Assembly: GCA_025934735.1 (NCBI GenBank)
Contig: JAICWP010000013.1
Coordinates: forward strand, 1 to 64,000
Origin: Terriglobales bacterium
GTDB lineage: Bacteria > Acidobacteriota > Terriglobia > Terriglobales > Acidobacteriaceae
Direction: 5' to 3'
DNA: 64,000 bases
Shown piece after piece: positions 1 to 64,000 of the stretch. The notes under the pieces are model-generated. The model was given only the letters and a program-made list of their open reading frames with translations. It searched no databases and was not told the origin of the DNA. A program made the position numbers and the translations under genes. Within the stretch, counting starts at the first letter, position 1. The number at the start of each line of letters is the position of its first letter.

Positions 1-198
1 CACCGAGCGAACAATCTCGCTCACCCAGAGTGCGGATGGAAGGATGGCGACAGTGGCGACCCGGACGGAAAGAAAACCTTGCCCATGAAAAGAAAAACCA
101 AAGAACCGACTTGACTCCGACCGGCCTTCTCATGGAAGGCGATATCACACTTTACGAATCCAGTCGCACTGAAATGTGCTATGGCGATATATCGCTCG

Positions 199-585
199 TT
201 AGGAATGCGCGGCATGGCTGGCGACGGAGATTCTGTAGCAGTAATCTGCGAAGAAATTGATATTGAAGGATTCGCTCGCTGTCGTCGATTTGTCGAATTG
301 AATCTTGAATGATTCAGCAGACGGCTTGAGCATCCGCACTTCGTACACACCGCTACTACGAACGTTGAAACGGAACGCACCGTTCGCGTCAGCCGTGGTT
401 CTTCCGACGAGGCGTCCCTTCGCGGTGCGAAGCTGAATGGAGGCATTCTTCAGCGGTTTGCCCTCATATGTAAACCTTCCAAAGACGGCATTGCCGCGAA
501 GGTGCGTCGGGCTACTTGGTACCATAATGCAGGCGGACCCGGAGCCAGTGATAAGCAATACGCAAATGAACAGTCGGGCAAGCAT
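199..585 (-). CDS. Small secreted protein or lipoprotein with a carboxypeptidase-regulatory-like domain
   Basis: About 128 residues. I start at the ATG at 585, not the longer frame to 660, because a signal sequence begins there (MLARLFICVLLITGSGSAC) and ends in a weak lipobox-like GSAC. The mature part contains GRFTYEGKPLKNASIQL, a KGRLVGRTTADANGAFRF turn and a SGVYEVRM strand, the pattern of carboxypeptidase-regulatory/Cna-B-like beta-sandwich domains that are common in acidobacterial secreted proteins. Function unknown. No operon partner is evident, and the next gene is about 175 bp away on the same strand. The lipoprotein call is weaker than the domain call. Confidence 0.6.
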   Translation of the reverse strand: MLARLFICVLLITGSGSACIMVPSSPTHLRGNAVFGRFTYEGKPLKNASIQLRTAKGRLVGRTTADANGAFRFNVRSSGVYEVRMLKPSAESFKIQFDKSTTASESFNINFFADYCYRISVASHAAHS

Positions 586-760
586 CGCAGCAGTCCTGTA
601 GCTTTTGACACCGCCAAAGGTCGGGACGTGCCGATAGTCGTGAACAGGACCTTCACACACTCTACAAATCCCCGAGCCAATGCAAAGTGCTATGCCGATT
701 TATCAACAATTAGGCGTCGCAGTAAAGGTGCCGCATTCGGTAAACAAGCAGGCCGATCCG

Positions 761-1156
761 CTACTCAGCGACAGTGCCGACCAGATTCGGTTGTGGAGGT
801 TGCCAGGCTTGCTTTGGTCTCAACCAATAAAGCAATGCCGCAAATGCAAGCCGCACTACGGACAATGCCCAAAAGTAATAGGAGGACAAAGGTGGTGTGC
901 GCACGGGTGGCGTCCACACGGACAGGACTGCCGTAAATGACAAGATGCAGCAGCCGATGATGAAGCTATCAACAATCGCAACATTGCGTACAGGATCACG
1001 GGCGGCGTACCACAACAGGATACTGAGCATCAGGTCGACTGCGCCAGTTTCGGGTGTGGGATGCGTGCCGAAGAACATTAGAAAGCCATAGATCGCCATA
1101 ACAACCGATTCAACCCGTAGAACGATTCGCAGCGCACGATAAGGTTTCCGTGTCAT
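761..1156 (-). CDS. Small hypothetical membrane protein
   Basis: 131 residues with an ATG start and a basic N-terminus (MTRKPYRALRIVLR). About four hydrophobic stretches are visible: VVMAIYGFLMFFG, VDLMLSILLWYAA, VDSFIIGCCILSFTAVLSV and SSYYFWALSVVRLAFAALLYW. The positive-inside pattern and alternating hydrophobicity support an inner-membrane protein. I recognise no family. The downstream gene at 199-585 reads in the same direction, but the gap is too large to assume an operon. Confidence 0.55.
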   Translation of the reverse strand: MTRKPYRALRIVLRVESVVMAIYGFLMFFGTHPTPETGAVDLMLSILLWYAARDPVRNVAIVDSFIIGCCILSFTAVLSVWTPPVRTPPLSSYYFWALSVVRLAFAALLYWLRPKQAWQPPQPNLVGTVAE

Positions 1157-1287
1157 TTACTACACCTCGCCTTCGAAACTGCCGAATTATACGGAATTTT
1201 CGATGATTATTGAATCGAAACGGCACTTGCGTATGGCGAGTGAGAAATCAATTGTGAAGAACAGGCGTTAGCACACTTTACAGATCA

Positions 1288-3135
1288 CTACGGCGAAGCG
1301 CGATTGCTCAGGATGTACTTCCCACCGCTGTGTGCCAGTTGGTAAACCGTCAACCCTTCTACCTGCGGCGGATTTTGTTCTTCACTCCACAGGAACACTC
1401 GTCCCGGGCCCTGCCACAGCGTCTTGAACGAATTGTTGGTTTCGAACACCTGGGGCGCATCGGGAAACTGCGACCCGTACCATAAATTCGCGCTGCGCTC
1501 GTGCAGAATGTGCACGGGAATGCCGGTATAAAAATTCAGCGTGGAGCCCTGCTCATACTCGCCGTTAATCACAATGGTGTCGCCCGGCCGGTACTGCTGC
1601 TCAACCACAAGCGCCAGCTTCTTCGAGGAGAGAATCGGCGCAAAGGTGACGAAGGCGGAATGCACGCACAGCAGCAGCGCCACCGACATGGCGGCCAGAG
1701 CCATGTTTCCACGAGCGGGCGAGTCGCGCCGCCGCAAGTACCAGTTCAAGCCCGTGCCCAGCAGCAGGGCCAGGGCCACGCCCAGCAGCGGCGCCCGAAA
1801 AACTCCCAGCGCCTGGGGGGTGAGATCAAAAATGTGTCCGAAGGAAAGCACGTACGAAGTCGCCGCGCGCTGATGCAGCAAATCGGCGAGTTCGGCGCCA
1901 GCAGGCGCAGTTTCCGAAAGCCGCAGCATGACCATTGCGGCGATGAACCCGGCAATTCCGATCACAAACAGCACCAGGGAAGAAATGCGCCCGGCTCGGC
2001 GCTCGCGGCTCCCCACAGCGGAGGCGGATTCGCGTTCCATCCACCCGCCCACCAGCAGCGCGATGGCCGGCACCGCGGGCAAGTTGTAGTACTCCTGCCG
2101 GGTTGAGAAGCTGAAGAACAGCATGATCACCAGCGCCCATGCCAGGAACAGCAAGTTAGCGCGGTCACGCGCGCTCAATTGGGAGCGCATGGCTCGCCAG
2201 CGCAGCGGAACCGCACGCAACGCCTGCGGCAGAAATACGCTCCAGGGCGCCAGCCACAGGAGCAACAGGACCCAGAAGACGGCGAGCGGCACTGTGCCGT
2301 AGTCGCGAGGCACGCGCTCGTTCAGGTACCGCAGGAAGTGCTCGTTCACAAAATAGAACCACAAGAATCCGCGAACGTGCCCTTGGGTGGGATTGCGCAG
2401 CGCCGCCAGAATGTGCCAGGGTGCGGCCACGGCCAGGAATACTACTGTGCTGGAGAGCAGGCGCATGCGCAGCAGGTGGCGCAGGTTGCCGGTTAGCAGC
2501 AGATAAAGCAGAATGATCGCGCCCGGAAAAACCAAGCCGATCAGGCCCTTGGTCAAGACGTCGAGCGCGGTGGCCGCAGCCAAGCCCCAACAGGCCACCC
2601 GAGAAGGCGGGCTCTCCTCCAGTCCCTGCAGGAAGAAGTCGAAGCCGAGCGTCAGCCAGAGCGCCACCAGCACGTCCGGGATCTGGAAACGCGTGTAGAT
2701 GTAGATTCCGAAGCAAGCGCCCAGAGCGAGCGCGGAATAGAGGCCGCCTTCCGGGCCGAAGACGCGGCGGCCCAGGCGAAAAGTGGCGAGCAGCAGCGCC
2801 AGCACGCCTAGCGCCAGCGGCAACCGGGCGCTCCATTCCCTGACTCCAAAGGCCTTGAAGCTGGCGGCCATCCCCCAGTAGAGCAGCGGCGCCTTTTCCA
2901 GGTAGCGGATGCCGTCAATGTAGAGCGTGACCCAGTCGTGGCGCAGAAGCATCTCCCGCGCCGCTTCCGCGTGCACCGAGTCGGCATCATCCAGCAGGGC
3001 CGGCTGAAACAGACTGGAAACGTAAATGGCTGCCCACACCACCGCAATTAACAGCACGTAAATACGCGTGCGTGCCCTGACAGAGCTGTGCAGGCGCGAG
3101 GAAGGCAGGCTGACGGCAGGGACAGATTGGCTCAT
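1288..3135 (-). CDS. ArnT-like glycosyltransferase, GT39/PMT_2 family membrane protein
   Basis: 615 residues, polytopic. The first membrane segment (VLLIAVVWAAIYVSSLF) is followed by DDADSVHAEAAREML, the acidic first periplasmic loop that carries the catalytic Asp in GT39/GT83 enzymes, and by LEKAPLLYW, matching the KPPL-type motif after it. About ten more membrane segments follow, then a soluble C-terminal domain of about 110 residues. The family transfers sugars from polyprenyl-phosphate carriers to lipids or proteins in the periplasm. The acceptor cannot be told from sequence. It appears to be a single-gene transcript. Confidence 0.85.
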   Translation of the reverse strand: MSQSVPAVSLPSSRLHSSVRARTRIYVLLIAVVWAAIYVSSLFQPALLDDADSVHAEAAREMLLRHDWVTLYIDGIRYLEKAPLLYWGMAASFKAFGVREWSARLPLALGVLALLLATFRLGRRVFGPEGGLYSALALGACFGIYIYTRFQIPDVLVALWLTLGFDFFLQGLEESPPSRVACWGLAAATALDVLTKGLIGLVFPGAIILLYLLLTGNLRHLLRMRLLSSTVVFLAVAAPWHILAALRNPTQGHVRGFLWFYFVNEHFLRYLNERVPRDYGTVPLAVFWVLLLLWLAPWSVFLPQALRAVPLRWRAMRSQLSARDRANLLFLAWALVIMLFFSFSTRQEYYNLPAVPAIALLVGGWMERESASAVGSRERRAGRISSLVLFVIGIAGFIAAMVMLRLSETAPAGAELADLLHQRAATSYVLSFGHIFDLTPQALGVFRAPLLGVALALLLGTGLNWYLRRRDSPARGNMALAAMSVALLLCVHSAFVTFAPILSSKKLALVVEQQYRPGDTIVINGEYEQGSTLNFYTGIPVHILHERSANLWYGSQFPDAPQVFETNNSFKTLWQGPGRVFLWSEEQNPPQVEGLTVYQLAHSGGKYILSNRASP

Positions 3136-3244
3136 GCCAGGAAGTTGTCATTATATGTGAGAGGGAACAAAGAGCCGGCAGAACGGAATCGGGAACGTCC
3201 GCTCTGCCGGAGGATGCGCGCGCACAGAGTCTTTGAGCGGTACT

Positions 3245-3778
3245 CTATTCGCCCTTCTTTTTAGCGCTGGGGGGCAACAGTCCGTTTAAGCGAAGATACA
3301 TGGCTGCCTGCGAATAATGGTCAGCCCAGTCATCAGTGAGGCCGATGGCCGCTCCCGCCTTGGGCATCTGCCGCCCGCCCCACACTTTGATCTGGGTGCC
3401 AAGGTCGGAATCGTTCACTTTGGCCAACGCCGACTTGCAGTAATCGAACGAGCTTTTTAACGCCGAGACCAGCTTGTCCTTGGGATCGGTAGGCTGCAGT
3501 TCAACTTTTCCCTGTTTCGGCGGTTCGACGCCGGCGATCCGGGAGCACAAGAAGTGATTGCTCTCGGCAACATGCATCACCAGCGTGCCGAAGGTCATTT
3601 GCTGCGCCGTAGGGCGAAACCCGTATTTCTCGGCCGGCATCTCCTGCGCTGCTCCGGTCAGATTCCCTTCCTGCCGCTGCATGATCTGGCGCACGCTGTC
3701 CATCACCGGGTTGGACTGCGCCGCAGCCACGTAGGACATGGCGACTGCCGCCGTTAACACCCAGATTGCTTGTTTCAT
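3245..3778 (-). CDS. Secreted DinB-like four-helix protein
   Basis: 177 residues from the ATG at 3778, chosen because GGAGGG lies just upstream; a GTG two codons earlier is less likely. The signal peptide is MKQAIWVLTAAVAMSYVAAAQ. The mature protein has the DinB/DUF664 layout: VMDSVRQIMQRQEGNLTGAAQEMPAEKYGFRPTA is split around the YGFRP motif, then GTLVMHVAESNHFLCSRIAG carries the family's conserved His, then a C-terminal helix with DDWADHYSQAAMYLR supplies a further metal-ligand His. DinB folds bind metal and some act as thiol transferases. Export to the periplasm is common for acidobacterial members. Substrate unknown. Confidence 0.8.
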   Translation of the reverse strand: MKQAIWVLTAAVAMSYVAAAQSNPVMDSVRQIMQRQEGNLTGAAQEMPAEKYGFRPTAQQMTFGTLVMHVAESNHFLCSRIAGVEPPKQGKVELQPTDPKDKLVSALKSSFDYCKSALAKVNDSDLGTQIKVWGGRQMPKAGAAIGLTDDWADHYSQAAMYLRLNGLLPPSAKKKGE

Positions 3779-3867
3779 TCTCACCCTCCGTTAAATTGCG
3801 GCCAACAGGATAAACCCGGAGGAGGGAGGAGCGCCAGAAATGGCGGATTGCCGGCCAGAAACCAGCT

Positions 3868-3979
3868 GACGATTGCGGTTGGCGATTTTCGATTGACGAT
3901 TGAAAAGGGCAATAAAGCTACCCAGACCAGCAACACCCGGGCAGTTTTTTTCAATCGTCAATCGTCCATCTTCAATGAA
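3868..3979. repeat. REP/MITE-like inverted repeat, copy A
   Basis: Two copies of a GATTGACGATT-type motif face each other. The best arms are 3890-3905 (CGATTGACGATTGAAA) and 3949-3964 (its exact reverse complement), 16 of 16 positions, around a 43-nt centre. Outer parts (3868-3889 and 3965-3979) are imperfect further copies. The right edge touches the stop codon of the YtxH gene at 3980. Related elements lie at 4385-4507 and 24315-24426. Confidence 0.75.
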
Positions 3980-4207
3980 TTACGCCGTGGAAGACTCCGT
4001 GCCCGTGGGCCGCCCTTCGCCTTCGCCGCGCAAGGTGCTCACGCCGCGGCGGACTCTTTCCCGCCCTTGCTCAAAACTCTCGCGAGCAGAACTGGCCAGG
4101 TCGGTGGCGCGTTCGGCGATGTTGTCGCGTGTTTCCTGGCCGCTCATGGGAGCGAATAGTACGCCCAGGCCGATGCCCATCCCCAGTCCGAAAAGAAATG
4201 CTTTCAT
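3980..4207 (-). CDS. YtxH-domain small membrane-anchored protein
   Basis: 75 residues, starting at the ATG at 4207 with AGGAGG five bases upstream. The N-terminal glycine-rich hydrophobic helix (MKAFLFGLGMGIGLGVLFAPMSGQETR) carries the LGVLFAPMSGxExR signature of YtxH proteins. A charged amphipathic helix (DNIAERATDLASSARESFEQGRERV) and a disordered tail follow. YtxH proteins are stress-associated inner-membrane proteins of unknown mechanism. Its 3' end abuts a repeat element. Confidence 0.8.
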   Translation of the reverse strand: MKAFLFGLGMGIGLGVLFAPMSGQETRDNIAERATDLASSARESFEQGRERVRRGVSTLRGEGEGRPTGTESSTA

Positions 4208-4350
4208 CACTGCCTCCTGTACTTAATGTCGCGCTTGCGCTTCAATCCAGCGTACCGCAAACCGCGTGCGGTGGCTAAAAAACAAGAGATGCGGAAATCC
4301 TGCGAGGGTTTGCTGGCGCAAACCTGCTGCAACTTGGCTACGCCTAATTA

Positions 4351-4379
4351 TTCACCACGGAGACACTGAGACACGGAGG
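4351..4379. repeat. Dispersed cacggagacac-type repeat, copy 1
   Basis: Reads TTCACCACGGAGACACTGAG followed by ACACGGAGG, a short internally periodic motif. A diverged copy (CTCACCGCCGAGACGCAGAG and so on) sits at 28424-28452 just after trpE. Motifs of this type recur in intergenic DNA of many soil bacteria. No function is known to me. Confidence 0.5.
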
Positions 4380-4384
4380 GAATA

Positions 4385-4507
4385 ATGGCGATTGAGGATT
4401 TACGATTGACGACTTGCAACACCGATGGCTTCGTGCAGCGCTGGGCAGTGCTGGTGGATTCTGCGCGCGGCTCCCACCGCCGAATTCTCAACCTTCAATT
4501 GACAATG
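4385..4507. repeat. REP/MITE-like inverted repeat, copy B
   Basis: Left arm 4385-4415 (GGCGATTGAGGATTTACGAT and on) and right arm 4481-4507, whose reverse complement begins ATTGTCAATTGAAGGTTGAG. The arms are less well matched than in copies A and C. The element lies 18 bp past the stop codon of the minus-strand gene at 4525-6165, the same placement as the other two copies. Confidence 0.55.
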
Positions 4508-4524
4508 GGTGTCTCAGTGGCGTC

Positions 4525-6165
4525 TTAAGGCTCTGGAGGAGGGGTGCCGGGCATTGCGACAACTCCCATGCTGCCGTCGGCTTCCCGCTGCAACTCAGGA
4601 GCGTACAAGCCGAGTTGCTGGCGGCGCCACCAGAGTCCCTGCTGCCGCTTAGTAGTGAGGTCGGTGAACCAGTACTGCCACAGCACAGCTCGTATCAGCG
4701 TGGGTGCTTTCTCGGCAGAAGGATTACCGGCAAACAGCGAGAGCACCTCGGGATCATTGATCAGCAGCAACTCTTCCGTGTGCGCCACCCAGGGATTGTC
4801 GCGCCAGTTGTCCAGGGAGGCGAACCAAAGATTCCAGTCGAAACGCGGCTGGTAAGGGGCGTAGATTCCGGGCGGTTTCGCCGGGTCCTGCGGTTTATAT
4901 CGAAACGGATAAGGCACCCATGTCTTGCCATCGTCAGAGCCCTGGAACTCAATTTCATACCGGGCGCGGGTCATCACCGCGAACAGGCCGTAGCGGTTGG
5001 CGATGCGAAAGGGTTCCAACACAGCCACCGGCTGTGTGGGCAGAGGCAAATGCGGAAAGAACATCCACAGCAGCAGCACGCTGGTCGCATAAAAGATCCA
5101 GGAGAGCATGACCGCCCCGAGGGCCAGGCGGATGGCGGAAAGGTGCAGCCGCCACCGAGGCACCAGGTTGGAGTCGTCAGCGAAAGCGGGCTCCGGCTTG
5201 ACGTCAGCCGGCAAGGTACCCGCAGCCAGTTTCGTTTTAATCCACCGGCCCACGCGTGATAGAGGCACTGCCGCCAGCGCTCGGTCATCAAGCAGCAGGA
5301 AGCCCAGGCTCAGCACCAGATAGTTCAGGAAGGTGTAGTTGGCGGTCAGGATAATGCCGATTTCAAACGGCGTCACAATCAGGAAACATAACACCCGCAG
5401 CCGTCGCCAGGGCGCGAACATCAGGAAGACAAGGCCCAGTTCCACCGCGAGCGTCAGCCCGACGGTGAAGGCATGAAACCAGTGCGGCAACTGCTGTACG
5501 TACCAGCCTATCCAGGTGGGCAGGGGGCCGTTCTGGTAGTACTGGTCCATGGCGGTGAAGTGGCGCCATTGCGGATCGCCGCTGAGCAGCTTGACGCAGC
5601 CCGATTCGAAATAAATGCGGAACCACTCCCACTGCAGCAGGAAGAGGGAGGCGCGGGAGGGAGGATGGCCGCGGCCCAGGCCGGGCCTCAGGCCGGGTGC
5701 GGCGAAAAACAGGGCGAGGAAGCCGGCCTCCAGCAGCATGCCGTCTGACTGATAGCTGGAAAAATCCTGCAGGGCGGCTACAAAGGAAAGGTAAGAGAGA
5801 AAGCAGACCAGCAGCATGGCTCGCGGCCAGATGTTGAGGGTTAGCAGCACGGCCGCCGCCATGCCGATGCAGCACACCAGCTTCAGGGCGAAATCGCTGC
5901 TGCCCAGCCAGAACACCGTGGGCGCATACCAGTAGCGCTCTACCGAGCCCAGGTGCTGCGATAAGTACCGGAGATAATCGTTGGCCGGCAGGATGCCATT
6001 CGGTCCAATCAGGCCCGTCACCTGAAAAACCAACGAGAAAAATGCGGAGTAGTAGATCAGGCCGAGAGCGCGCAAGAAAATCCAGCGCGCACCCAAATGT
6101 CCGCTGGGGCCGGTGGGACCTGGCCCAAAAATCCAGCGCACGGGGGAGACTGCGCTGTCGCGCAT
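4525..6165 (-). CDS. Lipase maturation factor (LMF1-like) family membrane protein
   Basis: 546 residues. The N-terminal half has several membrane segments, starting with WIFLRALGLIYYSAFFSLVFQ, then GLIGPNGILPANDYL, which matches the GxxGxxPAxxYL region of LMF family members. Then come LQWEWFRIYFESGCVKLLSGDPQWRH and a soluble C-terminal region ending PYPFRYKPQDPAKPPGIYAPYQPRFDW, typical of the family. Eukaryotic LMF1 helps lipases fold in the ER. What bacterial homologues do is unknown. It appears monocistronic, with repeat copy B just after its stop. Confidence 0.85.
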   Translation of the reverse strand: MRDSAVSPVRWIFGPGPTGPSGHLGARWIFLRALGLIYYSAFFSLVFQVTGLIGPNGILPANDYLRYLSQHLGSVERYWYAPTVFWLGSSDFALKLVCCIGMAAAVLLTLNIWPRAMLLVCFLSYLSFVAALQDFSSYQSDGMLLEAGFLALFFAAPGLRPGLGRGHPPSRASLFLLQWEWFRIYFESGCVKLLSGDPQWRHFTAMDQYYQNGPLPTWIGWYVQQLPHWFHAFTVGLTLAVELGLVFLMFAPWRRLRVLCFLIVTPFEIGIILTANYTFLNYLVLSLGFLLLDDRALAAVPLSRVGRWIKTKLAAGTLPADVKPEPAFADDSNLVPRWRLHLSAIRLALGAVMLSWIFYATSVLLLWMFFPHLPLPTQPVAVLEPFRIANRYGLFAVMTRARYEIEFQGSDDGKTWVPYPFRYKPQDPAKPPGIYAPYQPRFDWNLWFASLDNWRDNPWVAHTEELLLINDPEVLSLFAGNPSAEKAPTLIRAVLWQYWFTDLTTKRQQGLWWRRQQLGLYAPELQREADGSMGVVAMPGTPPPEP

Positions 6166-6248
6166 GGCAAGGCAGTTTATACCTGAAGGCTTACGTGGGC
6201 ACAGGCACCCTCGCCTGTCTTAACGGGAGGCGATTCTGATTTGTTCGG

Positions 6249-7424
6249 CTAGCCAGGTCTGTGGAACAGGGCAACAAATTCCACGATCAGGATAATGACC
6301 ACCAGCACTTCAATAGCAAAGGCGCGCGCCTGGTGGAACTGGTCCACCATAAAGCGGTAGAGGTCTTCGGCGGTGCGGATTTTCTGATTGACCAGGTTCT
6401 TGTAATCAATGACGCCCACCTTGGCCGCAGCCAGGCGGTAGAGGCGGGCGGAAAACATGTCGCTGAGGAACTTGATAGCATTGTCGGCGCGCTCCGAGAG
6501 CTCGGTCACATCCAAGAGGACCGTGTGCAAGCGCGTGGCCTCCCGGGCCAGGCGCCAGCGCCGCCAAAAACGCGTTCCGCGGTCGAGCGAGCGGTACACC
6601 CCTTCCAGTTCCCGGGTCAGCAGCTCGTCATAATGGCGAAATTCCAGCAGCTGCGAGTTGGCATACTCCAGCAGTTCGGTGGCGGTCTCCGCTCCGGAGG
6701 CAGTGTCGTAGACGAAAGCGGCGTTCCAGCCGATTACCGCCAAATCATTGGGATAGTAGGAAATGCTGGACTGCAGCACTTCATTGCGCTCGTTGTCGGA
6801 AATGGCCCCAATCTCGCCGCGGACAATTTGCGCTATAGACCCACCTTGCCGCGTCAGCAGTTCCGTAGCTGACGGGTTCCCCGCCACCTGCCTGGCCTGG
6901 AAAATGAAGTAGTCTTCGCTCAGCCAGTCTTTGTAAGGCTTCACCAGTGCCGAGCTGGCGATCTCCAACTTCTGCCGGGCGATAGCGGTGGCATGACGGT
7001 CGAAGTCCCCATCCCACATCCAGCTGCTCGCCAGCTGCACCAGGGTCTGCCATTCGCCGGCGAAGGGCAGTTCGAAAATGATGCTGACTACGCCATAGTC
7101 GTAATACTTGATCTGGGCTTCCAGGCGCTCCCCGTGAGCCAGGACGATGGATTCCACGCGCTCCACCACCGGCGGGCGGGCAAACCGCACGTAAGCTGGC
7201 GCAGCGCTCTTGAAGGTGGGTGCCACCGGCCGGGCGCCCACGATCCGCCTCACCTGGTCGAGGTGGATTTCCTCGCACACGTCGTAGAGGATCATTACCA
7301 GGATGGAGCCCTGCACCGGCACCAGGCCGGGCACAATTTCCTGCGCCTGGGTTTGGGCGGAAGGCTCCGGAAGGTTGGTGATCGGGGCCTGGTCCTGGGT
7401 CGGGATGGCTATCTGCTCCGCCAT
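6249..7424 (-). CDS. RMD1/YagE (DUF155) family protein
   Basis: 391 residues. An N-terminal soluble domain (from SILVMILYDVCEEIHLDQVRRI) contains YYDYGVVSIIFEL, resembling the F-x-x-G-x-x-V-x-W/F-x core of DUF155. A long helical region follows with DVTELSERADNAIKFLSDMFSARLYRLAAAKVG, and a single C-terminal membrane helix (AIEVLVVIILIVEFVALF). Yeast RMD1 relatives sit in mitochondrial or other membranes. The bacterial role is unknown. The C-terminal anchor places most of the protein in the cytoplasm. Confidence 0.75.
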   Translation of the reverse strand: MAEQIAIPTQDQAPITNLPEPSAQTQAQEIVPGLVPVQGSILVMILYDVCEEIHLDQVRRIVGARPVAPTFKSAAPAYVRFARPPVVERVESIVLAHGERLEAQIKYYDYGVVSIIFELPFAGEWQTLVQLASSWMWDGDFDRHATAIARQKLEIASSALVKPYKDWLSEDYFIFQARQVAGNPSATELLTRQGGSIAQIVRGEIGAISDNERNEVLQSSISYYPNDLAVIGWNAAFVYDTASGAETATELLEYANSQLLEFRHYDELLTRELEGVYRSLDRGTRFWRRWRLAREATRLHTVLLDVTELSERADNAIKFLSDMFSARLYRLAAAKVGVIDYKNLVNQKIRTAEDLYRFMVDQFHQARAFAIEVLVVIILIVEFVALFHRPG

Positions 7425-7595
7425 AGCAACTTACTATTATGTTGGGCGGGACGGGGGAAGGCAACCACGAAATCGGCCGAAACTAACGTAAGTCTTTGGT
7501 AATAAATCGCTTATATTGCGCCCGGGTCAACCGCCTCTGCCCCTGCCCCGGTGCGTTCCTGAGGGCGCTGCGGGTGGCTGTTACACTTGCCCCCT

Positions 7596-8720
7596 ATGAT
7601 TAGTGGCTTTGCCACGCCCGAGGGCACAGCTCGCTACCGCAGCCGCTTTCCCAACTTGGGAGAGGCAGGGCATTTCCGCCGTCCCCAATCCGTGCCGGGC
7701 GTCGGCCAGCTATGGCTCTCCTCAATAGGCTTGGGAACTTACCTGGGAGAGCCCACTGCCCAGGTTGACGCTCAATACCAGGAGGCCATAGCTACCGCCC
7801 TGCGCTCCGGGATCAACCTGCTGGATACGGCTATCAATTACCGCCACCAACGCTCGGAGCGCAGCATCGGCGCCGCCCTGAAGGAGTTGACGGCGAACGG
7901 AGAACTGAATCGCGACGAGATCCTGGTCTGCACTAAGGCCGGCTTTCTGGCCTTCGATGGCGATATGCCTGCCGATATGCGCGGCTACTTTATGCGCGAG
8001 TACGTGCAGCCGGGCATTCTTGACCCTCAGCAGGTCGCCGGGGGCAGCCACTGCATGTCGGCACGCTACCTTGCCGACCAGATTGAGCGCTCCCGCCGCA
8101 ACCTGGGCCTGGAAACCATAGACGTCTTTTACGTCCATAACCCTGAGTCCCAACTGGTGGAAGTGGAGCGGCCGGCCTTCCGGGAGCGGCTGCAGGCCGC
8201 CTTTGCCAGGCTGGAAGAGGCGGTGAAGCAAGGCAAAATCCGCTATTACGGGATTGCCACCTGGAATGGCCTGCGTTTGCAGGAGGAGGAGCGGGACTAC
8301 ATCAGCTTGGCCGGTTTGTTGGGCATCGCCCAGGCGGCGGGCGGCGAGCAGCACCACTTCCGTTTCCTGCAGCTGCCCTTCAATCTGGGCATGACCGAGG
8401 CTTTCGCCCGCGCCAACCACCTGTTGGATGGGGAAAGGATGTCGGCCATCAAGCTGGCGGCGCGCGCCGGTCTTACTGTAGTAGGCAGCGCCACCTTGCA
8501 CCAGGGACAGTTGATCCGCAATTTGCCCGAGTTTGTGCGCCAGGGGCTAGGGATGGCGGGGGACGCCGCGAATGCCATCCAGTTCTCGCGTTCGGCGCCT
8601 GGGCTGACCACTTGCCTTATCGGCATGGGGTCCAAGGACCACGTGCTCGCCAACCTAGGACCTGCATCTCATCCGCCTACCTCGCCCGATCAGTGGGCCA
8701 AGCTGTTCGGGGCGCGCTGA
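7596..8720 (+). CDS. Aldo/keto reductase family protein
   Basis: 374 residues from the ATG at 7596; a TTG three codons earlier is the alternative. SSIGLGTYLGEP is the N-terminal strand, GINLLDTAINYRHQRSERSIGAALKEL carries the catalytic Asp-x-x-x-x-Tyr, DEILVCTKAGF carries the active-site Lys, and DVFYVHNPESQL holds the conserved His. The C-terminal part (AARAGLTVVGSATLHQGQL) is the NADPH-binding end. At about 374 residues it exceeds the usual 280-340. Substrate unknown. It is divergent from the DUF155 gene. Confidence 0.85.
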   Translation: MISGFATPEGTARYRSRFPNLGEAGHFRRPQSVPGVGQLWLSSIGLGTYLGEPTAQVDAQYQEAIATALRSGINLLDTAINYRHQRSERSIGAALKELTANGELNRDEILVCTKAGFLAFDGDMPADMRGYFMREYVQPGILDPQQVAGGSHCMSARYLADQIERSRRNLGLETIDVFYVHNPESQLVEVERPAFRERLQAAFARLEEAVKQGKIRYYGIATWNGLRLQEEERDYISLAGLLGIAQAAGGEQHHFRFLQLPFNLGMTEAFARANHLLDGERMSAIKLAARAGLTVVGSATLHQGQLIRNLPEFVRQGLGMAGDAANAIQFSRSAPGLTTCLIGMGSKDHVLANLGPASHPPTSPDQWAKLFGAR

Positions 8721-8784
8721 TACCACTTCCTACAGGTTTTGGTCTTTGCATCCGTGGAGGACAGGGGCGCGGATTCCCGCAGGT

Positions 8785-9894
8785 CTAGTTCGCACCCATA
8801 AAGAACAAGTCCACCACCCGGTCCGCGGGATCAAGCAGAAGAATGCGTGCGCCCAAAGTCACCCGCACCCATCCGCCGGGCAGCCGGGGCAGACGTTCGT
8901 TGCACTGTTCAGGGAGCGGCCGAACCCGCTTCTGTAAGCCGGGAGGCAAGGTTCCATTGCGCTGTAGCTGGCGCTCCAGGCCGGGCGGAAGCCTGTCGCG
9001 CTTAGCCAAGCCGGGCGGCAGATCGCGATAACTGTCGGCTACGCAATCGCTGATCACTTCGCGCTCGCGGTCGGAGAATCCCATGGGGCCCCGTTCATAA
9101 GTGTCGTCGGAACGGTAAATGCGGCCACGATGGTCGCGATCCTCGCCCCGATCATCATCATCATCTTCCTCATCATCATTGTGCCGGCGCGCACGGCGCT
9201 GCTCTGCGTCAGGGCCGGGATCCTGATCGGGATACCCGGCATAGGCATCCTGATCACGCGGCTGAGGCTGCTGCGCTTGTTGGGGCTGCTGTGGAGGGGC
9301 TGCCGCAACCGCTGTCGCAGGCGGTGCGCCCACCGTCCATACAAGCAAGGCTTCCGATTCGACCAGGGCGGGCTTCTTGCCGGTGGCGGCCGCTACTCCC
9401 GTTCCCGCTGCCGCTCCGCTGGCCGCGCCGATAGCTGCTCCTTTGCCGCCGCCGAAGATCCCGCCCAATATTGCGCCCAGCGCGGTTGTTCCTCCGATTT
9501 TGGCAACGTTTGACTTGGTGTGGGATTCACCCTTGATCACAAAAGGATTGGCTGAGACCGCGTAGCTGCGTCCGCCGGTCTGGATGGTGCGCAGCGCCAG
9601 TGTCAGCTCGCCCGGGCTGCTCAGTCTTCCGGAACTCTTAACATGCACCACCTGACCGGTCACAGCGGCGCCCTGAGCAAACAAGGTTCTGCCGTTCACC
9701 ACCACTGGAGCGGCCAGAGTGCCATGAAAGCGCTCCCCCAGCTTCGCGGTTTCGCTGCTCAACTTCTCAGTCACACGCACGGTTACGCGCGTTCCGGACG
9801 GGATGTTGGCATTCGCTGCAGCCGTGGCCGAGCCTGCCAGAGCTGCCATGAATAGCACAAGCAGAACAGAACAGTTCCTCAGACGCCAAGTCAT
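8785..9894 (-). CDS. Secreted protein with glycine zipper, acidic tract and LPPGL repeats
   Basis: 369 residues from the ATG at 9894, which begins a signal peptide (MTWRLRNCSVLLVLFMAALA). After cleavage comes a beta-domain (IPSGTRVTVRVTEKLSSETAKLGERFHGTL), then a glycine-zipper membrane-associating segment (GGTTALGAILGGIFGGGKGA and on), a Q/P-rich linker, a highly charged Asp/Glu/Arg tract, and a C-terminal part in which LPPGL occurs three times about 12 residues apart. The acidic tract corresponds to a CAT-rich simple repeat near 9150-9180. No function recognised; an envelope location is inferred. Confidence 0.75.
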   Translation of the reverse strand: MTWRLRNCSVLLVLFMAALAGSATAAANANIPSGTRVTVRVTEKLSSETAKLGERFHGTLAAPVVVNGRTLFAQGAAVTGQVVHVKSSGRLSSPGELTLALRTIQTGGRSYAVSANPFVIKGESHTKSNVAKIGGTTALGAILGGIFGGGKGAAIGAASGAAAGTGVAAATGKKPALVESEALLVWTVGAPPATAVAAAPPQQPQQAQQPQPRDQDAYAGYPDQDPGPDAEQRRARRHNDDEEDDDDDRGEDRDHRGRIYRSDDTYERGPMGFSDREREVISDCVADSYRDLPPGLAKRDRLPPGLERQLQRNGTLPPGLQKRVRPLPEQCNERLPRLPGGWVRVTLGARILLLDPADRVVDLFFMGAN

Positions 9895-10044
9895 ACGTTT
9901 CCGCCTAAAAGAAGAAAATAAAGTGCCAGAGTTGAAATGGTAGGAGGGCGGCGAACGGGGGACAATGTACGAAAGTATCTGAACCGCAGGGTACCGCAGC
10001 TCGGGGTGCGGTGGCCGACTAAACCCTTGCAAGAATGCTGAGGC

Positions 10045-10755
10045 TTACTTCATCGCCTGCAGGCGCGTCGCAGCCATTTCCGCGGCCGGACTGGTGGGAT
10101 TGTCTTTCTGAATCTGCTGATAAAGCTTGCGTGCCTCATCCGGCTGTTTGGCGTTGTAGGTCTCTGCCAATCCCAATTGGGCCTGAACCTTGCTGACCGC
10201 GGTGGTGGGATGAGCAATCAGCTGCTGGTAGAGTTCGATGGCCTGTTTGTCGCGTCCCGTGCTGCGATATTGGCTTGCCAGCGCCAGCTTGGCTAATGAA
10301 GCCAGGTCAGCGTTGCCGGCATGGGAGATGTCCTGCAGTTCTTTCTCCGCCGCCGCGGTATTCCCCAAATCCAGGTCAGTTAGCGCGGCAAAGTAGCGGG
10401 CGATTGCCGCATTGTGCGTGTGCGGATATTTCTGCGCGACGGACTGGAACAGCGGCTGGGCAGCCTTGGCCCGCTCCTGTACGGAGCTGAAGGTGGTCAT
10501 GCCCGGTTGCTGCGGGGTGCCGGCAGGAACAATGGAGGCGTCGTAGGTGCGGAAAGCGCCCGCCATGGCCAGACTGGCCGCTTCGTTTTGCTGTTGCAGG
10601 TAATAGTACCCAGCCAGGCTGAAGGCGACGATTACGGCGGCAATAATGCCCAGAATGGTGAGGATCCTGCGGTGTTCCACCGCCCATGAAACGGTCTCCG
10701 CGGTCATTACCGCGAATCTGTCTTGTTTAAGGTTATGCCGAACTTCTGCTCGCAC
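10045..10755 (-). CDS. YfgM-like inner-membrane TPR protein
   Basis: 236 residues. The GTG start at 10755 keeps the conserved LKQDRFA motif that precedes the membrane helix in this family, and AAGGA lies five bases upstream. A single membrane segment (ILTILGIIAAVIVAFSLAGYYYL) is followed by TPR-type helices (AAIARYFAALTDLDLGNTAAAEKEL, DKQAIELYQQLI, ARKLYQQIQKDNP). E. coli YfgM is an ancillary SecYEG/periplasmic chaperone partner. The fold assignment is firm; the SecYEG role here is only by analogy. Confidence 0.75.
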   Translation of the reverse strand: MRAEVRHNLKQDRFAVMTAETVSWAVEHRRILTILGIIAAVIVAFSLAGYYYLQQQNEAASLAMAGAFRTYDASIVPAGTPQQPGMTTFSSVQERAKAAQPLFQSVAQKYPHTHNAAIARYFAALTDLDLGNTAAAEKELQDISHAGNADLASLAKLALASQYRSTGRDKQAIELYQQLIAHPTTAVSKVQAQLGLAETYNAKQPDEARKLYQQIQKDNPTSPAAEMAATRLQAMK

Positions 10756-10989
10756 GGGGTTCCTTCTGAGGCACAGTGCCGGTGGGCTAAAAATCAGTGT
10801 AACAGCCGCAAAAAGCCACCGTCAACGAACCCCGCTCCGGGCAAAAACCCACGCTGGTCAGCGTCTGTGCTCTCCCTGGCAGTGCAACCGGCAGGGCGGC
10901 CCGGCCGTCGAACAGAAGAGTACCATTTCTAATAGGCAGAGCTGCCGGCCGGAGCTGAGGGGCGGGGCCGTGCGGAAAAGGGGTTTGGC

Positions 10990-13911
10990 ATGCGCAAAGC
11001 CGCCATCATCATCGGCATCATTATTGCCATTGTTATCGGCATCCTGCTGGTCGCGCCGCTGTTCATCAACGTCAACCAGTACCGGCCGCAAATCCAAAGT
11101 GAGTTGCAGCAGAAACTCGGTCGCAAGGTCACCTTTGGCGACCTGCACCTGCGGCTGCTTACCCCACGAGTGCGCGTGGACAATGTGACCGTCAGCGAAG
11201 ATCCCCGTTTCTCCAGCGGACGGCCCTTCGCCCAGGCACACGAGCTCGATGTTTCCATCGCGCTGCTTCCGCTCATCACCGGCAATGTGCAGGTCAAATC
11301 GCTCACCCTGCAGCAGCCCGATATTGAGCTGGTCCGCAATGCGCAGGGCGTGTGGAACTTCTCCACCATCGGCCAACCGCCTCCGGGCTCGACCACTCAG
11401 CCGAAGCAGCCCGCGCCGAGCAAGCCGGGTTCGCAGCAGAATGCCGGCGGCTTCGAACTGAACAACCTGCAGATCAGCGATGGCCAGATCGCGATTACCG
11501 ACGCGCAGAATCACCAGCCGCGCACGGTGTACAACCACATTGACGTGAGCTTGAGCAATTTCGCGCCCGGCTGGCCATTTTCTGTTTCCGCAACGGTCCA
11601 TCTGCCCGGTCCCGGCACGCAGGTGGTCAGCCTGGATGGAACCGGCGGGCCTATCAACAATTCCAACATGATAGCCACGCCCTTTGACGGTACGCTCAAG
11701 CTGCAGCAGGTGGCGCTCTCTTCGGCGCAGAAGTTCCTGAACACGCCGGCGCTGGCGGGAACTGACGCCATCGTCTCCGGCAAGATGAAGATCCGCAACC
11801 AGGCCGGCAGCCTCGCCTCCGAAGGCAACATCAAGCTGCAGGACCCGATCATTCGCGGCGTGAAGCTCGGGTATCCGATCACCGCCGACTACAACCTGGC
11901 CGATGACTTGAACAGCGATGTGCTCAATATCAGCAAGGGCGCGCTGCAACTGGGTTCAACGCCGCTGTCTATCACCGGCAGCATGAATCTGAAGCCGACA
12001 CCGGCGCAGGTCAATGTGCAACTGAAAGCGTCGGATGTTTCTCTCGGCGAAGTGGCTCAGCTGGCTTCAGCAATGGGCGTGGCCTTCGCGCCGGGCATGA
12101 ACATCAATGGGCGCCTCAACGCCGATGTGCACGCTCAGGGAACCACCAACAGCCCGGCGCTGAACGGTTCAATCTCGGCTCGCAACCTGGACATCAGCGG
12201 CAAGGGCTTGCCGCAGGCAGTGAAGGTGCCGGCAGTGGACCTGCCCATGACGCCCACCCAGGTCAGCTCCAACGATTTCACTGCTTCCGCCGGCAACACC
12301 AGGCTGAGCACGCAGTTCACCCTGACCGGCTACACTGGCGCCTCGCCTGATATCAATGCCACTGTGCGAACGGCGAATGCGCAGGTGGGCGACCTGATTA
12401 ATATTGGGAAGGCCTATGGCGCCACTGCGCTGGAGGGAATGAGCGGCACCGGAACCTTGAGCCTGAATGTGCGCGCTTCTGGCCCGCTCAAGAATGCTTC
12501 CGCTATGAAGTTCAGCGGTACCGGCCAGCTGGTGAACGCGTCCGTGAAAACGCCCAGCCTCACTCAGCCGCTGAATGTGCGCAACGCCGACCTGCGCTTC
12601 ACCCAGAACTCCATGGCCGTGGACAAACTGGTGGCATCGCTCGGCCAGAGCAGCGCCACTGGCAATATAACCATGCGCGACTTCGCCGCGCCTCAAGTGC
12701 AGTTCGACATCATGTCGCCCAAGATTGATGTGGTGCAGCTGCAGCAGATCACTGCCACGGCTCCCGCGCCGCCAAAGAACAGAGCAAGCGGCTGGAGCCT
12801 GGTGCCGCGCGTGTATGCGGCAGCGCCGCCACAGCCCTCCATCCTCACCCGCATGACAGGCACAGGCACATTGATGGTGGGCACCATCCTTTATGACCAG
12901 CTGGTGCTCAACAATGTGCGCTCCAACGTGAATCTGAACCGCGGCTTGATTACGCTCTCGCCCCTCACAGCGCAGCTGTATGGCGGGCAAGAGAGCGGCG
13001 CCATTGTGCTGGATGCTCGTCAAACCCCTATGGCGGTTAAGGTCCAGAGCAAGCTCGCCAATGTGGACGCCAACAAGCTGGTCTCTTCGGTCACGTCCAT
13101 CAAACAGACGCTCTACGGATTGCTCGCGGCCAACACCAATATGGGCTTTGCCGCCGCCTCTTCCAGCGACATGGCGCGCACGCTGAATGGCACGTTCAAT
13201 ATCGACCTGACCAAGGGGCGGATCGTCGGCATTGACCTGCTGCATGAGTTGGGCAACGTTGGCAAATTTCTGAGCGGCGCGCCTGCCGCCGGTTCGCAGC
13301 CCGTCACCAATCTTCTAAAGCTCACGGGTACTTTCGACGTGCGCAATGGCCTGGCGCAGACTAACAACCTGCAGGCGCAGATTGAGGGCGGCAGCCTTGG
13401 GGCCACCGGCGCCGTTAACCTGGTGAACAATGCTCTAAACCTGCACCTCACGGCGGTGCTCTCGAAATGGTTCTCCAATAAAGTGGGTGGAACTTCCGTG
13501 GGGGGCTTCATGAATACGGCGCTGGCTAACAATCAAGGCGAACTGGTGATCCCGGTGCTGATCACCGGCACCTTCCAGCACCCCATCGTGGCGCCCGACG
13601 TGCAAAAAGTAGCTCAGATGAAGTTGCAACGCTTGCTGCCCACCACAGGCAATCCTGCGCTGGGGCAAGCGGTGGGCGCCCTGCTCGGCGGCAAAAGCGG
13701 ACAGAAGCCCAATCTGGGTAACATTCTCGGCACGCTTACGGGGCAGCAGCAACAGCCCGCCGCTGCCGGGCAGCAGCCGGCAAAGCCACAGCCAGGTCAG
13801 CCGCAGAACCAGCAGCAGCCCAAAGCCAATCCATTGGGCGATATTCTGAACCAGGTATTTGGGGGGAAGAAGCAACAGCAGCAGCCACCGCCGCCACAAA
13901 AACCGCAATGA
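10990..13911 (+). CDS. AsmA family envelope protein
   Basis: 973 residues. The N-terminal membrane anchor (AAIIIGIIIAIVIGILLVAPLF) is followed by INVNQYRPQIQSELQQKLGRKVTFGDLHL, the AsmA N-terminal signature. A long run of beta-strand repeats follows and the AsmA C-terminal domain (LNGTFNIDLTKGRIVGIDLLHELGNVGKFL). The last 70 residues are Gln/Pro-rich low-complexity sequence. AsmA-like proteins are thought to bridge the envelope and move phospholipids to the outer membrane. Transcribed divergently from the YfgM-like gene. Confidence 0.85.
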   Translation: MRKAAIIIGIIIAIVIGILLVAPLFINVNQYRPQIQSELQQKLGRKVTFGDLHLRLLTPRVRVDNVTVSEDPRFSSGRPFAQAHELDVSIALLPLITGNVQVKSLTLQQPDIELVRNAQGVWNFSTIGQPPPGSTTQPKQPAPSKPGSQQNAGGFELNNLQISDGQIAITDAQNHQPRTVYNHIDVSLSNFAPGWPFSVSATVHLPGPGTQVVSLDGTGGPINNSNMIATPFDGTLKLQQVALSSAQKFLNTPALAGTDAIVSGKMKIRNQAGSLASEGNIKLQDPIIRGVKLGYPITADYNLADDLNSDVLNISKGALQLGSTPLSITGSMNLKPTPAQVNVQLKASDVSLGEVAQLASAMGVAFAPGMNINGRLNADVHAQGTTNSPALNGSISARNLDISGKGLPQAVKVPAVDLPMTPTQVSSNDFTASAGNTRLSTQFTLTGYTGASPDINATVRTANAQVGDLINIGKAYGATALEGMSGTGTLSLNVRASGPLKNASAMKFSGTGQLVNASVKTPSLTQPLNVRNADLRFTQNSMAVDKLVASLGQSSATGNITMRDFAAPQVQFDIMSPKIDVVQLQQITATAPAPPKNRASGWSLVPRVYAAAPPQPSILTRMTGTGTLMVGTILYDQLVLNNVRSNVNLNRGLITLSPLTAQLYGGQESGAIVLDARQTPMAVKVQSKLANVDANKLVSSVTSIKQTLYGLLAANTNMGFAAASSSDMARTLNGTFNIDLTKGRIVGIDLLHELGNVGKFLSGAPAAGSQPVTNLLKLTGTFDVRNGLAQTNNLQAQIEGGSLGATGAVNLVNNALNLHLTAVLSKWFSNKVGGTSVGGFMNTALANNQGELVIPVLITGTFQHPIVAPDVQKVAQMKLQRLLPTTGNPALGQAVGALLGGKSGQKPNLGNILGTLTGQQQQPAAAGQQPAKPQPGQPQNQQQPKANPLGDILNQVFGGKKQQQQPPPPQKPQ

Positions 13912-14011
13912 AAAGAGTCGCTCGCAACAGTGAGTGCGATGCTTCGCGGGAACGGTCAAAAACTGCGGGCAGAAGCGTCAGTATCCGCTGTCAAATCAGT
14001 GGCTACTGAAC

Positions 14012-14380
14012 TTAGCGCGACGCTTCCTCGAGCCGTCCCTGCTCCAGCTTTTCCTGGCACTCGATGCAATGGCGGGTCCAGGGCACCGCTTCCAGGCGCT
14101 TGGGATTGATTTCCTTCCCGCAGGAGATGCACTGGCCGAACGTTCCTTCGTGAATGCGGCTGAGCGCGCCTTCTACCATCTGCAGCAGCTGACGCTCGTT
14201 GTTGCTCTGGTGAAAAAGAAATTCCTTAGTATAAGAGCTGGCAGCCCGATCGGCGATGTCCTGCGCCGTGCCCTCGTCCGCGGAACGGCCGTCCTGTTCG
14301 GTGCGGGAAACGTTGCGCTTCAGTTGGTGCTGGCGTTCTTCCAGGCGCTTTTTGAATTGATCCAACTTCCTCTTGTCCAT
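14012..14380 (-). CDS. DksA/TraR-type C4 zinc-finger protein
   Basis: 122 residues from the ATG at 14380; the open frame runs further upstream but family alignment starts at MDKRKLDQFKKRLEERQ. An N-terminal coiled coil is followed by FGQCISCGKEINPKRL and RHCIECQ, a complete four-cysteine zinc finger of the dksA/traR type. Such proteins bind the secondary channel of RNA polymerase. The acidic DxxDxA tip of true DksA is replaced by TAQDIADRAAS, so it may be a general DksA-like protein rather than the ppGpp cofactor. Confidence 0.85.
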   Translation of the reverse strand: MDKRKLDQFKKRLEERQHQLKRNVSRTEQDGRSADEGTAQDIADRAASSYTKEFLFHQSNNERQLLQMVEGALSRIHEGTFGQCISCGKEINPKRLEAVPWTRHCIECQEKLEQGRLEEASR

Positions 14381-15027
14381 GTACGTCCCTGCCGGGTTCG
14401 ACGGCAGCCTTCCTAGGTATTCTCCAGTTATTTGGGGCAAACATTGATGATATTCGCCGATGTTGAAGTGCGTCAACTGGGGAAGGCGCGAGCGGATGAT
14501 CTGTCTGGTTTCCGCTACACACCACTGGGATCCCAAGTGCCGAGGCGGAGTGCCGAGCTGAGACAGGAACAACATAGCTTCTTGTAGGCCGAACGTTGTC
14601 CTCGCGCGTAGCCCCACGGTGTGCCGAAGCATGAGAGCTGAGCCCGGCACGGCGTCCCATCGCCCAGATGCCCTCCACGTCAAGGGCGCATTTTCGATCA
14701 AAAAAAAGCGGCCCCATTTCTGGGGCCACCCTAAAGAGGCAAGGGAGGGAGGGAAAGTCAGGGAAGGCGATGCTTACCAGCTCGAAAAGCAGAGCCGGAA
14801 TGGAGATGTCGAGATCGTACGAAGAGGGTTGAAGTCATTTGGTTGAAACGGCCTCTTTTATTGTCTTTGCAAATAGCACTTCCCAAGCCAAAGGGCAGCC
14901 ATGCCGAATTGTTTCCTCCGACTAGGGGAAGTCCTTTCCGTTTTGGCACTTAGCACTGAGAGGCACGTTCGAGCACAAATGTATCTAAGGTGACCAACTG
15001 ATAACTGGTTGCAAGTCAATTCCAACC
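14381..15027. other. 647-bp gap without a supportable gene
   Basis: It lies between the DksA-like start and the stop of the NtrC-type regulator. The only clear element is a minus-strand terminator (14700-14727). The 300 bp before it (14728-15027) could be a long 3' untranslated region of the regulator mRNA or a separate small RNA. The reading frames present lack ribosome binding sites and family resemblance. Confidence 0.5.
14700..14727 (-). terminator. Rho-independent terminator with GAAA tetraloop
   Basis: On the minus strand GGCCCCA-GAAA-TGGGGCC forms a 7-bp stem capped by a GNRA tetraloop, followed by GC and eight U. It lies 300 nt beyond the stop of the regulator gene at 15028, so it ends either that transcript or a small RNA between. 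Confidence 0.85.
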
Positions 15028-16515
15028 CTAGGCAGGTCTTTGCTCTTTTGAGAGACGACTCTGCTGTTCTATCGCTTTGAGCTTGTTGAGCAAGGCTTTG
15101 TAGCTGATTTTGAGGATCTTGGCAGCCTGTCGGCGGTTCCAGCGGGTCTGGGCCAGTACCCGTTCAATGGCTTCCTGCTCCGCTTTCATAGCCGCCCGGC
15201 GGCCAATCTCCAGCAAAGAAAGGGACTCCGCTTCTCCATCCACCGCCGGAGCGGCCGGAAGGCTATTCACGGCCGAGCCATCAGCTCCGGGAGCGGCTGC
15301 TGCAGCCGCGGCCGCCAAGGGCTGCGGATAGGAAGAAAAAATCGGCTTATGAGTGGAAAGCTCGCGGATAATCTGTGCCTCATTGCCCACAATGACATAG
15401 CGCTTGACCAGGTTTTCCAGTTCGCGGATGTTGCCCGGCCAGGTGTAGTCCATGATGCGGGTTTTGGCGTAGTCGCCGAACGGGGGCGGCTGCTTGCCGT
15501 AATACTCGCTATAGCGGCGCAGAAAATACTCCAAAAACAGCGGAATCTCTTCCCGCCGCTCCCGCAGGGGCGGAATGTGGATGCTGACTACGTTCAGACG
15601 GTAAAAGAGATCCTCGCGGAACTGGCCGCTCTGCACCGCTTGCTCCAGAGGCTTATTGGTAGCGGCCAGGATGCGCACATCCACCGCAATGTCGCGCTTG
15701 CCGCCCAAACGGGAAAACTCCCCGTCCTGCAGCACGTGCAGCAGCTTGGCCTGCAACGCGGGGTGCATTTCGCTGATTTCGTCCAGAAACAGCGTACCCT
15801 GGTTGGCTTGGTCGAACTTCCCGGGTTTCTGCCGGTTAGCGCCAGTGAAGGCTCCTGGTTCGTACCCAAAAAGCTCGCTTTCGAGCAGTTCGTTGGGAAT
15901 AGCGGCGCAATTGACCTTCACGAAGCTGCGCTCGCGGCGGCCGGAGAAGGAGTGGATCATGCGCGCCACTACTTCCTTGCCGGTGCCGCTTTCGCCGCGA
16001 ATGAGCACGGTGGCGTTAGTATCGGCCACTTGCTCAATGGTTAGCTTTACTTCTTCCATCTTCGGGCTATTCCCGAAAGTCATGGAAAAATCGCTCTGCC
16101 GGCGCATTTGCTCGCGCAGCTGGCTGACCTCGGTGAGCAGCTTCTGTTTATCCAGGACCTTGGCAAGACGGATGTCCAACTCTTTGGGTTCAAAGGGTTT
16201 GCTGATGTAATCGTCGGCCCCCAGCCGGGAAGCCTTGAAAATCTGCTCGGGGCTGTTTTGCCCGGAGAGCATGACCACGGCGACTTCCGGCTTGATTTGC
16301 TTCAGGCGCTCCAGTGCCTCGATGCCGTCCATGCCCGGCATGGCAATATCCAGCAGAACCAGGGTTGGGTCGAAGGAGCGGAACATGCGGAGGGCTTCTT
16401 CGCCGCTGCCGGCGGTGTTGACCTCAAAATTACGACGTGAAAAATAAGCGCTCAAATAGCGGGACATCGTTGCGTCGTCGTCCACAATCAACATGCGGAC
16501 ATTCTGTTCGGCCAC
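15028..16515 (-). CDS. Sigma-54-dependent NtrC-type response regulator
   Basis: 495 residues from a GTG at 16515, chosen because AGGAG lies six bases upstream; a GTG seven codons earlier has no such site. Receiver domain residues 1-125 with the phospho-acceptor Asp near 56 (LVLLDIAMP). Then a AAA+ domain with Walker A GESGTGKE, the sigma-54 contact loop GAFTGA, and the Walker B region TLFLDEIS. An Ala-rich linker and a Fis-type helix-turn-helix end it (RRQAAKILKISYKALLNKL). Activates RpoN promoters. The histidine kinase gene about 250 bp upstream is a plausible partner. Confidence 0.93.
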   Translation of the reverse strand: MAEQNVRMLIVDDDATMSRYLSAYFSRRNFEVNTAGSGEEALRMFRSFDPTLVLLDIAMPGMDGIEALERLKQIKPEVAVVMLSGQNSPEQIFKASRLGADDYISKPFEPKELDIRLAKVLDKQKLLTEVSQLREQMRRQSDFSMTFGNSPKMEEVKLTIEQVADTNATVLIRGESGTGKEVVARMIHSFSGRRERSFVKVNCAAIPNELLESELFGYEPGAFTGANRQKPGKFDQANQGTLFLDEISEMHPALQAKLLHVLQDGEFSRLGGKRDIAVDVRILAATNKPLEQAVQSGQFREDLFYRLNVVSIHIPPLRERREEIPLFLEYFLRRYSEYYGKQPPPFGDYAKTRIMDYTWPGNIRELENLVKRYVIVGNEAQIIRELSTHKPIFSSYPQPLAAAAAAAAPGADGSAVNSLPAAPAVDGEAESLSLLEIGRRAAMKAEQEAIERVLAQTRWNRRQAAKILKISYKALLNKLKAIEQQSRLSKEQRPA

Positions 16516-16767
16516 GGGGAACTCCTGAAAATGCACTGAAAAGCAGGTACTACGGTTCAGGCGCTATTTACGGGTGAGCCAGCATTCCCCACCCAAACTG
16601 GGCATTACAGAACCTCAATCACCCCAACGAGGGGAAGCACCATTGTATCTGGATTCCACAAGTTGGAATCGGGTTGCTTACGAGCAAGACATGACCCGGC
16701 AATTAGGTTCCGCCACCGCTCAAAGAAGCTGTAGAAAGGCTGGTTTTGCAAATGCCGGAGAGAAGGA

Positions 16768-18396
16768 TTAGGCGGGAACGGCTTTATTCAGGACCGCCAC
16801 GTCGTTTTTGAGTCCTTTGGCTTTTATGGGCAGGGTGAAAGAGAAGGTGCTGCCCTGGCCGGGACTGCTGGACACCTGCAGCCGACCGCGGTGAGCTTCC
16901 ACGATGCGCTTGGCAATGGCAAGCCCCAGCCCGGAGCCATCCTGTGCCCCGGAGCCGTGAGCACGCCGTATCTGGGCAAACTCGTCAAAAATACGTTCCT
17001 GATCTTCCGGAGCGATACCCACACCAGTGTCCTGAACGCTGATTTCCACATGGTGTGCCTCCGGTTGGGGGCGAACTTGAATCTCGATGCTGCCCTCAGC
17101 GGGGGTGAATTTTATGGCATTGCCAACCAGGTTGATTAGGACCTGCTCAATGCGCTCCCCATCTATTTCCACCCGGAGTGGACGCGAGGGCAACTCCACT
17201 TTCAGCTGCAGGCGGCGCCTGCGTGCTTCTTGCTGGAACAATGCGGCTACGCCATTCACCAGCCTCCGTAGGTCGGTGGCGGCGAACTCCATCTTCATCT
17301 TGCCGGACTCAATCTGGTTGATGTCGAGCATGGAATTCACCAGGCGAATCAGGCGCTTGCAGGCGGCTATGGATTCGGTTAAGGTCTGGCGCTCGCTCTC
17401 GTCCAGACGATCCTGCAGGCTCTCTGCCAGCATCGCGTTATAGCCCAAAATGACACTGAGTGGGGTGCGCAGCTCATGGGTGGCGACGCTAAGAAAATTG
17501 GACTTGAGCTTGTCCAACTCGTGCAGCTTGCGGTTGGCCTCCGCCAGTTCGTCATTGTTGCGCTTGAGCTTATGGATGAGGGAAGCGTTCTCCACCGCGA
17601 GGGCAGTCTGGCTGGCCAGGCCTTGCAAAAAGCGAACCGCAGAGGCGTGAAACTCATAGGGCTCCTGTTCATTGTGTGCGCACAACACACATACCAGGTG
17701 GTTGCCCACAATTCCCGGGACCAGGGCATAGGAGCGGATGTGGTAGCGCTCGGCCCATCCGGAGGCGGTCTCCTCGTGGTCCTGATCGGTCACAATCAGC
17801 CCGCGCTGCAAGGTGCGCTGCAGAGACGGTGAATCAAGAGCATGCCCCAGGGCGGGTGTGCCGTTTCCCTTCCATGCGCCGGCTTCGGCGGTCAACAGGC
17901 AGGCATAGTCCAAGCCCAAGACCCGGCGCACAGCATCTGAGACTTCCGCCGCCACGGTAGCAGGTTCCTGGGACTGGGTGACGGTCCAGCTAATGCGGTA
18001 GAGGGTGTCAATTTCGGAGAGGCGCTTACGCTCTAAGGAGCGACGCACCGCTTGCTTGAGGTCTTCCACCTCGATGGGTTTGAGGAGATATTCGTACGCG
18101 CCTAGTTTAACGGCGTCGAGAGCGGAGATGACCGAGCCGTAACCGGTCATCATCACGGTTACGGTTAATGGGGAGCGCTTGCGGACTTCCGCCAGCACGC
18201 CCAGGCCATCTACCACCGGCATTTTGAGGTCGGTTAAAACCAGGTCGTAGTGGCGCTGGCGGATGGCTTCAATGGCTTCCAATCCGCTGCTGGCAGCCTC
18301 CACATCGTACCCCTCGGCCTGCAGGATGGCTTGGGTGGTAAGCAGGACGCCGGCTTCATCGTCCGCGATGAGGATTTTTGCTTTAGTTGAAACCAT
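16768..18396 (-). CDS. Receiver-GAF-histidine kinase
   Basis: 542 residues, no membrane segment, so cytoplasmic. The N-terminal receiver has its Asp near residue 56 (LVLTDLKMP). A GAF-like sensory region follows (about 130-290), ending in FLQGLASQTALAVENASLI. The HisKA domain has VATHELRTPLSVILGYNAML and the HATPase_c domain has NLVGNAIKFTP, DTGVGIAPEDQ and GSGLGLAIAKRIVE. The N-terminal receiver makes this a kinase that is itself a phosphorelay target. It lies between GvpL/F and the NtrC-type regulator, all in the same direction. Confidence 0.92.
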   Translation of the reverse strand: MVSTKAKILIADDEAGVLLTTQAILQAEGYDVEAASSGLEAIEAIRQRHYDLVLTDLKMPVVDGLGVLAEVRKRSPLTVTVMMTGYGSVISALDAVKLGAYEYLLKPIEVEDLKQAVRRSLERKRLSEIDTLYRISWTVTQSQEPATVAAEVSDAVRRVLGLDYACLLTAEAGAWKGNGTPALGHALDSPSLQRTLQRGLIVTDQDHEETASGWAERYHIRSYALVPGIVGNHLVCVLCAHNEQEPYEFHASAVRFLQGLASQTALAVENASLIHKLKRNNDELAEANRKLHELDKLKSNFLSVATHELRTPLSVILGYNAMLAESLQDRLDESERQTLTESIAACKRLIRLVNSMLDINQIESGKMKMEFAATDLRRLVNGVAALFQQEARRRRLQLKVELPSRPLRVEIDGERIEQVLINLVGNAIKFTPAEGSIEIQVRPQPEAHHVEISVQDTGVGIAPEDQERIFDEFAQIRRAHGSGAQDGSGLGLAIAKRIVEAHRGRLQVSSSPGQGSTFSFTLPIKAKGLKNDVAVLNKAVPA

Positions 18397-18461
18397 GGCC
18401 AGCCTGCGGAATAGAGCTGCTCGTATGCTTCCGAGTTGGATGCGTCCAGCCGGCCTGGCGT

Positions 18462-19202
18462 TTAGCTATTACCCGCCACGGTGCGCAGTTTGCCGGGCAG
18501 GAAGTGGTAAGGCGGCCAGGGGCCACTGATCACTATTTCACAATTCTTCAGCTGCTTGGCGGCCATGGTATAGCGGTTTTGATATTTATCCACTGACTTA
18601 TGCTCAATCAGATGGGCAATATCAATCAGCATGCCGTCGGTGTCCACCTTCTTGCAGGTAACTTCCTCTTCCAGGGGGTTAAAAAGGCGGTGAACCTGCA
18701 CGGAAAGCGCGCGGGCCTTGGTCTGGCGCTCGCGCTCCCGTGATGCCTGCACGCGCAGTTTGGAGAGGTATTCGCCGCCCACTGTGGCCGGCAGTTCGAT
18801 GTCGGTCATCACCTCGCGCAAGGAGCCGTCGTGAATCACCACCTTGAGGTGCATTTCCGCCTTGCCTCGCAAGCGCTGCACGGTCTCGCTGAAGGTGCGC
18901 CGGTTGGAGCGCACGGCATGGCGCAAGGCATCGTCGGTCTCAAATACGGTGCCAAAGCGAAAAGGCAGCACGGTCATGGTGCGAAAACAGGCGCTGACCA
19001 CGCGCGCGTGCTCGAGGAAGGATTTCTTATCCAGTTCGCCCTGGCGGGTGTATTCGCTTACGATTACGGCAAATTCGCCGCTGGGATAGCTGAGGACGGG
19101 GGCCGCGTCCACGCCATTCAGGCCTTCCAAAATAAAAGGGCGCCGCGAACGGGCGCCATTGTGAGATTGCTGTTCGGTAATACAGTACGCGTACCAGGCC
19201 AT
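18462..19202 (-). CDS. Orphan GvpL/GvpF family gas-vesicle-type protein
   Basis: 246 residues from the ATG at 19202 (MAWYAYCITEQ). WYAYCITE is the family's opening strand; VSEYTRQGELDKKSFLEHARVV and TVLPFRFGTVFETDDAL match the core of GvpF/GvpL, and MHLKVVIHD matches the following strand. GvpF/L bind the shell protein GvpA during gas vesicle assembly. No gvpA, gvpN or gvpK is in this window, so flotation is unlikely from this locus alone. Neighbours are two signalling genes in the same direction. Confidence 0.85.
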   Translation of the reverse strand: MAWYAYCITEQQSHNGARSRRPFILEGLNGVDAAPVLSYPSGEFAVIVSEYTRQGELDKKSFLEHARVVSACFRTMTVLPFRFGTVFETDDALRHAVRSNRRTFSETVQRLRGKAEMHLKVVIHDGSLREVMTDIELPATVGGEYLSKLRVQASRERERQTKARALSVQVHRLFNPLEEEVTCKKVDTDGMLIDIAHLIEHKSVDKYQNRYTMAAKQLKNCEIVISGPWPPYHFLPGKLRTVAGNS

Positions 19203-19602
19203 ATCAGTATCTCCAGTCGCGCGCGCCAAGCGGGCAGCGGGCTTTAGGCAAGACGAGTATCGGAAACCGAGCGATCGAATCTGGGAAAAACGGCGCCAGG
19301 TACTACGACGAGACTGGACGCTTACCGCGTCTGTAGTTCATCTTAGAACGTTTCAGGAGCAAATAGCAACTACTTCTGTGCAGGCGAGGACGAGTCTGCG
19401 GAAATCTAGTAAGGTTGTTCCCGCCAGAGTGTGCCGGAAACAGAAACGCTGGCAAACGCCGCCAACCCCGCAGTAATCATAGCTTAGCGGTCCCGCGCAG
19501 GGTGGCCTTCTCCGCGTCCAGGCGGGTCCGATTCCCCAGCAGCCCAGGGTGAAATTTTCTGTCTACAGGAAAAGAGTCCGGAAAGGCCGAATAGCCGCGT
19601 GA
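19203..19602. other. 400-bp intergenic gap
   Basis: It lies between the GvpL/F start and the AroDE stop, both minus-strand genes. It must contain the GvpL/F promoter and the AroDE 3' end. I see no convincing gene, RNA fold or terminator. Confidence 0.5.
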
Positions 19603-21174
19603 TTACGCGTGTTTATTCGCCTTTTCTTCGGATGCAGCGGCCGCCTCGCGGATACCTCGTTCAACGACACGTTGCATTTCCTCGCCGGGGGCGGGTTTGC
19701 CGGTCCAGATCTCAAATTGACGCGCCGCTTGCTGTACGAACATCTCCGATCCGGGGATAATCTGCACCCCCTTGGCGCGGGCCATTTTGACCAAATGCGT
19801 CTCGGCGGGCGAATAGATCATTTCCAGCAGAAAGCGCGTGTTGATCTCGTCCTCGTGCAGGGGCGACTCCTTGGATCCTGCCATGCCCAGGGGTGTTGCA
19901 TTGATGATGACGTCAAAGGCCTGTTTCTTAAGGTCGGGGCGGCGGGCCAGGCGTGCGTGGGCCTGATGCGCCAACTTCTGGGCGGGCGCCGGCGTACGGT
20001 TGAGGATGTACACGTCAGCGCCGCGTTCTTTAAGGCCAAAAACTGCGGCGCGGGCGGCGCCTCCCGCCCCCAGAACCAGCACCTTGGCACCCTGCAAAGC
20101 CAGGCGTTGCTCCAGCGGCCGCAGTACCCCGGCTACGTCGGTATTGAAGCCGTAGAGCTTGCCGTCAGGCCCGCGCACCACAGTGTTGCAGGCGCCCACG
20201 CGATTGGTATGCGTGTCGCAGTTGTCCAGGTGCTTCACGATGCTCTCTTTGTAGGGCATGGTGATGCTGAGTCCGTGCAGGGGAATTTCGCGCACGCAGG
20301 TCAGCAAATCTTCCAGGGTCTTGGCATGGAGCGCCAGGTACACCGCGTTCACGTTTTCGCGGCGAAAGGCGGTATTCATGAGCACAGGGGAAAGAGAGTG
20401 CGCCACTGGATCGCCGGCCACGCCATACACGCGGGTGGCGGCATCCACCTGCTCAATGCGGTAAACCTCACGCAAGGTGCGGGCGGAAATTTGGCCGGGG
20501 GCAGTCTCCTCGCCCGGATTGGCCGCCGCAAAGGTAAAAACGCTGCCGGCGCGCACCCCCAGCACCCGGCTGATGACGCCCTGCTCGCCCATGCACAGGC
20601 CCACCACCGAGTGCTGCTGGCTCGCCTTTTCCAGGAACTTCATCATAACTACATTGTCATAGAGGGTGGTGGCAGTAGTTACCACTTTGTAAAATTCCGC
20701 GGGATAGGCGCACATCTTCTGGAAGGTTTCCTCCAGCTTCTTTGTGCCCCGAAAGTCGTGGAAAGAGAGGAGCAGGGCGGCGCGATGGCGTAGGCGTTGC
20801 AAGTCGGCAGAACGAGCTGCGGCGGCGCTCTGCAGCTCCAAATCCACAATCTGGCAGCCGCTGGCGGCCGCCTTGGCCAGTACCGCTAACTGGCGCTCCA
20901 CGGAACCGCGGAATTTGCCCCCGTTGGCGGCACGGCGGCAAGTGGCGATTATGACGGCGTTGGACCGCGAATCGAGTAGCCGCCGGATTTTGGGAAAGGC
21001 AGCCGCGGGCTGGGACAGATAGTCTAACCTCAATTCCAGCAAAGGGTTATCGCGGATCAGCGATTCCGCTTTGTCCATCATCTCGCCAGCGTCAGCCCCG
21101 GTTACGGCGACACAAAGACGGGGCATGCGCAGCGGCAAAAGCCGGGGCACGTAATTGGATTGCGCCGCAATCAT
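19603..21174 (-). CDS. aroDE: Bifunctional 3-dehydroquinate dehydratase / shikimate dehydrogenase
   Basis: 523 residues from the ATG at 21174; an ATG 16 codons on is an alternative, and neither has a strong ribosome binding site. The N-terminal half is a type I dehydroquinase: LLELRLDYL, VIDLELQ-like IVDLELQS, SFHDFRGTKK with the active-site His region, and EFYKVVTTA with the Schiff-base Lys. The C-terminal half is AroE: YGVAGDPVAHSLSPVLMN, GLSITMPYKESI with the catalytic Lys, VLGAGGAARAAV for NADPH, and INATPLGM. It catalyses steps 3 and 4 of the shikimate pathway. The fusion is known from plants and several bacterial phyla. Confidence 0.92.
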   Translation of the reverse strand: MIAAQSNYVPRLLPLRMPRLCVAVTGADAGEMMDKAESLIRDNPLLELRLDYLSQPAAAFPKIRRLLDSRSNAVIIATCRRAANGGKFRGSVERQLAVLAKAAASGCQIVDLELQSAAAARSADLQRLRHRAALLLSFHDFRGTKKLEETFQKMCAYPAEFYKVVTTATTLYDNVVMMKFLEKASQQHSVVGLCMGEQGVISRVLGVRAGSVFTFAAANPGEETAPGQISARTLREVYRIEQVDAATRVYGVAGDPVAHSLSPVLMNTAFRRENVNAVYLALHAKTLEDLLTCVREIPLHGLSITMPYKESIVKHLDNCDTHTNRVGACNTVVRGPDGKLYGFNTDVAGVLRPLEQRLALQGAKVLVLGAGGAARAAVFGLKERGADVYILNRTPAPAQKLAHQAHARLARRPDLKKQAFDVIINATPLGMAGSKESPLHEDEINTRFLLEMIYSPAETHLVKMARAKGVQIIPGSEMFVQQAARQFEIWTGKPAPGEEMQRVVERGIREAAAASEEKANKHA

Positions 21175-21421
21175 GGAAGCGGATTCGGGCGCGATATTAC
21201 AGGCGTAAGCCGGTGCTATGCAACAGAATTGCAGCAGCGAGCCGGCGGCTTCGGCAGGAAACAGGGTCACGTACCCCTGATAACACCTGCGTAACCTTGA
21301 CCCACCCTACCCCCCTTGGTACCGTCCAAAATTGAGCCGCTACCTGCGTGCCCGAGTGGGGGTGCGCCTGGGACGGGTTTCCCCTACCCGCCAAGCCACC
21401 AGCGGTGATTGGGGAGGATAT

Positions 21422-22447
21422 ATGAGGAAATTGAGCCTGGTGCTAACCCTGGCGCTGCTGAGCGGCATGGCCATAGGGCAGCAGGCAGTAGATGCCAGCC
21501 AGGAAAACGAATCCAACATTCCAGAAGTGGCGACCTCGGCCGCCATCCACCCGGTGGAGCGCGTTGTGACGCCGAGCTATGCCGACCTTAATTGCGCCGG
21601 TTTCCTGAGCGCGAAGGAGGTCCCGGATTCGATGTTCGTAGCCGGCGGCCTGAATAGCCCGCACGCCACGAAGTTCATTTTTGGGCAGGTGGTTTACCTC
21701 AGCGGCGGCAGCTACAAAGATGGGGACCGGCTCACCTTTGTGCGCGAGTTGCGCGATCCCAACAAGTACGAGTATTTTGCCGGGCAACGGAAGCTGATCG
21801 CTTCGGTTGGCCAGCCTTATGCCGAACTGGCGCAGGGACACATCGTGGATACGCGCCATTCCATGGCGATTGCGAAATTGGATTACTCCTGCTCACCAGT
21901 AGCGCCTGGCGACCTGGCCGTACCCTATATTAGCCACGAGAAAATTAGCTATCGCAGCCCGCTGCGCTTCGACGTTTTTGTTCCGGCGAATGGCAAGACG
22001 ACAGGTCGAATCGTAATGGCCAAGGATTTTGACGGTCTGCTTGCCACCGGTTCCAAGGTGTATCTGACCGTGGGCTCCAATGAAGGAGTGAAAGTCGGCG
22101 ACTATTTCCGCGTGGTGCGGGATTACGAGCAGGACCTGAAGGACCCGGTGGACTCGCTCTCCTTTAAGGCTTCAGTGATGGAGGATACACAGAAAAATCC
22201 TCCCACCTTCGATCAACAGCATTTCACCTGGAAGAACAAAGGGCCGGCGATTCATGTGAAAGACATGCCACGGCGCTCCTTGGGTGAATTGATCGTGCTC
22301 AGTACGACGCCTACCAGCGCCACCGGAATGATAACCTTCGCCCTGGAAGATATGCGCGTGGGCGACACGGTGGAATTGGAGTCGCCGGCGATCACGGCAC
22401 AGGCGCCCAAGGCCGAGCCGGCTGCACAGGCCATTGCCGGGAAATAA
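21422..22447 (+). CDS. Secreted hypothetical protein with FlgT-like beta modules
   Basis: 341 residues from the ATG at 21422, preceded by GGGGAGG. The signal peptide is MRKLSLVLTLALLSGMAIGQQ. Two modules look alike: FGQVVYLSGGSYKDGDRLTFVRELRDP and SKVYLTVGSNEGVKVGDYFRVVRDYEQ, each a G-x-V-Y-L ... G-D-x-(F/L)-x-V-R pattern reminiscent of the C-terminal domain of FlgT. Function unknown; a periplasmic or cell-surface role is inferred. A strong terminator follows the stop codon. Confidence 0.7.
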   Translation: MRKLSLVLTLALLSGMAIGQQAVDASQENESNIPEVATSAAIHPVERVVTPSYADLNCAGFLSAKEVPDSMFVAGGLNSPHATKFIFGQVVYLSGGSYKDGDRLTFVRELRDPNKYEYFAGQRKLIASVGQPYAELAQGHIVDTRHSMAIAKLDYSCSPVAPGDLAVPYISHEKISYRSPLRFDVFVPANGKTTGRIVMAKDFDGLLATGSKVYLTVGSNEGVKVGDYFRVVRDYEQDLKDPVDSLSFKASVMEDTQKNPPTFDQQHFTWKNKGPAIHVKDMPRRSLGELIVLSTTPTSATGMITFALEDMRVGDTVELESPAITAQAPKAEPAAQAIAGK

Positions 22448-22467
22448 CGTATGGTTTCGGAACATTG

Positions 22468-22493
22468 GCGCGGGCCGCGGCCCGCGCTTTTTT
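22468..22493 (+). terminator. Rho-independent terminator
   Basis: GCGCGGGC and GCCCGCGC form a GC-only stem at 22468-22487 followed by TTTTTT. It lies 21 bp after the stop of the secreted protein gene at 22447 and separates it from the convergent AMMECR1 gene. Confidence 0.9.
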
Positions 22494-22516
22494 ATTGGCT
22501 TTCGACACATCGCCGA

Positions 22517-23137
22517 CTAGAGCGCGCCTTCACCGAAAATCTCGGCGGTAAAAGCTTCCAGGGTGGCGCCGTGTTGCCAGGCATCCGGCGGGAGGCCAGC
22601 CTTGCGGCACGTCTGTTCCAGAAATGTCTTCAGATCCCAGCCGTGCTCAGTGGGTACCTGCGGCAGCAGCAAGCCGCGGCGATTGTCCTGCGTGACCAGC
22701 AAGCCGTGCTTTCCCAGTTCCACATCCTCGGCCTCGATTGGGAAAAGCAGCGATAGGACGCTGATGGATATCTGCAGGTGCGCAGCCTCTTCGCGAGAGA
22801 CCGGAAGAAAACGCGCGTCCTGAAAGGCAGCGGCGCGCGCGGTTTCAATGATGGTCTGAAACAACGGCGCAACCGGAAACACGTAACCCACACACCCGCG
22901 AACGTCACCCTCAAGATGCAGTGTGGTAAAGCCGCCCCGGGGCTGCTGCAGGTGTACCGGAATGGCGGGCAGCACCAGTTCGCGCTGCTCCAAGGCAGTA
23001 TCAATAGCCTGGTGGGCCAAGCCAAGCAGCAGCTCGCGTTCCTCAGCGGAATACTCAGCAGCGGAGGCGGAAAGCGGCTTCTGCGGGGACGCTTGCTGGC
23101 CGGAGTTTTCTGACGAGCTATTGGGTGGCAGGGACAT
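22517..23137 (-). CDS. AMMECR1 domain protein (AmmeMemoRadiSam system protein A)
   Basis: 206 residues from the ATG at 23137, which overlaps the 3' end of pgsA by 20 bp and so suggests translational coupling. An N-terminal Ser/Pro-rich segment is followed by GGFTTLHLEGDVRGCVGYVFPVAPL, matching the AMMECR1 hallmark L-R-G-C-I-G, then AAFQDARFLPVSREEAAHLQISISVLS and GLLLPQVPTEHGWDLKTFLEQTCRKAGLPPDAW. The family often travels with a Memo protein and a radical SAM enzyme; neither is here. Biochemical role unsettled. Confidence 0.85.
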   Translation of the reverse strand: MSLPPNSSSENSGQQASPQKPLSASAAEYSAEERELLLGLAHQAIDTALEQRELVLPAIPVHLQQPRGGFTTLHLEGDVRGCVGYVFPVAPLFQTIIETARAAAFQDARFLPVSREEAAHLQISISVLSLLFPIEAEDVELGKHGLLVTQDNRRGLLLPQVPTEHGWDLKTFLEQTCRKAGLPPDAWQHGATLEAFTAEIFGEGAL

Positions 23138-23789
23138 CGCGCTTGCGGCGGCGGCTGAGGATGAACGCGCGCCGTCTCCTCTTGACCACGTGGCGGTCAA
23201 TCTTCGACCAGAACGCGGCGAAGTAGTCAATGGCGGAAACCAGCGACAGCACCACCATGAACCAGATGGCCACGAAGGCAATCACGTGGATGGGCAGTAC
23301 CCATCCGCCTACGTACAGCGGCCATTCCATCCAATGGTGATCGAGAATGGCGGCCACCACCGCCACAATCTGCACCACCATCTTGAATTTGCCCAGATCG
23401 CTCGCGGCAATGGTGAAGCCCTCGGTGGCTGCGATCGAGCGCAGGCCACTGACCAGGAACTCGCGCCCGATAATGACTACAGCCATCCACGCGGGCACCA
23501 CCCGCGGGTTGAACTGCACCAGAGTGACAAAGGCGGCAGCCACGAGCAGCTTGTCAGCCAAGGGATCGAGCAGCATACCGAGCGTGGTGATCTGGCCGCG
23601 ATGCCGCGCCAAGTAGCCATCCGCCATGTCCGTAAGCGAGGCGGCCATGAATAACGCTGAGGCCAGAAGTTCCTTCTCCCCATTGGCGCTGCTGAAGCGG
23701 CTGCTGGACAGTATCCAGATCAGCACCGGGACACTGAAGATGCGGGTCAGCGTGATGTAGTTGGGCAGGTTCACAGCGGGGCGCTTCAC
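23118..23789 (-). CDS. pgsA: CDP-diacylglycerol-glycerol-3-phosphate 3-phosphatidyltransferase
   Basis: 223 residues with a GTG start. NLPNYITLTRIFSVPVLIW is the characteristic N-terminus. The CDP-alcohol phosphotransferase motif is complete: DGYLARHRGQITTLGMLLDPLADK fits D-G-x2-A-R-x8-G-x3-D-x3-D. About five membrane helices. It makes phosphatidylglycerol phosphate at the inner membrane. Its 3' end overlaps the AMMECR1 start. Confidence 0.92.
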   Translation of the reverse strand: MKRPAVNLPNYITLTRIFSVPVLIWILSSSRFSSANGEKELLASALFMAASLTDMADGYLARHRGQITTLGMLLDPLADKLLVAAAFVTLVQFNPRVVPAWMAVVIIGREFLVSGLRSIAATEGFTIAASDLGKFKMVVQIVAVVAAILDHHWMEWPLYVGGWVLPIHVIAFVAIWFMVVLSLVSAIDYFAAFWSKIDRHVVKRRRRAFILSRRRKRDVPATQ

Positions 23790-23891
23790 GACCCGACTCT
23801 TGAGCCGGACGCCGTGAGATTAAATTATCCTCCACGCGGCAGGGGAAGGCAACGAAACAGAAAGGCTATGCAAGCTGCAGAAAACAGGCTC

Positions 23892-24248
23892 TCAGGCGGC
23901 GGTGGCGCGCGACTGAACGATGCGTGCAACCAGTTCCAGCATGCCTGCAGGATCGCTCGGCTCAGCCTGGAAATCGGCCCCAATGCTGGCCAGATCCTCC
24001 CCGGGGCGCTTGAGGGCTAAAACGGCGGTATCCTGAGTCGCGCGGAAGGCGCGCACCAACTCCTGCTTGTCGTGGGTCGGAATGGAATGACCAAGCACAA
24101 ACAGGTCGAAGGCGTGGTTAGAAGTGCAGTGCTTCAACGCATCTGTAAAACCCAAAGCAGAAACGACCTCATATCCACACTGCTCGAGCATGAGATGCCG
24201 GGTTTTCAGGAGTGATTCGTCGTAGGAAACCGAAAGGATTCGCACCAT
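23892..24248 (-). CDS. Degenerate receiver-like (pseudo-receiver) protein
   Basis: 118 residues from the ATG at 24248. MVRILSVSYDESLLKTRHLMLEQCGYEVVSALGFTDAL fits the first strand, helix and second strand of a receiver. The expected phospho-acceptor strand reads DLFVLGHSIP, with Gly where Asp belongs, and the acidic pair after strand 1 is SYDE rather than DD. The later strand TAVLALKRPGED keeps the position of the conserved Lys. It therefore probably cannot be phosphorylated in the normal way. Single-domain, no output. Short proteins of this type are frequent in Acidobacteriota. Confidence 0.7.
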   Translation of the reverse strand: MVRILSVSYDESLLKTRHLMLEQCGYEVVSALGFTDALKHCTSNHAFDLFVLGHSIPTHDKQELVRAFRATQDTAVLALKRPGEDLASIGADFQAEPSDPAGMLELVARIVQSRATAA

Positions 24249-24314
24249 AAAACACCCCAGATAAACGCAAACGTTAATCCAAAATGTTGAAAATTGCAAC
24301 AGGCTTCGTAGAGA

Positions 24315-24426
24315 ATTGACGATTGAAGATTTACGATTGACGACTTAAAGCGCCGGCGCTCCTTCTCCAGATTAGCTTGCACGCAGCGGGTTCCAAATCG
24401 TCATTCGTCAATCCTCAATCGACAAT
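24315..24426. repeat. REP/MITE-like inverted repeat, copy C
   Basis: Left arm 24315-24346 (ATTGACGATTGAAGATTTAC and on) and right arm 24395-24426, whose reverse complement starts ATTGTCGATTGAGGATTGAC. I count about 26 of 32 matching positions. The centre is about 48 bp. The right edge is 5 bp from the stop codon of the glutamate dehydrogenase gene, the same placement as copies A and B. Confidence 0.75.
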
Positions 24427-24431
24427 GGTTC

Positions 24432-25694
24432 CTAGGCGTAGATGCCGCGCTGGCGGATGGTATAGGCGACCCGGTCAATGGCCAGCATGTAGGCCGCTAT
24501 CCTATTGTTAACATTGTGGTTCTCGGCATATTCGACCACGGCCTGGAAAGATTCGCGCATGATGTGCTCAAGCTGCTCGTTGACCACCGACTCCTTCCAG
24601 AAGTAGCCCTGGCGATCCTGCACCCACTCGAAATAGGAAGCCGTGACCCCGCCGGCGTTGGCCAGAATATCAGGCACGATAAAGACCTTCTTGTCGGAAA
24701 GGATGTCATCGGCGGCGGCGGTGGTAGGGCCATTGGCACCTTCCACCAGTACCCGGGCCTTGATGCGATCGGCGTTGCGGCTGCTGATCTGGTTCTCCGT
24801 GGCGGCAGGGATAAGCACATCACAGTCGGCCACCAGCAGTTCCGCGGGATCGTATTTTTCTGCCCCAGGGAAGCCGTGAACAGTGCCATTGTGCTGGCGG
24901 TATTCCCAGAGCGCTTCGATATCAATGCCGTCGCGGTTGTAGAGGCCGCCGCCTACTTCCACGATGCCGATGATTTTGTAGCCGCGCTCGTGCATGAGGC
25001 GGGCGGCATTGGAGCCAACGTTGCCGAAGCCCTGGATTACCACCCGGGTCTGATCGCGGTTCATGTTGAGCTTCTTAAGGGCTTCTTCGCAGATGATCAT
25101 GAGGCCGCGGCCGGTGGCCTCGCGGCGCCCGCGCGAACCACCCATATTCAGCGGCTTGCCGGTGACCACGGCGGTCACGGTCTGGCGCATGTGCATGGAG
25201 TAGGTGTCCATCATCCAGGCCATGATCTGCTCGTTGGTGTTGATATCGGGCGCGGGGACGTCCTTTTCCGGGCCAATAAATTCGAAGAGCTCGGCGGTAT
25301 AGCGGCGGGTCATGCGCTCCAGTTCGCCCATGGACATCTTGTGGGGGTCGCAGATGATGCCGCCCTTAGCGCCGCCGAAGGGGATGTTGACCACGGCGCA
25401 CTTCCAGGTCATCCAGCTGGCCAGGGCGCGGACTTCATCGAGAGTGACGTCTGGCGAATAGCGCACGCCGCCCTTGGCCGGGCCGCGCGCGATGGAGTGC
25501 TGCACGCGGAATCCGGTGAACACTTCCAGGTGACCATTGTCCATGGCGACAGGAATGTGCACGATGATTTCACGGTTGGGATAGCGCAGCACCTTCCACA
25601 AGCCTTCATCGAGCTTCAGCTTTTGGGCGGCCAGATCGAAGCGCGCGGCTTGCGCCTCCCAGGGGTTGATTTCCTGTTCCAGTGCGGTGGTCAT
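24432..25694 (-). CDS. gdhA: Glutamate dehydrogenase (Glu/Leu/Phe/Val family)
   Basis: 420 residues. [26 protein letters not shown] is the substrate-binding segment and [13 protein letters not shown] carries the catalytic Lys of the family signature. [22 protein letters not shown] has the catalytic Asp region. [21 protein letters not shown] is the Rossmann nucleotide loop, and [18 protein letters not shown] the C-terminal signature. Length and motifs fit hexameric glutamate dehydrogenase; coenzyme preference cannot be judged safely. Repeat copy C follows the stop. Confidence 0.93.
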
Positions 25695-25857
25695 AGGAAT
25701 TCTCCGGTTCGATGGTCCGGAATTTTGAATGCGTCCAATCTAAAATTTTGATTCCGGCGAAACAGACAGTATATGGAGGGTGCAGGCACAGGGGCAAGCC
25801 GAAGCCTGACATCCGAACGTGAGGGCCGTACCAAGGAAGCTAACCGGCAGCTTGGAG

Positions 25858-26712
25858 CTACTTGCGGGCGGCGGCAGCGCGGGAGCGAACCGGGGAGCCG
25901 ATCTCGATCTCCATGCCTTCGGAGGCGGCGCGCACGCGAGGATAGTAATTGCCGGCTTCGCGCACGATGCGGTCAATGCAGGCGTCGTCGTGGTCAGGAT
26001 CGTGGTGAAAGAGGATCAGTTCTTTGGCGCCGCTTTCCATCACCACGTTGACGGCTTCGCGCCAGTGGCTGTGGCCCCAGCCACGCTTGCAAGCTTCGTA
26101 TTCGTCGGGCAGGTACTGGGCGTCGTAGATCAGCACGTCCGCGCCCTCGGCCAGTTTTCGCACTTGCTTATCGAACAGCGGCTGACCGGGCTCGTTGTCA
26201 GTGGCATACACCAGGACGCCGGCCTGGGTTTCCATGCGGAACCCGAGGCAGCCCTGGGGATGGTTGAGGGCCATGGTGCGGAGAATGCAGTTCTCCAGGG
26301 TGATCTGTCCTTCGCCAATGTCGTGGAAGTGGCGGTGGGCAGCCATCTGGCCCATGTCCACGGGAAAATAGGGCTCGTTCATCTGCTCTTCCAATACGCG
26401 CTGCAGGCTGCGCGTGCGGCTGGAGGAGTGAAAGAAGAAGCGGTTCTGAGCGTTGTCGTAAAGTGGTGTAAAGAAAGGGATACCCTGAATGTGGTCCCAG
26501 TGAAAATGGGAGATGAAGATATGGGCAGAGACGCCCGGACCGGCATTATTACTCAACCACTTGCCCAGGTTGCGAAGCCCGGTGCCGCAATCGAAGATGT
26601 AAAGACCATCGCCGACCCGCACCTCCACGCAGGAGGTGTTACCTCCGTAACGCATATTTTCAGGCTGCGGAGTAGGGGTTGACCCCCGTACTCCCCAGAA
26701 TCTAACTAACAT
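25858..26712 (-). CDS. MBL-fold metallo-hydrolase
   Basis: 284 residues from the ATG at 26712 (GGGAG upstream); a TTG twelve codons earlier is possible. MLVRFWGVRGSTPTPQPENMRYGGNTSCVEV is the opening of a recognised MBL subgroup. The metal motif is HFHWDHIQGIPFF (HxHxDH), with further ligands at MALNHPQGCLGF, ATDNEP and GHSHW, and a C-terminal FHHDPDHDD. Related proteins include phosphodiesterase- and RNase Z-like hydrolases. The substrate is not predictable here. Confidence 0.85.
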   Translation of the reverse strand: MLVRFWGVRGSTPTPQPENMRYGGNTSCVEVRVGDGLYIFDCGTGLRNLGKWLSNNAGPGVSAHIFISHFHWDHIQGIPFFTPLYDNAQNRFFFHSSSRTRSLQRVLEEQMNEPYFPVDMGQMAAHRHFHDIGEGQITLENCILRTMALNHPQGCLGFRMETQAGVLVYATDNEPGQPLFDKQVRKLAEGADVLIYDAQYLPDEYEACKRGWGHSHWREAVNVVMESGAKELILFHHDPDHDDACIDRIVREAGNYYPRVRAASEGMEIEIGSPVRSRAAAARK

Positions 26713-26854
26713 AGCTCCCGCCGGGTGTTGGATTAGCCCATCTTCCAACCCGGAAGTGCCGTCGTCAATGACCGATAGTGCACGGGCTAGTAGTGCAGCG
26801 TCGCAGGTAGCTAGTTGGAGGCCTGAATTTCTCGGTATCCAGTACCAGGTACTC

Positions 26855-26880
26855 CGGACTCATATTCGGACTCATATAAT
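26855..26880 (+). promoter_or_regulatory. Probable trpE promoter region with 11-bp direct repeat
   Basis: CGGACTCATAT occurs at 26855-26865 and again at 26867-26877, 12 bp apart. A consensus TATAAT overlaps the second copy at 26875-26880, 21 bp before the ATG at 26902. No good -35 hexamer is visible. The repeat could be an operator or chance; no Trp-codon leader or terminator was found here. Confidence 0.4.
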
Positions 26881-26901
26881 GTGCATTCTTGCTCCCTGAA
26901 C

Positions 26902-28419
26902 ATGCTGCGTCCTGATTACAAGGAGTTTGTGCATCTGGCGTCCGGGGCCACGCTGGTGCCGGTCGCCAAATCCATCACCGCCGACCTGCTGACTCCGGTC
27001 TCCGCCTTCCTGGCCATCGCCGGCGAGGAACCGGGGTCGTTTCTGCTCGAATCGGTGGAGGCTGGAGAGAGAATCGGGCGCTACACCTTTCTGGGTTCGC
27101 GGCCGTACATGCAAGTGCAATCGCGCGGGGCCGAAATTACGGTGGAACGCAGAGGCAAGGTGGAGCGCTCCACCGGCAACATCTTTCACGCGGTGCAGCA
27201 GATTTTGCGCCAGCACCGGGCAGCGGTGGTCCCGGAACTGCCTCCCTTCACGGCGGGCGCAGTGGGTTACTTTGCCTATGACGTTGTGCGTCAGCTGGAG
27301 AAGATCGGCGAGCACGCCAAAGATGACTTGCACCCCCCTGACTGTGTGCTGATGTTCTACGACCGGCTGCTGGCGTTCGACCACCTGCGCCACCAGATCC
27401 ACATCATCGCCGCCGCGGACGTAACTGGGGAGAGCCCACGGCGAGCGTATGACCGCGCTCTCGGCGACATTGCCGCAATCGAGAAGAAGCTGGCGACGGG
27501 GCTGCGGCGGCTGCAACCGCGCGAGGGCCGGCGCGTTTCCGGAACTTTGAAAGTGCGGCACCGCACCAGCCGCGCCGATTACGTGCGCGGCGTGAAGCGC
27601 ATGAAGGAATACATCGGGGCGGGTGACATTTTCCAGGCCGTGCTGTCGCAGCGGCTGGAGTTCGAACCGGGAGCAGAGCCCTTCAATCTTTATCGCGCGC
27701 TGCGCACCGTGAATCCCTCGCCCTACATGTATTTTTTGCGCCTGCGTGAACTGGGAGCAGGAAACAGCAAGCGCAGGGGCGAGATGCTGCAAATCCTGGG
27801 CTCGTCGCCGGAGATGCTGGTTCGGGTGAGCGGACGGCGGCTGGAATACCGGCCCATTGCCGGAACTCACCCACGAGGCTGGGACGAAGCAGAGGACCAG
27901 CGGCTCGAGCAACAGATGCGGGGAGACGAAAAGGAGCGGGCGGAGCACGTCATGCTGGTGGACTTGGGGCGCAACGACATTGGCCGGGTCAGCGAGTACG
28001 GGTCTGTTTCTGTGCCCAAGCTGATGTACGTGGAACGCTACTCGCATGTAATGCATCTTGTGTCGGCGGTTGAGGGCCGCCTCCGGGAGGGGCTGGACCC
28101 CATTGACGCTCTGGCTGCATGTTTTCCCGCGGGAACACTAACCGGCGCGCCCAAAGTGCGGGCCATGCAGATTATTGAAGAGTTGGAACCGGTGCGGCGC
28201 GGGGTTTACGGCGGATCGGTGCTCTACGCTGATTTCGCAGGGAACCTGGATTCTTGTATCGCCATTCGCACCATGGTGGTGAAGGGTAAGCGCGCCTACC
28301 TGCAGGCGGGTGCGGGCATCGTGGCCGACTCTGATCCCGAAAGCGAATACCAGGAGTGTCTCAACAAGGCGCAAGCCGGGCTGCGGGCGGTGCAGCTGGC
28401 GCGCGGCGGGCTGGAATAA
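26902..28419 (+). CDS. trpE: Anthranilate synthase component I
   Basis: 505 residues from the ATG at 26902; a GTG seven codons earlier is possible. FLLESVEAGERIGRYTFLGSRP carries the LLES motif used in Trp feedback inhibition, which favours TrpE over PabB. The chorismate-binding half shows YVRGVKRMKEYIGAGDIFQAVLSQR, RPIAGTHPRG, ELVMLVDLGRNDIGRVS-like AEHVMLVDLGRNDIGRVS, ACFPAGTLTGAPKVRAMQIIEELEP and AGAGIVADSDPESEYQEC. It makes anthranilate from chorismate with TrpG, which is not in the window. No other trp gene is adjacent. Confidence 0.9.
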   Translation: MLRPDYKEFVHLASGATLVPVAKSITADLLTPVSAFLAIAGEEPGSFLLESVEAGERIGRYTFLGSRPYMQVQSRGAEITVERRGKVERSTGNIFHAVQQILRQHRAAVVPELPPFTAGAVGYFAYDVVRQLEKIGEHAKDDLHPPDCVLMFYDRLLAFDHLRHQIHIIAAADVTGESPRRAYDRALGDIAAIEKKLATGLRRLQPREGRRVSGTLKVRHRTSRADYVRGVKRMKEYIGAGDIFQAVLSQRLEFEPGAEPFNLYRALRTVNPSPYMYFLRLRELGAGNSKRRGEMLQILGSSPEMLVRVSGRRLEYRPIAGTHPRGWDEAEDQRLEQQMRGDEKERAEHVMLVDLGRNDIGRVSEYGSVSVPKLMYVERYSHVMHLVSAVEGRLREGLDPIDALAACFPAGTLTGAPKVRAMQIIEELEPVRRGVYGGSVLYADFAGNLDSCIAIRTMVVKGKRAYLQAGAGIVADSDPESEYQECLNKAQAGLRAVQLARGGLE

Positions 28420-28423
28420 TTTC

Positions 28424-28452
28424 CTCACCGCCGAGACGCAGAGGGCGCGGAG
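28424..28452. repeat. Dispersed cacggagacac-type repeat, copy 2
   Basis: CTCACCGCCGAGACGCAGAG then GGCGCGGAG, lying 5 bp after the trpE stop. About 70% identical by eye to 4351-4379. Like the longer repeats, it sits at a gene's 3' end. Confidence 0.45.
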
Positions 28453-28566
28453 AAATCAGGAAGGTAAGCGTCTTTTCTTCCAGGGCGAGCCGCCTCGCAA
28501 GCCATGCCGGTAACCTCAGCTCAGAATGGCAGTTCTGAATGACAGTTCCGCCAAATCATTGGCTTC

Positions 28567-29454
28567 TCAGCGAGGGCGGATGCCAACCACGCCCAGCATG
28601 CGACCGACCTTTCCTTTTTCTTTCCGATACGAGAACAGCAGATCGGTGCGGCAGGAGGTGCAGAGCGGAGAGGCGCTGATGTTTTTCGCAGGCACGCCGG
28701 TATCCAGCAACTGGCGCGTGTTGGCGGCTACCAGGTCGAGAAAGAGCAGGGTTTCCTCCGGCCCGTGCCCAGGAGCGCGGGCGGTAAGAAACAGCAGCGG
28801 ATATTTCTCATGGACGGGGTTGGACTCGCGCGCCTCGCGGAAGAGTTCAGCCGCGTAAGCGAACTGCGAATGGAACTTATCCCGCACCTCCTCGCCCACC
28901 TGGTAACAACAGGAGTGGATGCCGGGTCCGATGGCCGCACGCAGATCGCGGGGCTGACTACCGAATTGCCGCCGCATTTCGCCCACGCCTTTTTCCACGA
29001 TGCGTTTCAGGGTGCCGCGCCAGCCGGCATGGAATGCGCCGACCGCGCGGCGTTTCGAATCCACCATCAGTACCGGAAGGCAGTCGGCGGTTTGCACGCC
29101 CAGCAGCAGGCCAGGGGAGTCGGTAATCAGGCCATCACCGGTGGGGTGGAGGTCGCCTGAGTTCACGTAGTGAATCAGGTCCGAATGTACCTGGCGCTGG
29201 GTGGCCATATGCCAACTGGTGGAGCCTGCGCCTAGGGCGCGCAGAAAGCTCTGACGGTTGTGTTCCACAGCGGTGCGGGTGTCCTCCTCGGTGAATCCCA
29301 GATTCAGCGAAGAACCGCCATACCCCTCAGAGCAACCACCGACACGAGTGCTGAAGCCGTGCACCAGCCAGGAAAAATTGAAGATTTCTGATTGAAGAAT
29401 TTCGATTTTGGTGTTTCTCGCGCGTGTTGTTGTGGCCCGGGTTTTCGCCCCCAT
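28567..29454 (-). CDS. pgeF: Peptidoglycan editing factor PgeF (YfiH/multicopper polyphenol oxidase family)
   Basis: 295 residues from the ATG at 29454. VHGFSTRVGGCSEGYGGSSLNLG is the N-terminal signature. QVHSDLIHYV, QTADCLPVLMVDSKRRAVGAFHAGWRGTLKRIVEKG and AIGPGIHSCCYQVGEEV carry the family's catalytic/metal His and Cys residues, and the end shows CTSCRTDLLFSYRKEKGKVGRM. The family includes purine nucleoside phosphorylase/laccase activities and, in E. coli, removal of L-Ser-containing muropeptide precursors. The gene name is by family; substrate not proven. Confidence 0.88.
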   Translation of the reverse strand: MGAKTRATTTRARNTKIEILQSEIFNFSWLVHGFSTRVGGCSEGYGGSSLNLGFTEEDTRTAVEHNRQSFLRALGAGSTSWHMATQRQVHSDLIHYVNSGDLHPTGDGLITDSPGLLLGVQTADCLPVLMVDSKRRAVGAFHAGWRGTLKRIVEKGVGEMRRQFGSQPRDLRAAIGPGIHSCCYQVGEEVRDKFHSQFAYAAELFREARESNPVHEKYPLLFLTARAPGHGPEETLLFLDLVAANTRQLLDTGVPAKNISASPLCTSCRTDLLFSYRKEKGKVGRMLGVVGIRPR

Positions 29455-29552
29455 CGGCTCATTGTAGCTGGTGGCGAGATGGGGGGAGTAAAAGCCAAAC
29501 ACTAAGAGCCAACGGCCGAGTCGGACGGCTTCATATATATTGATAGGTCGCC

Positions 29553-29909
29553 ATGTACGAGGATTTTCGCGCTACCGAACGCTGGTCGGAAGAAGAGGTG
29601 CACTGTCTTTACCAGGCGCTGGTGCTGGCCATCTCCACGCGCCATGCGGACGCGGTGGATATCAAGTTCCTGGCCAACGGCCGCCCGGTATGGATCGCCC
29701 TGCCGCTGCCCGGGTGGGTGGAATACGGCAAGCGCACGAGCAAGGTCATAACCGACCCTCTGGCGGTGCAGATTGCAGGACATTATTTAAAGAGGGCGAT
29801 CGAATCAGGCGAAGACGGCGGCCGCGAGTTGCACGCCCTGACCGTGGAACAAATGCTCGAGCATCTGGAGGCGGTACTGGAAGAGGCACGCAGCGGCGTG
29901 CCCGCGTGA
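29553..29909 (+). CDS. Conserved-looking hypothetical protein
   Basis: 118 residues with no signal peptide or membrane segment. MYEDFRATERWSEEEVHCLYQALVLAISTRHADAV is followed by DIKFLANGRPVWIALPLPGWVEYG, then helical segments ending in MLEHLEAVLEEARSG. The frame has normal codon use, starts with ATG and is followed by a terminator that overlaps its last codons, so it is very likely expressed. No family recognised. Confidence 0.65.
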   Translation: MYEDFRATERWSEEEVHCLYQALVLAISTRHADAVDIKFLANGRPVWIALPLPGWVEYGKRTSKVITDPLAVQIAGHYLKRAIESGEDGGRELHALTVEQMLEHLEAVLEEARSGVPA

Positions 29910-29934
29910 AAAGCAACCCTGGCACGCTTTTTTC
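29897..29934 (+). terminator. Rho-independent terminator
   Basis: GCGTGCC (29897-29903) pairs with GGCACGC (29922-29928), followed by TTTTTT. The stem's left arm overlaps the last codons of the hypothetical gene ending at 29909. The 18-nt loop is long. Confidence 0.75.
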
Positions 29935-29938
29935 GGAT

Positions 29939-29954
29939 CACAACCTATTGTGAC
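29939..29954. promoter_or_regulatory. Dyad TCACAA-N4-TTGTGA upstream of pckA
   Basis: Six-base arms with perfect inverted symmetry around CCTA, about 70 bp upstream of the predicted pckA promoter. The spacing TCACA-N6-TGTGA is found again at 47325-47340 before the cytochrome operon. It has operator-like geometry; the binding protein is unknown. Confidence 0.45.
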
Positions 29955-30025
29955 CAAAGACACTTTCCTGCATCCGCTGGACCAGAGACAATCAGAGCCC
30001 GATTACTGCCCCTGAGGCCGCCAAC

Positions 30026-30054
30026 TTGGAAGGCGTGACGGTTTAGGGCACAAT
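30026..30054 (+). promoter_or_regulatory. Probable sigma70-type promoter of pckA
   Basis: TTGGAA at 30026-30031 and CACAAT at 30049-30054 are separated by 17 bp, 30 bp before the ATG. Each hexamer matches the consensus at four positions. Confidence 0.4.
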
Positions 30055-30083
30055 ATCCGGTCTGTCTGCAAGGAGCTGCACTC

Positions 30084-31667
30084 ATGTCCCCAGCCATTCA
30101 ACCCAGCTTGGCGGAATTGTTGCGCCACGGAAAAGTGCACCGCAACCTGAATGCCGCGCCTCTGGTGGAGATTGCCATTCGCCGGGGCGAGGCCCAGCTG
30201 GCCAGCAATGGGGCGCTGGTCGCCTACACCGGGCGCACCGGGCGTTCTCCCAAGGACAAGTTCACCATCAAAGATGAGCTGACTGCGGACCGCGTGCACT
30301 GGGGCGGCATCAACCAGCCGTTCGAACGGGAAAAGTTCGACGCTCTTTATGACAGGGTGGTGGAGCACCTGCGCGACCGCGAGTTGTTCGTGCAGGACCT
30401 GTTCGCCGGCGCGGACCCACAGTATCGCCTGCCGGTGCGGGTTATCACGGAGCATGCCTGGCAGAGCCTGTTCGCGCGCCAGCTTTTCATTCGTCCCACA
30501 GCACAAGAGCTGCACAGCCATCAGGCGGACTTCCTGGTAGTCGCGGCTCCCGAATTTCATGCCGACCCGCTGCGCGACGGCACCAACTCCGGCGCCTTCA
30601 TCCTGGTGAACTTCACGCGGCGCATGATCCTGATCGGGGGCACGGCTTACGCAGGCGAAATCAAAAAGTGCATCTTCGGAGTCATGAATTTCCTGATGCC
30701 GCCGCGCGACGTCTTTCCCATGCACTGCTCGGCCAATATCGGCAAGGACGGGATGACGGCGCTGTTCTTCGGGCTTTCGGGCACGGGCAAGACCACGCTT
30801 TCCGCCGACCCCAACCGACGCCTGATCGGCGATGACGAGCACGGCTGGAGCCAGCAGGGCATTTTCAATTTCGAAGGCGGGTGCTACGCCAAGTGCATCC
30901 GGCTTTCGCAGCAGAAGGAGCCGCAAATCTGGAATGCGATCCGCTTCGGGTGCGTGCTGGAAAATGTGGTGCTGCAGCCGGAAACCAATGTTCCCAGCTA
31001 CGATGATGAGAGCGTGACCGAAAACACGCGCGCTGCCTACCCGGTGGAGTTCATCGAAAACGCTGAGATACCCGGCATCGGTGGCCATCCCAAGCACGTG
31101 GTTTTCCTGACCGCCGATGCCTTCGGGGTGCTGCCCCCCATTTCCCGCCTTAACACAGAGCAGGCCATGTATCACTTCCTCTCCGGCTACACGGCCAAGG
31201 TGGCGGGCACGGAAGCCGGGCTGGGCAAGGAACCGCTGGCTACTTTCTCCACCTGCTTTGCTTCGCCCTTCCTGCCGCTGCGGCCGAAGGTGTATGCGGA
31301 GATGCTGGGCCGCCGCTTGCGCGAGCACAAAGCCAGTTGCTGGCTGATCAACACCGGCTGGCAAGGCGGCAAATTCGGAGTGGGGCGGCGCATGGACCTG
31401 AACTACACGCGCGCCATGGTGCGCGCCGCTGTGGAAGACCGCCTGAACGATGTGGAGTACGAGGTCGAACCGGCTTTCGGATTGAGCATTCCCAAGAACG
31501 TGCCCGACGTCCCCCGCGATCTGCTGGCGCCGCGGAATGCGTGGTCGGACAAGCTGGCTTATGACCGCGCCGCGCAGGAGCTTTCCGAGCGGTTTGCCCG
31601 CAACTTTGAGAAATTTGAAGCGCCGGAGGAAGTGCGCGCGGCAGGGCCGGCGCCGGTCCGCAGATAA
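30084..31667 (+). CDS. pckA: Phosphoenolpyruvate carboxykinase (ATP)
   Basis: 527 residues, the normal length. YTGRTGRSPKDKF is the N-terminal oxaloacetate-binding segment. MHCSANIG, the kinase-1a loop GLSGTGKTTLSADPNR, kinase-2 GDDEHGW, and FNFEGGCYAKCI match the ATP-dependent family signature, and NTGWQGG is near the C-terminus. It converts oxaloacetate to PEP in gluconeogenesis, or the reverse during fermentation. The ribosome binding site AAGGAG precedes the ATG. It is convergent with the small monooxygenase-like gene. Confidence 0.95.
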   Translation: MSPAIQPSLAELLRHGKVHRNLNAAPLVEIAIRRGEAQLASNGALVAYTGRTGRSPKDKFTIKDELTADRVHWGGINQPFEREKFDALYDRVVEHLRDRELFVQDLFAGADPQYRLPVRVITEHAWQSLFARQLFIRPTAQELHSHQADFLVVAAPEFHADPLRDGTNSGAFILVNFTRRMILIGGTAYAGEIKKCIFGVMNFLMPPRDVFPMHCSANIGKDGMTALFFGLSGTGKTTLSADPNRRLIGDDEHGWSQQGIFNFEGGCYAKCIRLSQQKEPQIWNAIRFGCVLENVVLQPETNVPSYDDESVTENTRAAYPVEFIENAEIPGIGGHPKHVVFLTADAFGVLPPISRLNTEQAMYHFLSGYTAKVAGTEAGLGKEPLATFSTCFASPFLPLRPKVYAEMLGRRLREHKASCWLINTGWQGGKFGVGRRMDLNYTRAMVRAAVEDRLNDVEYEVEPAFGLSIPKNVPDVPRDLLAPRNAWSDKLAYDRAAQELSERFARNFEKFEAPEEVRAAGPAPVRR

Positions 31668-31676
31668 CAGGTGCTT

Positions 31677-31997
31677 CTAGGCGGCTTGCTTACTGGTGTC
31701 GGATTTCTCATCCACCTGCATCCCTATCCAGCGCCCTCGCGGTTCGGCCGCCAGTTGATTGGCCAGCACTATATTGGGGTGTCCGCTGTAGCGCTTTTTG
31801 ACCGTTTCCACCGCCTCACGGCTGGTCCAATGACTGATGACCAGCACGTGACCGGCATCGTCCAGATCGCGTACGATTTCATGATCAACGTAGCCGGGAC
31901 ACTGGCGCATGTCCTGCCAGATCTTGCGCGTCACTTCCAGCCCGCCTTCCGCGCTCGCCAGGGAAAAATGCGACTCCCACAGTACCGTCACGTTCAT
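31677..31997 (-). CDS. Antibiotic-biosynthesis-monooxygenase-like dimeric alpha-beta barrel protein
   Basis: 106 residues. A ferredoxin-like fold pattern is visible: MNVTVLWESHFSL, helix GGLEVTRKIWQDMRQCPGYVDHEIVRDLDDAGHVLVISHWTSREAVETVKKRY. P-G-Y-x-x-x-E and VISHWTSREA are hallmarks of ABM-domain proteins. Some members degrade heme or act on quinones, many are uncharacterised. Function here unknown. Confidence 0.7.
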   Translation of the reverse strand: MNVTVLWESHFSLASAEGGLEVTRKIWQDMRQCPGYVDHEIVRDLDDAGHVLVISHWTSREAVETVKKRYSGHPNIVLANQLAAEPRGRWIGMQVDEKSDTSKQAA

Positions 31998-32059
31998 CGT
32001 GTTCTCCGTCAGATGATTATGATGACCGTGGCGAGCAGAAGGTCGTAAGCAAGATTGCT

Positions 32060-33985
32060 TTAGGAGGATTTGTCCGGTAGCTCAATACGGCGCACCAGTC
32101 GTTGAAAGCGCGGGTCGTGACGCAGAGGTTCAAATCTCCGGTTTGGAACCTTGATGTAAGTGAGTTCCGGATCACGTTCCTGGTAAGCCTTATCTAGCCA
32201 GGCGAAAGCCTGGTTCCGTTCCCCCAAGGCGCCGTAGAGGATGGCAATGGCGCCGGAGGGCGCTCGTCCTCGCGCATGCAGTGCCTTGATTTCGGTAAGT
32301 ATGCGGCGCGCCTCCTTACGGTTTCCGGCAGCGGCTTGGGCAAAACCCAGGTCCAACAGTAAATCGGTGTCGTGGCTTCCCGACAGTTGCACCGCCTTTT
32401 GAAACTCTTCAATGGCTTCGTTGCGTTTTCCTTGAGAGAGATAAGCCCAGCCCAGGGTCTGGTGGGCGGGGGCAAAATGGGGATCCAGTTGCAGAGTTAT
32501 CCGTATTTGTTCCATCGCCTCCTGCAAGTGGTTAGACACGAGCAGCCTGCCGGCCAAGGCATTGTTGACCGGCAAAGAAACGGGATCAAGTTCCCGGGCG
32601 CGCTTCTCCTCGGCAATGCCCTCATCCAACCGTCCCACATACGTCAGGTAGCCGGCGTACCAGTGGTGAGCGCGCGCATCCCCCGGGTTAAGTTCGAGGG
32701 CGCGCTTGTACTCCCGCTCAGCGGTTGCCCAATCCCACTCGTGGGTTTCAGCGATGAAACCGAGAGAGGCGTGGGGTTCGGCCAGAGTGTCATCCAGGGC
32801 AATAGCTTTGAGGGCCGCGGCCTTGGCCCGCGAAAGGGCGTCCTTGGAGGGAAGGTCGCCGCGAAAACCGAGCAAAGCGCAGGCATCAGCCAGGCCGCTG
32901 TAGCCTAAAGCGTAGTCCGGATCCCGGGTAACTGCCTGCTGGAAATAGGCGACGCTTCGCTTCAGCGCGTCTTCTGTGCTCTGGTTGAGGTAGTAGCGAC
33001 CCTTCAGATAGTCCTCGTAGGCTTCGGGGTCCAGTTCCTGCGTTTCGGCCAGACCCAGTTGCGCCTGAGGTGAGAGGGTAACTCTGACTTGGCGAACTAT
33101 GGTTTGGGCAATTTCTGCTTGCAACCTGAGGATGCTGCGATTTTGCCGCTGGTATTCTTTTGCCCAGATGTGCTCGTCGGTAGCACCGCGAATAAGTTGC
33201 ACGTTGACCCGAACTTGACTGCCCTCGCGCAGCACCGAGCCTTCAACGATGGCGTCCACCTGCAGCGCCCGGGCAATCTCGGGCACCGACTGGCGAGTGT
33301 CCTTGAAGCGCATGACCGAGGTACGAGAAATGATGCGGAGGCCGCGGATGCTGGAGAGCCGCCCGATGAGTTCCTCAGTCATGCCGTCAGCAAAATATTC
33401 CTGCGCAGGATCACCGGAGAGGTTTTTCAAAGGCAGAACCGCCAGCGAAGTGATAGCTGGCTCGCTGGCGCGCCGCGCGGCAAGGCCGCGCTTCAGCGCC
33501 CAGGCAACCGCCAACAGGGAGAGGACGATTATTATCCCTAGAAATATCCGCGGGCGCACGGAAGCCGCGCTCTCTTTACCTGGCAGGGTAGCCGGGCCGG
33601 AAGCGGACTGGGCCGGAGCCGGGAGGGACGGCGCCGGGTTGGGAGTGCCGTTGCCACAGGTAACTGGAGCGGCAAAGCGATATCCCTTGCCGACGACGGT
33701 TTCCAGGAACCGAGGCCTTTCGGGGTCGTCCCGCAGGGCCCGGCGAACCTTGCGGATGGCGGTGTTAATCCCGTGGTCAACATCGAGGAAGACGTCCTTG
33801 CCCCAAAGGCATTCGGCGATCTCCTCGCGAGACACCAACTCCCCGCGCCGCTGGACCAGCAGGATGAGCAGCTCCATGGGCAGCTTTTCCAGGCGCAACA
33901 GGTGCGCACCGCGCTGGAGCCGATAACTGGCCTGATCGAGTGTGAACTCGCCGAAATGGAATTCCTGGGCCGTAAATCTCCCCAC
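32060..33985 (-). CDS. Membrane-bound winged-helix regulator with TPR repeats (CadC-like)
   Basis: 641 residues with a GTG start. The N-terminal OmpR-type winged helix (FHFGEFTLDQASYRLQRGAHLLRLEKLPMELL to VGKGYRFAAPV) is followed by a Pro-rich linker, one membrane helix near residues 150-170, a TolB-like region (LAVLPLKNLSGDPAQEYFADGMTEELIGRLSSI) and at least six TPR-type repeats. This architecture is strikingly expanded in Acidobacteriota. The membrane topology puts the TPR part in the periplasm and DNA binding inside. Target genes unknown; the divergent secreted protein gene at 34159 is one candidate. Confidence 0.88.
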   Translation of the reverse strand: MGRFTAQEFHFGEFTLDQASYRLQRGAHLLRLEKLPMELLILLVQRRGELVSREEIAECLWGKDVFLDVDHGINTAIRKVRRALRDDPERPRFLETVVGKGYRFAAPVTCGNGTPNPAPSLPAPAQSASGPATLPGKESAASVRPRIFLGIIIVLSLLAVAWALKRGLAARRASEPAITSLAVLPLKNLSGDPAQEYFADGMTEELIGRLSSIRGLRIISRTSVMRFKDTRQSVPEIARALQVDAIVEGSVLREGSQVRVNVQLIRGATDEHIWAKEYQRQNRSILRLQAEIAQTIVRQVRVTLSPQAQLGLAETQELDPEAYEDYLKGRYYLNQSTEDALKRSVAYFQQAVTRDPDYALGYSGLADACALLGFRGDLPSKDALSRAKAAALKAIALDDTLAEPHASLGFIAETHEWDWATAEREYKRALELNPGDARAHHWYAGYLTYVGRLDEGIAEEKRARELDPVSLPVNNALAGRLLVSNHLQEAMEQIRITLQLDPHFAPAHQTLGWAYLSQGKRNEAIEEFQKAVQLSGSHDTDLLLDLGFAQAAAGNRKEARRILTEIKALHARGRAPSGAIAILYGALGERNQAFAWLDKAYQERDPELTYIKVPNRRFEPLRHDPRFQRLVRRIELPDKSS

Positions 33986-34158
33986 AGTTCCGGCCTGTGT
34001 GGCCGAAATGATGCCCTAGAACCGGCTAACAAGCAACTGTCCCAGTAAGTTACAGGTTTATCGGAACTTTATCTCTCCTCCATACCACCTGCATTGCATC
34101 CTCTGGCGGCATGGGAGATAAGCGCAACCCGTAACTAACAACTTTGGGGAGGTTTTCT

Positions 34159-34725
34159 ATGAAGAGCAAAGCTTTGGGGGGCATGGCGGCGATCGTGATC
34201 TTGCTGCTGGTGGCCAGCATGGGCGCTGTAGCCCAAAACGGGGTGCGGTTTAGCGGGTTAATCAACGACTATACGCCGTCAATCGACAACAACCAGACGC
34301 CGGCAGTCAATCTCGGCGGTCCTTGGGAGATTCGCGGGGAGTGGACCTTGACAGTGGATAAAGATGGCAAAGCCGATTTTTCAGCGGCTCTGACCATGGA
34401 GCGCTCCGATGAAGGGGCACTGCTGCAGCCGGGTGGGCTCGACTCTACCTCGGCACGCAAGGCCCACACCCATCACCTCAGGCTCGTGGATGGCACCCTC
34501 ACCGTCATAAATCACGGATTTGAGGTGAGCGGCACGGCCACGCTTACGGGGAATGGGACTGCGCCGCCCAACCCACCCTTTTCGTCGCCATCAATTCCGG
34601 TAAGGATAGACATTACCGGCTCTGACCTGGTGAAGTTTTCCAACATCCAGCTGTTCCTTGAGGGTGATGCGATGAAACACTTCGGATCCCAAGCCGTAAA
34701 CGGGGTGGTCAAGAACTTCCACTAG
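34159..34725 (+). CDS. Secreted hypothetical protein
   Basis: 188 residues from the ATG at 34159 with GGGGAGG upstream. The signal peptide is MKSKALGGMAAIVILLLVAS ending near AVAQ. The mature protein is beta-rich (WEIRGEWTLTVDKDGKADFSAALTMERSD, HHLRLVDGTLTVINHGFEVSGTATLTGNG), with a HTHH cluster and a C-terminal segment FSNIQLFLEGDAMKHFGSQAVNG. No family recognised. Divergent from the winged-helix/TPR gene. Confidence 0.7.
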   Translation: MKSKALGGMAAIVILLLVASMGAVAQNGVRFSGLINDYTPSIDNNQTPAVNLGGPWEIRGEWTLTVDKDGKADFSAALTMERSDEGALLQPGGLDSTSARKAHTHHLRLVDGTLTVINHGFEVSGTATLTGNGTAPPNPPFSSPSIPVRIDITGSDLVKFSNIQLFLEGDAMKHFGSQAVNGVVKNFH

Positions 34726-34780
34726 ACTGAGGGCGAGGAGATTGTGATGGGTGGCGCCGCTGCGGATGCGGCGTCCGCTC

Positions 34781-36253
34781 TTAACCTCCCGCGACTTCGG
34801 AGGCAGGAGCGGAGGAGTCTTCCTCATCGGCGCGGATGAGGCCGAACTTTTTCAGCTTATAACGCAGGGCGTCACGGCTGATGTCGAGCAGGCGGGCGGC
34901 GTGGGTCTGGTTGCCGTTGGCCTGCTGCATGGCGAGTTCCACCATCGTGCGCTCCATTTCCTCCAGGGAGGTGCCGCCTTCGGGGATTGCCAGCCGGGGC
35001 AGGCTGCGGCCATTGGGTAGAGGATGGTTACCATTCACCGGAGAAGTGCGTTCGAAAGCGGTGAGCCCGGCCTGCGGCTGAGAAACTGAAAACGGCAGGT
35101 ACACGGGGCGCACGAACTGCTCTTCCTCCAGAATCATGGCGCGCTCAATGGTGTTCTTCAATTCGCGGACATTGCCGGGCCAGTTGTGGTGCAGCAGGAG
35201 CTTGCGGGTTTCTTCCGTGATGCCCCGCACCGATTTACGGAATTTCCGGTTGTAGCGCTCAATGAAAAAATCCACCAGGGGCAGGATGTCTTCCTTGCGG
35301 TCGCGCAAGGGCGGAATGAAGATGGCGATGATCGCGAGGCGGTAGTAAAGGTCCTGTCGGAACTGGCCTTCCAGAACGGCGCGCTCCAAATCGCGGTTGG
35401 AGGCGGCGATCACACGCACATCCACCTGCATGTCGCGCACTCCGCCGACCCGGCGCACCACTTGATCCTCCAGCACGCGCAGCAGTTTGGCCTGCAATAG
35501 GGGCGAGAGTTCCCCAATTTCATCGAGGAACAGGGATCCGCCATCGGCCATCTCAAACAAACCTTTTTTCATTGCCTTGGCGTCGGTGAAGGCGCCGCGC
35601 TCATGGCCAAACAGTTCCGCCTCCATCAGGGTCTCCGGAATGGCGGAACAGTTGACGGCCACGAAGGGCATTTCCTGGCGCGTGCTTTCGTAGTGAATGG
35701 CCTTGGCGATCAGGTCTTTGCCGGTGCCGCTCTCGCCTTGGATGAGGATGGTGTTGGCCTCGCTGGCAGCAACCTTGCGAACGAAACCCATCAATTCGGT
35801 CATTTTGGCGGAGGTGCCGACTACGGAATGATAGCCGGTGCGGCGGCGTACCTCCCCGCGCAGCGTCTGCACTTCGCTGCGCAGGCGGGTGGCCTCCAGA
35901 GCGTTCTTCATGGCCACGAGCAGTTCGTCGAAATCCAGCGGCTTGCCTACGAAATCGTAGGCGCCGAGTTTGAGCGCGGCCTTGATGTCATCCAGTTGGG
36001 GATCGGCGGTGATCATGATGACCGCGCGCGAATCGTGGGACTTTTTGAGCTCCTCCAGGACCTGCAACCCGTTGGCGTCGGGAAGGCGGATATCGAGCAG
36101 CACCAGGTCGGGTGGCTCGTGGCGCGCCTGGGTGAGGGCGGAGTCGCCGGTATCGGCTTCTGAAACGTGGTAACCCCATTCTTCACACTTCTGGCGCAGA
36201 GACCAGCGCACCAGTCTCTCGTCGTCAACGATGAGCACCTTTTCCCCAGCCAT
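34781..36253 (-). CDS. Second sigma-54-dependent NtrC-type response regulator
   Basis: 490 residues. The receiver has its Asp near residue 54 (LVLLDIRLP). The AAA+ domain has GESGTGKD (Walker A), GAFTDA in the sigma-54 contact loop (the other regulator in the window has GAFTGA), and SLFLDEIGELSPLLQAK. The Fis-type helix-turn-helix ends it (HAARLLDISRDALRYKLKKFGL). The start at 36253 has AGGAG four bases before it. A CRP-type palindrome lies 37 bp upstream. Divergent from the sulfur operon. Confidence 0.93.
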   Translation of the reverse strand: MAGEKVLIVDDERLVRWSLRQKCEEWGYHVSEADTGDSALTQARHEPPDLVLLDIRLPDANGLQVLEELKKSHDSRAVIMITADPQLDDIKAALKLGAYDFVGKPLDFDELLVAMKNALEATRLRSEVQTLRGEVRRRTGYHSVVGTSAKMTELMGFVRKVAASEANTILIQGESGTGKDLIAKAIHYESTRQEMPFVAVNCSAIPETLMEAELFGHERGAFTDAKAMKKGLFEMADGGSLFLDEIGELSPLLQAKLLRVLEDQVVRRVGGVRDMQVDVRVIAASNRDLERAVLEGQFRQDLYYRLAIIAIFIPPLRDRKEDILPLVDFFIERYNRKFRKSVRGITEETRKLLLHHNWPGNVRELKNTIERAMILEEEQFVRPVYLPFSVSQPQAGLTAFERTSPVNGNHPLPNGRSLPRLAIPEGGTSLEEMERTMVELAMQQANGNQTHAARLLDISRDALRYKLKKFGLIRADEEDSSAPASEVAGG

Positions 36254-36289
36254 TGACTCCTAGTGTACTCAAGCATTGGCACAGGGGGG

Positions 36290-36305
36290 TGTGATGGCCA
36301 TCACA
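36290..36305. promoter_or_regulatory. Perfect 16-bp palindrome TGTGATGGCCATCACA (CRP/FNR-type)
   Basis: The sequence is its own reverse complement and contains TGTGA-N6-TCACA, the exact CRP consensus half-sites. It lies in the divergent region, 37 bp upstream of the NtrC-type regulator start and about 190 bp upstream of the sulfur operon promoter. Its position suits control of the regulator gene. The binding protein is inferred only from the consensus. Confidence 0.6.
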
Positions 36306-36406
36306 TCGGCCCCACGTTGGGTAAACTCCTGTAACAACGAGCTTTGGGAGCCTTGGGATGAATGACCGGACGAGGTAAAGGATGCCCGTGACCGCGCGGT
36401 TAGAGC

Positions 36407-36476
36407 CGCGACAGGGATTCAATGAATAATTTTTTTGTTTCCGGCCATTCGCATTATTCATCGAAGAACTGTCGCG
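36407..36476. promoter_or_regulatory. 70-bp interrupted dyad upstream of the sulfur operon promoter
   Basis: Outer arms CGCGACAG (36407-36414) and CTGTCGCG (36469-36476), middle TTC/GAA (36418-36420 and 36463-36465), and inner arms ATGAATAAT (36422-36430) and ATTATTCAT (36453-36461) all share one centre at 36441.5, giving 20 of 24 symmetric positions. It ends 5 bp before the -35 hexamer. It could be an operator or a cruciform/hairpin; it is upstream of both divergent genes and so is not their terminator. Confidence 0.55.
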
Positions 36477-36481
36477 AGCGG

Positions 36482-36510
36482 TTGAAACTGCTAACGCTCG
36501 ACCTTAGAAT
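36482..36510 (+). promoter_or_regulatory. Sigma70-type promoter of the sulfur assimilation operon
   Basis: TTGAAA at 36482-36487 and TAGAAT at 36505-36510 with an ideal 17-bp spacer. Transcription would begin near 36517, only about 8 nt before the leader ATG at 36525, so the leader would be nearly leaderless and has no Shine-Dalgarno sequence. Confidence 0.7.
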
Positions 36511-36524
36511 GACCCACTGAACTT

Positions 36525-36614
36525 ATGCCGTCGCGTTCCCATTCCCGCCGGATGTGCCCTTGCGCTTGTTGTTGTGCGCTCGTGTCTTCTGGCTTGGAGG
36601 GAATGCTGATCTAG
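36525..36614 (+). CDS. Cysteine-rich leader peptide of the sulfur operon
   Basis: A 29-codon reading frame (ATG 36525, TAG 36612-36614). In the middle it reads MCPCACCC: five Cys codons within seven (TGC, TGC, TGT, TGT, TGT at 36555-36575). An internal ATG at 36552 directly before them gives a 20-residue alternative. It is too short and skewed to be a normal protein. It sits between a good promoter and an antiterminator/terminator pair before the sulfite reductase gene, so its job is inferred to be sensing charged tRNA-Cys by ribosome stalling. Poly-Cys leader peptides are known in mycobacteria; I know of none described for this phylum. Confidence 0.75.
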   Translation: MPSRSHSRRMCPCACCCALVSSGLEGMLI

Positions 36615-36655
36615 GCAATCTTTAATTTCGGCACTCATCGCCCACCGCCAGAAGA
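36585..36655 (+). promoter_or_regulatory. Predicted antiterminator hairpin
   Basis: TCTTCTGGC (36585-36593) pairs perfectly with GCCAGAAGA (36647-36655). After a two-base bulge, GGAGGG (36596-36601) pairs with CCCACC (36641-36646) with one A-A mismatch, 14 pairs in all. It uses the same bases (36641-36650) as the terminator's left arm, so the two are mutually exclusive. A ribosome stalled on the first Cys codons would leave it free to form; one at the stop codon (36612-36614) would disturb its left arm. Confidence 0.75.
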
Positions 36656-36679
36656 AAGTGGCGGTGGGTTTTTATTTTT
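36641..36679 (+). terminator. Attenuator terminator directly before the sulfite reductase start codon
   Basis: CCCACCGCCA (36641-36650) and TGGCGGTGGG (36659-36668) form a perfect 10-bp stem with loop GAAGAAAG, followed by TTTTTATTTTT to 36679. The next base is the A of the sulfite reductase ATG. A terminator so placed makes sense only as a conditional switch for the downstream operon. Its right arm also holds the only Shine-Dalgarno-like bases (GGTG), so the hairpin may block translation too. Confidence 0.9.
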
Positions 36680-38383
36680 ATGGCCAATATCCAAACAGAA
36701 ACCAAGGCACAAAAAGCCGAGCGTCTCAAACAGGAAAAGAACCCGTGGGAGAGCTTGGATGAGATTCGCGGCTTCGCCAGGCAGGGGTTTGCGTCCATTC
36801 CGTCCGAATGGCTGACCACATATTTCCGCTGGTGGGGCGTATATACGCAGGGAGATGGCGCCGGCGTGGTCGGGGGACAGGGCGGCGAAGGCAAGGCCCT
36901 GCCTTGTTTCATGGTGCGCATCCGCATCCCCAACGGGCTGCTGCTTTCTCATCAACTGCGCACCATTGCTGAAATTACAGAGCGTTATGCCCGCGGCATC
37001 GCGGATCTCACAGTGCGGCAGAACATTCAGCTTCACTGGGTTACGATTGAGGCGCTGCCGGAGCTTTTAGAAGCGCTGTGGCGCTGCGGTTTGAACACGA
37101 TGGGCGCCTGCGGCGACGTGACCCGAAATGTCACCGGCTGCCCCCTGGCGGGCGTAGATGTCGACGAAATCTGTGACGCCTCTTCTCTCGCGCTTGAGGC
37201 TACGCGACTGCTGGCGGGGAACCCCGATTACTACAACCTGCCGCGCAAATTCAAAATTTCCATCACCGGATGCCGAGTCTGGTGTTCCTATCCCGAAATT
37301 AACGACATCGGGCTGACCGCCACCCGGCGCGCCTTCCGCGGCCAGTCGGAGGTGGGCTTCTCGTTGCGCGTAGGTGGAGGTCTCTCGGCGGAACCGCACC
37401 TGGCACAGCGTCTGAATGCATTTGTGCGCTGGAACCAGGCGCTCCCGGTGATCACGGGAATTGCCGAAATGTTTCGCGAATCCCAGGAGTTGCGGGAGCA
37501 CCGCGAGCGGGCACGTCTGAAGTTCCTCTTCCTGCGGCAGGGGTGGACGCCGGAGCAGTTCCTGAACCAGTTGGAGAGCCGAGTCGGTTTTCGGCTTGAT
37601 CCGGCGGTTGCGGAAGACCCGCCTGACGATGTTTATCGCGATCACGTGGGAATCCACGCACAGAAGCAGAAGGACTATTGCTATGTGGGGGCTGCCGTGT
37701 TGCGCGGCCGCCTCAGCTGCGAGCAGATGCGGGCTGCCGCTGAGTTGGCGGAGCGCTTTGCGAGCGGACAGCTGCGCACCACCGGCATGCAGAACCTGGT
37801 GCTGGTCAACGTGCCGCTGGCGAACACCGAAGCGCTCGCCCGGGAACTCGACGGAATCGGCCTGCGGGTTGGCGGCTCGCCTTTCTGGCGAGGAGCCATA
37901 GCCTGCAGCGGGACCGAATTCTGCAAGCTGGCCATTACCGAGACGAAAAGCTTTACGCGCTGGCTGGTGGAGGAGATGGAAGAGCGGCTGCCGGAGTTCG
38001 ACCAGGAGCTGAAGCTGCATGTCACCGGCTGTCCCAACAGCTGCGGCCAGCACTGGATCGCCGATATCGGTATTGAGGGCAAAAAGATGAAGGCAGATGG
38101 GCGGCTGGTGGATGCGTACTACTTCTGCCTGGGAGGCGCCGTGGGCCGTAATCAGGCGGTGGCGCGCCCGGTGGGGTACCGCTGCCCGGCCAGCGAGGTG
38201 CCCGATGCTCTGGAGCGGCTGCTGCGCCGCTATCTGGATCAGCGGTTTTGGGGCGAGAACCTGCGGGAATTTTTTGCCCGGCACAGCGAGCAGGTGCTAC
38301 GCGAATTCCTGGCCGGAGAATTGGTGGATGCGGTAGCTCGGGACGTTTCTCCCGGGCGCGTGCCGCACGGAGTAGAGGGCTAG
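36680..38383 (+). CDS. sir: Ferredoxin-type sulfite (or nitrite) reductase, siroheme and [4Fe-4S]
   Basis: 567 residues. Two ferrodoxin-like halves and two siroheme/4Fe-4S half domains are present. The cluster cysteines are in IACSGTEFCKLAITE and VTGCPNSCGQHWIADIG. Family members reduce sulfite to sulfide or nitrite to ammonia by six electrons from ferredoxin. Sequence alone does not separate them; co-transcription with siroheme genes and an APS reductase argues for sulfite. First structural gene of a four-gene operon behind the cysteine attenuator. Confidence 0.9.
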   Translation: MANIQTETKAQKAERLKQEKNPWESLDEIRGFARQGFASIPSEWLTTYFRWWGVYTQGDGAGVVGGQGGEGKALPCFMVRIRIPNGLLLSHQLRTIAEITERYARGIADLTVRQNIQLHWVTIEALPELLEALWRCGLNTMGACGDVTRNVTGCPLAGVDVDEICDASSLALEATRLLAGNPDYYNLPRKFKISITGCRVWCSYPEINDIGLTATRRAFRGQSEVGFSLRVGGGLSAEPHLAQRLNAFVRWNQALPVITGIAEMFRESQELREHRERARLKFLFLRQGWTPEQFLNQLESRVGFRLDPAVAEDPPDDVYRDHVGIHAQKQKDYCYVGAAVLRGRLSCEQMRAAAELAERFASGQLRTTGMQNLVLVNVPLANTEALARELDGIGLRVGGSPFWRGAIACSGTEFCKLAITETKSFTRWLVEEMEERLPEFDQELKLHVTGCPNSCGQHWIADIGIEGKKMKADGRLVDAYYFCLGGAVGRNQAVARPVGYRCPASEVPDALERLLRRYLDQRFWGENLREFFARHSEQVLREFLAGELVDAVARDVSPGRVPHGVEG

Positions 38384-38396
38384 CAGGGAAGGGCCG

Positions 38397-39017
38397 ATGG
38401 AACGACTGTTTCCCATGTTCGTCAAGGTGGCGGGCCGCCGGGCGCTGGTGGTGGGTGCGGGTGCGGTTGGCGAAGCTAAGATCCGCTCCCTCCTGGACAC
38501 CGGCGCGCGCATCCACGTGGTTGCTGTGGAGGCGAACCACACGGTTTGGAAATGGGCGCATAAGGGCGCAATTGCACTGGAAGAGCGCGCCTTCGTGCCG
38601 GCTGATTTGGACGGCATTTTTCTGGTGGTTGCAGCCACTGCTTCGCGCGAGCTGAACCAGTTCATTTTCACCGAGGCTCAGCGCCGGCAGATCCTGTGCA
38701 ACGTGGTGGACGTTCCAGAACTCTGCGACTTCTTCTACCCCGCCCTGGTCCGCCGCGGCGACCTGCAAATTGCCATTTCCACCTCCGGACGGAGCCCGCT
38801 ACTAGCTCAGCGGATCAGGAAACAACTGGAGCAGCAATTTGGCCCGGAGTACGCAAAGTGGGTGGCGGAACTGGGAAACATCAGGCGCGAGGTGCTGGGC
38901 AGCGATCTGCCTGCCGAGCGCAAGCGCGAGCTGCTGCGCTCGCTGACCAGTCCCGGCGAATTCGAATTTGCCGTGGGCGGCCGCAAGCGTGTTCACGACG
39001 ACGAGGAGCAATCATGA
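38397..39017 (+). CDS. Precorrin-2 dehydrogenase / sirohydrochlorin ferrochelatase (CysG N-terminal type)
   Basis: 206 residues. FPMFVKVAGRRALVVGAGAVGEAKIRSLLDTGA is the NAD-binding Rossmann segment. GIFLVVAATASRELNQFIF, CNVVDVPELCDFFYPALVRRGDLQIAISTSGRSP and LAQRIRKQLEQQFGPEYA match the CysG/Met8 pattern, with the catalytic Asp in VVDVPE. Completes siroheme from precorrin-2, supplying the cofactor of the upstream reductase. Its stop overlaps the next start (ATGA at 39014-39017). Confidence 0.92.
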   Translation: MERLFPMFVKVAGRRALVVGAGAVGEAKIRSLLDTGARIHVVAVEANHTVWKWAHKGAIALEERAFVPADLDGIFLVVAATASRELNQFIFTEAQRRQILCNVVDVPELCDFFYPALVRRGDLQIAISTSGRSPLLAQRIRKQLEQQFGPEYAKWVAELGNIRREVLGSDLPAERKRELLRSLTSPGEFEFAVGGRKRVHDDEEQS

Positions 39018-39811
39018 CGGGCAAGGTTTACCTGGTGGGAGCAGGTCCGGGCGACCCGGAATTGCTCACCATGAAAGCTGTGCGGCTGCTGGCAAGCGCG
39101 GAGGCGGTGCTACACGACGACCTGGTGGCACCGGAAATTCTGCGGCTGGCGAATCCCGCGGCGCAGCTGCATAACGTGGGCAAACGCTGCGGGAGCAAGA
39201 AAATCAGCCAGGACGAAATCAATTTCCTTATGACAACCCTGGCGGCGGCGGGGCAGCAGGTGGTTCGCCTTAAGGGCGGCGATCCATTGATTTTCGGCCG
39301 CGCGGCAGACGAAATCGAAGCGCTTCGCGTGGACGGAATTCCCTACGAAATCGTTCCGGGAATAACGGCCGCCTTGGGAGCAGCGGCTGCGGCGGGGATT
39401 CCGCTTACTGATCGCCGCGGACCAGGGGCGCTGGTGCTCCTCACAGGGCACAGAGCTGCGAATAACGAAGAAGCCGATTGGCAGGATTTTGTCCGCAGCG
39501 GCGCCACCCTGGTGATCTACATGCCGGGCCACAACTATGGCGAGATCGCGCTCCGGCTGCGAGCTGCGGGCTTCCGCGGCGAGACTCCGTGCGTACTAGT
39601 GTCGCGGGCCACAACCGCGGGCGAGCAGGTGCATGTCACGACAGTGGCAGAGCTGGCGGCTGCGCCCCGGCTGGAGGCGCCTGCGCTCCTGATCGTCGGC
39701 GAAGCGGTCTGGATGGCAGCTGCATCACGGGAGACGTCCGTTTTGACCCCGGACATAGAAGAACTTATAGGTCAGGCCAAACAGCTGAACCACAGCGAGG
39801 TCACATCCTGA
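39014..39811 (+). CDS. cobA: Uroporphyrinogen-III C-methyltransferase
   Basis: 265 residues from the ATG at 39014, overlapping the preceding stop by 4 bp. KVYLVGAGPGDPELLTMKAVRLLASAEAVLHDDLV is the SUMT signature, followed by VVRLKGGDPLIFGRAADE, YEIVPGITAALGAAAAAGIPLTDR and SLVLLTGH-like ALVLLTGHRA. Two SAM-dependent methylations yield precorrin-2 for siroheme. The gene is separate from the CysG N-terminal enzyme, unlike the enterobacterial fusion. Confidence 0.93.
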   Translation: MTGKVYLVGAGPGDPELLTMKAVRLLASAEAVLHDDLVAPEILRLANPAAQLHNVGKRCGSKKISQDEINFLMTTLAAAGQQVVRLKGGDPLIFGRAADEIEALRVDGIPYEIVPGITAALGAAAAAGIPLTDRRGPGALVLLTGHRAANNEEADWQDFVRSGATLVIYMPGHNYGEIALRLRAAGFRGETPCVLVSRATTAGEQVHVTTVAELAAAPRLEAPALLIVGEAVWMAAASRETSVLTPDIEELIGQAKQLNHSEVTS

Positions 39812-39828
39812 AAGAGGAAGTAACAGCA

Positions 39829-40515
39829 GTGCAATCAGCAGCGGACACCTGGAGTGCGGAACTCGCGCTGCGCTGGGCTTTCGACCGGCTGGGCAACCAG
39901 GTAGCGCTCGTTTCCGCGTTTGGGCCAGAAGGCATGGTGCTGATAGACATAGCGGCTCACATCCAGCAGCGCTTCCGGCTGATCACGATTGATACCGGAT
40001 TTCTCTTTGCGGAAACGCACAAGTTGATGGCCGAGCTCGAAGAGCGTTACGGAATCAGCATTGAGAAGGTCCACCCGGCGCTATCGCCGGCCGAGCAGGA
40101 GGACGCCCACGGGCCAGCGCTGTGGAAGCGGAATCCTGACCTGTGCTGCGGATTGCGCAAGGTGCAGCCGCTGCGGCGAAAGCTCGCGGAACTGCGCGGC
40201 TGGATCAGCAGCATTCGATCCCACCAAACCGTGGTGCGCGCGGGCGCGCGCAAGCTGGAATGGGACGCGAAATTCGGCTTGGCGAAGATCAATCCTCTCG
40301 TTGATTGGACGGCCGCCGAAATCTGGGATTACATCCGCAAAAACGACGTGCCTTACAACGAGCTGCACGATCGGGGTTATCCCAGCATCGGCTGCACCTA
40401 TTGCACGCGCGCCACTGTGCCAGGTGAGGACGATCGGGCGGGTCGCTGGCCGGGGTTCGCCAAAACCGAGTGTGGCCTGCACCTGTCGGAGCCCGCTTCC
40501 AACAGTTCCGCCTGA
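39829..40515 (+). CDS. cysH: Assimilatory adenylylsulfate (APS/PAPS) reductase
   Basis: 228 residues from the GTG at 39829, with AAGAGGAAG about 9 bases upstream. VALVSAFGPEGMVLIDIA is the P-loop-like segment, TIDTGFLFAETHKL the next conserved block, SIRSHQTVVRAG the substrate loop, and KTECGLH the C-terminal catalytic Cys motif. LCCGLRKVQPL and GCTYCTRAT supply the Cys-Cys/CxxC ligands of a [4Fe-4S] cluster, so it belongs to the cluster-containing APS reductase type. It makes sulfite, the substrate of the reductase encoded first in the operon. No ATP sulfurylase gene is in the window. Confidence 0.93.
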   Translation: MQSAADTWSAELALRWAFDRLGNQVALVSAFGPEGMVLIDIAAHIQQRFRLITIDTGFLFAETHKLMAELEERYGISIEKVHPALSPAEQEDAHGPALWKRNPDLCCGLRKVQPLRRKLAELRGWISSIRSHQTVVRAGARKLEWDAKFGLAKINPLVDWTAAEIWDYIRKNDVPYNELHDRGYPSIGCTYCTRATVPGEDDRAGRWPGFAKTECGLHLSEPASNSSA

Positions 40516-40578
40516 CACCGCCCGCCTGCCTCTACGGCCCCGGTAACCTATTGACCGCCCTGGGCTAGAGCTCCGCCC

Positions 40579-40607
40579 TTGACATCCGCTAGACATTATT
40601 GTAATTT
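40579..40607 (+). promoter_or_regulatory. Sigma70-type promoter of the GbsR operon
   Basis: A consensus TTGACA at 40579-40584 and TAATTT at 40602-40607 with a 17-bp spacer. The ATG is at 40622, so the 5' leader is short. The AT-rich stretch between 40590 and 40620 differs from the GC-rich surroundings. Confidence 0.6.
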
Positions 40608-40621
40608 CTGTATTAACTGAA

Positions 40622-41179
40622 ATGAAAGAACAAGAGAAGCCGCTGCTTTCGCCGGCCGCCCAGAAATTCATCCTGCATTGGGGCGAGATGGGCACGCGCT
40701 GGGGCGTGAACCGCACCGTGGCCCAGATCCATGCCCTGCTGTTCCTCTCGCCGCGGCCGCTGGAAGCGGAGGAAATCGCGCGCACTCTGTCGGTAGCCCG
40801 TTCCAACGTCAGCACGAGCCTGCGCGAGCTGCAGGGGTGGCGCATTGTGCGCAGCGTATCCGTGCTGGGCGACCGCCGGCAGCATTTTGAGTCCCTGAAG
40901 GACGTGTGGGAGATGTTCCGCATCATCGTGGAAGAGCGCAAACGGCGCGAGTTCGATCCGACTATTGCGGTGGTCCGCGAGTGCCTGGCGGAGCCAGACA
41001 AGGGAGCAAGCGACGCATCTGCACGGGAGAAGATGGGGGAGATGCTGGAGTTCATCAGCACCATGAGCGGGCTGTTCGAAGAATTTCGCAACCTCTCGCC
41101 GAGCGCAATGAAGCGGATTACAAAGCTGCGGGGCGGCATCCGCAGGCTGCTGCAAGTGCCCGGAAACGTAGCAAGTTAA
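40622..41179 (+). CDS. GbsR/MarR-family transcriptional regulator
   Basis: 185 residues. FILHWGEMGTRWGVNRTVAQIHALLFLSPRPLEAEEIARTLSVARSNVSTSLRELQGW is the extended winged helix with the W-G-x-N-R-x-x-x-x-I-x-A-x-L-F/Y-L signature of GbsR regulators. A C-terminal helix follows for dimerisation (MLEFISTMSGLFEEFRNLS). GbsR relatives act as repressors of choline/betaine uptake genes in Bacillus, but this gene is linked to a DCC oxidoreductase and a wax-synthase-like acyltransferase, so the ligand is open. A terminator follows its stop codon. Confidence 0.88.
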   Translation: MKEQEKPLLSPAAQKFILHWGEMGTRWGVNRTVAQIHALLFLSPRPLEAEEIARTLSVARSNVSTSLRELQGWRIVRSVSVLGDRRQHFESLKDVWEMFRIIVEERKRREFDPTIAVVRECLAEPDKGASDASAREKMGEMLEFISTMSGLFEEFRNLSPSAMKRITKLRGGIRRLLQVPGNVAS

Positions 41180-41185
41180 ACCAGG

Positions 41186-41209
41186 GGTGGCGCGATCGCC
41201 GCCTTTTTT
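41186..41209 (+). terminator. Terminator between the regulator and DCC genes
   Basis: GGTGGCG (41186-41192), loop CGAT, CGCCGCC (41197-41203) with one G-U pair, then TTTTTT. It is 7 bp after the regulator stop and 9 bp before the DCC ATG at 41218. There is no room for another promoter between, so the downstream genes must be read through it. Confidence 0.75.
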
Positions 41210-41217
41210 GGTGCACC

Positions 41218-41649
41218 ATGATTTCTCTCGTTTCAGAAATGACCGACAGGAAAGGCCGACGGGCCGACGGCTGGGTCTTTTACGACGGCGACTGCGAATT
41301 CTGCCAGGCCCTGGCCCGGCGCTTCCGTTCGACCCTGGCCAAGCGCGGTTTCGGAATGGCGCCCTTGCAGGATCCGCGCGTCGCGGTGTTGCTGGGCTTG
41401 CCGCCAGACCTCTTGCTGCAGGAAATGCGCGTGCTTACGCCCAGTGGCGATGTGCTGGGCGGAGCGCAGGCGGTTACCTTCCTGGTAGGAAAAATCTGGT
41501 GGGCTTGGCCGATACACACGGTGGCCAAGGTGCCCGGCATGCGGCCCTTGCTGCGGGCTGGGTACAGGTGGGTCGCGGATCACCGGCATTGTTCCAGTTG
41601 CACCGTCGGCGCGAGCACCGGCAGCCGCCAGAAGGGAGTGAAGAGATGA
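41218..41649 (+). CDS. DCC-family thiol-disulfide oxidoreductase (DUF393)
   Basis: 143 residues from the ATG at 41218. WVFYDGDCEFCQALARRF is the D-G-x-C-x-x-C motif of DCC proteins, here with both active-site cysteines. MAPLQDPRVAVLLG and VLTPSGDVLGGAQAVTFLVGKIWWAW match the family core. A second Cys pair (HCSSC) is near the C-terminus. The stop overlaps the next ATG (ATGA at 41646-41649). The electron partner is unknown. Confidence 0.85.
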   Translation: MISLVSEMTDRKGRRADGWVFYDGDCEFCQALARRFRSTLAKRGFGMAPLQDPRVAVLLGLPPDLLLQEMRVLTPSGDVLGGAQAVTFLVGKIWWAWPIHTVAKVPGMRPLLRAGYRWVADHRHCSSCTVGASTGSRQKGVKR

Positions 41650-42563
41650 GCGCTACGTCGGTGGTAAGTGTGACGCGGAGTTCTCCCAGAAGGTGGACGA
41701 GAGCAACCTGGCCGGCCTCGATACCTCTGCTCATTCTTCCCGCCACCACCATCCTGTTTCGTTCGTGGATAGCGCCGTGCTGCTTCATGTGGGTGCTGGC
41801 CTTTTCCATCTTCTGGGGCTGCAAATGGCAGACCTGGTGGAAGGCCAGCCTGAAGATGGAATCTGTCGGAACCCGGCGGAGTCTCGCCTACCTATTTGTC
41901 TGGCCTGGTATGGACGCGGAATCCTTTCTCGATATGAAACGCCATGCCGCGCGCCCGCTAAGAAGCGAATGGCTGTGGGCCAGCGCGAAAACAGGTTTCG
42001 GAGCTGTGCTGCTGTGGGGCGTGGTGCGTCACATTTCGGCGGACTTCCTGGCCGGCTGGGCAGGAATGCTGGGCCTAATCCTCCTTCTGCACTTCGGGAT
42101 ATTTGAGTATCTGTCCCTGATTTGGCGCTCCGTCGGCATAAATGCCCTGCCCATCATGCATTCCCCCGTGCAGGCTACCTCTTTAAGCGATTTTTGGGGG
42201 CGGCGGTGGAACATGGGTTTCCGCCAGCTTACCTACGAATTCATTTTCCGTCCTTTGCGGCCTGGTGCCGGCGCAGCGTTCGCCTCGCTGATGTCGTTTT
42301 TTGTCTCGGGATTGATCCATGATCTGGTTATTTCGTTTCCGGCGCGCGGCGGCTACGGTCTGCCTACAGCCTATTTCTTATTGCAGGGCTACGGGGTTCT
42401 TCTCGAGCGCAGCGCGCTGGGCAGGCGGCTGAGGCTGGGCTCCGGCGTGCGCGGCTGGCTTTTCATGGCGGTTTGGGCCGGCGGTCCGGCCTGCATCCTT
42501 TTCCATCCCTGGTTTGTGGAACGCGTGATGGTGCCCTTTCTGGGAGCCATCGGTGCGCGATAA
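41646..42563 (+). CDS. Wax-synthase-like MBOAT acyltransferase
   Basis: 305 residues from the ATG at 41646. About seven membrane helices. LSDFWGRRWNMGFRQLTYEFIFRPL matches the D-F-W-G-R-R-W-N signature of plant-type wax synthases, and FFVSGLIHDLVISFPARGG carries the conserved membrane His of MBOAT enzymes. The family esterifies fatty alcohols or other hydroxyls with acyl-CoA. Here the acceptor is unknown. Overlapping and spaced neighbours indicate an operon with the DCC gene and the small membrane protein. Confidence 0.82.
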   Translation: MSATSVVSVTRSSPRRWTRATWPASIPLLILPATTILFRSWIAPCCFMWVLAFSIFWGCKWQTWWKASLKMESVGTRRSLAYLFVWPGMDAESFLDMKRHAARPLRSEWLWASAKTGFGAVLLWGVVRHISADFLAGWAGMLGLILLLHFGIFEYLSLIWRSVGINALPIMHSPVQATSLSDFWGRRWNMGFRQLTYEFIFRPLRPGAGAAFASLMSFFVSGLIHDLVISFPARGGYGLPTAYFLLQGYGVLLERSALGRRLRLGSGVRGWLFMAVWAGGPACILFHPWFVERVMVPFLGAIGAR

Positions 42564-42586
42564 CGCGGGTGAGAGAGGAGATGGTG

Positions 42587-43045
42587 ATGGCAAACTTGTC
42601 AGCTACGTACTTTGCCTTGCGCGGCGCTGAGAATTTCTTTGGCCGCGTGCTTTGGCTCGCAGGCGTCGGTCACTTCTGCGTTCTGATTGCCAGCTTCCAG
42701 GTACCGTCGCGGCTGCACTGGAGAGAAGATCTGAAGCAGCTCACGCCGTTCAACCGCAAGCTGATGTGGGTCTACGGCGGATTTACCGTGTTCACCATCG
42801 TCGCCTTTGGAACCTTGACGCTCGCGTTGCACGCTGAATTGCTGCGTGGCGAGCGGGCGGCGCTGGCCTTGGCGCTGTTCATCGGCGTGTACTGGACGCT
42901 GCGCATCGTGGTCGAATTCTTTTATTACGATTTGGCTGACTGGCCTCGAGGCCGGGGAATGGTGGCCGGACGCATTCTGCTGACCCTGCTGTTCTTTTGC
43001 CTGGCGGGCAGCAACCTGGCCCTGTTTATCTGGAAGGTTTGGTAG
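42587..43045 (+). CDS. Small membrane protein of the wax-synthase-like operon
   Basis: 152 residues. I favour the ATG at 42587, with GAGAGGAG six bases upstream, over the ATG at 42581. Four membrane helices are visible: GRVLWLAGVGHFCVLIASFQV, KLMWVYGGFTVFTIVAFGTLTL, ALALALFIGVYWTLRIVVEFFYY and GRILLTLLFFCLAGSNLALFIW. The RVLWLAGVGH...WRE pattern is unfamiliar to me. Gene order suggests a role with the acyltransferase. An 18-bp tandem repeat spans its stop codon. Confidence 0.72.
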   Translation: MANLSATYFALRGAENFFGRVLWLAGVGHFCVLIASFQVPSRLHWREDLKQLTPFNRKLMWVYGGFTVFTIVAFGTLTLALHAELLRGERAALALALFIGVYWTLRIVVEFFYYDLADWPRGRGMVAGRILLTLLFFCLAGSNLALFIWKVW

Positions 43046-43069
43046 TTGGCTAAGGTTTGGTAGCTGGCT
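43034..43069. repeat. 18-bp tandem duplication across a stop codon
   Basis: AAGGTTTGGTAGTTGGCT (43034-43051) is followed directly by a copy with one mismatch (43052-43069). The first copy contains the last codons and stop of the small membrane protein gene. Likely replication slippage. Confidence 0.75.
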
Positions 43070-43102
43070 CTTTCGAGCCTGGACAGGTCCGGCTGCAACT
43101 AG

Positions 43103-44260
43103 CTAGTCGGCGGCGTGCGCCGAGGCGCGGCGGAGAGGGAGGAAGACAGTAAAGGTACTGCCGTGGCCCACTGTGCTGCTCACCTCGATGCGCCCGCCGT
43201 GTTCTTCCACGATGCGGCGCGCCAGCGAGAGTCCCAGCCCGGTACCATTGCCCTTGGTGGTGTAGAAGGGGCGGAAAATATACGGCAGGTGTTCCGGAGC
43301 GATGCCGCGCCCGCTATCGGCAATGGCGACCCCGGCAAAGCTGTTATGCCGCTCGATGGTAACCGTGATCTTTCCGCTGTGCTCAATCGATTGGATGGAG
43401 TTCAGCAGCAGGTTCAGAAGCACCTGGTTCACCTGGTTGCTGTCGTGCTCCACCTCCAGCGGCAGCGGATCATGGCGGAACTCAATGTCAATGGATTTGG
43501 AAAGCGCCTGCTGGCGGGCGAACATGACCGCGTGCTCGACCGTGGCGTTGAGATCGGAAAGGCGTGTCTCCGGCGGCTTGGGCCGGGCGCACTCCAGCAG
43601 GTCGGAGACGATGCGGTTGATCTGCATCACTTCCTGTCGCACTTCTTTGACCACAGCACGCGCCGGACTGCTGGCGGGCAGGTCGCGGCCAATGATCTCG
43701 ACCACTCCAGCGATTCCGGCCAGCGGATTGCGGATTTCATGCGCCAGACCCGCGGCCAACTCGCCCATGGTGGCCAGGTGCTCGGCGCGCGACATTTGAG
43801 TCTGGTGCAGTCGCTGAATCTCATCGCGGCTTTCGCGGAGTTGCCGGACCATCTGGTTGAAATTGCGGCCGAGATCGCCGATTTCGTCATTGCGGTTAGC
43901 GAATTTGACTTCGGTATCCAGTTCGCCCTCGCCCACCCGCGCGATCTTCTCCTGCAGCTCGCGGACAGGCCGGTGAATCAGCACCGCAAGCACCAGAATC
44001 ATGACGGCGCAGATGGCGACGGCGCCGGAACTGGCCACCAGGAGCACGGCATGGCGCTCAGTTTGCTGCAGCGAGACCGTCGCCAGCACGAACAAAATCA
44101 GGCCATTCAGCAACACCACCGCTACCGGCAGCACTGCTTTGATCTCCCAACTGATGCGCACGGAGTGGCGGCGTGTAGCAACCACCTCTGTTTCAGAACT
44201 GGGTATGGCCGCGGAACTTTCGGCCACTCCCGCATGTTGGTCAGTATCGGTATCAGGCAT
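43103..44260 (-). CDS. HAMP-containing sensor histidine kinase (NtrB-like)
   Basis: 385 residues. Two membrane helices ([18 protein letters not shown] and [23 protein letters not shown]) are separated by only about ten residues, so there is almost no periplasmic sensor. A HAMP domain follows, then HisKA with His174 in [12 protein letters not shown], then HATPase_c with [20 protein letters not shown] and [18 protein letters not shown]. It overlaps ccsB by 8 bp, so it is co-transcribed with cytochrome c maturation genes. It has no adjacent regulator; the NtrC-type regulators in the window are possible partners. Confidence 0.92.
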
Positions 44261-45650
44261 AGGCGTGTAATCCTGGCAGGAGATAAGTGACCCCGAAGAA
44301 CGTGAACATCACCACCGCGAAGCCGAGAATAGCGAAGTAAGCCGCCCGCCGCCCGCGCCATCCGCGGGTAATGCGCATATGCAGATACCCGGCATAGACA
44401 AGCCAGGTAATTGCCGCCCAGGTTTCTTTAGGATCCCAACTCCAGTACGCACCCCATGTGCGGTTCGCCCAATACGCGCCGGCGGCGATCATGAGGGTCA
44501 AAAGGGGAAAAGCGATGCCGATTGTCTTGTAGGTGATCTGATCGAGGGCATCGGCGCTGGGCAGCAGGCGTTCCAGATCGGTGCGGCGCCACAGCAGCAG
44601 CAGGTAGAGCAGGGAAATGAAGATCCCGCCCACCAGGCCGGACAGAACGAAGGGACTCGCCGCCAGCTTTGTGGGGAAGAGACCATCGGCGTCGAGTGAG
44701 GGGTAGCTGCCGTTCGCCCGCGCCAGAAAGGCGCCCAGGGCCAGGATTTGAGCCAGAATGCCCACGAACACGGCGCGATTGGCCAACGCGTAGAAGCGCT
44801 CATCGTTGCGCCAGCCCGCCAGTAGATAGCATACGAAGGGCGCGGCCACAGCCAGCGCCACCAGGACAAACAGCCAGCCCAGATCGGGGATGGTGACGAA
44901 CAGGCGCACGCCGCGGGAGAGGAACATGTCCTGCTTTTCGGCGGCGTCCCACGCAGCCACGCTCAGGCCTCCCCAGGGCTCAAAGCGGGTCAGGATGCCG
45001 GCATAACCGGCGGTCACCGCCAGACTGGTACCGGCCAGGAATGTCTCCGTCTTCATCTTGTCCTGGATCAGGAACATCAATGCCAATGCGAAACTGAGGG
45101 CACAGGCGGCATAAGCCAGCATAGCCAGGCTGACGTGCACGTGCAGCCAGGTGGACTGTAATGCAGGGACTAGGGGATGGACGTCGGTACGCAGCAACTG
45201 CATGAGCACCACGCCCACAATGGCCACGGGCATGGTGACCGTGCCGATCACCTTAACTCCATACTTTTTCTCTGCCACCAGGGTGAGGGCGGCCAGGGTC
45301 CACACGAAGCTGAGCAGCATTTCATAAACACTGGCGAACGGCGGATGGCCCGCCACATACCAGCGGTGTGCCACCGCGGCCGTGTTGGCCAGCAGACCCG
45401 CCCAGGTGGCGAGGGAGGCATAGCGCACATACCTTTCAGTGCCCGTCACCCCGAAGCCCAGGTACAAGGCGCCAGCGCCGCCATAGAAAATGAGGGCTGC
45501 ATAGAGCAGGTTGGCTTCGGTGAACAGGTTGCCGCTTTTCACAACGTTGAGAAATGCCATGAACAGCAGAAAGGCGATACCCAACCCCACCAGGACCACC
45601 AGCAGAGTGCCGGAGGCTGCGGGTTGCCGTTCGACGCGAGTGCGAGCCAT
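44253..45650 (-). CDS. ccsB: Cytochrome c biogenesis protein CcsB (CcsA/ResC type)
   Basis: 465 residues with a polytopic membrane layout. The tryptophan-rich heme-handling motif reads [28 protein letters not shown], with conserved His residues in membrane helices ([20 protein letters not shown] and others). With ResB it forms the System II complex that delivers heme to apocytochromes c in the periplasm. It begins 12 bp after the resB stop and overlaps the sensor kinase start. Confidence 0.93.
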
Positions 45651-45662
45651 AATTTCCCTCCC

Positions 45663-47114
45663 TTAGACGCTGGCCAGCGAGGCCTCGGGCCTGGAAGCGC
45701 GAGCCTGTGATTCCTGTTTCAATTCGGTTTGCACTTCCTCGATCAAGCGACGGAAGCGCTGCTCGAAAACAGCCCGGTTCTTATTGGCAGAGCCGCCAAT
45801 CCAAAGCGCCGGGCGGCCACGCTCGTCGCGCACTACCATTGCCCAAAAGCGCATGTGCACCAGGTAAAACGCGGTGGCCAGCCCCAGCGCCATGACGATG
45901 CAACCCGCCCACACCAGCCATTGCCCCGGTTCATGCGAAACCTGCAGCCCGGTGAAGTAGCCCATGCGCAGGTCGCGAAATTTAAAGTTGTAAGGCGACT
46001 TGTTGTCGTGAGCGACGTCAGGGAACTGGGGGAAAATCCAGACCAGAGCCGGAGCTTGTGCCTTTTTCGTGGTTACCTCCAGCTGCATGGCGGGATTATC
46101 CGGCTGATTGGAGCGGGTGTAGATCTGGTTGTCGCGCACGACGAAGTCCGGGATGAAGCGCACCAGGCGCACGGAAGTTTGCGCGTCCAGTTGTGCACGC
46201 TCGTCGAGCCCCAGTGAAATTTCCTGAGCCGCCCCCGTTCCGTTGGCGGGAGTGGCCGCCAACATCACTTTGTCCAGCTCGCCATTGGAGCCATAACTCG
46301 CCTGATAAAAGCGGATGCCGCCATAGACGAGCGGATCATTCACCACGATCTGCTTGCGTTGGGCTTCGCGGCCGCCGTTCAGCACCACCAGGTTGGACCA
46401 CCAGCGTTTGGGGGTGCCATCCGCATAGTTTTCCTGGCCCGCGCCATCGCAACGGATGGTGAAGGGAAGAGCGCGCGTGGTCCCGTTCTGCAGTTGAACC
46501 TGGCTGGCCTGCTGCCCGTTGGTGAGCGCCAGAAAGCCGCGGTAGCCCCACATCGCATCCACGATTCCGCCGAGGAAGATGAGCAACAGGCTGGTGTGCA
46601 CGATGTACACCGCCAGCAGGGAGAAGCGGTTGCGCTCGGCAAATAGGGAAACCTGGTTATCGTCCACGATGTGCTGCGGACGCAGACCTTGTTTCTGGAA
46701 CACACGATGGGCGGCGGCCAGCGCCTGCTCCGCATCCAGGACCGAAATTTGCTTTTGCACCGGCAGCACGGCGCGGAAGTGCGAGTCGGGGCGGCGGTAG
46801 GGACGGGCGAAGAAGCGCCACACCCCGGGGAAGCGCTGGATGGATGCGGCCACAATCGTCAGGCAGAGCAGGCCCATGAGCAGCACGAACCACCAGGCAT
46901 GAAACACATCGGTCAGGCCGATGCGGTCGAGCCATACCAGAGTTTGTGGCGAGTACGCGCGCTGCATTTGGTCAGGATCGGTGGTGGGACGCTGCAAAAT
47001 GAAAGTGCCGGCAGCGGAGCAGATCACCACCAGGATGAGCAAGATGATGCCGGTGCGCACCGCGCTGAGGGTTTGCCAAATGCGCCGGCTGCTGGAGCGA
47101 GTGTGTCCCGCCAT
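45663..47114 (-). CDS. resB: Cytochrome c biogenesis protein ResB
   Basis: 483 residues from the ATG at 47114, preceded by AAGGAAGGG; a longer frame to 47246 lacks such a site. RRIWQTLSAVRTGIILLILVVICSAAGTFI is the N-terminal ResB signature. Two further membrane helices, a large periplasmic region (from GYRGFLALTNGQQASQVQL to YNFKFRDLRMGYFTGLQVSHEPGQWLVW) and a C-terminal membrane helix follow. Partner of CcsB in System II. Its product serves the divergent cytochrome operon, which has at least 22 heme-binding motifs. Confidence 0.92.
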   Translation of the reverse strand: MAGHTRSSSRRIWQTLSAVRTGIILLILVVICSAAGTFILQRPTTDPDQMQRAYSPQTLVWLDRIGLTDVFHAWWFVLLMGLLCLTIVAASIQRFPGVWRFFARPYRRPDSHFRAVLPVQKQISVLDAEQALAAAHRVFQKQGLRPQHIVDDNQVSLFAERNRFSLLAVYIVHTSLLLIFLGGIVDAMWGYRGFLALTNGQQASQVQLQNGTTRALPFTIRCDGAGQENYADGTPKRWWSNLVVLNGGREAQRKQIVVNDPLVYGGIRFYQASYGSNGELDKVMLAATPANGTGAAQEISLGLDERAQLDAQTSVRLVRFIPDFVVRDNQIYTRSNQPDNPAMQLEVTTKKAQAPALVWIFPQFPDVAHDNKSPYNFKFRDLRMGYFTGLQVSHEPGQWLVWAGCIVMALGLATAFYLVHMRFWAMVVRDERGRPALWIGGSANKNRAVFEQRFRRLIEEVQTELKQESQARASRPEASLASV

Positions 47115-47650
47115 ATACCCTTCCTTCCCGCTCTTCCAGGGGAGCACGCCACCAGCCACAGCGCATGAAACCGGCAAGAGCTTGCCGGTCAGCAGTTTGC
47201 CTCCACGCTGGCAAGTGGGCGCAGGTACGAGACTGGGCCATATCACACAGCAGAAGCCGACGTTGCGGGGATTTGACGCATAAGGCCGCAGGTACGCCGG
47301 TAATGGGCGCGGGCCTGCCCGAGGTCACAGGCGGATGTGATGAGAGTCCTATTGCGGGCAGGCTGCGGCGGGGGAGCATGGTTCCAAATCCGAACGGTTC
47401 CAAAATGGGACAACTGGAGGTGTCTCTTGCGTGCCGTTGTCTGCACCAAACCGGGGTTGGGGAATTTCACCTGTTCCGCTGTGGGAGATGGCCCATCCGG
47501 GGAAGTTCAGGTTCGCGGCGGAGCCGCTCGCCTTCGTGCAGTAGATCGCGTCATCGCTTCTGGATCAGCAACTTACAAAGAATGTTCACGCGGGCAAGCG
47601 GCCTGCCCTCGGGCGGTCCAACGCGTGCACAACCCTGGTTGGAGGTTGTC
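47115..47650. other. 536-bp divergent regulatory region
   Basis: Lies between resB (minus) and the heptaheme cytochrome gene (plus), both needing promoters here. It contains the inverted repeat at 47313-47363. I could not pick a convincing promoter pair and saw no riboswitch consensus. The reading frames present look like chance. Confidence 0.5.
47313..47363. promoter_or_regulatory. Inverted repeat enclosing a TCACA-N6-TGTGA dyad
   Basis: GCCTGCCCG (47313-47321) and CGGGCAGGC (47355-47363) are perfect inverted repeats around 33 bp. Inside lies TCACA-GGCGGA-TGTGA (47325-47340), the same half-sites and spacing as at 29939-29954 before pckA. About 290 bp upstream of the cytochrome operon start. 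Confidence 0.45.
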
Positions 47651-48469
47651 GTGAAGTTCACCAGCAAACACGTTTTCTTTCTCCTCCTGCTGGTTGTGGC
47701 ATGGGGTTTGCCTGCGGCCGCTGCCGAGCACCCGGTGCCCCTGCCCAAGGATGTGCAGGACAAAAACTGCCTGGAATGCCACGAGGACAAGACCAAAGGC
47801 AAGGTGGTGCACTCCGCGATTCAGATGGGCTGCAGCACCTGCCACACCGTGAAGACAGAAGGCGAAGCCACCACCGTGGAGCTGGTCGCGCCCAAGAACG
47901 AGCTGTGCTTCACCTGTCATGAGAAGAGCAAGGAGCAGGTGCTGCACAAGCCTTACGAGCAGGGCCAGTGCACTACCTGCCACGATCCGCACACCAGCGA
48001 CTTCGCCAAGCAGACGCGGGCGGAAGGCAACCAGCTTTGCCTGGCCTGCCACCTGGACCGGCGCACTACCGACGCCAAGGTGAAGCTGTTCGGGTCACAA
48101 GAAATCTCCGATGCCGAGTTCCAGCAGATTCCGAAGATATCCCTCGATCCCAGCGCCAAGTTCGGCCACCCCATGGGGATGCACCCGGTTTCGGATTACG
48201 CGAACCGCGCCACGGGCGAAAAAATTTCGTGCCTCACCTGCCATAACCAGCACGCCTCGCCCAACGAGAGCCTGATCCAGGTGGCTTACGACAAAAACAG
48301 AAAGCCGGTGGATATGTGCGACAGCTGCCACCTGGCTCGGGACAATGCTGCCATGACGGCCGCCGAGGCCAGCATTCGCAAGCAGGAGCAGGAAAAGCAG
48401 ATCCAGGAGCGCATGCAGCAGGCGAATAAAAACAAGAAGGACAAGAAGAAAGGCTCGGACCAGCCATGA
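47651..48469 (+). CDS. Secreted heptaheme cytochrome c
   Basis: 272 residues from the GTG at 47651 with GGAGG five bases upstream. The signal peptide is KFTSKHVFFLLLLVVAWGLP ending AAAA. Seven CxxCH motifs begin at Cys 40, 61, 86, 107, 130, 194 and 223, with frequent CHDPH-type and distal His residues. The C-terminal 40 residues are a charged helix rich in Lys/Gln (KQEQEKQIQERMQQ). Periplasmic, or possibly outer-membrane associated. First gene of the cytochrome/NHL/barrel operon; its stop overlaps the next start (ATGA at 48466-48469). Confidence 0.93.
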   Translation: MKFTSKHVFFLLLLVVAWGLPAAAAEHPVPLPKDVQDKNCLECHEDKTKGKVVHSAIQMGCSTCHTVKTEGEATTVELVAPKNELCFTCHEKSKEQVLHKPYEQGQCTTCHDPHTSDFAKQTRAEGNQLCLACHLDRRTTDAKVKLFGSQEISDAEFQQIPKISLDPSAKFGHPMGMHPVSDYANRATGEKISCLTCHNQHASPNESLIQVAYDKNRKPVDMCDSCHLARDNAAMTAAEASIRKQEQEKQIQERMQQANKNKKDKKKGSDQP

Positions 48470-49524
48470 AGAATCGAATCTCCTCAGCGTGCTTGCTCCC
48501 GGTGATCCTGGTGCTGTTAACCGTGGCGGTGCAGCCGGTGCTGGCGGGCAAGAAAGATGCCGTGCCGGCAGCCCAGGCGCAGACTCTGGTGTGGCCCCTG
48601 CCGCCCGATAAGCCGCGAGTGCGGTACGTGCGCCAGTACAGCAACAACCTGGATATTGAGCCGCGCAAGAAGCGTTCCTGGGTGGACAAGATGGTGGGCA
48701 ACGCCGATCCCAACCATCTGGAATTGTTCTCTAAGCCCGCGGGTGTAGCGATTGATTCGCGTGGACGGGTCATCTTTGCTTCTCTGCAAAACTCTGTGGT
48801 TTACATCCTGGATCCGGAAGCGCACAAAGTCAGCCGGTTGCAAGGTGGCCGCGGCATCGTGCTCCAGACCCCGCTCGGAGTCACGGTTGATAGCCACGAC
48901 AATATCTTCGTTTCCGACCCGCTGCAGCACCTGGTGTTCAAGTTCGATAAGGAAGGCAACCTGCTATCCAGCCTGGGCGTTTCCGAAGGCATGAAGAACC
49001 CCACCTTCATGGCCATTGATGAGGCGAGGCGCCGCCTGTACGTCGTGGATTCCCATCTGCACCAGGTGCTGGTCTACAACCTGGACACGCTGCAGTTTAT
49101 GGATAAGTTCGGCAAGCGCGGGGAAAAGAAGGGCGAGTTCAACTTCCCCGTCGGGATCGCGGTGGCCAAGGACGGCACCATCGCAGTGACCGATACGGGA
49201 AGCTGCTCGGTGCAGCTTTTCACTCCCGATTTCAAGTTCATCCGCCGCTTCGGTCAGCGCGGCACGCGCCCGGGCGAGTTCACTCGCCCGAAGGCGGTGG
49301 CGTTCGACAAGGAGCGCAACATCTGGGTGGTGGATGCCGCCTTCAACAATGTGCAGATTTTCAGCGATAAGGGAGTGGTGCTGATGCCCCTGGGCGCTTT
49401 CGGCAACACGCCGGGAGCTTTCAATCTGCCCTTGGGAATTTATATAGACGGTACCGACAAGGTGTACATCAGCGATCAGCTCAACCATCGCGTACAGATC
49501 TTCCAGTTTTTGGGAGGGAATTGA
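48466..49524 (+). CDS. Secreted NHL-repeat beta-propeller protein 1
   Basis: 352 residues. The signal peptide is SSACLLPVILVLLTVAVQPVLAGK. About six NHL repeats are visible, for example PAGVAIDSRGRVIFAS, PLGVTVDSHDNIFVSD, PVGIAVAKDGTIAVTD, PKAVAFDKERNIWVVD and PLGIYIDGTDKVYISD. The N-terminal block (WVDKMVG...ELFSKPAGVAIDSRGRV) resembles that of the second NHL protein (FIKKVVG...MLMPQGVAVDAQGRV), so they are paralogues. NHL propellers bind proteins or nucleic acids; here a scaffold for cytochromes is an inference. Confidence 0.88.
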   Translation: MKNRISSACLLPVILVLLTVAVQPVLAGKKDAVPAAQAQTLVWPLPPDKPRVRYVRQYSNNLDIEPRKKRSWVDKMVGNADPNHLELFSKPAGVAIDSRGRVIFASLQNSVVYILDPEAHKVSRLQGGRGIVLQTPLGVTVDSHDNIFVSDPLQHLVFKFDKEGNLLSSLGVSEGMKNPTFMAIDEARRRLYVVDSHLHQVLVYNLDTLQFMDKFGKRGEKKGEFNFPVGIAVAKDGTIAVTDTGSCSVQLFTPDFKFIRRFGQRGTRPGEFTRPKAVAFDKERNIWVVDAAFNNVQIFSDKGVVLMPLGAFGNTPGAFNLPLGIYIDGTDKVYISDQLNHRVQIFQFLGGN

Positions 49525-49528
49525 TCTT

Positions 49529-49630
49529 ATGGTCGCGACTCACCAGGACAAGGAGGTGATGACGGCAGCACTGCTGCACAGGCAGATAAACGATTTCCAG
49601 CAACACATTTCTTATCAGGAGGACTTATGA
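49529..49630 (+). CDS. Possible 33-residue protein between NHL and tetraheme genes
   Basis: ATG at 49529, TGA at 49628-49630. The stop overlaps the tetraheme ATG (ATGA at 49627-49630), the pattern seen at other junctions in this operon. GGGAGGG lies about 11 bases before the start. The product is hydrophilic and has no recognisable family. It could be a coupling reading frame that helps the ribosome reach the cytochrome start, or chance. Confidence 0.3.
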   Translation: MVATHQDKEVMTAALLHRQINDFQQHISYQEDL

Positions 49631-50328
49631 AATATGCACGTATCCTCGGCTTGGTGCTGGTCGTGCTGACCGCAAGTCTAAGCTTTGCGGCACGAGCACC
49701 CAAGTCGGCAGTGTTCAACTCGGCGCACGACTTCAAGACGCAGTACAACGGCGCCAGCTACACCCTCTGTAACTTCTGCCATGTGGCCCACAAGTTTGGC
49801 AGCGCGCCCACCGGGCCCAGCTACCTACTGTGGAACCACACTCTGTCGAGCGTTGCCAACTATGGTGTCTACACTAGTGACAGCATGGTGAACCAGCCAG
49901 TTGACCTGGGGACGAGCTCGAACGCCAACCTGATCACCAGCAACCTGTGCCTGAGCTGCCATGATGGCACCGTGGCGATCAATTCCTGGTACGAAGCGCA
50001 GAGCAACGCTTCCTATCAGCCCATCGCACAGGGCACAGATTTCATGCCCAGCGACACGACGGTCCGTGATCTGACCAAGCAGCACCCCATCAACTTCGTG
50101 TATCCGGATGCCACCTCCGCGGCCAACATCGGCATGCGCGTGGCCGGCAGCACGTCGTCCATTGATGGGGCGGGCAATGTGCCACTTTTCAACGGCACCA
50201 TGCAGTGCGACACCTGCCACGACCCGCACGCGGGGCCGAGCTCTGGTGCGCACCTGTTCTTCCGCACCTTCCCCTCCACGCCGGAACAAACCACCACCGG
50301 TTCGTTCTGCGTGTATTGCCACTTGTGA
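49627..50328 (+). CDS. Secreted tetraheme cytochrome c
   Basis: 233 residues with AGGAGG upstream of the ATG. Signal peptide MKYARILGLVLVVLTASLSFAAR. CxxCH motifs begin at Cys 48, 108, 194 and 228. Its layout (S-A-H-D-F ... LLWNHTLS ... LCLSCHDGTVA ... HPINF ... QCDTCHDPH) repeats at the N-terminus of the 11/12-heme protein at 53353, so the two share an ancestral module. Located in the periplasm or on the outer membrane. A strong hairpin follows the stop. Confidence 0.92.
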   Translation: MKYARILGLVLVVLTASLSFAARAPKSAVFNSAHDFKTQYNGASYTLCNFCHVAHKFGSAPTGPSYLLWNHTLSSVANYGVYTSDSMVNQPVDLGTSSNANLITSNLCLSCHDGTVAINSWYEAQSNASYQPIAQGTDFMPSDTTVRDLTKQHPINFVYPDATSAANIGMRVAGSTSSIDGAGNVPLFNGTMQCDTCHDPHAGPSSGAHLFFRTFPSTPEQTTTGSFCVYCHL

Positions 50329-50334
50329 TGCTTC

Positions 50335-50360
50335 GGGAGAGGCGCGCAAGCGCCTCTCCC
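50335..50360 (+). promoter_or_regulatory. Intra-operon hairpin with GCAA tetraloop
   Basis: GGGAGAGGCGC (50335-50345), GCAA, GCGCCTCTCCC (50350-50360): an 11-bp perfect stem with a GNRA tetraloop, 6 bp after the tetraheme stop. There is no U-run, so it is not a typical terminator. It may stabilise the upstream mRNA and set the cytochrome:barrel ratio. Confidence 0.8.
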
Positions 50361-50382
50361 CATTGTTTCGGGGCGACGAGCG

Positions 50383-52254
50383 ATGTCGAAAAAAAACAAA
50401 ACGGTCAAAGCCCTGATGCTGGTGCTCCTGCTCGCCTTGCCCGCCGCGGCGCAGATCCTCGATGAGGAAAACGCTCCCGAAAGATGGCACGTCAACGGCA
50501 ATGTGGGTTTTTCCTACAACAAGTCTGACCAGGAAGTGCAGCCTTCGAACCAGGGTTCCCCTCTCTCTGCTTTTCTGGGCGACATCCGCATGAATACCGA
50601 CGGGTTCCTGCTGGATCCCAAGTTCCTCCACCTCAACGGCGGCTTCGATTTCCAGCGCGGCGTTACCAGCGCGCAACTGGACAATATGGACAATTCTGGT
50701 ATCGCGGGCAGCATGGTAGCCAGCTTCCTGCCCCGCAGCCACGTTCCCTTGACGGTCACTTACGTCAAAACGCAGGCCGGCAATAACGGCTTCGGAATTG
50801 ACCAAAGCAACGATTACGCGCGCACCTCGGTGGACTGGAACATGCTGTTTCCCAGGCTGCCGAAACTGAACATCGGCTACGACCACTCCAGCAACCTGGT
50901 CCACGTAGCCAATACTTTCGGCGACGCGACATACAAAGACGATGGCGTCCATCTTGGAGTTCACGACATCTGGGCCAATTGGCAGTGGAACTTCGGCGCC
51001 GGCACTACCTCCTCTTCTTCCAAGTCCATCTCCGGGTTTTCGCTGATCGAGCCGTACGACAGCCGCACTCGTTCGGTAAACGCGTCAGTGACCCGTTCTT
51101 TCTGGGAGGAGAAGGCGCGGTTCGCCGTCGAGAACTACAACATCTGGCGCAAGGACACATTAGGTGGGGCCACGATGGACGACACCGTGGAACACTATGC
51201 TTCTTCCACCCTGTTCATTACTCCTTCGCCCAAGGTTTCGACGCAACTGGGATATTTCATGAGCGATGTTTCCTTCAGCGGCAGCAGCGCCAGTTTCTTC
51301 CTGCCGGGGGTGGGCAACACCGTGACCATACCGGCAGTTTCCGTGCTTTCCAACGGCGCCAACGGCCGCGCGGAATACCGGCCACAGCAATGGCTGCGGT
51401 TAGCTCAGGAGCTTCGCTACACCACCGCTAACCCTCCCGACAATCAGACCGAGGCGCGCCAGTCTCTTTCGGAATCCCTATCCACCATCGGGGTGCAAGA
51501 GCGCTGGCGCGGGTTCGAGACCAGCGCCACCTACACCGGCCACTTGCAGCACGTCAGCACCAGCTTCGATCGCACCAACAGCACCTGGTCGAATGACGTG
51601 GATACGCGCGTTTCCTGGGGCAATCCCCGCCTAGTGCGGCTGACGGGCATCTATAGCCGCTCACGGCTGAACGTGGTGGAGCAGATCGGCGGCTTCATGC
51701 TGCAGAACCGCACGCGCTTCGAGGCCGAAACCCGCCACTTCGGCAACTATGCCCTGCTGTTGGGCGTAGAGCGCATGCACCTGGAATACCTGAGCTTCAC
51801 CGGAGATACCAAGCAGGACCTGACCAACTTCGACCTGCAGCTTACTCATCCGCGGTTTTCACTGGGCGTTTCGCGTAACCTGATGGACGGCAGCGGAGGC
51901 CTGTTCCCCACCTTGCCGGACCGCTCCACCTACCTGGTGAACTTGCCCATCTTTCAGTTGCTGGGTACTCCTCTCCTCAACCGCAACATGTATGCGACCA
52001 GCGTGAACTTCACTGTGCGGGCCAGGCGCAGCCTGGATATAAACGGTGTATGGCGCCGAGAGAACAATATCTTCTCTCTGTCTCATCAGTCACTGCGCAC
52101 ACTAGATGTGTTCGCCCGTTACCGCCTGGGCAAGGTGACCTTGGATGCCGGGGTGGCAAGATTTATGAATGACATTGATACCCCGGGGATTTTTAATGGC
52201 AATCGTCTTAATCGCGTCTACGTCCGTATCGGCCGCGATTTCAGCCTGTTCTGA
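50383..52254 (+). CDS. Outer-membrane beta-barrel protein of the cytochrome operon
   Basis: 623 residues. The signal peptide is KNKTVKALMLVLLLALPAAAQ. The rest is a long series of alternating-hydrophobicity strands with aromatic girdles (WHVNGNVGFSYNKSD, RTSVDWNMLFPRLPKLNIGYDHS, DIWANWQWNFGAG, LDVFARYRLGKVTLDAGVARF) and ends in Phe (GRDFSLF), the C-terminal signal for barrel insertion. No cysteines or heme motifs. Its length and place between cytochromes are like those of porins in porin-cytochrome conduits of metal reducers, but I see no specific homology to MtrB or OmbB. Confidence 0.82.
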   Translation: MSKKNKTVKALMLVLLLALPAAAQILDEENAPERWHVNGNVGFSYNKSDQEVQPSNQGSPLSAFLGDIRMNTDGFLLDPKFLHLNGGFDFQRGVTSAQLDNMDNSGIAGSMVASFLPRSHVPLTVTYVKTQAGNNGFGIDQSNDYARTSVDWNMLFPRLPKLNIGYDHSSNLVHVANTFGDATYKDDGVHLGVHDIWANWQWNFGAGTTSSSSKSISGFSLIEPYDSRTRSVNASVTRSFWEEKARFAVENYNIWRKDTLGGATMDDTVEHYASSTLFITPSPKVSTQLGYFMSDVSFSGSSASFFLPGVGNTVTIPAVSVLSNGANGRAEYRPQQWLRLAQELRYTTANPPDNQTEARQSLSESLSTIGVQERWRGFETSATYTGHLQHVSTSFDRTNSTWSNDVDTRVSWGNPRLVRLTGIYSRSRLNVVEQIGGFMLQNRTRFEAETRHFGNYALLLGVERMHLEYLSFTGDTKQDLTNFDLQLTHPRFSLGVSRNLMDGSGGLFPTLPDRSTYLVNLPIFQLLGTPLLNRNMYATSVNFTVRARRSLDINGVWRRENNIFSLSHQSLRTLDVFARYRLGKVTLDAGVARFMNDIDTPGIFNGNRLNRVYVRIGRDFSLF

Positions 52255-53351
52255 TGAATGTTCCTAATCCAATTCGAGTTCGGTTCGCCGCTTCGAGAAA
52301 ACGACTGATATGGGCCGGTCTGGCTGTGCCTCTGGCCCTGCTCCTCCTGGCCGCATGGCCACACACCGAAGCCGAGTCGCGGGTGCCCAGTCCCTTGCTG
52401 CCCCCGCAACTGGAGTGGGTGGGCACGCTGCACAGTGCCGCCGATGTGGCTCCCAAGGCCGGTTTTCTGAAACGCTTCATCAAGAAGGTGGTGGGTCTCG
52501 ACGATCGCAAAAAGGCCATGCTCATGCCGCAGGGCGTGGCGGTTGACGCCCAAGGTCGCGTTCTGGTAGCCGACCCTCGGGAGCGCGTGGTGCATGTGTT
52601 CGATGCCGCCCGCAAGAAGTACTCCACCCTGCATGCCCCTGACCGCGATCCTATGCTGGCCCCCATCGCCGTGGCCCTGGACAGCGCGGGCAAGATTTAT
52701 GTGACCGATGCGCTGCGGGCCCGCATTTTTGTCTTCCGCCCTGATGGAAAGTTCTCCGGCACCATCGGCGGAATCAGCAAGAACGAAAGCATCTTCAAGC
52801 GCTGCACCGGGCTGGCGATTGACGCACAGCGCGGGCGCATGTACGTGGTGGACACCGTCGCTATGCAGGTCGTGATCCTGGGTATGGACGGCAAGGTAGT
52901 GAGTCGCATTGGCAAGCCGGGTGCGAACGGCGGCGAGTTCAACTACCCCACCTACATCACGGTGGGCACGGATGGCAGCTTCTGGGTAATGGATTCGCTG
53001 AACTTCCGCGTGCAGCACTTCAGCGCCGAGGGCAAGTTCCTGGACGCCTTTGGCCGGCTGGGCGATGACCTTGGCGCCTTCGATAAATCCAAGGGAGTGG
53101 CTCTGGACAGCGAAGGGCGGCTGTTCGTGGTGGAAGGCCGCAACGACCGCGTGCAGGTGTACGACTCCAGCGGCCGCCTGCTGTTCTATTTCGGACACAC
53201 AGGCAACGCAGCGGGGGAATTCTTCCTGCCTACCGGCATCGCCATCAAACACGACACCGTGTACGTTTCCGACGGCTACAACCGTCGCGTGCAGATCTTC
53301 CATCTGCGGCCGGATACGGCAACGGATGCCGGCGCCGCGGGAGGGCGGTGA
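52254..53351 (+). CDS. Secreted NHL-repeat beta-propeller protein 2
   Basis: 365 residues; the ATG overlaps the barrel stop (ATGA). An N-terminal signal or anchor (RLIWAGLAVPLALLLLAAWP) follows a basic stretch. About six NHL repeats are visible: PQGVAVDAQGRVLVAD, PIAVALDSAGKIYVTD, CTGLAIDAQRGRMYVVD, PTYITVGTDGSFWVMD, SKGVALDSEGRLFVVE and PTGIAIKHDTVYVSD. Paralogue of the NHL protein at 48466. The gene ends one base before the large cytochrome start. Confidence 0.88.
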   Translation: MNVPNPIRVRFAASRKRLIWAGLAVPLALLLLAAWPHTEAESRVPSPLLPPQLEWVGTLHSAADVAPKAGFLKRFIKKVVGLDDRKKAMLMPQGVAVDAQGRVLVADPRERVVHVFDAARKKYSTLHAPDRDPMLAPIAVALDSAGKIYVTDALRARIFVFRPDGKFSGTIGGISKNESIFKRCTGLAIDAQRGRMYVVDTVAMQVVILGMDGKVVSRIGKPGANGGEFNYPTYITVGTDGSFWVMDSLNFRVQHFSAEGKFLDAFGRLGDDLGAFDKSKGVALDSEGRLFVVEGRNDRVQVYDSSGRLLFYFGHTGNAAGEFFLPTGIAIKHDTVYVSDGYNRRVQIFHLRPDTATDAGAAGGR

Positions 53352-53352
53352 A

Positions 53353-55233
53353 ATGCGCCGTTGGCTTTATATCGCGATGCTTCTGGCCCTGGCGAGTGCC
53401 GGCGTCCGCCTCTATGGCGCGCGCAATCACGCCGCCATCATCAATACGCGGCATGACTTCCGCGCTGCGTCCAGCGCCTCTGTTCGTTCTGTTTCCGGAG
53501 CCGACGCGTGCGTCTTCTGCCACACACCCCACAACGGCGGCGGAGCGACCAGCGACGGCACCTACCTGTGGAATCACCGCCTTTCCACCACCCAGTTTCA
53601 GGCGTACAGCAGCACCACTTTGCAGTCCACCGTCACTCCCATAACGCCGCAGGACAGCTCCAAGCTCTGCCTCAGCTGCCATGACGGAACCATCGCCCTG
53701 GGGGATACCCTCAACGACGGCCTCCTCGGGTTCGTGCAGGGCGGCAGCTACAGCCTGCCCCTGAGTTCGTCCTCCGATCTGGCGGACACGCAAGGATTCG
53801 CCAACGATCATCCCTTTGCCTTCAGCCCCCAGCTAAGCAGCGAAATTCGCACGCCGCCGCCCGGCGACCCCGTGCGGCTGAGCGGGGGGAAGGTGCAGTG
53901 CATCAGTTGTCACGATCCCCACCAGGAAAATCTCGATGCCACGGTGGGCAAGTTCCTGGTGAAGAGCAACAGCGGTTCGGCGATCTGCCAAACCTGCCAT
54001 CAGCAAACTGGCTGGACCACATCCGCCCATGCCCAACCGCCGGATCCCAGCGAGGATCCCAAGTACACCAGCCTGCAAGGCGCGCACACCGGCTATACCG
54101 GCGTGAGCCGCAATGCCTGCGAGAGTTGCCACCGGCCCCATGCTCCGCAAGTAGCGGAACGCCTGGTCAAGTTTCCCGAGGAAAATACGTGCTTCCAGTG
54201 CCATGATGGTTCGGTAACGAATCTGAACATCAAGGCGGAATTCGTCAAGACTTACCAGCACCCGGTGATGATCACACCCTCGGTGCACGACGCTTCTGAA
54301 GGTCCCAATTCAGCGCTCCATGCGCTGCCGGAGACCAGTTCGGCGGTGGGCCGGCACGCCGAGTGCGCCGACTGCCACAATGGGCACGCAGCCAATAACT
54401 CCAGCGCGCAACCACCCCAGGTGAGCGGACCGCTCTTAGGAGTACCGGGTCAATCGGCGGCCAACGGTTTTCTGCCGCGCAGCAACAACGAGTACGAAAT
54501 CTGCTTCAAGTGCCACGGGGACAGCGCCAACAAACCGCAACTGTTCGACAGCGGCACGGCCGGCATCGGCTACGGCCGCAACCCGCAGCGTCAGTTCGAC
54601 GTCGGCAACCTTAACCGCTACAACACGCGCATGGAGTTCGAGTACAGCCCGTCTTACCACCCGGTCACGCGCGCCCGCAACCTGAGCAGCGGACCGGGCG
54701 GGGAAGTCCCCAGCCTGCGACCCGCCCCCATTCTCCCCGGTGGGGCGACCATGGCCGGACGGACTCTGTCCGCTGGATCCCTCATCTACTGCACCGACTG
54801 CCACAACAACGACACGGGACGGAATGTCGGCTTGGGTGCCTCTCCCGAAGGTCCCCATGGTTCGAGCATCCCGCACTTGCTGGAGCGGCAGAACATGCTC
54901 GAGCCGCCACCCGCGTTGCCCGGAGGTTCGACGGCAGGCGTCGCCTACTCCAACACGGATTACGCTCTGTGCGACAAGTGCCACGATGTGCAGAACAGCG
55001 TTTTGCGCGACCTCAGCTTCAACAAGCACTCCGAACATGTGCAGCAGGCAGGCGCGGCCTGCTCCACCTGCCACGACCCGCATGCCTCTTCCTCGTCCAT
55101 GCTCATCAACTTTGACCGCAGCATCGTAGGTCCGGCCAGCAACGGCGCGCTGCAATACACGCGCACCGGAGTGGCGCATGGCACCTGCTCGCTGAGTTGT
55201 CATGGCCAGGACCACGTGAACGTGACGTACTGA
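53353..55233 (+). CDS. Secreted 11/12-heme cytochrome c
   Basis: 626 residues from the ATG at 53353. Signal peptide MRRWLYIAMLLALASAGVRL. Eleven CxxCH motifs begin at Cys 53, 106, 183, 212, 256, 280, 338, 384, 480, 540 and 570. A further possible site at 612-617 reads C-S-L-S-C-H, a CX3CH spacing. The first 210 residues repeat the tetraheme protein's design. There is no lipobox, so surface attachment would need the barrel. By its size and position it is the best candidate for the cell-surface terminal electron carrier. Confidence 0.93.
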   Translation: MRRWLYIAMLLALASAGVRLYGARNHAAIINTRHDFRAASSASVRSVSGADACVFCHTPHNGGGATSDGTYLWNHRLSTTQFQAYSSTTLQSTVTPITPQDSSKLCLSCHDGTIALGDTLNDGLLGFVQGGSYSLPLSSSSDLADTQGFANDHPFAFSPQLSSEIRTPPPGDPVRLSGGKVQCISCHDPHQENLDATVGKFLVKSNSGSAICQTCHQQTGWTTSAHAQPPDPSEDPKYTSLQGAHTGYTGVSRNACESCHRPHAPQVAERLVKFPEENTCFQCHDGSVTNLNIKAEFVKTYQHPVMITPSVHDASEGPNSALHALPETSSAVGRHAECADCHNGHAANNSSAQPPQVSGPLLGVPGQSAANGFLPRSNNEYEICFKCHGDSANKPQLFDSGTAGIGYGRNPQRQFDVGNLNRYNTRMEFEYSPSYHPVTRARNLSSGPGGEVPSLRPAPILPGGATMAGRTLSAGSLIYCTDCHNNDTGRNVGLGASPEGPHGSSIPHLLERQNMLEPPPALPGGSTAGVAYSNTDYALCDKCHDVQNSVLRDLSFNKHSEHVQQAGAACSTCHDPHASSSSMLINFDRSIVGPASNGALQYTRTGVAHGTCSLSCHGQDHVNVTY

Positions 55234-55291
55234 ACCCGCACAATGGCATTCTCGGATGGTGAGCCGCGGAGCAGGCATGGCATCGGGCGCT

Positions 55292-55708
55292 TCATGAGTG
55301 CTGCTGGTCGCGGCCGGTGCGGCGCTCATCCCATTCTTGCCGGATGCGCTCGTAGCGCTTGGCCAGCGACTCCAATTCCTTATCGGACAGCCGCTCAATA
55401 TCAATCATCTCATTGTGGGCGCGCTCGGTGGAGCGGATCAACTCGTCGAGTTTCAGGTTGATCGCCCGCGAATCACGGTTCTGACTGTTCTGGATCAGGA
55501 ATACAACCAGAAACGTCATTACGTTGGTCCACGAATTCACCACCAGCTGCCAGGCATCGGAATAGTGAAAGAGAGGGCCGGTTATCAGCCAGGCAATGAT
55601 GGTGCTGACCGCAAAAATGAACGCCGCCGGTGAGCCGACGGCGGCGGCATTGCCGTTCGCGAAATTGGTAAACCAGCTGCTTGTGGTTGGCTTGCGCGGA
55701 TTGGCCAT
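55292..55708 (-). CDS. Low-affinity iron permease-like small membrane protein
   Basis: 138 residues from the ATG at 55708. Two membrane helices (GSPAAFIFAVSTIIAWLITGPLF and WQLVVNSWTNVMTFLVVFLIQNSQNRDSRAINLKLDELIR) carry the F-L-V-V-F-L-I-Q-N-x-Q-N-R-D signature of the low-affinity iron permease family. A charged C-terminal helix follows. Yeast FET4 is the namesake, but bacterial members have no proven transport. Divergent from the hemerythrin gene. Confidence 0.85.
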   Translation of the reverse strand: MANPRKPTTSSWFTNFANGNAAAVGSPAAFIFAVSTIIAWLITGPLFHYSDAWQLVVNSWTNVMTFLVVFLIQNSQNRDSRAINLKLDELIRSTERAHNEMIDIERLSDKELESLAKRYERIRQEWDERRTGRDQQHS

Positions 55709-55808
55709 GTGAAATGGGATGACGCCTGAGACTCTGCAGTTGGTAGCTGGCAGCAAGCCCCTCCTGTTCAACGCGGGTTAAGCGCGGACAACAGGGCAAA
55801 AGCCGGAA

Positions 55809-55844
55809 GTGACGCCCGTCACAAATGCCGGTGACACCCCTCAC
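55809..55844. promoter_or_regulatory. Tandem GTGAC-N4-GTCAC-type dyads upstream of hemerythrin
   Basis: GTGAC-gccc-GTCAC at 55809-55822 and GTGAC-accc-CTCAC at 55831-55844, exactly 22 bp apart, or two helical turns. The half-site and spacer fit FNR/DNR/NnrR-type sites (TTGAC-N4-GTCAA). It lies about 95 bp before the hemerythrin ATG and 100 bp before the iron-permease-like ATG. Confidence 0.5.
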
Positions 55845-55937
55845 TGTGGCTTGGCCGCCCCTGGCGAGACCATGCAAGCAGGCCCAAAGTAAGCCGGGCA
55901 GGCGGCGCCGGGGTGGACCCCGGGCCCGAGGTGCAGC

Positions 55938-56399
55938 ATGCCGGAAGTGACAGCGGCATTCCACAGTGACGTGCAGCTCATTCGCCACGAACATCAGGCG
56001 CTCGGCAGCGAGTTGGCAGCGCTGGAATTCGCGCTCGACTCCCTTATCTGCTATTCCGAGGTGTTTACCAATTTAGCCGCCACCGAGCGGGTTTACCGCT
56101 GCGGACGGCACCTGGTGCGCACGCTGCCGGAACACTTCGGGAACGAGGAAGCCACAGTACTCGCCGAGATGGCCGCGCTCAGTCCGGAGCTGGGCAAGTT
56201 CGCGGAGGAGATGAAGCAGCAGCACCGAGAGCTGCGGCAGAAATTGACCGGTTTTTGCCTGCTGATTGACCAGGTCGAAGGCAGCAGCGATATCGAACAG
56301 GCAGTTTCCGAAGTCAAAGAATGCGGCCTGGAGTTCGCGCGCGCACTGGCCGCGCACATGGACGCGGAAGAACGCAAGTTTGCCAGCGTTGCGCATTGA
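55938..56399 (+). CDS. Hemerythrin-like (HHE domain) protein
   Basis: 153 residues with no signal peptide. Four-helix bundle ligands are in place: RHEHQALGSEL (His 17 and 19), PEHFGNEEATVL (His-x-x-x-Glu), MKQQHRELRQKL, and AAHMDAEERKF (His-x-x-x-Glu). Binds a di-iron centre; relatives carry or sense O2 or NO, or repair iron-sulfur clusters. Its place before PFOR, an O2-labile enzyme, suggests protection, which is an inference. A hairpin lies between the two genes. Confidence 0.85.
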   Translation: MPEVTAAFHSDVQLIRHEHQALGSELAALEFALDSLICYSEVFTNLAATERVYRCGRHLVRTLPEHFGNEEATVLAEMAALSPELGKFAEEMKQQHRELRQKLTGFCLLIDQVEGSSDIEQAVSEVKECGLEFARALAAHMDAEERKFASVAH

Positions 56400-56450
56400 A
56401 TTTGGACGTCCGAGAGTCTCCGTGCGGGGGCGGGGGCTTTCGCACCCAAA

Positions 56451-56482
56451 CGGCGGGCCCGGCTTCACGGCTGGGCCCGCCG
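56451..56482 (+). promoter_or_regulatory. Strong hairpin between hemerythrin and PFOR genes
   Basis: CGGCGGGCCC (56451-56460) and GGGCCCGCCG (56473-56482), a perfect 10-bp stem with a 12-nt loop, 21 bp before the PFOR TTG. No U-run follows. It could be an inefficient terminator or an mRNA-stability element. Confidence 0.7.
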
Positions 56483-56503
56483 GCAGTACCGAAGGGGGAT
56501 CAA

Positions 56504-59500
56504 TTGACAACAGCAAGCTTGAAAAATGCAGAAGCCGGCGAAGCTGTGGCTGCACCACGGTATCCGGGAATTGCTTCCACGGTGGACGGTTCGGGGGCGG
56601 TGGTCTGGGTAGATTCCAACATCGCACAGGGTGCCTGCGCCTATCCGATTACGCCCTCCACGCCCATGGGCGATGGCTTCGCCGTGGAATTTGCCAATGG
56701 GAAAAAGAATCTTTGGGGCGAGCCCCTGCAGTTTCTGGAGCCGGAGTCGGAGCACAGTTCGGCTTCAGCTTGTGAAGGCTACGCGTTGGCCGGGGGCCGG
56801 GTGAGCAATTTCACCTCCGGGCAGGGCTTGATCCTGATGAAGGAAGTGCTGTACGTGATCGCGGGCAAGCGCCTGCCGGCGGTGTTCCACATTGGAGCGC
56901 GCGCGCTGACCTCGCACTCGCTGAATGTGCACTGCGGCCATGATGATGTGATGGGCGTGGCGGACGTGGGCTGGGGCATTCTGTTCGGGCGCAACGCCCA
57001 GCAGGCCGCTGATCTGGCGCTGATTGCCCGCCGCGCCGCTGAAGAGACAGAAACGCCGTTCATGAACGTGCAGGACGGGTTTCTGACTACGCACACATTG
57101 GAAACGATCCGCCTGCCCGAACCTGAGTTCATGAAAGAGTTTGTGGGAGCACCGCAAGAACATCTGCGGCGGCTGTTCGATACGCAGGCGCCCCTGCTCA
57201 GCGGTCCGGTGCAGAACCAGGACAGCTATATGAAGGGCAAAGTGGCGCAGCGGCATTTCTATGACCGGGTGGCGCCGGCCCTGAAGCGGACCTTCCGGGA
57301 ATTTAGCGAGGCTACCGGACGGCATTACGACAGCGTTCTCCCCTACCGCATGGAAGACGCCGCCTACGCCATCATAGGCATGGGCTCGATGATGGAAACG
57401 GCGGAGTCCACGGTGGACTTTCTGCGCAAGCAGGGCATGCGGATCGGGTGTATCACGCTGGTGAGCTTCCGCCCCTTCCCTGCGCTGGAACTGGCGCTGC
57501 TTCTGCGCAAGTGCCGCGCCGCCACAGTAATTGAGCGCACTGATGTTCCTTTGGCCGACTCGAACCCGCTGACCACGGAAATAAAGGCAGCGCTCGCGGG
57601 GGCGCTGATGGGGAATGGCAAGGCGGAGTTTGAGCGCATGCCGGAGATTTATTCCGGCGTGGCCGGCCTGGGCGGCCGCGACGTGCGGCCGGGCCATTTT
57701 GTGGCTGCGGCGAAAAACATGGCGGGCCATGACCGGCACCGTCGCTTCTTCGTGCTGGGCGTGAAACACGAGAGCGAGTTGCCTATCACCGAAGATCCCG
57801 ATGTGCGCCCTGCCGGCTCCTTCTCACTGCGCGGACACTCCATTGGCGGATTTGGCTCGGTGACTACCAACAAGGTGATCGCCTCGGTTGCTGCCGACCT
57901 GTTCGGACTTTATGCCCAGGCGTTTCCTAAGTACGGCTCGGAAAAGAAAGGCCTGCCCACCAACTATTACCTGACCCTGGCGCCGGAGTTCATCAGACTG
58001 CACTGCGAACTGAAGGTGGTGGATTTCGTGGCGGTGCAGGACGCCTATGCCTTCATGTCGGGCAATCCGCTGGAAGGGCTGGCCGCTGGCGGCCTGCTAT
58101 ATCTGCAGTCGAACCTGCCGCAGGATAAAGTCTGGAACAGCTTGCCGGAAAGCGCGCGGCAGGAAATTCGCGAGCGCAAGCTGCGGGTGTACGCTCTGGA
58201 CGCGGGCAAGATCGCTCGTGAGTCGTCCAGCCGCGCCGACCTGCAGATCCGCATGCAGGGCATTGTGCTGCTGGGCGCGTTTTTGCGCCTGACGCCCTTC
58301 CGCGAGCAGGCCGGTCTGGATACCGAGCACCTGTTTGCCTCGCTGGAGAAAACGTTGACCAAGTATTTCGGCAAGCGCGGGGCGCGCGTGGTGGCCGATA
58401 ACATGGCAGCGGCCCGGCGCGGCTACAACGAAGTGGCCGAAATCGTTCCTCCCAGCGGCGAAGAAGTGCGCGTCCGCCCGCTTAAGGAGCACAAATTCGA
58501 GCCCGCCTGCCACTCCGGCAACGGCCTGGTAGAAGCCAATTTCTGCGACAAAGTGATTGGCACCTACGCTCGCGGCCGTGAAGCCGATCTGGATGCCGAT
58601 GAATACGTGGCACGCAGCCTGATGCCGCCTTCCAGCGCCATGCGCCGCAGCTTCCGCACCCTGGCGCCCGACATTCCTGAACTTATCGCCGCCAACTGCG
58701 TGGGCTGCATGGAGTGTGTGAACGCCTGCCCCGATACGGCCATCCTGGCCAAGGCGGTGGAACCGGCAGTGCTGGAGGAGAAGTTGGGCCATATTGAGCG
58801 CGCCGACCTGCGCGAATCCCTGCGCGCCGATTTCATCAAGACCAGCAAGTATTACGAGCTCCCGCAGAAGAAGAGCCAGGCAGGCGGGCTGTTCTCCATC
58901 TTCGTCGACCCCGACAAGTGCAAAGGTTGCGGCGAGTGCGTGACCGCCTGCGGGCGGCACGAGGCACTGAAGATGGTGGTCAAGGACGGCAACATGGCCA
59001 AGTACGACCTGGCCATGGACCTGTACCACCACCTTCCGGAAACGCCGGCGCACCTGCTCAACGAAAAAGCATTAGGGGACATGATGCTGGCCAGCAGATC
59101 TCTGCTGTACGCAGGGGGCGGCGGCTCCTGCATGGGCTGCGGCGAGGCCACGCCTATCCGGCTGATGCTGGCGGCCACCGGCTTCGTTTACGGCAATCAG
59201 ATCGGCATCGTGGCCGCCACCGGTTGCAACAGCGTCTTCGGCTCAACCTATCCTTTCAATCCTTACGCCGTGCCCTGGACCAACTCGCTGTTTGAGAACG
59301 CGCCCGCGGACGCGCTGGGGATACGGTTGCGCTGGGACCAGGAAGGTCACCAGAACCGCCGGCTGTGGGTGCTGGGCGGCGACGGCGCTATGTACGACAT
59401 CGGATTCCAGTCGCTTTCCCGCTTGCTGATGTCGGGCATGGATATCAAGGTACTGGTGCTGGACACGCAGGTGTACTCCAATACCGGCGGCCAGACCTCC

Positions 59501-60052
59501 ACTTCCACGTTTACCGGGCAGGACGCCAAAATGGCGGCTTTCGGCAAGGCGCAGCCGGGGAAGCGCGAGCACCGCAAGGAACTGGGCGAGATCGCCATCA
59601 TGCATCCCGGTGTGTTTGTGGCCCAGACCACGGCGGCACACCTTAACCACTTCTACAAGACGATCATGGAGGCCAATGCTTATCCTGGGCCGGCAGTCGT
59701 GATCGCATACGCCACCTGTCAGCCCGAGCACGGCGTGCCCGACGACCGCTCTCTGGAACAGGCCAAACTGGCGGTAGAATCGCGCACCTTCCCGCTGTTT
59801 GTTTACGACCCGCGCAAGGGCGATCGAATCCGCGAATGCCTGAGCCTGGCAGGAAATCCGGCGATGAAGCAGGATTGGTACATTGATCCGCACGACAATC
59901 ACGCGGTGGACTTCGTCAGCTTTGCCAAGACGGAGGGGCGTTTCGCCCGCCACTTCAACGAGCAGGGCGAGGCCGACGAGTTCCTGAAGCGGGCCACCGA
60001 AGATCGCCTGACCAACTGGCATCGCCTGCAGGAGCTGGCGGGGTTGCGGTAG
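56504..60052 (+). CDS. nifJ: Pyruvate:ferredoxin (flavodoxin) oxidoreductase
   Basis: 1182 residues, the usual length. The TTG at 56504 is preceded by AAGGGGGA. Domain I (VDGSGAVVWVDSNIAQGACAYPITPSTPMGD) starts it; then domains II and III, a 2x[4Fe-4S] ferredoxin domain (CVGCMECVNACP and CKGCGECVTACG), and the TPP-binding domain (WVLGGDGAMYDIGFQSL, VLDTQVYSNTGGQ). A further cluster is in GGGSCMGCGEATPIR. It oxidises pyruvate to acetyl-CoA, CO2 and reduced ferredoxin, or the reverse; the ferredoxin could feed sulfite reductase. Very O2-sensitive in most species. Confidence 0.95.
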   Translation: MTTASLKNAEAGEAVAAPRYPGIASTVDGSGAVVWVDSNIAQGACAYPITPSTPMGDGFAVEFANGKKNLWGEPLQFLEPESEHSSASACEGYALAGGRVSNFTSGQGLILMKEVLYVIAGKRLPAVFHIGARALTSHSLNVHCGHDDVMGVADVGWGILFGRNAQQAADLALIARRAAEETETPFMNVQDGFLTTHTLETIRLPEPEFMKEFVGAPQEHLRRLFDTQAPLLSGPVQNQDSYMKGKVAQRHFYDRVAPALKRTFREFSEATGRHYDSVLPYRMEDAAYAIIGMGSMMETAESTVDFLRKQGMRIGCITLVSFRPFPALELALLLRKCRAATVIERTDVPLADSNPLTTEIKAALAGALMGNGKAEFERMPEIYSGVAGLGGRDVRPGHFVAAAKNMAGHDRHRRFFVLGVKHESELPITEDPDVRPAGSFSLRGHSIGGFGSVTTNKVIASVAADLFGLYAQAFPKYGSEKKGLPTNYYLTLAPEFIRLHCELKVVDFVAVQDAYAFMSGNPLEGLAAGGLLYLQSNLPQDKVWNSLPESARQEIRERKLRVYALDAGKIARESSSRADLQIRMQGIVLLGAFLRLTPFREQAGLDTEHLFASLEKTLTKYFGKRGARVVADNMAAARRGYNEVAEIVPPSGEEVRVRPLKEHKFEPACHSGNGLVEANFCDKVIGTYARGREADLDADEYVARSLMPPSSAMRRSFRTLAPDIPELIAANCVGCMECVNACPDTAILAKAVEPAVLEEKLGHIERADLRESLRADFIKTSKYYELPQKKSQAGGLFSIFVDPDKCKGCGECVTACGRHEALKMVVKDGNMAKYDLAMDLYHHLPETPAHLLNEKALGDMMLASRSLLYAGGGGSCMGCGEATPIRLMLAATGFVYGNQIGIVAATGCNSVFGSTYPFNPYAVPWTNSLFENAPADALGIRLRWDQEGHQNRRLWVLGGDGAMYDIGFQSLSRLLMSGMDIKVLVLDTQVYSNTGGQTSTSTFTGQDAKMAAFGKAQPGKREHRKELGEIAIMHPGVFVAQTTAAHLNHFYKTIMEANAYPGPAVVIAYATCQPEHGVPDDRSLEQAKLAVESRTFPLFVYDPRKGDRIRECLSLAGNPAMKQDWYIDPHDNHAVDFVSFAKTEGRFARHFNEQGEADEFLKRATEDRLTNWHRLQELAGLR

Positions 60053-60070
60053 TGCAAGGGTCGGAACTTC

Positions 60071-60094
60071 GGGGGCGGGCCTGGCCCCGCCCCC
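60071..60094 (+). promoter_or_regulatory. Hairpin after the PFOR gene
   Basis: GGGGGCGGG (60071-60079) and CCCGCCCCC (60086-60094) form a 9-bp GC stem 18 bp after the stop. It lacks a U-run, so it is at best an imperfect terminator. Confidence 0.6.
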
Positions 60095-60149
60095 ACACCT
60101 TCTTCGCGCGTGACAAACCGCTGAGCTCTGTGCCAATCTACTCGGCTCC

Positions 60150-60854
60150 ATGACTCCTTTCTTATTTCTTCTTCTGGCCATGAGCTCACAGCCCGCGCCG
60201 TATACCAGCAACGTTTCTGTCAATAGCCAGCACGTCACTCGCGATTTTGTGCCGGACGGCGATTTGGATAAGGGCGTCTGGCGGCTCATGCCGCGCGCCG
60301 CCTTCGATCACAACTACACGGGCAAAAAGCGCTATCCCGAGCTCAAGACGGAAATAGCCAGCCTGTGGAGCGAGAAATATGTTTACTTCGCCTTCTGGTG
60401 TTCTTATCGCGAAATCAACGTCTACAAGGCGGAAGATCCGGCCAAGGAACGTTGGGAGCTGTGGGAGCGCGATGTGGTTGAGGTATTCATCAACCCGGAA
60501 CCGGAGAAGGCCAACCACTATTATGAATTCGAGGTGGCGCCCAACAACCAATGGTTGGACTTGGAGATTGATCTCGACAAGAAACCGTTCAACGATGCCG
60601 GCTGGAACTCCGGGTTCGAGCACGCGGTGCGTGTGGATGAGAAGCGGCACCTGTGGATGTGCGAGATGCGGATTCCGCTCAGCGCGATGAAGGCGCACAT
60701 TGGTCCCGGCACGCAATGGCGAGGAAATTTCTACCGCGCCGAAGGCATAGGGCCAGAGGAACAACGCTCGCTGCTGGCCTGGAGCACGGTTCCGGCCAGG
60801 GACGAAGCGTTTCACAATCCCAGCCGTTTCGGAATCATTCGCTTTGTTCCCTAG
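60150..60854 (+). CDS. CBM9-like (carbohydrate-binding family 9-like) protein
   Basis: 234 residues. VPDGDLDKGVWRLMPRAAFDH and LKTEIASLWSEKYVYFAFWCSYREIN match the start of CBM9-like domains. ERDVVEVFINPEPEKANHYYEFEVAPNNQWLDLEI and WMCEMRIPLSAM are further family blocks. A short hydrophobic N-terminus (MTPFLFLLLAMSSQP) may be a weak signal. CBM9 modules usually sit on xylanases; this stand-alone version has no catalytic partner nearby and its ligand is unknown. Confidence 0.8.
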   Translation: MTPFLFLLLAMSSQPAPYTSNVSVNSQHVTRDFVPDGDLDKGVWRLMPRAAFDHNYTGKKRYPELKTEIASLWSEKYVYFAFWCSYREINVYKAEDPAKERWELWERDVVEVFINPEPEKANHYYEFEVAPNNQWLDLEIDLDKKPFNDAGWNSGFEHAVRVDEKRHLWMCEMRIPLSAMKAHIGPGTQWRGNFYRAEGIGPEEQRSLLAWSTVPARDEAFHNPSRFGIIRFVP

Positions 60855-61021
60855 GGGCGGCTGCTCCACGGCCTAGAGTGACCGGATAATGTGCCCGATG
60901 GGCAGCACCTCCGTTCTTAAGGCGTATATTTTTGGGAAAACGCCTGCGAATGGGAAAGGCGTCCCTTTTGTAAGGGGCGGCGTACGGCAGATGCAGGCAC
61001 GCCACATGTTAGCGTGGGCCT

Positions 61022-63421
61022 GTGAGCGGGTCGAACATCGCAGCGGCGCTTGCTCCCAGAGTGCCAGCCTCCCGTGCTGATACCGGCCAGACTGCGGCCG
61101 GGAAGCAACCGGTGCGTGTTCTCCTGGTGGAAGACAATGATGACGATGTCATCCTGTTTCGTCACCTGCTGACCGCCGCCCTGCCCCAGCTTCCCGTCCA
61201 TCTGGCCCACGCGAATGCGCTTGCGCCTGCCCTGGAGCAACTGCAACAAGCTGCTTACGACGTCGTCTTCCTCGATTATCAACTGGGAGTGGAAACCGGG
61301 TTCGACGTGCTGCGCGTAGTGCGCCAGCAGGGGCTGGATGTGCCGGTGGTTTTCCTGACGGGACATGGGGACGAGCAGGTCGCAGTGCAGGCCATGAAGT
61401 GCGGCGCCTGCGACTATCTCTCGAAAGCCAAGCTTGACGCTTCCACGCTGCAGCACACCCTGCGCTTTGCGCTCAGCTTGTGCGAGCACCAACAGCGCTT
61501 GAGGCAGGCGCAGACGGAGCTGCGGACGCGGGAACAGCATTTTCGCGCCCTGGTGGAGCACGCTTTTGACGCCACCGTGCTGATGAATGCGGAGGGCATG
61601 ATTCTGTGGGCCAGCAACTCCTGTCCCCGGGTGCTGGGCATGGAAGTCCAGCAGCTCATGGGCAGCAATGGCTTCAATCTGCTGGATGGGGAAGAGCCGG
61701 GCGGCGCCCGGCGTTTGTGGAACGAGCTGTTGCGGCATCCCGGGGAGCCGGTGCAAGTTATGTTTCACCACAGCAACGGTACAGGGCGTGAGCTCGAAGG
61801 CGTGGGCTCAAACTGGCTGGCAGATTCCGCAGTGGGCGCCATGGTCTTTAACTTGCGGGATGTGACCGAGCGGCGGCGGGCAGAAGAGAAGTTGCGCAAG
61901 CTCTCCAGCGCCGTGGAGCAGGCGGCCGACATGGTGGTGATGACCGACAGCAATGGCTTGATTGAGTACGTCAACCCCGCGTTCGAAAAACTCACCGGCT
62001 ACTCTCGCGAGGAGGTCCTGGGAAAAAATCCGCGGCTACTCAAATCGGGAATGCAGGACGCGCGCTTTTACCAGCAGCTGTGGGAGACCATCCTGCGGGG
62101 CGAGGTCTACCGCGGGGTGCTGATCAACCGGAAAAAGAATGGTGAATCTTACTACGCGGAAAAGACCATCACTCCGGTGCGCGATCCCTCGGGCCGGATC
62201 ACCCACTTCATTTCCAACGACCGCGACATCACCGAACGCCGCAAGCTGGAAGAGCAGCTGGCGCAGGTGCAGAAGATGGATGCCATCGGGCAACTGGCCG
62301 GGGGAGTGGCCCACGACTTCAATAACCTGCTGATGGTGATCAGCAGCTATGCCGAGCTGATGATGGACGCGCTCCAGCCCGAAAGCCCGCTTCGCCACCA
62401 CGGCGAAGAGATCCTGAAAGCCGCGCGGCGCGCCGCCGACCTCACCCGCCAGCTGCTGACCTTCAGCCGCAAACAGGTACAGGCGCTGAGCGTCCTCGAC
62501 CTCAACCGCGCGCTGCAGGAGATCTGCAAAACCCTGCCACGCCTCATCGGAGAGGACATTCAGATCTCGCTGCAACCGGGCAAGGGACTTTGGCCCATCA
62601 AGGCGGACCCGGTGCAGGTGGAACAGATCGTAATGAACCTGGCCACGAATGCCCGCGATGCCATGCCCCATGGCGGGCAGCTCAGCCTCCACACCTGCAA
62701 CGTGGCGCTGGACGAAGCCTACTGCCGCGCGCACCCGGAGGCCACCGCCGGAGCCTATGTTGTGCTCGCGGTCAGCGATTCCGGTAGCGGCATTGATCCC
62801 GCTATCCTGCCCCACATCTTCGAGCCTTTTTTTACCACCAAGGAAAAGGGCAAAGGAACCGGGTTAGGCCTGGCCACGATCTACGGGATTGTCAAGCAAA
62901 GCGGCGGCCACATCAGCGTGCACAGCGAAGCCGGCGCGGGCACCACCTTCAAGATTTTTCTGCCGCGGGCGCGGGCCGTTACCGCCGGCCTGGAAGCCGC
63001 TGTGGGCAGCCCGGAGCAACTGCGCGGCAGCGAGACCGTGCTGCTGGTGGAAGACGAGGATGCCGTGCGCGAGTCGGAACGGGAGTACCTGGAGCAGCAC
63101 GGATACACGGTTCTAACCGCGGCTAACGGCCCGGCCGCGCTGGAGCTGGTTGCCGGCTGTGGCCGCGAGATTCATCTTCTGGTCAGCGACGTGGTCATGC
63201 CCAAAATGAGCGGCAGCGAACTGGGAGAGCAGTTGCTGGCCCGGCGGCCCGGGCTGAAGGTGCTCTACGTTTCCGGCTACGCGGAAAATACGGTTCTGCA
63301 GCACGGATTGGCGGAGCTGGGCAGCAGGTTTCTGCACAAGCCGTTCACCCTGAAGGCGCTGGCTACAAAAATCAGGGAAGTACTGGATGCGGGAGAGGCA
63401 GCGCAGAAGGGAAAGAATTGA
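61022..63421 (+). CDS. Soluble hybrid histidine kinase (receiver-PAS-PAS-kinase-receiver)
   Basis: 799 residues with a GTG start at 61022; no convincing ribosome binding site. The first receiver begins at about residue 31 (VRVLLVEDNDDDVILF; Asp in VVFLDYQLG). PAS 1 (FRALVEHAFDATVLMNAEGM) and PAS 2 (SSAVEQAADMVVMTDSNGLIEYVNPAFEKLTGYSREE, with GESYYAEKTITPV) follow, then HisKA (GGVAHDFNNLLMVISSYAEL), HATPase_c (NLATNARDAMPHGG, GKGTGLGLATIYGIVKQSGG) and a second receiver (VLLVEDEDAVRESER, Asp in LLVSDVVMP). No membrane helices. Followed after three bases by another sensor gene. Confidence 0.92.
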   Translation: MSGSNIAAALAPRVPASRADTGQTAAGKQPVRVLLVEDNDDDVILFRHLLTAALPQLPVHLAHANALAPALEQLQQAAYDVVFLDYQLGVETGFDVLRVVRQQGLDVPVVFLTGHGDEQVAVQAMKCGACDYLSKAKLDASTLQHTLRFALSLCEHQQRLRQAQTELRTREQHFRALVEHAFDATVLMNAEGMILWASNSCPRVLGMEVQQLMGSNGFNLLDGEEPGGARRLWNELLRHPGEPVQVMFHHSNGTGRELEGVGSNWLADSAVGAMVFNLRDVTERRRAEEKLRKLSSAVEQAADMVVMTDSNGLIEYVNPAFEKLTGYSREEVLGKNPRLLKSGMQDARFYQQLWETILRGEVYRGVLINRKKNGESYYAEKTITPVRDPSGRITHFISNDRDITERRKLEEQLAQVQKMDAIGQLAGGVAHDFNNLLMVISSYAELMMDALQPESPLRHHGEEILKAARRAADLTRQLLTFSRKQVQALSVLDLNRALQEICKTLPRLIGEDIQISLQPGKGLWPIKADPVQVEQIVMNLATNARDAMPHGGQLSLHTCNVALDEAYCRAHPEATAGAYVVLAVSDSGSGIDPAILPHIFEPFFTTKEKGKGTGLGLATIYGIVKQSGGHISVHSEAGAGTTFKIFLPRARAVTAGLEAAVGSPEQLRGSETVLLVEDEDAVRESEREYLEQHGYTVLTAANGPAALELVAGCGREIHLLVSDVVMPKMSGSELGEQLLARRPGLKVLYVSGYAENTVLQHGLAELGSRFLHKPFTLKALATKIREVLDAGEAAQKGKN

Positions 63422-63424
63422 TTT

Positions 63425-64000
63425 ATGGCGACGCCAGCACATGTCCGTGATGCCGGCAATGTCCCTGGTCCCCGGGAAGTCACGATACCGACCCTGCCTT
63501 CTTCGGGCCGCATTTCTCCTGAGCGTCTTGTCGCGCAACTACCGCCGGATCTGTCGCCACGCTGGCCTGGAATGGTAATGGCGGTTACAGGCACAATTAG
63601 CTTGGCTATGGGCCTGCTGGTCGTGATCGGCTGGCACACCGGACACATCCTTCCTTCCAGCAACCTTTTACTCGAGTCAGAGCCCGTACGCTACAACGCC
63701 GGGTTATGTTTCCTGTTTGGCGGCATCGCCCTCTTGCTGCTGGTGCGCGGCCAGTTTGGGCTAGTATGGCTGGCGTCGGCGCCGGTGGCGATTGTTGGCT
63801 TGCTTACTGGCTGTGAGTATGCTTTCACCCTTAACCTGGGCCTCGACGACCTGTTCTTCCGAACCTCCGAGTTGGCACCCTCGATTCCGCCCCGCATGGC
63901 ACCCAACACCGCGATGTGTTTCACGCTGCTGGGCGGCGCCTTGCTGCTGGCAAGCGAGAAACCGCGTGCTCTGGGCAACGGCGCGCAGGCCGTCGTGGCG
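63425..64000 (+). CDS. Membrane sensor protein, truncated by the window edge
   Basis: 192 residues are visible and the frame stays open to the last base. ATG at 63425, three bases after the hybrid kinase stop, so an operon. After a 50-residue soluble start come membrane helices: MVMAVTGTISLAMGLLVVIGW, YNAGLCFLFGGIALLLLV, LVWLASAPVAIVGLLTGCEYAF and MCFTLLGGALLLAS. The run LGLDDLFFRTSE...PRMAPNTAMCFTLLG is typical of the N-terminal sensor region of large PAS/histidine kinases. The output domain lies outside the window. Confidence 0.7.
   Translation, partial: MATPAHVRDAGNVPGPREVTIPTLPSSGRISPERLVAQLPPDLSPRWPGMVMAVTGTISLAMGLLVVIGWHTGHILPSSNLLLESEPVRYNAGLCFLFGGIALLLLVRGQFGLVWLASAPVAIVGLLTGCEYAFTLNLGLDDLFFRTSELAPSIPPRMAPNTAMCFTLLGGALLLASEKPRALGNGAQAVVA

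Follow-up and report, generated by a model that had tools for sequence, protein, structure and literature searches.

A predicted cysteine-codon transcription attenuator before a sulfite reductase operon in Acidobacteriota, with a leader core that recurs before other genes

Leader and operon at the locus

The window, by which we mean the whole stretch of 64,000 nucleotides analysed, carries the genes sir, cysG, cobA and cysH behind a leader whose elements lie within 36482-36679 (Table 1). The best NCBIfam match of the sir product, ferredoxin-nitrite reductase/NirA, falls below the cut-offs, and the NF002537 match covers residues 111-338 of the cysH frame, so that the gene starts further in than the frame does. 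The leader open reading frame (ORF) translates as MPSRSHSRRMCPCACCCALVSSGLEGMLI, and the U-tract, TTTTTATTTTT at 36669-36679, abuts the sir start codon at 36680, leaving no space for a ribosome-binding site between the two.

Table 1. Features of the leader and of the genes behind it.
Feature	Coordinates	Strand	Basis
Sigma-70-like promoter: TTGAAA 36482-36487, 17-nt spacer, TAGAAT 36505-36510	36482-36510	+	sequence, scan, relatives
Leader peptide ORF: ATG 36525, 29 codons + TAG 36612-36614	36525-36614	+	sequence, related loci
Putative regulatory Cys codons, five in seven (TGC TGC TGT TGT TGT)	36555-36575	+	sequence
Segment 1 (anti-antiterminator), partner 36588-36605	36540-36553	+	inverted repeat, swap test
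Segment 2 (antiterminator 5' arm and 3' arm of 1:2 hairpin)	36585-36609	+	inverted repeat, swap test
Antiterminator inner helix (36604-36609 with 36628-36633), stop codon inside	36604-36633	+	fold
Segment 3 (antiterminator 3' arm and terminator 5' arm)	36641-36655	+	inverted repeats
Predicted intrinsic terminator (36640-36669) and U5AU5 tract up to sir start codon	36640-36679	+	scan, folding (-23.0 kcal/mol)
Ferredoxin-type sulfite/nitrite reductase family protein (sir)	36680-38383	+	Pfam NIR_SIR
Siroheme synthase N-terminal domain protein (cysG N-type)	38397-39017	+	TIGR01470 above cut-off
Uroporphyrinogen-III C-methyltransferase (cobA/cysG C-type)	39008-39811	+	TIGR01469 above cut-off
Phosphoadenylyl-sulfate reductase cysH (reading frame)	39478-40515	+	NF002537 above cut-off

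The promoter has 10/12 matches in a promoter scan in which shuffled sequences are expected to give 0.4 such sites. The terminator scan called 36640-36669 with 11 pairs, under a permissive rule that alone does no better than chance (2 found vs 1.4 expected). An inverted-repeat search of 36380-36700 returned four repeats, among them the terminator (36641-36650/36659-36668, 10 nt, 100%), the antiterminator core (36585-36593/36647-36655, 9 nt, 100%) and the 1:2 hairpin (36540-36549/36596-36605, 10 nt, 90%); the fourth, of 24 nt, lies 5' of the promoter. Folding pairs the antiterminator arms, 36585-36601 and 36641-36655, through about 14 base pairs (13.6 expected pairs). Compared with shuffles, the terminator scores z -4.7, the antiterminator z -3.0 and the 1:2 hairpin z -1.5, with 15/200 shuffles equally good.

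A first-pass annotation of this DNA had described a complete attenuator here. The promoter, the 29-codon frame with five Cys codons in seven, the 14-pair antiterminator and the 10-bp terminator (36641-36668) with U5AU5 ending at the sulfite reductase ATG were all recovered, coordinates included; the 1:2 hairpin, the inner helix of the antiterminator and the probably near-leaderless start of the ORF had been missed.

Conservation and partner-specific pairing in relatives

A leader ORF with a Cys run lies 5' of sulfite reductase homologues at 89 of 105 loci, vs 9% in shuffles, so that conservation of the run in relatives, a check set beforehand, is borne out; at 56/105 loci it holds at least five Cys in seven codons, which shuffles reach at a frequency of 0.000. 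The 105 are the loci with enough flanking DNA: L028, L068, L084 and L110 were left out for too little upstream DNA, and L080 was dropped as a duplicate of L006. Three pairs (L002/L050, L003/L074 and L009/L078) each appear to be one contig present in two collections and were kept in the 89 and the 105; counting distinct contigs once gives 86/102. A non-redundant set of 56 leaders contains at most one of each duplicate pair. The Cys codons of 56 leaders are mostly TGT (214/300, vs 84/654 in the sir genes), opposite to the preference of the sir genes for TGC. In relatives, the leader peptide contains as many as 9 Cys, and a C-terminal motif recurs.

By the rule used, the Cys-run ORF is absent from 16/105 loci. 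Ten of these are labelled Rokubacteria or Methylomirabilota, and in four of the ten a strong terminator is present but no Cys run; at L088 an assembly gap covers the leader but the terminator can be seen, and the Cys ORF of L027 is under the threshold. At L009/L078, on one contig, the ORF stops directly after the Cys run and the geometry is broken; both were excluded from the pairing and folding analyses, so that 87 of the 89 leaders were modelled. Scans of this genome for Cys-run patterns returned 93 and 66 places, vs 12 and 14 for reversed-pattern controls, and were not used; TGC-TGC runs in them are probably, for the most part, other coding repeats read on the opposite strand. The sir leader was returned by the 66-place scan and missed by the 93-place scan, because only three of its Cys codons are adjacent.

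A promoter-like site precedes the Cys run in 74/89 leaders, vs 14% of shuffles. Between the -10 box and the leader start codon lie 14 nt in the window, a median of 10 nt in relatives, and 5-14 nt in 70 of the 74 leaders with a recognised promoter. This places the ORF near the likely 5' end of the transcript without room for a usual ribosome-binding site; judged from the predicted transcript start, the ORF probably has a very short untranslated leader or none.

A hairpin with a U-tract stands behind the Cys-run ORF in 89/89 leaders, 20-65 nt past the ORF stop, and reaches -12 kcal/mol or lower in 87/89, vs 33/445 shuffles. Computed column by column on MAFFT alignments, covariation gives a modest signal, since the core is conserved and the loop aligns poorly. 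For the antiterminator, the number of shuffles out of 500 that reach the observed value is 4 for cells paired, 5 for cells changed on both sides, 21 for the covariation score, 104 for pairs changed on both sides and 342 for pair types; for the terminator the corresponding numbers are 0, 0, 1, 6 and 473. One aligned position of the inner helix reads UG in 20, UA in 9 and CG in 4 of 39 leaders and is unpaired in 6, and a small hairpin at the stop codon has 41.5% of its cells paired.

Given this bluntness, we used a swap test, in which the pairing of a leader's own segments is compared with that of segments exchanged between species, over the 56 non-redundant leaders and with a statistic that ignores relatedness. 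Own pairing was better for 1:2 (z -8.1), 2:3 (z -6.8) and 3:4, each with 0/20,000 permutations as good. The internal controls 1:3 and 2:4 showed no excess of own pairing in the 56 leaders, and 1:4 a slight, non-significant one (z -1.6, 1257/20,000). In two sub-sets of 39 and 17 leaders, the own value was reached by at most 4/20,000 permutations. The 1:2, 2:3 and 3:4 pairings are thus matched within each leader, and the 1:2 hairpin, weak in the single window sequence, is strong across species. Of the covariation in both hairpins that had been set as a check, partner-specific pairing is seen, and the column-wise signal is modest. Together with the conserved Cys run and terminator, this carries the attenuator reading through its comparative tests.

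A model for cysteine-dependent attenuation

Our sequence comparisons suggest that the leader acts, very probably, as a ribosome-mediated transcription attenuator responsive to charged tRNA-Cys. We propose that the transcript begins a few bases 5' of the leader ORF. When Cys-tRNA is short, a ribosome translating the ORF would stall in the Cys run, covering segment 1 while segment 2 stays exposed from about 36585 onwards; segment 2 would then pair with segment 3 while segment 4 is still to be transcribed, no terminator would form, and RNA polymerase would enter sir-cysG-cobA-cysH. When Cys-tRNA is plentiful, the ribosome would reach the stop codon and cover segment 2, so that the 3:4 terminator forms and transcription ends at the U-tract. 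Were a ribosome never to start, 1:2 would form and the terminator would again follow.

The spacing of the elements is consistent with this model. The antiterminator arm begins a median of 12 nt past the last Cys codon, and the distance from the start of that codon to the end of the stop codon has a median of 45 nt. In the modelled stalled state, the antiterminator is formed before segment 4 exists in 85/87 leaders; with the ribosome modelled at the stop, the terminator is formed in 87/87; and in modelled free RNA, the terminator is present in 85/87 and 1:2 in 84/87. The E. coli trp leader, used as a control, gives the same pattern under the same calculation. When the whole leader is folded to equilibrium in the stalled state, the terminator wins, and 2:3 retains at least 5 pairs in only 2/87; the switch must therefore be kinetic, as in the trp control.

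The window leader has the parts of a trp-type attenuator: cognate codons, an intrinsic terminator, an exclusive antiterminator correctly spaced, and a 1:2 hairpin. It resembles the trp, his, thr and leu leaders of enterobacteria in its end-product codons, its 1:2/2:3/3:4 alternatives and its intrinsic terminator, and differs from them in its Cys codons, its occurrence in Acidobacteriota, its probably near-leaderless ORF, and a core shared, with different codons, before different genes. The mycobacterial poly-Cys leader ORFs are reportedly leaderless, going by the title of Canestrari et al. 2020, and are said in a sentence citing that work to act by translation attenuation. They share with the present leader a poly-Cys ORF before cysteine biosynthesis genes, the ORF here being probably near-leaderless. 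No terminator hairpins were found in the mycobacterial cys operons (PMC1262725), unlike the conserved terminator/antiterminator pair described here. Of the earlier claim that this leader differs from the leaderless mycobacterial examples, the terminator difference holds and the difference in start probably does not, since our ORF too looks near-leaderless, at 14 nt from the -10 box.

Similar in design is the uORFC-8-2 motif before cysS in Rhodobacterales, for which Cys-codon attenuation with an intrinsic terminator and a Cys-tRNA response is predicted, its two tandem Cys codons usually lying at positions 14 and 15, within the first stem (PMC8632094). Tandem Cys codons in an upstream ORF, a first stem containing them and an intrinsic terminator are common to both; the motif is alphaproteobacterial, whereas here five Cys codons in seven precede a sir operon, the gene behind the leader belonging to the sulfite/nitrite reductase family and not being cysS. 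The Corynebacterium ilvB upstream ORF likewise has regulatory codons, an antiterminator sequence inside the first stem and an intrinsic terminator (PMC11109978); its codons are branched-chain and its host actinobacterial, against Cys and Acidobacteriota here. Cys attenuation with a terminator had thus already been predicted, and the sir element is a variant of that type. Our literature searches found no earlier described Cys attenuator in Acidobacteriota, consistent with the first-pass remark that none was known in the phylum.

Copies of the core before other genes

A model of the leader core was used to search relatives for further copies. The loci read from these searches comprise 19 second-tier loci and 40 stretches, with further matches, some better scoring, lying outside this set; L238 and L239 are identical copies in one genome. 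After exclusion of the partial matches L193 and L194 (38 and 67 nt), at least four Cys codons occur at 16/19 core sulfate/cysteine loci vs 0/24 aspartokinase, hom or ilv loci. Gene labels first assigned by eye were all upheld on checking. Cys versions precede sir, cysG, cobA, cysD, cysK, a NirA-like reductase, sulfate- and sulfonate-binding proteins and an SrpI-type encapsulin. In two genomes, both of one genus, such a version also stands before a tRNA-Cys gene. Where aspartokinase, hom or an ilv gene follows, the leader has few Cys codons, Thr or Ile/Val codons predominating: aspartokinase has Thr codons in front of it, ilvC has Ile/Val and ilvB has Val. The present genome has a second copy, of the Thr type, before aspartokinase. 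The codon type thus fits the downstream gene.

These copies bear on what else the leader might be. The Cys run could stall ribosomes while the response is translational or runs via Rho, in the style of the mycobacterial cys operons, with the hairpin an ordinary terminator; the probably near-leaderless ORF, as in mycobacteria, and the lack of room for a ribosome-binding site before sir would suit this. We consider it very unlikely, since the terminator, antiterminator and 1:2 pairings are each species-matched, the terminator keeps its 20-65 nt from the ORF stop in 89/89 leaders, and two copies of the design stand before a tRNA gene, which rules out downstream translation as their target. It is harder still to credit that the Cys-rich peptide itself has a function, such as metal or redox binding, the hairpins merely ending the transcript: the many Cys and the C-terminal motif would fit a peptide, but the recurring C-terminal part is the RNA stretch that pairs with segments 1 and 3, the copies before aspartokinase, hom and ilv are poor in Cys, and the leader Cys codons favour TGT where sir genes favour TGC. 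Sulfur genes in other phyla are under riboswitch or T-box control, yet such control of this terminator with an incidental ORF is scarcely credible, as the ORF and Cys run are conserved, the leader matches nothing in Rfam even with E relaxed to 1, and at 12 other leader loci the only gathering-score Rfam matches are the two tRNA genes.

Taking the leaders as charged-tRNA-sensing attenuators, the surprising parts are the shared chassis and the tRNA target. We regard it as an evenly balanced proposition that an Acidobacteriota chassis, made up of segments 2-4 and a near-leaderless ORF, has been copied between operons with its codons swapped, and that in one genus it controls what is perhaps the only tRNA-Cys gene of the cell. 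Function can here be read from leader codons for a whole set of loci, providing a working hypothesis for the control of sulfur assimilation in a common group of soil bacteria and a physiological label for genes whose substrate is uncertain: where a NirA-like reductase is under cysteine control, for example, sulfite reductase is the likelier identity. One core with various codons also makes attenuator evolution testable. If the switch acts before the tRNA-Cys gene, tRNA supply would be set by the charging of the same tRNA, a direct feedback.

As a general target, cysK was tried and rejected. The 37 relatives gave 30 cysK-like loci. A contig end put L331 out of place, and 0/29 of the remainder combine a Cys-run ORF with a properly placed terminator. 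At L313 there are three Cys some 310-370 nt upstream, with a weak hairpin; L311, L312, L318 and L319 likewise have three Cys but lack a terminator. L330, one of two cysK-like genes in this genome, has no attenuator. An attenuator does precede cysK in three cases (L231, L237 and L248, above the cut-off of the cysK model), which are therefore lineage-specific. No cysD match was found in this genome at E <= 1e-60. Seven more distant cysD loci comprise L353, which was misplaced, and six others, with a Cys ORF and hairpin at 0/6. Among cysD loci of at least 70% identity, a Cys ORF with a hairpin was seen in 7/9 (L340, L341 and L344-L348) and was not found at L343, L342 having no upstream DNA; L345, L346 and L348 have only three Cys, and the hairpin of L348 is weak (-9.3). 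The L201/L340 contig carries a second Cys ORF with a hairpin, closer to cysD than the model-matched one.

A predicted cysteine attenuator upstream of sir

Our analysis describes a predicted cysteine attenuator, complete and of the classical type, upstream of sir, a sulfite/nitrite reductase family gene. The first-pass annotation had placed here a sigma-70-like promoter, a 29-codon open reading frame with five Cys codons in seven, an antiterminator, and a terminator with a U-tract that runs up to the reductase ATG. All four are present: the promoter by sequence check and promoter scan, the reading frame by sequence check, the terminator by sequence check and terminator and inverted-repeat scans, and the antiterminator core as one of four inverted repeats returned by a blind repeat search of 36380-36700. 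The others were the terminator, a 24-nt repeat, and a pairing, absent from the earlier description, whose arms flank the Cys run; this is hairpin 1:2 of the classical attenuator design, in which 2:3 is the antiterminator and 3:4 the terminator. Folding places an inner antiterminator helix around the stop codon. The 24-nt repeat (83%, 22-nt spacer; fold -27.9 kcal/mol, z -4.2) ends 6 nt upstream of the -35 box; it is a candidate operator and a possible second control layer.

We infer the substrate of sir from its operon and leader, because its best NCBIfam models, ferredoxin-nitrite reductase and NirA, score below both cut-offs; the Cys attenuator and the cysG-cobA-cysH neighbours suggest that the enzyme reduces sulfite.

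Coordinates of the leader elements, of further copies of the core and of tRNA-associated loci
Feature	Position	Remarks
Promoter	within 36482-36679	sigma-70-like
Cys run	36555-36575	five Cys codons in seven
1:2 hairpin	36540-36549 with 36596-36605	arms flank Cys run
Antiterminator inner helix	36604-36609 with 36628-36633	around stop codon
24-nt inverted repeat	36407-36476	upstream of -35 box
sir	36680-38383 (+)	sulfite/nitrite reductase family
Genes after sir		siroheme synthase (N-type), then uroporphyrinogen methyltransferase, then PAPS reductase
Second core copy, window's genome	G000:C24:47571-47671 (L197 1501-1601)	upstream of aspartokinase; Thr/Met/Ile-coded leader, read by eye: MRSLIQSTGRTMTMTTMAMRITALLEEGAG
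Core before ilvC	L189, L234	L189 leader Ile/Val-coded
Core before ilvB	L238, L239	leaders Val-coded
Core before hom	L183, L236, L243	leaders with Thr/Met codons
Cys leader and terminator directly upstream of tRNA-Cys (GCA)	L200 1501-1695; L224 401-605	two genomes, one genus
tRNA gene array	G028:C6:181219-182390 (L297)	1.2 kb

Conservation, pairing and the proposed switch

Reductase matches were present in 47 of 61 related genomes, from which 30 loci were taken; a further 80 were the best 80 of 465 on contigs of named genomes, most of which are MAGs with the labels Acidobacteriaceae, Acidobacteria, 'Candidatus Sulfotelmatobacter' and Terriglobia. Removal of one duplicate left 109 loci, 105 with enough upstream DNA. 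The Cys run is conserved upstream of sir in these relatives, as the first-pass annotation would expect: a reading frame in which three or more of seven codons encode Cys occurs at 89 of the 105 loci (86 of 102 once three further locus pairs, each one contig in two collections, are merged), with at least four at 76 and at least five at 56, against 9%, 0.7% and 0.0% of Markov-shuffled upstream regions. A hairpin and U-tract lie between this frame and the gene in all 89 leaders, and the terminator reaches -12 kcal/mol or better in 87, compared with 33 of 445 shuffles; at the loosest cut (-6) shuffles already reach 128 of 445. Of L031-L110, 63 loci bear the attenuator; the order sir-cysG-cobA-cysH is seen at 46 of these 63, some of which stop short of the operon's end. 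In L009 and L078, one lineage, the leader frame ends immediately after the Cys run.

Among the 105 loci, the Cys-run element was not found at L021, L097, ten Rokubacteria/Methylomirabilota loci and the groundwater acidobacterium L106; at L030, which likewise has no Cys-run frame, the reductase match stops short of the gene start. Strong terminators without a Cys run occur at L073, L101, L104, L106 and L109. Within 150 nt upstream of sir, L073, L101, L104 and L109 (Rokubacteria/Methylomirabilota) carry a GCCGAG-type stem in the terminator, and no Rfam match or Cys run was found there; these terminators perhaps belong to a different attenuator.

Partner-specific pairing was assessed by a swap test on 56 leaders less than 80% alike: duplex energies were calculated for every segment paired within its own leader and paired with the matching segments of other species. 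Own partners were favoured in 1:2 (-24.4 versus -20.8 kcal/mol, z -8.1), in the antiterminator 2:3 (-19.3 versus -17.0, z -6.8) and in the terminator 3:4 (-24.6 versus -17.6, z -17.7), with none of 20,000 permutations as good in any case. The unpredicted pairings 1:3 and 2:4 showed no own-partner excess in these leaders, own partners being slightly worse, and 1:4 showed a slight one (z -1.6). All three predicted pairings are significant both in the 39 leaders with a CTGGC-type core (0, 2 and 0 of 20,000 permutations reach the own value for 1:2, 2:3 and 3:4) and in the other 17 (4, 0 and 0). Column covariation counts agree but are weaker: paired cells exceed shuffles in the antiterminator (4 of 500 as high) and terminator (0 of 500), with no excess of pair types in either (342 and 473 of 500 as high). 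At the antiterminator pair that adjoins the invariant CTGG core, 19 of the 39 leaders have UA, five AU and one GC, and 14 are unpaired.

When 87 leaders were folded with the bases under the ribosome taken out, a ribosome in the Cys run, with segment 4 not yet made, left 2:3 to form in 85, while a ribosome at the stop codon gave the terminator in all 87; without a ribosome, the terminator formed in 85 leaders and 1:2 in 84. At equilibrium, the terminator wins even in the stalled state as soon as segment 4 exists: 2:3 retains five or more pairs in just 2 of 87, and the choice between the two would therefore have to be set by the order of transcription and not by equilibrium. The E. coli trp leader behaves in the same way in this calculation. 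The antiterminator arm starts a median of 12 nt past the last Cys codon (middle 80%: 6-17), which in this model would fall near the edge of the stalled ribosome.

A promoter-like site precedes 74 of the 89 leaders (14% of shuffles), and in 70 of these 74 the start codon, taken as the nearest in-frame ATG, a choice biased toward short distances, lies 5-14 nt past the -10 box. Since transcription starts about 7 nt downstream of a -10 box, the leader frame is likely to be leaderless or nearly so. Leader Cys codons are TGT in 214 of 300 cases, and those of the sir genes at the same 56 loci in 84 of 654; this preference could slow decoding and sharpen the sensor, or simply avoid structure. Neither feature was in the first-pass annotation.

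The same core with other codons

A covariance model (R1) was built for the core that follows the Cys run. At E <= 0.1 it finds matches in 24 of 61 related genomes; among family genomes, searched at E <= 0.001, 65 of 150 match. Of 59 second-tier loci read, 57 were counted. At least four Cys codons occur in 16 of 19 leaders before core sulfate/cysteine genes (sir, cysG, cobA, cysD, cysK or a NirA-like reductase) and in none of 24 before aspartokinase, homoserine dehydrogenase, ilvC or ilvB (Fisher p = 3.7e-9); leaders at the remaining 14 loci have 3-7 Cys codons. The three sulfur loci below four are L188 and L201, with three each, and L191, whose Cys frame ends outside the counted stretch. Compared with the sulfur leaders, those before aspartokinase are richer in Thr codons (p = 1e-6); Val codons are frequent in the ilvB leader. 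Because R1 does not include most of the Cys run, this codon-gene match is largely independent evidence, and it argues that codons, not the peptide, would carry the signal. The Cys attenuator appears as a member of a predicted family with different codons on a common core, two copies of which, before sir (Cys) and aspartokinase (Thr), are held by the window's genome.

Further cysteine-leader targets and precedents

Cys leaders with the same core stand upstream of an SrpI-type type 2A encapsulin shell gene at four loci (L223, L228, L247 and L253; PF19307, E 4.6e-100 or lower in all), which fits a cyanobacterial report that sulfur starvation raises SrpI together with its cysteine desulfurase cargo (PMC8049743). 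Cys leaders on this core also precede genes for two binding proteins that score above cut-offs, one for sulfate (L260) and one for sulfonate (L250), and for a rhodanese-domain protein (L241). Cys leaders are also found before a peroxiredoxin (L261), a carbonic anhydrase family gene (L233), a PIG-L deacetylase (L249), a class V aminotransferase (L256, a match without a U-tract) and the L192 gene, which has no NCBIfam family at 1e-8; these are possible new regulon members, not all of them known in cysteine metabolism.

The openly licensed literature searched yielded no description of Cys attenuation in Acidobacteria, in keeping with the first-pass claim, nor of an attenuated tRNA-Cys gene; within it, the predicted Cys attenuator is new for sir and for the phylum. 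Among the closest known elements is uORFC-8-2, upstream of cysS in Rhodobacterales (PMC8632094). Mycobacterial cys leader peptides are described without terminators (PMC1262725), whereas the sir leader has one, and attenuators of Acidobacteria have been remarked to lack functions (PMC2965389).

The tRNA-Cys target appears to be a lineage feature, because no Cys-run leader was found at L263-L268, six tRNA-Cys-like loci from other genomes, one of them 96% alike. In G028, one of the two genomes with a Cys leader before tRNA-Cys, no other tRNA-Cys was found among 57 of 62 tRNA places checked, the other five (82-115 nt) being unsuited in length. In the same genome, 13 tRNA genes are tightly packed into one array.
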